Shown here: one piece after another, positions 1 through 35,490 of the stretch
Numbering within the stretch: the first letter of the stretch is position 1
How the letters are laid out: each line of letters opens with the position of its first letter
Source: Candidatus Bathyarchaeota archaeon B26-2
GTDB taxonomy: Archaea > Thermoproteota > Bathyarchaeia > Bathyarchaeales > B26-1
NCBI GenBank assembly: GCA_001593935.1
Contig: LUCE01000019.1
Location: forward strand, 1 to 35,490
Direction of reading: 5' to 3'
DNA length: 35,490 nt
The notes under the pieces: generated by a model
Seen by the model: the letters and a program-made list of their open reading frames with translations, nothing else
Told to the model about the DNA's origin: nothing
Databases searched by the model: none
Position numbers and translations under genes: made by a program

Positions 1-1816
1 TCTCTTCGTAGTTTGCGTAAAGGTTTCGTTTGGCGAAGATGCTCGCGATCTTTATAGCTGCGCCGGCTATGTGAGGGTTAGAAACGCATGAACCCACGTT
101 CACGATGCATCCGGCATCGAAGGCACCCGGGTAAATCTCGTATGGACTCTTCCCCTCCTCGTCCTTGTATAGCGCAGCAGACATGGCGGCGCATCCAGAA
201 GTCAACACTATGAACCGGCGGTTCGCGAACTCCATAGCCATCTCCGCGATTTCCTCTCCTCCCTTCGGATAGTTAGCGCACCCCACAAAGGCGATCACTC
301 CAGGAATCTCGCCTAGAACTATTGGGCCCCCAACGTTCCTTATCTCTATATCTTGAATCGCGCCTCTCCCCGCACGGATCTTGTATGTCTCTTCTTTCAG
401 CTTCTTTTCAGCCGCCTTCACGATGAAGCTGTGAAGTGGTAAACCTTGTGGACATGCACTCTCGCAACGTGCACACCCGATGCATTCAGCGTAGAGGGCT
501 CCAAGTTTGTCGAGGTTTCCCTTCGCGGCTTCGGCTACAGCTTCTGGGATGGGTAGATCGTTCGGGCACGCTCTTCTACAACTCTGGCATCCCGTGCATC
601 TCTTGGAGCCTTCGATGACGCCTTTCACGTTTGGTATCGCCTTGAACTTCTTCCTCCTCGGAGCCACTAGGATCGCCGTCTTGACGGCTACTTCTCCAAC
701 TTTCTCTGGATCCAGGATGAGAGCTCCAGGAGTCTTCCCGTTGACAAGGTCCGATACGATCTCTTCAGCTGGGTCATGGGTTCGATCTGGCAATCCTAGA
801 CAGTTCTTGGGGCTCGCCGCGATTAATGGCGCCTTGATCTTTTGGGCTTCAATCAAAGAGTCTGCGCGTATGCATTGCTCATCAACAACGATAACGTCCG
901 GCATGCCGCTTCTGATGTATCTGAGCTGCCATGAGATCGGCCCAACGATCTTGGCTTTCGGGTTATATCTAGTGACGTCGATGGCGGTACAGCATAAGCC
1001 TGTAACCTCAACCATACCGTACAATCCGTTCTCTTGGAGGTAGTCCACGATCTCAACCGCCGGGGGAACGTTATGACCAATAACCATAATAACCGGCTTG
1101 GTTGCGTCCACAACTCCTAAGCCTATGTCAACGAGGGGGGCGTCCGGGTCTGCCTTCGGGAAGTTGTAGGCTGATATTTGTGCTATATCGGCGACCTCCA
1201 TCCCAACCTGGTCTATCATGCCGGCGTGGAAGACCTTTGACTCGAAGTCGATGTTGCTTCCCTCCTGTCCTGTGTGGGTCGCTGAGAGCAGGTGTGTGAC
1301 TTGGCTCTCCAAGTAATCTAGGACGTCCTCAAGGTCGCCCAAGGTTCGAGGCCTAACACCGCAGACGAGACGAGTCACAGGGGCCTCAACCTCGACGCTC
1401 ACCCCACCGACATCAATCGGATGTTCTTTCCCAAACTTCTCGATGAGGTGCTCAACGAGGTGCCTAGCATGCGCTATGTGGGTAGCGGCACCGATACAAC
1501 ACGCCAACAAGACTATACGAGACTGCTGACCGGCCATATCGAGGCCGCAGGCTCCTCTCTTGTCTCCGGTTAGGTCGCACTTGCCGAAGGTGCAGAGGCA
1601 GCAGACGTCGCAGAAGGGCATATAGAAGGGTTTATACCGTTTTAGGAGTTTCAGGTCCCAGCTCCTCAGGTCCGTTATGGAGGGGAAGGGCGTCGGCCCG
1701 ATCTCCCCGGGCTTAGGCTCCTCGATTATCCTGCCGAGAGTTATCTCAAGGTCTTTTAGAACGCCTATGTCACTCCTCAGCTCCCCTACCTTAACATGGA
1801 GGCCTTTTCTCGCCAA
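1..1816 (-). CDS. cdhA: Acetyl-CoA decarbonylase/synthase (CO dehydrogenase) alpha subunit, N-terminal ~605 aa; 3' end beyond the window
   Basis: Continuous minus-strand reading frame from TTG at 1816 (directly after an in-frame TAA) to the window edge; missing from the ORF track. Contains MPFCDVCCLCTFGKCDLTGDKRGACGLDMAGQQ, LLACCIGAATHIAHARHLVEHL, ferredoxin motifs CTGCQSCRRACPNDLP and CIGCARCESACPQGLPL, and VNVGSCVSNPHIAGAAIKIA, all typical of archaeal CdhA. Confidence 0.93.
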   Translation of the reverse strand, partial: MARKGLHVKVGELRSDIGVLKDLEITLGRIIEEPKPGEIGPTPFPSITDLRSWDLKLLKRYKPFYMPFCDVCCLCTFGKCDLTGDKRGACGLDMAGQQSRIVLLACCIGAATHIAHARHLVEHLIEKFGKEHPIDVGGVSVEVEAPVTRLVCGVRPRTLGDLEDVLDYLESQVTHLLSATHTGQEGSNIDFESKVFHAGMIDQVGMEVADIAQISAYNFPKADPDAPLVDIGLGVVDATKPVIMVIGHNVPPAVEIVDYLQENGLYGMVEVTGLCCTAIDVTRYNPKAKIVGPISWQLRYIRSGMPDVIVVDEQCIRADSLIEAQKIKAPLIAASPKNCLGLPDRTHDPAEEIVSDLVNGKTPGALILDPEKVGEVAVKTAILVAPRRKKFKAIPNVKGVIEGSKRCTGCQSCRRACPNDLPIPEAVAEAAKGNLDKLGALYAECIGCARCESACPQGLPLHSFIVKAAEKKLKEETYKIRAGRGAIQDIEIRNVGGPIVLGEIPGVIAFVGCANYPKGGEEIAEMAMEFANRRFIVLTSGCAAMSAALYKDEEGKSPYEIYPGAFDAGCIVNVGSCVSNPHIAGAAIKIASIFAKRNLYANYEE

Positions 1817-1928
1817 TTAGACGCACTTACCTTACGATTGTTAAGGGATAGAATAACAACTTAAAGCATACAAGATAATTAACCTTTTCCCCAATAGCCT
1901 TCGAGGAGAACCGTCACAGCCCCCAACT

Positions 1929-2741
1929 CTAGGAGAATCTCTTGAGCCACTTAATCTCTTCCTCGAGGACTTTGAGCTTCGGTTGCGGAACCCCCTCAAT
2001 CGAGACGTACCCAGAGTATCCCAGCTTCTTCATCTCTCCGAGTATCTGTGACCAGTGGACGTGGCCGTTCCACCCGCTCCTTATGGTTCCGTGCCTGAAG
2101 GAGGTGTCAGTGTCGATGTGGGTGTGGACGATGTACGGGAAGAGCTTATCTAGCGCCCAGAGCTGATCTACTTCAGGCTCAACCCGCGGTATCGTCGTCG
2201 GCTGGTACAGAACTCGGATACGTTCACTATCGGTCTGCCATATACATCGGAGCTGACCGAGAACAGTGTCGTGAGGGGTCCTCGTATGGAGTTCAAGCCC
2301 GAAGACCACGTCGTGCTCTTCTCCGAGGGACGCCAGATCCTTCAAGCCCCTAATGAAGGTCCGCCACTTGTCCTCCGTCATCTCGGCGCTGGAGACACCC
2401 TCCCCGACGACCCGTATGACTCTTGCGCCTAACAAGTTCGCTATCTCGCAGTATCTCCTCCCAGTCTTGAGGCTCTTCCGGTAAGACTCCTCGCTCTCGG
2501 TGAACCTGAAGTACGTCGACGTTGCCGGAACCTCCAAGCCGTACTCGTCGGCCAACCTCTTTAGGCGCTTGATCTCGTCGAGGCTTCGGCCTTCAAGGCC
2601 CCACTTCGAGCCGGTGTAGCCCGGTTGAGCCCTTCCGCCCCAGAGCTCGACGCCGTCGTACCCCCACTCGGCGAGCTTAGGTATGAGCTCTTCAGGCGGT
2701 ATAACGCCTTGAGTCGTGTACGTGGTCACAGAGAACTTCAT
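1929..2741 (-). CDS. Sugar phosphate isomerase/epimerase (xylose isomerase-like TIM barrel)
   Basis: MKFSVTTYTTQGVIPPEELIPKLAEWGYDGVELWGGR..., C-terminal YSGYVSIEGVPQPKLKVLEEEIKWLKRF. ATG at 2741 preferred over the TTG at 2777. Confidence 0.8.
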   Translation of the reverse strand: MKFSVTTYTTQGVIPPEELIPKLAEWGYDGVELWGGRAQPGYTGSKWGLEGRSLDEIKRLKRLADEYGLEVPATSTYFRFTESEESYRKSLKTGRRYCEIANLLGARVIRVVGEGVSSAEMTEDKWRTFIRGLKDLASLGEEHDVVFGLELHTRTPHDTVLGQLRCIWQTDSERIRVLYQPTTIPRVEPEVDQLWALDKLFPYIVHTHIDTDTSFRHGTIRSGWNGHVHWSQILGEMKKLGYSGYVSIEGVPQPKLKVLEEEIKWLKRFS

Positions 2742-2834
2742 ATCTACCACCCTTCCGCCGTAATGTTGAGCCTCCAACTTTTTAGGTCTTTCCTAAGATC
2801 TCTGAGAGGCTTAACTGTCTGCGCAGTCCCAACT

Positions 2835-3398
2835 CTAGGTGTAGACTTTCAGGCCTCGAGATTTTAGGGGTCCAATTATGCTTGGTCTGCTCAGAACTTT
2901 GAGGAGGGCTAGGCCGAACACGGCGAAGGCAATGGTGCTGCTAGCTGTGATGCTTATTATGCTGAGGGCCCAAGGGGGCCACGTCGCCGGAAGAGCGAGT
3001 CCGAAGACGTCGCTTGGAGGAGGGAACAACAACCACAAATAGCTTCCCACGGTCAAGCCTATGATTACGGCTCCTGAGAGGCATCCTAGAAGAGTCCTTT
3101 TCCTCAACTTGAAGATTATGGTGGCGGCCATCAGGTTGGCCATGGGCCCAAGCAGTATATCGTAGATTCCGTACTGCATGGAGGCCGATAGGTACGCGTT
3201 GCTCACGAAGCATCCCACCGAGACCCCTACTATCGTAGGAGGACCGAAGATTGCTGCTAACGGGATTAGGCAGTCCGCTATTCGCAGCTGGATCACCGCC
3301 GCGGCGCTTATCCCCTGCAAGATCACCATCACGGCGTATAAGGAAGCGAAGATGGATGAGAGGGCTAGGTCTCTACTTTCAAATCGCGTGTCTACCAC
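2835..3398 (-). CDS. QueT-family transporter (predicted queuosine/archaeosine precursor uptake membrane protein)
   Basis: Six-TM-like 187 aa protein with QueT-like motifs: IQLRIADCLIPLAAIFGPPTIVGVSVGCFVSNAY...YGIYDILLGPMANLMAA. GTG start; exact start uncertain. Confidence 0.75.
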   Translation of the reverse strand: MVDTRFESRDLALSSIFASLYAVMVILQGISAAAVIQLRIADCLIPLAAIFGPPTIVGVSVGCFVSNAYLSASMQYGIYDILLGPMANLMAATIIFKLRKRTLLGCLSGAVIIGLTVGSYLWLLFPPPSDVFGLALPATWPPWALSIISITASSTIAFAVFGLALLKVLSRPSIIGPLKSRGLKVYT

Positions 3399-3402
3399 CT
3401 CC

Positions 3403-3478
3403 TAAACCCGGGGTTTATATGGCGGAACGGGTGGGGTGGGCCCCACTCACCCGCCTTTCTCCCTTGATTTCAAGGGAG
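3403..3478 (-). promoter_or_regulatory. Structured leader/operator candidate upstream of the QueT-like gene
   Basis: Three inverted repeats: 3403-3417 TAAACCC-G-GGGTTTA, 3421-3455 imperfect GC-rich hairpin (GGCGG...CCGCC outer stem), 3459-3478 CTCCCTTGA-TT-TCAAGGGAG. Confidence 0.5.
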
Positions 3479-3482
3479 CCAG

Positions 3483-3495
3483 ATTATAAAGTTTG
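3483..3495 (-). promoter_or_regulatory. Archaeal BRE/TATA promoter for the QueT-like gene
   Basis: Minus strand reads caaactttataatctgg; expected start site ~25 nt downstream falls in the 3459-3478 palindrome. Confidence 0.55.
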
Positions 3496-3590
3496 TGGGT
3501 TTGCTGGCGCGATTTTGAGGCAAAAGTTATTTATCTTTAGTCCATGATGAGTTATGTAAAGGGATACCGGATGGTTCTAGGTGATTGGTG

Positions 3591-3824
3591 ATGGCTGAAG
3601 AAGTTAAGCCTTCCTATCAAGCTCACAAGGTTGTAATCCGGGGAACCGTCGAGGGATACGATGTCGCCTCGCTCGAGGACCTGAGGAGGCTCGCGGATGA
3701 TCTCCAGAAACTCCAAGGTGACCTAAACGCCTTGAGGGAGCAGTTCAACGACCTCCAGAGGGCTCTCAACGCAACAAACTCAAGACTTGAGAGGCTTGAG
3801 AATTTCCTGAGATCGTTCAAGTAG
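3591..3824 (+). CDS. Small coiled-coil protein (77 aa)
   Basis: MAEEVKPSYQAHKVVIRGTVEGYDVASLEDLRRLADDLQKLQGDLNALREQFNDLQRALNATNSRLERLENFLRSFK; heptad pattern; TATA-like ttatttat near 3527-3534. Confidence 0.7.
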   Translation: MAEEVKPSYQAHKVVIRGTVEGYDVASLEDLRRLADDLQKLQGDLNALREQFNDLQRALNATNSRLERLENFLRSFK

Positions 3825-3879
3825 CTGAAACCATCTATCTTCTAAAAGGACATCTCAGCTCTTTCGCCTCCAAGGTTGG

Positions 3880-4953
3880 GTGGATGGCCGCGTGAGCCCG
3901 GACCCGGTAGGGAAGGCCGCCTTAACCATCTTGCTCTTGGCAGCCCTGACCGCTGGAGCCCTCATCTCATACCTCTGGGTTATGGGCTATTACGTTGCCC
4001 TAGGACTGGCCGTCCCCGAGGTCGCCTCTGTGGTGATCACCGAGGTCTCTGTCGCGCCTCAAGACCCAACATACCTTACCGTCTCCGTTCTGAACCCGTC
4101 CTTCTCGCCTGCTGATGCTGAGATAATCCGCATCTCGGTGCTGACGGCCGATGGAACTCTACATGAGGTTGAGGAGACGGAGCCCTCTATACCCCAAGGA
4201 GGATACACGCTCCCCGTAGGCAACTCCGAGGCCTTCAAGTGCTATTGGAGCTGGGTCGAATATGCGGGTGAGACCGTTAAGGTGATGGTCTTCTTAAGTG
4301 AGGGTTCTGGAGCAACCTTCCAGACGACCCTGCCCCCAACTGATCTGAGAGTTACTCGGGTGGTCTTCGACCCGAATAACGGAACCCTATTCAACATAAC
4401 CGTCGAGAACTCCGCGTCGTCCGCCACCTTCGTGAACCTAACTGGCGTCACCGTGATCATCAACGAGGACTTCCAAGAGACACTCGACGTTGACCCTCAG
4501 CTTCCAGTATCTCTCAACCCTGGGGAGGCCGTCAATCTGACATGCTTATGGACGTGGGCCGGGCATCAAAACAGGACATTAACGATAGTCGTGGATACTC
4601 TGCAGGGTTATAGGGCGAGGTTTTCGGGGGTCATCCCCACCTACGTCACCTTAGAGGTCAGCGAAGTCTCATTCAGCGCCGCTGAGAGGACGGGCTTCAA
4701 CGTAACCGTTACGAACCTACCTTCCTCCGTTATACCCGTGGACATAACGAGGGTCTACATCACCCTCAAGAACGGGACGTCCTTCAGCGTAACAGTCCTG
4801 AACCCGAGTCTCCCGTACACACTCGACGTAAACGGAACCGTGACCCTGACCTGCTCTTGGGACTGGAGCGACCGCCCAGACGAAGAGGTAACAGTAACAA
4901 TAAAGACGCTTCAGGGATTCGAGGCTTCAGAAACCCAGAAGACCCCTCCCTAA
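3880..4953 (+). CDS. Membrane-anchored, pilin-like surface protein with three tandem ~100-aa repeats carrying a CxWxW motif
   Basis: N-terminal hydrophobic helix (KAALTILLLAALTAGALISYLWVMGYY) followed by three repeats ending FKCYWSWVEYAGETVKV, LTCLWTWAGHQNRTLTI, LTCSWDWSDRPDEEVTV. Confidence 0.75.
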   Translation: MDGRVSPDPVGKAALTILLLAALTAGALISYLWVMGYYVALGLAVPEVASVVITEVSVAPQDPTYLTVSVLNPSFSPADAEIIRISVLTADGTLHEVEETEPSIPQGGYTLPVGNSEAFKCYWSWVEYAGETVKVMVFLSEGSGATFQTTLPPTDLRVTRVVFDPNNGTLFNITVENSASSATFVNLTGVTVIINEDFQETLDVDPQLPVSLNPGEAVNLTCLWTWAGHQNRTLTIVVDTLQGYRARFSGVIPTYVTLEVSEVSFSAAERTGFNVTVTNLPSSVIPVDITRVYITLKNGTSFSVTVLNPSLPYTLDVNGTVTLTCSWDWSDRPDEEVTVTIKTLQGFEASETQKTPP

Positions 4954-5254
4954 GCCGATATTCCTTCCCAAAAGAAGTGAGGGTGGGGGACGGCGCAGGC
5001 GGGTGCATGGGCCACACCCGACTCCCACTGGTTCACCTGCTTTAGGGATCGAGCTCCGTGGAGACCGTCCGCCACAACCTTTCCAGTTTATTTCTCAGAC
5101 GTTTTCCTAATAAATCTGTTATGAACCTCAAATCTATATTAAGGAACCATTCTGCAGTGGAAAAGTTGTTATGACGCTGGTAAATTTAACTTGGCATAGA
5201 CAAAAACCGTAAATTGGTTGAAACCTTTAACGGAGCACGCGGAGACGTGAAGGT

Positions 5255-6370
5255 ATGGGTTACGAGAGGGCGTTAAGGGCTATAAACCTCAAGCCTACCG
5301 ATAAGATACCTCTCCTCGGGACCATAGGGGATACAAGGTTTGGAGAGAAACTGACAGGGATTAAGAGCTCTGAGGGGAGCAGATACCTCAAGGCCCTACA
5401 TAAGGCTCTCGACGTGGACATGATCTACGTCTTGGAGACCCGCATGGATCGAAGCCCCATCGAACAGAGAGAGGACACGGTCTACGGAAAGTTTGAAGAC
5501 TTCGAGGATTCCTTTCCTTACTACGACTCTTTCCACATAGCTTATAAGGGGTATACCCTAGCCCGCACGAAGACGGCCACTCAGCTCTGGGTTGTGAGAC
5601 GGCCCTTTAAGACGTACAAGGAGATGCTCAAATACCTCGAGAACTACGACCCCAGAGAAGACGAGTTCAGAACCGCCAAGGAGATCGCCGAAGAATGCCG
5701 GAGAACCTACCGGCACTACCAAGATGTTCTGGAGGATGTAACCTTGGTGGCTGGAGAGACCTACCTAACGCTCTTCACGTTCTTCATCGTGCGGATAGGG
5801 TGGCAGCTCCTAGCCCGGCTCATCCTTAAAGACGTAGAGGTATTCGATGAACTTGCGAGGAGATACGCGGAGATAACGAAGAGACACACTGAGGCTTGGG
5901 CGAAATCCGGGATCAAAGCCTTCGTCTGCCACGACGATGTTGCCTTCAGGGAGGGGCCGGTGATGTCGCCCAGCTGGTTCAAGGAACACGTCTTTCCGCA
6001 TTATAGAGATATCTGGAGGCCGCTCAAGGATAAGGGGATAAGGGTTTTCTTCATCTCCGACGGCAACTATCTTCCCTTGATGGACGGTTTGGCTGAGGCT
6101 GGAGCTGAAGGGTTCAAGGTCAACCCCGACGCTAGGCTGAGCCGCGTGGACATCGAGAGGCTATGCGCAAAGTATGGGGGTAAGAAGGTTCTGATGCTCA
6201 GCCCCCGTCGGGACGTCCTTAAGAACGGAACCGTGAGAGAAGCCGTCTCCGAAGTGGAGTTCATCACGGCGCTGGCTCAGAGATATAACGGCGTCTTCGT
6301 CCACGGTCTAAGTGATACGCCACACCTTGAGGCTTGCTACCAGACATGGATAAGGAACCGTGAGAAGTGA
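5255..6370 (+). CDS. Uroporphyrinogen decarboxylase-family protein, probably a corrinoid/methyl transferase relative (MtaA/CmuA-like)
   Basis: MGYERALRAINLKPTDKIPLLGTIGDTRF..., CHDDVAFREGPVMSPSWFKEHVFPHYRDI, FISDGNYLPLMDGLAEAGAEGFKVNPDA, GKKVLMLSPRRDVLKNGT. Confidence 0.82.
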   Translation: MGYERALRAINLKPTDKIPLLGTIGDTRFGEKLTGIKSSEGSRYLKALHKALDVDMIYVLETRMDRSPIEQREDTVYGKFEDFEDSFPYYDSFHIAYKGYTLARTKTATQLWVVRRPFKTYKEMLKYLENYDPREDEFRTAKEIAEECRRTYRHYQDVLEDVTLVAGETYLTLFTFFIVRIGWQLLARLILKDVEVFDELARRYAEITKRHTEAWAKSGIKAFVCHDDVAFREGPVMSPSWFKEHVFPHYRDIWRPLKDKGIRVFFISDGNYLPLMDGLAEAGAEGFKVNPDARLSRVDIERLCAKYGGKKVLMLSPRRDVLKNGTVREAVSEVEFITALAQRYNGVFVHGLSDTPHLEACYQTWIRNREK

Positions 6371-6442
6371 AGACGGCCTAAACGGTTGCAAACGGTCTCT
6401 CCCGAGAAGAACAGGGGAGTTTTGTAGGCGTGTAATCGCCGT

Positions 6443-6457
6443 CTTCTTAATAAGAAG
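6443..6457. repeat. 15-nt palindrome CTTCTTA-A-TAAGAAG overlapping a TATA-like element
   Basis: Perfect 7-nt arms around one central base; 43 nt upstream of the start codon at 6500. Confidence 0.6.
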
Positions 6458-6499
6458 GTTTCTCTCTTACTCTTCATTTGGGCTCCGGTTCGTGCCTAT

Positions 6500-6751
6500 G
6501 TGAGGTCTCAGGAGGCTGAGGAGGACTTTGAAGAGATGAAGCTGACAAAACTTGAGATGGAGACTTACGAGTTCATAAGGAGACATGGAGATGTGATGAC
6601 CGTGAATATACCTCCCAGAATGAGAGGCGCCGTGCCCAGTCTTAAGAACAAAGGCCTAGTCGAGGTTTACAAAGATTATACGACCCCGTGGAGCACCAAG
6701 AAGATGAAGTTTGTGAGGGTTAAAGGAGACCCAGATACCCAACAGCAATAA
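6500..6751 (+). CDS. Small winged-helix-like protein (possible transcription regulator)
   Basis: LTKLEMETYEFIRRHGDVMTVNIPPRMRGAVPSLKNKGLVEVYKDYTTPWSTKKMKFVRVK: helix-turn-helix followed by wing-like strands. Confidence 0.6.
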   Translation: MRSQEAEEDFEEMKLTKLEMETYEFIRRHGDVMTVNIPPRMRGAVPSLKNKGLVEVYKDYTTPWSTKKMKFVRVKGDPDTQQQ

Positions 6752-6842
6752 CGGTCCCAAAGACGGAAACCTCTACGCTCAAGGAACCAGATTACCTTTA
6801 TTAACCGAGTCCGCAAGGTAAATGAACGAGGCTTGACCAGTT

Positions 6843-9800
6843 ATGAAGGTTGGGGATAAACTCTCCCTTCTCCTCACCAAGCTTGAAGAGAAGCATAACG
6901 AACTCACCAAGTATAGAGAGGCGCTCCGATGGAAAATCCTCCGAGGCAATCCCGAAGACGCCCATAAAGCCGACTTCGACGACTCTTCCTGGGAGGAAGC
7001 CGCTCTTCCATTGACCCTCGACGCCACAGAAGGTGACGTATGGCTCAGATGCGAGTTCCTCGTCCCCCAGAAGGTAGCCGAAATCGAGACAGCCGGCTCA
7101 ACCGTCAAGTTGACCTCTTCACCGATCCTAGGTAGGGCCGAGATCTTCGTGAACTCGAGGCTCGCCTTAAAGTCAGAATACTGGACCGAACTGAGGGTTC
7201 CAATAGTCTTAGGGGAACGCGTTAAACCTCGGTCTAGGTACGTCGTCGCGGTTCACATCGTCCCGGTTGAGTCGCCCGTCCCTGTGCAAGTCACGGTTCC
7301 ACGGTTCAAGGTGACTCTCAGCAAGGTTGAAGAGGTCGCCTTCGAGCTGGATTCTTTCATCCAAGAGTTGAGGTTCGCCCATTTCTTGGATGAGGCTACC
7401 GCTAGACAGATAGTCGAGGGTTTCAACATCCAAGCCCTCAAGGAGGGGTACGCATTCATACTCGACGAGGTTGAGAAGGCTCGGGCTGCTCTCTCCACCC
7501 TCTCTGAGAGGGCTAAAGAGTTCAAGGTTCATCTCGTGGCCCACGCGCACATAGATATGAACTGGCTCTGGCCTTGGGACGACACTGTTGAGACTGTGAG
7601 AGAAACCTTCACCACGATGGTGAAGCTGATGGATAAGTATCCGTCTTTTCACTTCTCCCAGAGCCAAGCCGTCACCTACAACGTGGTCGAGGAGAACTTC
7701 CCTAAACTCTTCGAGGCCATCAGGGAATATGTGGCTAAGGGAAACTGGGACGTAACAGCGGCCATGTGGGTTGAGGCTGACCTGAACATGGCGGGCACCG
7801 AGGCCCTCGTGAGGCAGTTCCTTTACGGGAGACGGTACGTGAAGGAGAGCTTTGGGGTTGAGCCCAAGGTCTGCTGGGAGCCGGACACGTTCGGGCACGT
7901 CTGGACATTACCCCAAATCCTACGGAAGAGCGGGGTACGGTACTACTACTTCATGAGGTGCGGTAAGGATCATCCGCTCTTCTGGTGGATGTCCCCGGAC
8001 GGCTCCAAGGTCCTGGCCTTCACCAGCGTCTACAACAACACGATAACGCCGAAGAAGATCGTTGAGGCGGCTATAGAGATGTATGAGAGGTACGGGCTGA
8101 AGACGAGCATGTTCGTCTACGGCGTGGGGGACCACGGTGGAGGAGCAACCGAAGAGGATATAGAAGCCGCCATAAAGATCGCGAAGAAGCCGGCCTTGCC
8201 TTCAGCCGTCTTCAGCACAACCCACGGTTTCTTTGAGGAGGTTGAAGGCCAGATTAGAGAGATCGATGTTCCCCTTGTAAACGACGAGTTAAACTTCATC
8301 TTCGACGGGTGCTACACAACCCACAGCGACATAAAACGGTATAACAGGCTCTGCGAGAGGCTCCTCGTGGATGCCGAGAAGCTCTGCGCGGTCTCCGGGA
8401 AGTACCCACGGGAAGCCCTAAAGAAGGCTTGGTTGAACACTCTCTTCAACCAGTTTCACGATATACTCGACGGGAGCGGAACCCACGGGGCATACGACTA
8501 CCCCAAGAAACTGGCCGAGGAGACCATAGAATTCACCCGGGAGACCTTGGAGAGGTCTCTCAAGGAGATATCTGAAAAGATAGGGTTCTCCGGCCTCGGG
8601 ATACCGGTCGTCGTCTTCAACACTCTCCCGTGGAAGCGGAGAGACATCGTAAGGGTTAAGGTTTCTCCAAGTATCCTCCCGGGGAACCCGGTCGCAGTCT
8701 CGGGTGAGGAACGTAGCCCTGTTCAGGTGAGCGGAGAAGAGATCATGTTCTTGGCCAAGGTTCCGTCGATGGGCTACAGGACGTATTACATAGTTGAAGG
8801 CAAAAAGTCGGAGGAGGCTCCAGCCGGTTCTGGAGAGGCTCTCGAGAACGAGTACCTCAGGGTCGAGGTTGACAAGGCGTCCGGCACGATAAGGTCTCTC
8901 TACGACAAGACCTCGGGCAGATTCGTCTTCAAGAGGGATAGGTACCCCAACACACGGCCCGTTTTGAGCAATCTTCTCCAGGTACTCTACGAGGTTCCTC
9001 ATGGAATGTCGGCTTGGATAATAGGGGCGATAAGCCGGACGGAGAACCTCATAAAGGGTGCTGACGTCGGCCTCGTTGAGAACGGGCCCGTCAGAGCCAT
9101 GATTAGGGTCGTCCACAAGTATCGGCGCTCCACGATCACGCAGGAGATCTCCGTCTACAAGGGTTTACCACGAGTGGACTTCCACACGACTATAGATTGG
9201 AGGGAGACCGCTGATGGGAAGTCGGACTTCCCCATGTTGAAGGTCTCCTTCACGCCGATCCTAGGCGACTCGAAGGCTACGTTCGAGATACCTTTCGGAT
9301 ACATCGAGCGAGTTGCCGATGGAACCGAGGTTCCAGCCTTGAGGTGGGTAGACCTCTCGGATGGAAATTACGGCTTAAGCATCCTAAACGACTCGAAATA
9401 CGGCTTCGACGTCCAAGGCAACACTGTCAGGATGACCCTCATAAGAACGAGTTACAGCCCAGACCCGAGACCCGACCAAGGAACCCATCACGTACTCTAC
9501 TCAATCTACCCCCATAAGGGAGACTGGAGGGAAGCCCAAACCTTCAGGAGGGGGTACGAGATAAATCACCCGTTAGAGGCGGTCGTCTTCAAGGAACTGC
9601 CTACGGAAGCCGGGTCTGAGCCCGAAGAGGCCAGCTTCATCGAGGTCGATCCGGAGAACGTGGTTCTATCCTGCCTCAAGTTGGCTGAGGACTCGAATGA
9701 CTACATAATACGGGTTTACGACGCCACCGGAGAGGGTGCAGACGCGGAGGTCCGTTTCAAGTCTGATTTAGTCGAGGCCTTCGAGGTCGACATGATGGAG

Positions 9801-9893
9801 AAACCTCTCAGAAACCTCAGGGTCAACGGGAGGAGAATACTGTTCCGTCTACATCCATTCGAGATAAAGACTATACGGGTCAGCATGGCCTAA
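6843..9893 (+). CDS. Glycoside hydrolase family 38 alpha-mannosidase
   Basis: HAHIDMNWLWPWDDTVETVRETF, MWVEADLNMAGTEALVRQFLYGRRYVKESFG, WEPDTFGHVWTLPQIL, NQFHDILDGSG; full-length 1016 aa. Confidence 0.93.
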   Translation: MKVGDKLSLLLTKLEEKHNELTKYREALRWKILRGNPEDAHKADFDDSSWEEAALPLTLDATEGDVWLRCEFLVPQKVAEIETAGSTVKLTSSPILGRAEIFVNSRLALKSEYWTELRVPIVLGERVKPRSRYVVAVHIVPVESPVPVQVTVPRFKVTLSKVEEVAFELDSFIQELRFAHFLDEATARQIVEGFNIQALKEGYAFILDEVEKARAALSTLSERAKEFKVHLVAHAHIDMNWLWPWDDTVETVRETFTTMVKLMDKYPSFHFSQSQAVTYNVVEENFPKLFEAIREYVAKGNWDVTAAMWVEADLNMAGTEALVRQFLYGRRYVKESFGVEPKVCWEPDTFGHVWTLPQILRKSGVRYYYFMRCGKDHPLFWWMSPDGSKVLAFTSVYNNTITPKKIVEAAIEMYERYGLKTSMFVYGVGDHGGGATEEDIEAAIKIAKKPALPSAVFSTTHGFFEEVEGQIREIDVPLVNDELNFIFDGCYTTHSDIKRYNRLCERLLVDAEKLCAVSGKYPREALKKAWLNTLFNQFHDILDGSGTHGAYDYPKKLAEETIEFTRETLERSLKEISEKIGFSGLGIPVVVFNTLPWKRRDIVRVKVSPSILPGNPVAVSGEERSPVQVSGEEIMFLAKVPSMGYRTYYIVEGKKSEEAPAGSGEALENEYLRVEVDKASGTIRSLYDKTSGRFVFKRDRYPNTRPVLSNLLQVLYEVPHGMSAWIIGAISRTENLIKGADVGLVENGPVRAMIRVVHKYRRSTITQEISVYKGLPRVDFHTTIDWRETADGKSDFPMLKVSFTPILGDSKATFEIPFGYIERVADGTEVPALRWVDLSDGNYGLSILNDSKYGFDVQGNTVRMTLIRTSYSPDPRPDQGTHHVLYSIYPHKGDWREAQTFRRGYEINHPLEAVVFKELPTEAGSEPEEASFIEVDPENVVLSCLKLAEDSNDYIIRVYDATGEGADAEVRFKSDLVEAFEVDMMEKPLRNLRVNGRRILFRLHPFEIKTIRVSMA

Positions 9894-9985
9894 CACAGAA
9901 AGCCTAGAGGCCGCCGCAGGCCACATTCACGACAGATATATATGTGACTCTAAAAATCATCCTCTAATGAAGAAAGGGGAGGCTC

Positions 9986-12900
9986 ATGTCAAAGGCATCG
10001 ACTGTTAGACGCCTTCTACTCGTACTCTTAATAGCCCTAACCCCGTCGATTCTGGTCTCCGTCTTGGATGTAGAAGGCCAGAACAAGGCTCTCATCACGG
10101 GTTTGATCCTGGACGAGGAGGGGAACCCTCTCAGGAACGCCCAAGTAGTGATACTGGGCCCTTACAGGATGGGAATTCGCACAGTAACAGACTCCGCCGG
10201 GAGATTCAGCGTCTTAGCTACTCCCGGGTGGCAGAGAATCTACGTCATATATGATAACCCTGGAACTCCAGGGATGGATTACGTGCCGGCATACTGGTCC
10301 ACCTACGCCGCGAAGGGTTCCGAGGTCACCTTCTCGCTCAGACTTGAGAAGGGCGCGTCCCTATACTTGGAGGGCGACATATGGTTCGTAGAGAGCTCAA
10401 GGCCTGTGAGCTACTATAGGTTCACTGTGAGGGATGTCGATGGGAACGCCCTCCTTGGGAGCTCCGTCTACACGTACGGCAGCGGCACAGAGCTCGTCAG
10501 ATACTGCGGCTTCAGCTCGAGGCACATAGTTGTCCCCGCCGACCTCAAAGTAACTATAAGGGTTTACGCCTCGGTGGCCCAGATTTCGCGTAGCTTCACT
10601 GTTAAGGGGGAAACCGGATACTTCAAACTCTCTCAAGGTGAGGTTCTCCGTATCGATATCAGGGAGGACGCCCTTGACCACAACATAGAGCTCATGATAG
10701 ACAAGCTGAACCTCGCCCGTTCCCTCTTGAAGGACGCGGAGGACGCAGGCTTCTTGGTGATAGCTGAGAGGCAGGACGTTTTAGAAGCCTACAAGTTCGT
10801 TGACTCCTCCATTCTGCTGAAGAAGAGAAAACAGTACGAAGAGGCCTTCGCTGATCTGCGTAACGCGTACATCAAGATAAGTGGCTCGATCGACCGTCTC
10901 GTCGGTCTTCTCCAGATCAGCTCCCAATCAGCCATCCCACTCCTCTTCTTCTTCGTCTTCATAACCTCTTCAGCCGCTTACCTCGTCGTTGAGAGGGAGC
11001 ACAGAATAGAGTTCCTCTCTAACGGGAAGAGGAAGTTCGGAATCTCGATAAACTTACTCTTGGCGATAATCTTCTATGTGATGTTGGTCATCATCTTCTA
11101 CATGGTGTTCCCTGGATGCCGCCTCGTCGATAGGTCCGCCTTTGTGGGAACGGCGGTCTTCGCCCTTCTGGTCGGCCAAGCCGCCGTCGCCATCCTACCC
11201 AAAACCTTCGCCAAGAGGGAGGTCAAAAGCCGATACATTCAGCTCAGAAGCGCGATTATAGCCGCCTTCTCCATGGCCTGTAGGAACCTGCGGAGGAGGA
11301 GGATGCGGACAGCCCTCACCATAATCAATATGATGATACTCATCTTCGGCTTCATCTCCTTCACCTCGGTCTCCCCGGGTTACGGGCTTATAACTTATCC
11401 CCTACGCCCAACGATACCGGTGGACGCCCTCCTAATAAGGGATAAACCTCCCTCAGAGGTCCCCTTCAACGCTATTCCTCACTCTTTCTTGGAGTGGCTG
11501 GAGAACCAACCTAACGTGACAGTGATCTCCCCAAAGCTCGAGAACATCCCGGCTGTGCAAGGTAGTTACATAGGCTACCTCTACACTAGGGACGGGGACA
11601 CAATACCGGTCCAAGGCATACTCGGGTTCAAGCCGAGCGTAGAGTCTAGGTTTACCCAACTGAACAGCACGATCGTGGATGGAAGGTTTCTAGAGGATGA
11701 CGACGTCAAAGGGGTGCTCTTGAGCTCCACCTTCAAGGAGGAGCTAAACCTGAAGGTGGGAGACCTCTTATCCGGCTTCAATCAGGAGTTCATAATCAAG
11801 GGGTTCTTCGACCCTCGAGCCTTAGAGAAACTCCCTGACATAGACGGCCGGCCGATGATGCCCTACCTGATAATCCCACAAGTAGGGGAATACGACTACT
11901 GCAGCGGAGACGAGACGATAATATTAACGTACGAGAGAGCCCTTTCCCTGCCGAACATGGTTGTCTCAAGGGTTAACGTCCAGCTCGAGGAGGGAGAAGA
12001 CTACTCTAGGTTCGCCGAGATCGTCGTCTTCACTAGGGAATATCAAGTCTACGTCTCCCATCCGGATCAGCTGTACATGAAGAGCCTTGGAGGGTACCTA
12101 GAGGAGAGAGGCCTCGGCCTAATACCGATCCTTATAGTTTTGGTTATATTGAATATCTCGGCTTCGATCTTCGCTTCTGTTAGGGAGAGGAGGAGTGAGA
12201 TAGCGGCTCTCTCCTCGGTAGGTCTTAACCCAACTCACATAGCTGCTCTCTTCATGGCTGAGGCCTTGGTTCTAGGGTTCATCGGGGGAGGGTTAGGCTA
12301 CTTACTAGGGCTCTTCGGGTATCGTGTGGCATCCCTCCCCATCTTCGGCGCACTCCCGGTTAGGGAGAAGGCCTCAGCCGAATGGAGCCTCATAGCCCTC
12401 ATGCTCTCAGGCTTCACCGCCGTCGTAGCCGCGATAGTTCCAGCCATGAAGGCCTCGACCATAGTGACCCCCTCACTCCTAAGGAGGTGGCACCTAGGCG
12501 AGGAAGGAACTCCTAGAAAGGTCGGTCAAGAGTACGTGTGGACCGTAGACCTACCGGTCAAGCTGAGGCCTAGGGAAGTTGAGCCCTTCCTAGGGTTTAT
12601 CCAGAAGAGGATGAGAGAGAAGGCTTCAAGCTCAATGGGGTATATAACCGACATGAACTTGACAGAGGAGCAGACGAAGGCGGGTCCCATAATCAGGCTT
12701 TCGTTCAAGATGATCTTCAGCCAAGAACAGAACTTCTGGAGTGACAACGTGCTCGTGATAAGTAGAACGGAGGGCGATAACTACTTCAACGTGAAGATAA
12801 TCTGCACTCCGCATAGGAACCCGAGGATGCCCGTCATAAAGACGGTCTCTTATGTGAGGCAGCTGATCTTTGAGTGGGACACCTTGACGTTCGAGGTTGC

Positions 12901-13288
12901 AACCCCCTACGACCCGTCCATCAGCCAGCTCTATACGCTAGTGAACGCCTACACGCCCACAACACTCTACATAGCTACAACCGACCTCGACATGGGCGAC
13001 AAGCTCGAGTCACTGAGAAGAAGGCTCGAATGGGAAGGCATAAGGCCTCCAAGGTTCGTCATCTCTAGGATGAACCCATTGGACATAAACCAATGCCTAA
13101 AAGCCGCCGAAGAGATCGTTATGAAGGCTGACGTCGTCTGCGTCTCCGGGAAACCGGAGGCGATCACTTCAGCCTTGGCCCTAGCCGCGTCGAAACATAA
13201 CAAGATGATCTGCTACGTCGTCGACCCCAGACCCGAGAAAGAGCGTATGAGGAGACCGTTCGAGACCCTCAAAATCGTGAACCTGTAG
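9986..13288 (+). CDS. Large FtsX/MacB-type permease with N-terminal carboxypeptidase-regulatory-like (Ig) domain and C-terminal soluble extension
   Basis: Signal/TM then ALITGLILDEEGNPLRNAQVVILGPYRMGIRTVTDSAGRFSV; RNLRRRRMRTALTIINMMILIFGF; SASIFASVRERRSEIAALSSVGLNPTHIAALFMAEALVLGFIGGGLGYLLG; ~270 aa soluble C-terminus. Confidence 0.8.
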   Translation: MSKASTVRRLLLVLLIALTPSILVSVLDVEGQNKALITGLILDEEGNPLRNAQVVILGPYRMGIRTVTDSAGRFSVLATPGWQRIYVIYDNPGTPGMDYVPAYWSTYAAKGSEVTFSLRLEKGASLYLEGDIWFVESSRPVSYYRFTVRDVDGNALLGSSVYTYGSGTELVRYCGFSSRHIVVPADLKVTIRVYASVAQISRSFTVKGETGYFKLSQGEVLRIDIREDALDHNIELMIDKLNLARSLLKDAEDAGFLVIAERQDVLEAYKFVDSSILLKKRKQYEEAFADLRNAYIKISGSIDRLVGLLQISSQSAIPLLFFFVFITSSAAYLVVEREHRIEFLSNGKRKFGISINLLLAIIFYVMLVIIFYMVFPGCRLVDRSAFVGTAVFALLVGQAAVAILPKTFAKREVKSRYIQLRSAIIAAFSMACRNLRRRRMRTALTIINMMILIFGFISFTSVSPGYGLITYPLRPTIPVDALLIRDKPPSEVPFNAIPHSFLEWLENQPNVTVISPKLENIPAVQGSYIGYLYTRDGDTIPVQGILGFKPSVESRFTQLNSTIVDGRFLEDDDVKGVLLSSTFKEELNLKVGDLLSGFNQEFIIKGFFDPRALEKLPDIDGRPMMPYLIIPQVGEYDYCSGDETIILTYERALSLPNMVVSRVNVQLEEGEDYSRFAEIVVFTREYQVYVSHPDQLYMKSLGGYLEERGLGLIPILIVLVILNISASIFASVRERRSEIAALSSVGLNPTHIAALFMAEALVLGFIGGGLGYLLGLFGYRVASLPIFGALPVREKASAEWSLIALMLSGFTAVVAAIVPAMKASTIVTPSLLRRWHLGEEGTPRKVGQEYVWTVDLPVKLRPREVEPFLGFIQKRMREKASSSMGYITDMNLTEEQTKAGPIIRLSFKMIFSQEQNFWSDNVLVISRTEGDNYFNVKIICTPHRNPRMPVIKTVSYVRQLIFEWDTLTFEVATPYDPSISQLYTLVNAYTPTTLYIATTDLDMGDKLESLRRRLEWEGIRPPRFVISRMNPLDINQCLKAAEEIVMKADVVCVSGKPEAITSALALAASKHNKMICYVVDPRPEKERMRRPFETLKIVNL

Positions 13289-13339
13289 AACGCCGAATCC
13301 CTCGGAGAAAGCGGTGGATATGGGAATAATCTTTAATAC

Positions 13340-14632
13340 TTGATCGTGAAAATGGAGAGGAGAAAGATGAAGGGTGCGGGTCTGAAGATGAAATGTGGAA
13401 ACCGTAACGCTCTGAGGAGACCGTTCCTTCTGACAGAAGCGTTCTTGATAACGGTCCTCGTTCTGAGCGGCGTCACGGCGTCCCATCAACTCTTAGCTCT
13501 CACGCTGAAGCCGGCTCTCCAAGGCGCAGGTAGCACGACCGAGGTTAAGTGTATGGAGCCTTGGCAGGTTGCGTATCCGGGGTCCACGGTGACTTTCAGC
13601 CTCCAGATCAAGAATAACGGGAGCCTCGACGACGTCTACGTCTTATACGTGGCCGACCCGGGGCTACCGAACGAGAACTGGACTGCGAGGTTCTACTTCG
13701 ATGAGAAGAGGGTTAAATCGATAGGTGTGCCGGCTTACCGGTCTTCCATGATAGTTCTCTCGGTGTCAGTCCCGGAGACTGCTGAAGCCGGAGACTACTC
13801 CTTCAGGGTTAATGTCGACGGCAAATACTCCAACGCCTCCGTGGTCTTGACGATAACCGTTGAGAGGTTCGAGCGGGGAATCGAGGTGACGTGTCCCTTC
13901 CAATCCCAGTCCATAACAACAGGCCAAACAGTCCTATACCCGATAAGAGTTAAGAATAGAGGGGAGAGAACAGAGAGCGTCTTCCTCCAAGTGAACAGGA
14001 CCACGGAGATACTCTTATGGACCTTGAGCTTCTCCCAGAGCCAAGTTACCCTCAAACCTAAGGAGAGCCTCTGGGTAACCCTCACAGTCGAGTCTCCCAC
14101 AATCATCGAGGAGGGAGAATACTCGATCCCAGTGATCGCCTCGACGGAAGACGGGGAGATCACGGTCGTACTCCCGCTGACAGTGAAGATCTATGCTGAC
14201 TATCTATTGGAGATCGTTGACATACAGCCTATCAATCCTCAAGTTACGGCTGGGGAGAGGGTTGAGATCATGGTGACTGTAAGGAACTTGGGCCACTCCC
14301 CCCTTACTATGGTCAAGCTCCAAGTGAACTCCACAGGGCTACCTAACATCTTCGTCATACCGGCGGATGTTCGAGCCTTGGAATCCATGAAGAGCGTAAC
14401 TTTCTACGTTAGGATCACACCTAGCGTCGACGCGACTACCGGCGACTACATGATCTACATAAAGGCTGTGAGCGAAGAGACCGAGAGCAGCGTGAGGGGA
14501 GTAGTGGTCTCGGTTGTCTCAGCCATCCCATGGTTCTGGATCACGATCAGCCTGACCGTCATCGCCACTGCTGCCGCCGTTATAGCCATCCAGAGAGTGG
14601 CCTCGAGGTACTCCATAAGGATAAGAAGGTAG
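13340..14632 (+). CDS. Secreted, C-terminally membrane-anchored protein with tandem NEW3/CARDB-like beta-sandwich domains
   Basis: N-terminal hydrophobic signal; AYPGSTVTFSLQIKNNGSLDDVYVLYV, ITTGQTVLYPIRVKNRGERTESVFLQV, VTAGERVEIMVTVRNLGHSPLTMVKLQV; C-terminal TM WFWITISLTVIATAAAVIAI followed by basic residues. Confidence 0.78.
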   Translation: MIVKMERRKMKGAGLKMKCGNRNALRRPFLLTEAFLITVLVLSGVTASHQLLALTLKPALQGAGSTTEVKCMEPWQVAYPGSTVTFSLQIKNNGSLDDVYVLYVADPGLPNENWTARFYFDEKRVKSIGVPAYRSSMIVLSVSVPETAEAGDYSFRVNVDGKYSNASVVLTITVERFERGIEVTCPFQSQSITTGQTVLYPIRVKNRGERTESVFLQVNRTTEILLWTLSFSQSQVTLKPKESLWVTLTVESPTIIEEGEYSIPVIASTEDGEITVVLPLTVKIYADYLLEIVDIQPINPQVTAGERVEIMVTVRNLGHSPLTMVKLQVNSTGLPNIFVIPADVRALESMKSVTFYVRITPSVDATTGDYMIYIKAVSEETESSVRGVVVSVVSAIPWFWITISLTVIATAAAVIAIQRVASRYSIRIRR

Positions 14633-14715
14633 AATCGAAGTAACACATGCACATCCGAACTCGAGAATAAGCATTAATATCTCGGCTTCTCCTAATTATT
14701 CTTCTGGGTGTAGGG

Positions 14716-17460
14716 TTGACCAGTACGTATGAGGGTTCAACGTTCATCCGCAGATACTGGGTCTGGCTACTACTAGCCCCGATCATCTTGATCATCGCCT
14801 TTCAGGGGCTTTACACATGGCTCGACTGGTCGATAATGCAGACCTTATACGAGAGGAAGGCTGGCCTAGACTGGTTCAGTATAACCTTCTACCGCAACTA
14901 CACCTTCATACTCAGCGCCATACTTGCACTTTTAACCATAAATCCCCTCTACGGGCGCAGCGACCTCTACGAGATATGGGAAACTGTTAGATGGCTAAGC
15001 AGAATCGAGCAAGGCTCGACATCGACAGAGATTCCCGTCTTCTCACCGAAGACGAGAAAAATCTTCTGGGCCGTCTGGCAAATATTGAAGTGGCTCTTCG
15101 CCTTCACGATAATCTCCTCGATCAACGGTATACCCTTCTTAGGGAGGGTTACACCGATCTTCATCATGGCTCTGGACGGGATTGGGGAGTGGAGTCTAGT
15201 CCCCAGGATCTTCGTCCTCCCGATCGTTCCAGCCTCCAGCTCCGAACTGATCGCCTTGATGCCAACCATGGAGGTCCAGTACCGCTTGATCTACCTCGTC
15301 TCGACAGCGGTACTAGCAGTAATCGCGGCTAGAATGTGCCTCAAGCTCGTCAAGCACTTCATCAGGGAAACCCAGAGTGTCTGGGTTCGGGATTTATTCT
15401 TGATCTTGACATGCGTTATGGCGGCTTTGATCTTGGGAGCCCCCTACTGGACCATGGATATAACGACCCCCTTTGACTACACAATCTGTCTCGTCCTTCT
15501 CGCGAGTTTTCTCTTTGGGACGCTCTTCTCTCACTTCGTCGGCTTCGGAGGGGGCTTACCCTTCGCCAAGAGGAAGAGAACGGTCATCCTATCCTTCACC
15601 TTAGCCCTTATAGCGGTACTCATAATCAACGCCGCCATCGTTGCGGGTTTCCGCCTAAACTGGAACAACAACTGGTTGGAGTACGAGTGGAAGCCCTTGA
15701 CCGAGAGGCAGATAGCCGTAACCCGTTGGGCCGCCGGGATCGAGCGTATACGGAGGCTTCCCCTCTCAGCCCTTCCAAACGGGAACGTAACCGAGACCTT
15801 GATGAAGGTTAGGCAGTGGGATTACCAAGCCGCTTACACAAGAATGATCAACCGGATCGGCTCAAACTGGATGAACCTAGCCGACTCGGATATCATATAC
15901 GTAAACGGCCGGGAGTACTGGGTTGCCCCCACGACGATCCTGTATCCTAGCACAGACTGGATAAGCGTTCACTTGATCTATACGCATACCTCTCGCATAA
16001 TCGTCATCGACAGCCACAGCGGAGAGTACGTAAACATAACGGATGTCTTCGGGGTCTCGGAGGAGCCTCCCATCTACTATGGGGAGGGCTTCGGAAACCC
16101 GGTCTACGTCAATGTGAGAGGGTTCAACGAGGTTGAGAACATCTCGTATCCGGGTGAACCGGACTACGTCCTTTCAGGTTGGAGAAGAACCCTCTGGTTC
16201 CTTCTTCAGGGACAGCTCGGTTTCGCCTTCTCTCCGCCGCAAGACGAGATCGAGATGCTCTACAACAGAGACGTGCTCAAACGGGTTGGAGACATCTTGA
16301 TCTACGGATTGAAGGTCGATCCGGACGCTTACCTCGTGAGCGACGGAGAGCGCGTATATTACGCTGTCCAAGTCTACATCGACTATCCTATGCATTCAGG
16401 CTTCGCGGCTAGCAATTACCTCCGCTACTTCGCGGTCGTTCTCGTCGACGTTGAGGACGGAACCATGAAGGGTTACGTCGTGGGAGAGCCGGACGGGTTC
16501 CTCGTAGACTTCTACACCCGGTACTACTCAGAATGGAAGCCCATAACGGACCCGAGCGCCGAATGGCTTAGGCCTCAGCTCCGCTACCCGGAGGCTCTAC
16601 TCGGGAAACCCGGTCATCCAGGCCAGCTGGACGTAGACTTTGTTTTCCACGTGGACGAACCCTTCGCTTGGAGGTCCGGAAGCGAGTTTTACGAGAGACC
16701 CCTCGGAACCGAGGTTCTCTACGTCCTCTTCGTCGACGAGAACCGAACACGCTTCGTCGGAATCCAGATAGTTGAGTATAAGATGTCTGAGAGCAAAAAC
16801 TTGGCGGCCGTATACTTGGCGTATGGAGGAGAACGCCTAGGCGAGATCGTTCTCTACGAGGCTCCTCCTGGAGCTCAGCTCCTAGGGCCAACATCAGCGG
16901 TTGAGTCGCTCAAGGCCAACCAAGAAGTCCAGGTCAAGCTCAACCTTTACGGGTACCCCGAGACCTCAAGCCTAGGCAACATCCTCCTCTACCCGATAGG
17001 AGGCCGGCTCTACTACTTCATACCGTTATATGTGAGAGGAGCGGTGATGGCTACCATGCCGCAGATAGGTATCGTCGATGCGTCTTCGGGTTCCTTGGTC
17101 GCGATGGGCTCAGACGCAGCCGAAGCCTACTACAACCTTATAGGAGCCCCATCTGAGACAGGGGCCCAGAACCGCCTCGAGAAGGTTAAAGCCCTATTCA
17201 CGGAGGCTGGATACAACTTGGTGAAGGTCTGGGCTATACGTCCCGACGTCGAGATACTTGAGGGAAACCTCACGTACCTAAGTGAGAGTCAGTGGGACGA
17301 GGTTGAGTCCGCCTTGAAGGCCTTCTTGGAGAATCATCCTCCGGAGAACGGTAAGGTCTTCATGTGGGACAGAGGGGAGGGAGTCGTGAACTTTGGAGTC
17401 TTGACCCTAGAGGATGACGGCGTCAAGTACTTATACTTCGTCACGGTTCGGTATGGGTGA
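14716..17460 (+). CDS. UPF0182-like (COG1615) large membrane protein, divergent
   Basis: Several N-terminal TM helices, then a large domain with DIIYVNGREYWVAPTTI, DWISVHLIYTHTSRIIVIDSHSGEYVNITDVFGVSEEPPIYYGEGFGNPVYVNVRGFNEVENISYPGEPDYVLSG, resembling UPF0182 motifs. Confidence 0.65.
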   Translation: MTSTYEGSTFIRRYWVWLLLAPIILIIAFQGLYTWLDWSIMQTLYERKAGLDWFSITFYRNYTFILSAILALLTINPLYGRSDLYEIWETVRWLSRIEQGSTSTEIPVFSPKTRKIFWAVWQILKWLFAFTIISSINGIPFLGRVTPIFIMALDGIGEWSLVPRIFVLPIVPASSSELIALMPTMEVQYRLIYLVSTAVLAVIAARMCLKLVKHFIRETQSVWVRDLFLILTCVMAALILGAPYWTMDITTPFDYTICLVLLASFLFGTLFSHFVGFGGGLPFAKRKRTVILSFTLALIAVLIINAAIVAGFRLNWNNNWLEYEWKPLTERQIAVTRWAAGIERIRRLPLSALPNGNVTETLMKVRQWDYQAAYTRMINRIGSNWMNLADSDIIYVNGREYWVAPTTILYPSTDWISVHLIYTHTSRIIVIDSHSGEYVNITDVFGVSEEPPIYYGEGFGNPVYVNVRGFNEVENISYPGEPDYVLSGWRRTLWFLLQGQLGFAFSPPQDEIEMLYNRDVLKRVGDILIYGLKVDPDAYLVSDGERVYYAVQVYIDYPMHSGFAASNYLRYFAVVLVDVEDGTMKGYVVGEPDGFLVDFYTRYYSEWKPITDPSAEWLRPQLRYPEALLGKPGHPGQLDVDFVFHVDEPFAWRSGSEFYERPLGTEVLYVLFVDENRTRFVGIQIVEYKMSESKNLAAVYLAYGGERLGEIVLYEAPPGAQLLGPTSAVESLKANQEVQVKLNLYGYPETSSLGNILLYPIGGRLYYFIPLYVRGAVMATMPQIGIVDASSGSLVAMGSDAAEAYYNLIGAPSETGAQNRLEKVKALFTEAGYNLVKVWAIRPDVEILEGNLTYLSESQWDEVESALKAFLENHPPENGKVFMWDRGEGVVNFGVLTLEDDGVKYLYFVTVRYG

Positions 17461-17774
17461 TCTTCATGAAGAGAGAGGAGCGGGAGGTCCTAATAGAAGA
17501 GTTCGATATCTGGTTAAAGACTAGGTTCGCTGAGAAGTTGAGGATCGGAGGCCACAGGTTTGAGAAGACTCTGAGCGGAGAGATCATGATCGACGGTGGA
17601 GCCTTCACAGCGGAGGAGGCCCGTCTGCTCTTTCAGATGTTGACCTCCCGGAACCCCTTAAACAGGATCAACGCCGCGATAATAATATGGGACAGGAACG
17701 GGACCCTAGTCAAGGTTGTGGTAGCCTTAGCCATACTTGCTCTGATCCTAGTTTACTTGTGGGTTAGGAGATAG
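17457..17774 (+). CDS. Small tail-anchored membrane protein, unknown function
   Basis: 105 aa, overlaps the preceding stop by 4 nt; single C-terminal TM VVVALAILALILVYLWVRR. ATG at 17466 also possible. Confidence 0.65.
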   Translation: MIFMKREEREVLIEEFDIWLKTRFAEKLRIGGHRFEKTLSGEIMIDGGAFTAEEARLLFQMLTSRNPLNRINAAIIIWDRNGTLVKVVVALAILALILVYLWVRR

Positions 17775-17828
17775 AAAGGCGTAAATCCTTGAATCCACAT
17801 GTATTAGCTTGGCTGTGGGTGGTCCGGT

Positions 17829-18563
17829 TTGGAGATTCTAGTCCAAGAAGATGTCTCTAAACCTCTCTCGAGGAGAGTCTTCGCCGAGTTCTCGACTGAG
17901 GTTCTGAGCCTCGAGGATGTAATTCTAGCCCTCAGCGGAATCATAGATGACGAGGCTGAAGGGTATCATAGGCTGCCGTTTCTAAGCGCCAAGAGCGAAG
18001 GGTTGGAGCAGCTAGACATATACACCTCGATCCGGAGGAGGAGAACCGACAGAGCCTACGTCGTCTCAAACGGGAGGAACACCATCTATATGCTCGACTA
18101 CGTGGTCAAGGCGAGGAGGATCTACCACGACCCTGTTGTGTGCATAATTGGCCCTGACGCCGAGAGGATAGCCGAGAGAACCGTTAGAAACCTAAAGAGG
18201 ATGCTCCTACCGAAGATATGCGACATGAGGATCAACGATGACGCCTTGACGGACTTCGCGAAGATCACAGGGACGAAGAAGACGGAGGTCCTCAAGGAGG
18301 TCTCCAAGGTCCTAGAGGAGGCTGAAGTCGCCCTCAAGATGAGGCTCCTAGACGAGGCAGGGAAAGAACAGGTAGACGGCCGACAAGCCTCAGTAAAGAA
18401 AGGAAGCGGCAGGCTCTCAAGGGAGCTCCTAGAAGACCTAAAGAGTAGAAGGAAGCCTCCCCTCCCGATAGAGCCTATAGACCTCCAAGACCTCGCCTCC
18501 TACGGGATCGTAATCCTCTTCGTCATCTTGATGCTCCTAGCAGCTCTCTCGAGGCTGCTCTAA
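17829..18563 (+). CDS. Tail-anchored cytosolic protein, unknown function
   Basis: TTG start, 244 aa, mixed alpha/beta N-terminus and C-terminal TM DLASYGIVILFVILMLLAALSRLL. Confidence 0.65.
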   Translation: MEILVQEDVSKPLSRRVFAEFSTEVLSLEDVILALSGIIDDEAEGYHRLPFLSAKSEGLEQLDIYTSIRRRRTDRAYVVSNGRNTIYMLDYVVKARRIYHDPVVCIIGPDAERIAERTVRNLKRMLLPKICDMRINDDALTDFAKITGTKKTEVLKEVSKVLEEAEVALKMRLLDEAGKEQVDGRQASVKKGSGRLSRELLEDLKSRRKPPLPIEPIDLQDLASYGIVILFVILMLLAALSRLL

Positions 18564-18586
18564 ATGGAGCTGCCGGAGGCTCATGC

Positions 18587-19366
18587 TTGATTATAGATGC
18601 TCACGCCCACATCTGGTACCCGCCGTCCTTCTCGCTGGAGGAGTTCCTGAAGTGGGCGGCTAGGCTTGGGATAGATAGGCTCTGCGTCTCGAAGCTGCCT
18701 TCACTCCGTCCATCCTCGATCTCCAGTTTCTCCAAGGCGAATAGAGACGTTGCGGAGGCTATGAAGGCCCATCCTGAGGCTATTCTAGGGTACTGTTACG
18801 TTAACCCGGCCTACGGGGAGAGGGCGGTGGAGGAGTTCCGCAGGTGCCTAGAAGAGTACGGGATGCTCGGCCTCAAGTTATATACCGACTGCCACTGTCT
18901 GGACCCGAGGGTGTCACCGCTAATAGAGTTAGCCGTCGGGTTCAACGCTCCGATACTGATACATACAGCCCACATGCAGCGTAGATACATAGAGGAGGCC
19001 CTGCCCTTCCACAGGAACCCGCCGACGGTCAGCAACTCGGAGGAGGTCGCGGAGCTGGCCCGCAGGCACCCGAAGGCCACCATCATAATGGCCCATATAG
19101 GCGGTGGAGGAGACTGGGAGTGGGCTGTAAAGGCCGCTAGGAATGCCAGCAACCTTATGGTCGACACGAGTGGGTCGGGCGTAGACTTGGGGATGATCGA
19201 GCTGGCGGTCAGGGAGGTCGGCGCCGAACGGGTCGTCTTCGGAACCGACAACTGCCTCTCATCGGGCATCGGGAAGATACGTGGAGCCGAACTCAGCGAG
19301 AGGGACCGCAGGCTCATCCTAGGCGAGAATATGCTCAGGATAATCGAGAGGAGAGGCCTACCATGA
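18587..19366 (+). CDS. Amidohydrolase-superfamily metal-dependent hydrolase
   Basis: DAHAHIW, LGLKLYTDC, ILIHTAHMQ, IIMAHIGGGGDWEWA, RVVFGTDNCL: metal-ligand motifs intact. Confidence 0.85.
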   Translation: MIIDAHAHIWYPPSFSLEEFLKWAARLGIDRLCVSKLPSLRPSSISSFSKANRDVAEAMKAHPEAILGYCYVNPAYGERAVEEFRRCLEEYGMLGLKLYTDCHCLDPRVSPLIELAVGFNAPILIHTAHMQRRYIEEALPFHRNPPTVSNSEEVAELARRHPKATIIMAHIGGGGDWEWAVKAARNASNLMVDTSGSGVDLGMIELAVREVGAERVVFGTDNCLSSGIGKIRGAELSERDRRLILGENMLRIIERRGLP

Positions 19367-20139
19367 TTATAGACGTGAACGCCTACTTGGGGATGTGGCC
19401 CTTCAGGAGGCTCCGGTACAACACTCCGGAAGGTCTACTACGGCTTATGGATAGGGCGAAGATAAGTTCGGCGGTCGTCTCCTCATCGAGTGTCCTCTAC
19501 AGAAACTCTCACGAGGGAAACCTCGAGCTCGCAGAGGAGATTGAGCCGTATAGGGATAGGTTGATTCCCTTCGCGGTCATAAACCCGAGCTACGCCGGGT
19601 GGAGGGAAGACCTAAAAGAGTGCGTCGAGAGCCTCGGCATGAAGGGGCTGAGGCTTCATCCCAATTACCACGACTACAGGTTGACCGAAGACTGCGCATC
19701 TGACCTCATCAAGGAGGCTGTCGACCGGGGTCTGCCGGTCTCGATAGCGCTCCGCATGGAGGACGAGAGGCAGCATCACTGGCTGGTTAGGGTTCCACCC
19801 GTCTCCACATACGACTTGGCGGAAGCCATAAACCGTTTCCCAGAGGCGACCTTCATCTTGACGTATATACATTACCGCGAAGCCGAACCAATCCTCAACG
19901 CTTGTCCGGAGAGCGAGAACTTCTACATCGAGTTGACTTCTCACTACCTCTTCGGAGCCTACCCGAATCAGCTCCAGTCCCTCGTCGAGAAGATGGGAGC
20001 AGAGAGAATTCTCTTCGGGTCGGGTATGCCGCTTAAGTATCCGGAGGCAGCCCTGATGAAGATCGAGTGCCTCGACATAAGCGAAGAGGAAAAGGAGAAG
20101 ATTCTCCACAAGAATGCTGAGAGGATACTAGGCCTCTAA
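19363..20139 (+). CDS. Amidohydrolase-like paralogue with degenerate metal site
   Basis: MIIDVNAYLGMWPF..., GLRLHPNYHDY, FILTYIHYREAEPI, RILFGSGMPLKYPEAAL; overlaps the upstream gene by 4 nt (ATGA). Confidence 0.78.
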   Translation: MIIDVNAYLGMWPFRRLRYNTPEGLLRLMDRAKISSAVVSSSSVLYRNSHEGNLELAEEIEPYRDRLIPFAVINPSYAGWREDLKECVESLGMKGLRLHPNYHDYRLTEDCASDLIKEAVDRGLPVSIALRMEDERQHHWLVRVPPVSTYDLAEAINRFPEATFILTYIHYREAEPILNACPESENFYIELTSHYLFGAYPNQLQSLVEKMGAERILFGSGMPLKYPEAALMKIECLDISEEEKEKILHKNAERILGL

Positions 20140-20154
20140 ACGACATCCAGCCGG

Positions 20155-21120
20155 TTACAAGCCTCCATTCAGTACAGCCTCCAAACCTCTATTCAACTCT
20201 TTGATCAAGGCTTGGAAGTTCTCCTTCGGAACTCTTGCACCTGCAGCTTGAGGGTGTCCACCCCCGCTCCCCCCGAGCTTCGGCGTTATCCTCCTAAGGA
20301 TAACGTTCAAGTCTATCCGCTCCTCGGCCGTGCGTAGGCTCATATCGATCATCCCTTTACGCGTCTCCCCTGCAACACCGACTAGGGTTCCGGACAAGGC
20401 CCTCGCGTAGATAGCCGTCTTCCCCAGAGAGAACGGAAAATCCAGGACATAGGACACGCGGCCTTCAACCTCCACTCTTTCCTCAATCTCTTGGATGGCT
20501 TCCTCCTCCCTCCGGGTCTGTTGAATCGCGAGCTCCACCAACCTATCGTCTGAGCTCGGAGGCTCCCCAGCGGCCAGCTCCGAGACCACAGACCTCTTGA
20601 GGTTGTACTCCCTCTTCTGGTCTGAGAGAGCTTGGACGAGTATACCAGTGTCGAGGTAGATCGTCCTTTTGTCCCACATCCTCAGGAGACCCCTTATAGT
20701 AGGAGTGTTATCCGCGTAGTCTGAAATGGCTCCGTAGATTGCCGCTCTGCTCTGAAGAGCATCGATCCTATCCTTGAAATAGGAGTAGACGATCTCCGAG
20801 GCTGAAGCCCCTAACCTATGGTGGACTATGCCCGGTATCTCTTCAGCTTGAACCGAGTCTGGAAGAGGGTGATGATCAAAGTAGTATAGGAGACCGGCCT
20901 CCTCTATCCTCGAGAAGCGTTCGATGAGCCCCTCTAGGTGCGTCTCAGAGAGGGCTATATCGCAGATTATAACCGTGTCCCTATCCCTCGCTTGGTTGAG
21001 GTCGCCGAGGAGACCGAAAGGATGGGTGAAAAAGACATGGGCGTCGGGGTTAGCGGCCAAGGCCAAAGCTCCAGCACAGACACCGTCTCCATCCCCATGG
21101 GCAAAGATCCACACCGCCAT
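20155..21120 (-). CDS. DHH-family phosphoesterase (RecJ-like)
   Basis: FAHGDGDGVCAGALAL, VIICDIALSE, YYFDHHPLPD, AISDYADNTP, GGSGGGHPQAAGARVP. Confidence 0.88.
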   Translation of the reverse strand: MAVWIFAHGDGDGVCAGALALAANPDAHVFFTHPFGLLGDLNQARDRDTVIICDIALSETHLEGLIERFSRIEEAGLLYYFDHHPLPDSVQAEEIPGIVHHRLGASASEIVYSYFKDRIDALQSRAAIYGAISDYADNTPTIRGLLRMWDKRTIYLDTGILVQALSDQKREYNLKRSVVSELAAGEPPSSDDRLVELAIQQTRREEEAIQEIEERVEVEGRVSYVLDFPFSLGKTAIYARALSGTLVGVAGETRKGMIDMSLRTAEERIDLNVILRRITPKLGGSGGGHPQAAGARVPKENFQALIKELNRGLEAVLNGGL

Positions 21121-21241
21121 GCTGCTTCTCCCCTTTCAAATCCTCTAAAGGCCGGGATGAAAGGCTGTTAATTCTCGAATTGTGCAAAAATAATAAAAGG
21201 TTTGAGGTGGGTATTGGGGCTGAACGGGTGGGGGGTTGCTG

Positions 21242-22300
21242 ATGATGAGTAAGGAGGCATCACCTGAAGGTCCGGAGATCAAGGTTGTCATATATGGAGT
21301 AGGCGAGATAGGTTGCCGCGTCGCTAGACTCCTCTTGAAGAAGAGAGGCATCCGAATAGTTGGAGCGATAGATAGGTCACCGCAGAAGGTTGGGAGGGAC
21401 ATCGCCGAGGTCCTAGGGGTGGAGAATCCTCTAGGAGTAACGGTCTCGAGAGACGCCGCTAAGGTTCTCTCAGAGACGAAGCCAGACATCGTCGTCCACA
21501 CGACGACGTCCTTCCTTAGAGACGCCTACCCTCAAGTTCTCACAGCCGTAGAGCATGGGGCGAATGTCGTCTCGACGACCGAAGAGCTCTCATACCCATA
21601 TATAGCCGATCCAGAACTCGCCGAGAGTCTGGACCGAGCAGCCAAACTGCACGGAGTAACCGTTCTAGGAACGGGCATAAACCCCGGCTTCCTAATGGAC
21701 ACTTTAGCGATAACCCTGACCGCCGTCTGCCAAGAGATTGATAAAATCAAAGTTAAGAGGGTTATGAACGCCGCAACCCGCAGAGTCCCATTCCAGAAGA
21801 AGATCGGGGCGGGCCTAACTGTGGATGAGTTCACCGAGAAGATCCGGACAGGCGTCATAACGGGACACGTGGGCCTAGAACAGTCCATAGCGATGATAGC
21901 GGCGGCGCTGGGCTGGAACCTCGATAAGGTGGAGGTCGAATTGGTTGAACCCGTAGTGGCCACAAAACACGTCGAGAGCGAAGTCATAAAGGTTGAGCCG
22001 GGCCGAGTAGCCGGGCTACGGCAACGAGCACACGGCGTGATGGACGGAAAGAAGGTGATCACCCTAGACTTCCAAGCCTACATAGGAGCCGAAGAGGAGT
22101 ACGACTCCGTGACGATAGAAGGAGTTCCGGAAGTCCACGAGAGGATAAGCCCATGCGTCCACGGAGACTTGGGAACCGTAGCGGTCGTCGTAAACATGAT
22201 CCCGAAGGTTATAGAAGCCCCTCCAGGCCTAAAGACTATGAAGGACCTACCCGTCCCATCGGCCACCCCAAGAGACATGAGAACCTACCTGAGCTGTTAA
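21242..22300 (+). CDS. DapB-like / 2,4-diaminopentanoate dehydrogenase-like oxidoreductase
   Basis: KVVIYGVGEIGCRVARLLLKKRGIRIVGAIDRSPQKVGRDIAEVLG, VVHTTTSFL, GANVVSTTEELSYP, GTGINPGFLMDTLAI. Confidence 0.72.
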   Translation: MMSKEASPEGPEIKVVIYGVGEIGCRVARLLLKKRGIRIVGAIDRSPQKVGRDIAEVLGVENPLGVTVSRDAAKVLSETKPDIVVHTTTSFLRDAYPQVLTAVEHGANVVSTTEELSYPYIADPELAESLDRAAKLHGVTVLGTGINPGFLMDTLAITLTAVCQEIDKIKVKRVMNAATRRVPFQKKIGAGLTVDEFTEKIRTGVITGHVGLEQSIAMIAAALGWNLDKVEVELVEPVVATKHVESEVIKVEPGRVAGLRQRAHGVMDGKKVITLDFQAYIGAEEEYDSVTIEGVPEVHERISPCVHGDLGTVAVVVNMIPKVIEAPPGLKTMKDLPVPSATPRDMRTYLSC

Positions 22301-23292
22301 AGCGGGGGCTTCGTGAGCTTCCTCTTCCAGCTAGGCTTCTTCATCCACCTAACGAAGGCACTGCTTGGAGGATCCTCCTCGAAGAGCTCCCGCCGCCTCG
22401 CCTCTAAGAGCTCCTCATCCCCGCCCATAAACTCGGCTGCTGTCAGAATTCTATGCCCAGCTCGGGACGCCGCCTCGAGAACGGGCTGAGCGAACCTCCT
22501 CCAATCCTTCTCTCGGAGAATATGATGATCTAGGATTGTTGTTGGAACCCTCTGAACTATCCTCTTCAGGTTCTCGGCCGCTGACTCCAACTCTCCACGG
22601 CTGATACTAAAGTCAACAAGATATAAGGGAGGCCCGCCCAAAAAGACGAGTTGAGGACTCTCCGCTAGTATGAGTTCACATGTCTCTCGGACGATGGGGC
22701 CTTGAACGTCCGATGTGAATAGGAATCTCTCCTCGCCGTACTTAACCGTCGTCATCAGGACCCAACCCAGATCGGAGCCTTCGGGCCCGTGGAAGACGGG
22801 CTTCGAGAAACTTATAGTTGTATCGCCGAACCTAAATGTTCTCCCGTCCGCGGCCTCAATCCTCTCGGCGTACTTTCCACTCGTCTGGGTGAAGATCCAG
22901 CCTCTCCTCCTCTGGCTGAAGTTCACGTTGGATCGATAACTCTTCGCGAGGACGAGTTTACCCTCGTAGATGGACTTCGCTATCTCCTCGGAACACCAGT
23001 TGTAGGCCCAGTCCGTGTATGAGGGCGTATGGTGGTCGAAGTGGTAGTGGCTGACCGTGACCACGTCGGCTCTCTCAGCGGACTCAACTATAAGCCTGCG
23101 AGACCTCTTAAGAGCCATGTACTCTTTAGGGTGAGGTGGGAACCCGAAGCGCCTCGGACCTAAGGAGACACCCGCGTCCAGAAGTATCCTAACGTCTGGG
23201 GTCTCGACGTAGGTGCACATCGACCTGACGCCGAGGCTCTCAAATGCGACAGGTCGAACCTCGATCTTCCTCAACGGGCTTTTCAGTTCCAT
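22297..23292 (-). CDS. UPF0282-family metallo-beta-lactamase-fold protein
   Basis: ILLDAGVSLGPRRFGFPPHPKEYMAL, VVTVSHYHFDHHTPSYTDW, FLFTSDVQGPI, TTILDHHILREKDWR. Stop codon shares TTAA with the convergent 21242-22300 gene. Confidence 0.87.
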   Translation of the reverse strand: MELKSPLRKIEVRPVAFESLGVRSMCTYVETPDVRILLDAGVSLGPRRFGFPPHPKEYMALKRSRRLIVESAERADVVTVSHYHFDHHTPSYTDWAYNWCSEEIAKSIYEGKLVLAKSYRSNVNFSQRRRGWIFTQTSGKYAERIEAADGRTFRFGDTTISFSKPVFHGPEGSDLGWVLMTTVKYGEERFLFTSDVQGPIVRETCELILAESPQLVFLGGPPLYLVDFSISRGELESAAENLKRIVQRVPTTILDHHILREKDWRRFAQPVLEAASRAGHRILTAAEFMGGDEELLEARRRELFEEDPPSSAFVRWMKKPSWKRKLTKPPL

Positions 23293-23521
23293 TCGCCATC
23301 GATCCGCTAACAGAGGCTCCAGTCTACCTCTATCACGTGAAGGCCTTAAGAGGTTAATCTCTTCCCTATAGAGAAGGCTTTCAAAGCCAACAGTTGGCGG
23401 TGACCCTGCGGATGTTCTTCCATATCTCGGTGACTCTTCTTCGCAGCCTTTTTAGAGCGTATGCGGATTCATAGCCCGTTCTTCACATCGTTTAGGAGGT
23501 TAACGAAGGATAGGAGACAAC

Positions 23522-25147
23522 TCAGAACTCCGGTCTAGGTTTCCCGAGTTTCCTGTCGAGGCAGGCCTTCACAAACCCATAGTACTCCGGTTCCGGCTTC
23601 CCAGGTCTACTCTTGAATTCTCCGTGGAACTGAGACGCAAAGAAGAAGTATTTCTCTGGTAGCTCGAATATCTCGATCCTCCTGTGGTCCGGGCTCATCC
23701 CTGAGAAGACGGCTCCATGCTCTTGGAGTATCTCCCAGTACTTGGGGTTAACCTCCCATCTGTGGCGGTGTCTCTCGTAGATTTCGGTTGAGCCGTAGAG
23801 TCTATGCGCTAAGGTTCCCTCCCGTATTATAACTTTGTGGGCTCCGAGGCGCATGGTCGCCCCTTTGTAGGTTATCTCCCTCTGTTCTGGCATAAGGTCT
23901 ATCACAGGATGGGCGGGCTCCTGCTCTATCTCTGTGCTGTTCGCACCTTTTAGGTTGCATACGTTGCGGGCGAACTCGACGATGGCTAACTGGAATCCGT
24001 AACATATCCCTAGGAACGGTATATCGTTCTCTCGGGCGAAGTTTATCGCCTTGATCTTACCTTCAGTTCCCCTAGGGCCGAAGCCATAAGGAACGAAGAT
24101 TCCGTCGTACTCTTTGAGCGTGTTTATCTTATCGGGATTCTCCTCGAACTCTTCGGCCTCGATGTAATCTATCGAGATTCGGGCTCCACACTCGGCGCCA
24201 CCGTGCCTCAGAGCCTCATTCATACTTACGTAACTGTCGGTTAGACCGGCGTACTTGCCGACTAGGGCTATCCTAACGGTGTATCTGGGGTTCTCAATCT
24301 TCTCGACGAACATCCTCCAATCTTCCCAGAGAGGCTTGCTGTGGGGGAGATTAAGCCTTCTACAGATGTATTCGCCCATGCCCTGCTCGTCCAAAATCAG
24401 GGGAACCCTATAGATGGAGGGTACAGTGTATGAGCAGAAGACTGCCTCTTCAGGTATTGTTCCGAAGAGCGCTATCTTCCGGATGACCTCCTCGGTGATC
24501 ATCTCCTTACACCTCGCGACTATTATGTCGGGTTGTATACCGATCCTTCTAAGCTCGTTGACGCTGTGTTGGAGAGGCTTCGTCTTCATCTCGCCGGTGA
24601 CCTCCAAGATGGGGACGAGAGCCACGTGGATGTAAAGTGTGTTATCGTAGCCCTCTTCTAGACGCATCTGTCTTATGGCCTCTAGGAAGGGTAGGCCCTC
24701 TATGTCCCCGACCGTTCCTCCACACTCCGTCAGGACTATGTCGACCCCAGACTTCTCAGATACGACGCGGATCCTACGTTTGATCTCGTTGGTTACGTGA
24801 GGGATTATCTGGACGCACCTACCCAGAAAGTCTCCCCGCCTCTCCCTGTCTATAACAGACTGATAGACCTGCCCCGTTGTGATGTTATTCTCCTTCGGCA
24901 AGTTTATGTTAAGAAACCTTTCGTACCACCCTAAGTCAAGGTCGGTCTCCCCTCCGTCCTCGGTCACGAATACCTCTCCATGGATATATGGGTTCATCGT
25001 CCCAGCGTCCACGTTCACGTACGGGTCGACCTTGATTGCTGTGACGTCGTATCCCCGAACCTGAAGCATCTTCCCAACAGAGGACGTAACTATGCCCTTA
25101 CCAACCGAACTCAATACTCCGCCTGTGATGAAGATGTACTTGACCAT
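23522..25147 (-). CDS. pyrG: CTP synthase
   Basis: [78 protein letters not shown]; glutaminase GICYGFQLA; full length. Confidence 0.98.
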
Positions 25148-25257
25148 GACCCTCAAACCTTCCCGAAACGATAAGGAGAATAAACGTCAACCCAAATAAA
25201 AATCCTTGTCACGGATGCTAATGCAACCTTGGATACTGTGGTCTCCAGCCTAGAAGC

Positions 25258-25270
25258 GAAAGATTTATCC
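25258..25270 (+). promoter_or_regulatory. BRE/TATA promoter for the phosphofructokinase locus
   Basis: gcgaaagatttatccc; predicted start site near 25290. Confidence 0.5.
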
Positions 25271-25344
25271 CTCGGAAACCTTAAGAGTTAGGGGGATTCA
25301 AGGCGGAGAACCGCCGAAGAATTGGATGGAAAAGGGGATTACAG

Positions 25345-26354
25345 ATGAGAATAGGAGTTCTCACGGGTGGAGGAGACGCTCCAGGGCTCAACGCGGCGAT
25401 CAGAGCTGTCTTCAAACGTTGTGAGAAGTACGGCTACGAGGTTGTCGGAATCCGCCGCGGCTGGGCTGGGATGCTTAACAAAGAGTGTTTCGAGCTCAAA
25501 CCCGAGGATGTTAAGGAGATCGTCGGTAAAGGCGGAACGATGCTGAAGACCTCGAGGACGAACCCCCTCAAGATTCCGAAGGGAATAGAGACCGTCTCGA
25601 AGAACTTCAAGGAGATGAGGCTCGACGCCCTCATAGCCATAGGTGGAGACGACACCCTAAGCGTTGCGAAGGCCCTAAGCGAGGCAGGGCTTAAGGTCGT
25701 AGGCGTACCGACGTTGCCAGAACCGACGCAACGATAGGCTTCGACACCGCTGTAAACATGGCTATGCGTGTCATCGAGAACCTCAAAGACACCGCTGAGT
25801 CCCATGAAAGGGTGTTCCTAGTAGAGATCATGGGGAGATACGCCGGGTGGATAGCGCTATACTCTGGAATAGCGGCAGGAGCAGACCTCATCCTGATCCC
25901 TGAGGAGCCCTTCAAGATAGAAGACGTTGTCAACTTCGTTAAGAAGAGGCTTGAGAAGGGTGAGAAGTCCACAGTCATCGTCGTAGCTGAAGGAGCCCTA
26001 ATCGCTGATTACAAAGGCCCGATAACGAAGGAAACGAAGGTAGACCAGTTCGGGCACGTCCGTCTAGGAGGAATAGGCGAGTTCCTGGCTAAAGAGATTT
26101 CAAAGGCGGTAGGGGTCGAGACGAGAGCCGTCGCTCCTGCGCACATAATCAGAGGGGGGCCTCCCACAGCCTTCGACAGGTTCATGGCGACTAGGTACGG
26201 CATAGCGGCTGTGGACCTGGTTAGAGAAGGAAAGTTCGGCATGATGGTTGCCTTGAGGTCGGGTAAGATCGTTGCGGTTCCTCTATCTGAAGCCTTAGCC
26301 GAGATGAAGAAGGTCAGTCCAGAACTCTACGAAGAGGCCAAGACCCTCTTCTAA
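25345..26354 (+). pseudogene. 6-phosphofructokinase (PPi-type signature), frameshifted and lacking the catalytic KTIDN(D) segment
   Basis: 25345-25737 encodes MRIGVLTGGGDAPGLNAAIRAVF...LIAIGGDDTLSVAKALSEAGLKVVGVP and then runs out of frame to a stop; the -1 frame continues (D)VARTDATIGFDTAVNMAMRVIENLKDTAESHERVFLVEIMGRYAGW..., which covers the ORF at 25758-26354. Junction at ~25710-25717. Confidence 0.85.
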
Positions 26355-26366
26355 CCTTCTCGAAGC

Positions 26367-35490: not shown

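Follow-up and report, generated by a model that had tools for sequence, protein, structure and literature searches.

A 16-nt deletion across the catalytic motif of the single PPi-type phosphofructokinase gene in the genome assembly of Candidatus Bathyarchaeota archaeon B26-2

Introduction

Phosphofructokinases (PFKs) can be sorted by short sequence motifs, GGDD marking the PPi-dependent type and GGDG the ATP-dependent type, and the PPi-dependent enzymes carry the signature PKTIDxD (PMC12203962). The general base of the reaction is Asp127 in the Escherichia coli enzyme (PMC12203962). Whether PPi-PFK serves as a gluconeogenic enzyme is a published open question. The closest described counterparts of the gene discussed here are the minimal-size archaeal and bacterial PPi-PFKs (TIGR02483, PFK_mixed), of the Thermoproteus tenax-like type, and the closest counterparts of its lesion are unitary pseudogenes that arise through short microhomology deletions.

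The window, that is, the whole stretch of 35,490 nt analysed here, corresponds to contig C61 (1-35490) of the B26-2 genome (G000; 1.89 Mb in 73 contigs, estimated completeness 99.8%, estimated contamination 3.2%). An initial annotation, made from the sequence alone, had proposed that a PPi-type PFK gene in this window lost its catalytic motif through a deletion of about 16 nt. Here, we compare this gene with its orthologs and place its loss of frame in the enzymatic context of the lineage.

Results

The N-terminal part of the gene (25345..25710, plus strand) encodes 122 aa (...GGDDTLSV...GLKVVGVP), and the C-terminal part (25713..26354, plus strand) encodes 213 aa and a stop codon in a shifted frame. 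The PF00365 match to the whole gene splits exactly at the junction between them (25710..25713, plus strand; CGA at the join) into two collinear segments, covering profile positions 1-122 and 128-277. As the initial annotation had read it, the first ORF (25345-25737, plus strand) runs out of frame after GLKVVGVP to a TAG at 25735-25737, and homology picks up again at 25713 (VARTDATIGFDTAVN...), one frame back. Instead of a single ORF of ~340 aa, the window thus contains ORFs of 130 and 198 aa, the second possibly starting at the ATG at 25758. Together, the two pieces provide full-length PF00365/TIGR02483 homology, and TIGR02483 is the best NCBIfam model for both halves, each of which falls below its curated cut-off when taken singly. 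The motif AIGGDDTLSV lies at the expected position and the comparison with orthologs agrees, which upholds the assignment to the PPi-dependent type. The window gene resembles the minimal-size TIGR02483 enzymes in its fold family (PF00365), its GGDDT donor motif and its size (~341 aa without insertions), but differs from them in having neither the PKTIDxD motif nor an intact frame. We did not find a second intact PPi-PFK copy elsewhere in the genome, where the gene is single-copy, and an Rfam search of the window gave no match.

Between CCG (25708-25710) and GTT (25713-25715), intact orthologs have 18 nt, encoding K-T-I-D-N-D, whereas the window has 2 nt (AC). Exactly 16 nt are therefore missing, namely five codons (K-T-I-D-N) plus the initial base of the D codon after them; the intact protein reads ...VVGVP-KTIDND-V..TDATIGFDTAVN... 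around this site. Both the deletion size and the identity of the lost motif had been correctly anticipated, and the repaired protein has the expected length (122 + 6 + 213 = 341 aa, compared with 342 aa in the congener G001). With these residues, the gene has lost the general base (the catalytic Asp) and the PPi-binding lysine of the PKTIDxD signature. Since the codons for both are missing, the two remaining frames cannot give an active enzyme, and no recoding, programmed frameshifting included, can restore it. We saw no homopolymer and no long repeat at the site, in keeping with the earlier view that this is not a homopolymer slip. The join reads CCGACG where the congener has CCCGAAGACCATCGACAACGATG; if one CGA copy is taken out of the congener sequence together with the 13 nt between the repeats, the window form results. 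In the window's own ancestor, the repeat bases GA are certain from the genetic code and the third base is present only if the Asn codon was AAC. By simple arithmetic, random deletions would show a 3-base repeat in ~5% of cases and a 2-base repeat in ~16%. The junction is thus consistent with slippage between short CGA direct repeats, a mechanism that these frequencies favour only weakly. The exact junction sequence had no match in viral contigs, and among the 11-mers at the junction we saw no recurrence within the window that would account for a repeat-driven misassembly.

Intact 342-aa orthologs, all with KTIDND, are present in the same genus (82% nt identity), in the same family and in a neighbouring family, and all PPi-PFK orthologs of the clade are single-chain proteins that have the motif. 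Members of the sister family consistently have KTIDYD, KTIDHD or KTIDFD in place of KTIDND (f9 with its close kin: L010-L020, L049-L058, L060-L062, L070), and the ATP-type paralogs read in these genomes keep TIDND. We do not regard this variation as an anomaly, as the published motif is PKTIDxD (PMC12203962).

In the window, the broken gene lies between an intact, divergent CTP synthase gene (pyrG, 23522..25156, minus strand) and an intact, convergent seryl-tRNA synthetase gene (serS, 26367..27653, minus strand), which is next downstream and lies 12 nt past the PFK stop. The order pyrG-PFK is common to B26-2 and the congener (PFK 82% nt identity), and all other 15 of the 15 genes compared in the synteny block shared by the two genomes (15085-31797) are open in the window. 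The congener thus has a syntenic intact ortholog and B26-2 has no intact copy, as expected of a unitary pseudogene. In the congener assembly, it is pyrG that is frameshifted, by the absence of 10 nt with AGA at the join (L115:9358; window equivalent 24607-24616). This deletion is probably an assembly error or a minority allele. The region downstream of PFK also varies: in the congener, a segment of ~1.1 kb (L115:11135-12305) with a gene of 279-297 aa separates PFK and serS, which are only 12 nt apart in B26-2 (26354-26367). G002, a genome of a different genus, has this additional gene as well. The intervening genes of the congener and G002 share ~95% nt and 98.6% protein identity, compared with mostly ~68-83% for the flanking PFK, a pattern that may reflect recent transfer or chimeric binning.

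The broken gene bears the marks of normal constraint. Both halves combined have a dN of 0.071 and a dS of 0.842 relative to the congener (dN/dS about 0.08). For the window gene, dN amounts to 0.131 to the next relative and 0.147 to the one after it, compared with 0.103 and 0.150 for the congener, so that neither half of a consistent pattern of excess emerges in the window gene across these two comparisons. Only 2 of the 152 columns invariant in 12 orthologs deviate, compared with 0 to 4 in other members, and there is no stop beyond the frame break. The two residues just past the junction have changed from S-E to A-R, a pair that none of the 12 orthologs has, although the column does vary. Neither dN/dS, nor dN distances, nor invariant columns give any sign of relaxed selection after the lesion, which bears out the initial impression of an otherwise conserved gene; dN/dS and column conservation rule out an older pseudogene. 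Because the rest of the gene is conserved, the break is either very recent or not in the organism, two situations in which the absence of relaxed selection is equally expected.

A search for another PFK, as the initial annotation had advised, revealed an intact ATP-type enzyme at C66:46979-47800, with GGDGT, PATIDND and a 327-codon open frame; an ADP-dependent PFK was not found in the genome. The ATP-type gene shares PF00365 and the organism with the window gene, but differs in its motifs and intact frame and is a separate paralog, not a copy. In most close relatives, we likewise read an ATP-type PFK with these motifs. As this enzyme is intact, F6P phosphorylation is covered in B26-2. The genome also encodes an intact family-I soluble pyrophosphatase. 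In contrast to almost all relatives, the congener included, in which membrane pyrophosphatase (mPPase) is full length, B26-2 retains mPPase only as a decayed C-terminal fragment at C55:19007-19105 (L104:1501-1599, L111:10791-10889; WTKGTALHETAVIGDTVGDPSKDTVG), surrounded by further homologous pieces in another frame, with stops. We found neither an intact mPPase nor a congener-type gene in this genome. The fragment may derive from a different paralog, as its identity is higher to another mPPase type (74%) than to the congener's (67%). Our search for enzymes of the FBPase step covered two families, PF01950 and PF00459. FBPase V (PF01950) was not found in B26-2, and the inositol-monophosphatase family (PF00459), present in 56 of the 61 compared genomes, was found neither in B26-2 nor in the congener. 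Judging from these two families, the lineage may depend on PPi-PFK as its one enzyme for the step from FBP to F6P.

Among the 16 genomes of the three nearest families (f1, f3 and f9), PPi-PFK occurs in 15, B26-2 with its broken gene included, and none of these has FBPase V. The remaining genome, G034 (family f9, 98% complete), is the only one that lacks PPi-PFK and the only one that has an archaeal FBPase V. This distribution suggests that PPi-PFK may run from FBP to F6P in the three families, with one informative genome and an exact probability of 1/16. A general exclusion between the two enzymes is not seen over all 61 genomes (19 have both and 13 neither), the pattern being confined to the nearest three families. 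Likewise, no general link between the absence of mPPase and that of PPi-PFK was seen in the order, as four of the five genomes without an mPPase match keep PPi-PFK. Many well-assembled relatives within the order do not have PPi-PFK, which indicates that its loss is tolerated. Other disrupted frames were encountered in this survey: in G022, an additional copy of the soluble pyrophosphatase gene is interrupted by four stop codons (G022:C13:30504-30905) and is apparently a pseudogene, and the FBPase V genes of G040 (C1:1689775-1690878) and G028 (C8:2360-3445) read through one in-frame TAA.

Discussion

The initial annotation left three options, a recent pseudogene, a strain variant or an assembly error, and the same three remain. 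We lean towards the first, namely that a single, very recent deletion of 16 nt, real and fixed, inactivated the only PPi-type PFK of this lineage. Replication slippage between the direct repeats CGA...CGA would probably have removed the 16 nt, and the ATP-type PFK would take over the phosphorylation of F6P in glycolysis. The loss would fit a lineage that is also without membrane pyrophosphatase and in which PPi would now be handled by the soluble pyrophosphatase. The deletion, exactly 16 nt in size, not at a homopolymer and with CGA at the join, speaks for a real event, as does the change of S-E to A-R just after the junction. The locus resembles unitary pseudogenes of the microhomology type in that a single small deletion at a short direct repeat shifts the frame, the body of the gene is otherwise conserved and a sister species has a syntenic intact ortholog; unlike them, it does not yet show secondary decay, and its lesion is known here from an assembly. 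Against a real loss stand the normal constraint on the gene, the possibility that PPi-PFK is the sole route from FBP to F6P, and the fact that loss of mPPase does not predict loss of PPi-PFK in the order.

The main competitor is an artefact of assembly or consensus, in which PPi-PFK would be intact in the organism and the 16 nt lost where, at low coverage, a read that was chimeric or from a minority set the consensus, or where a strain bubble was collapsed. We consider this a serious possibility, if not the one we would expect to hold. The normal constraint on the remainder of the gene would then need no further explanation, and the organism would have kept an enzyme whose loss, if no other FBPase is present, may be difficult. 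The congener offers a precedent: its pyrG is broken by a short deletion, although a cell can very probably not do without CTP synthase, so that deletions of this kind can stem from faulty assembly or from an allele of a minority. However, this precedent stems from a different assembly. That of B26-2 does not appear error-ridden around PFK, since the shared block has no further disrupted gene among the 15 compared, and the junction coincides neither with a homopolymer nor with a repeat of assembly k-mer size.

We regard it as improbable that the deletion is real but restricted to part of the population, with the consensus showing the broken allele. The recency of the break and the metagenomic character of the genome, with its 73 contigs and 3.2% estimated contamination, would agree with such a polymorphism, but no second copy of this gene occurs on another contig. 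The idea that the gene still works, be it as a split protein or through ribosomal bypass or frameshifting, has next to nothing in its favour: both halves are conserved and the ATG at 25758 opens the second, but the K-T-I-D-N codons are gone together with a base of the D that follows, and with them the general base, and the orthologs of the clade are all single-chain proteins with the motif.

If the gene was indeed inactivated by a recent and fixed deletion, one can ask whether the lineage is perhaps giving up a PPi-based saving of energy. In a wider and rather unlikely scenario, PPi-PFK would replace FBPase in the gluconeogenic step from FBP to F6P in the Bathyarchaeia families around B26-1, and B26-2 would be a natural knock-out that lost first mPPase and then PPi-PFK. 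We offer such an abandoned PPi economy only as a possibility, since there is one informative genome, no exclusion over the 61 genomes, and mPPase absence is not predictive.

The break in itself is an ordinary kind of gene event, and its metabolic context raises its interest a little. Beyond the initial annotation, our analysis adds this context, with the missing mPPase, FBPase V and inositol-phosphate phosphatase, and the precedent of a short deletion in the assembly of the congener. Should the deletion prove to be an artefact, it would counsel caution in inferring metabolic loss from single genes of MAGs. A clade that has PPi-PFK and no archaeal FBPase V, and in which one member carries a broken gene, would be a place to test PPi-PFK as a gluconeogenic enzyme.
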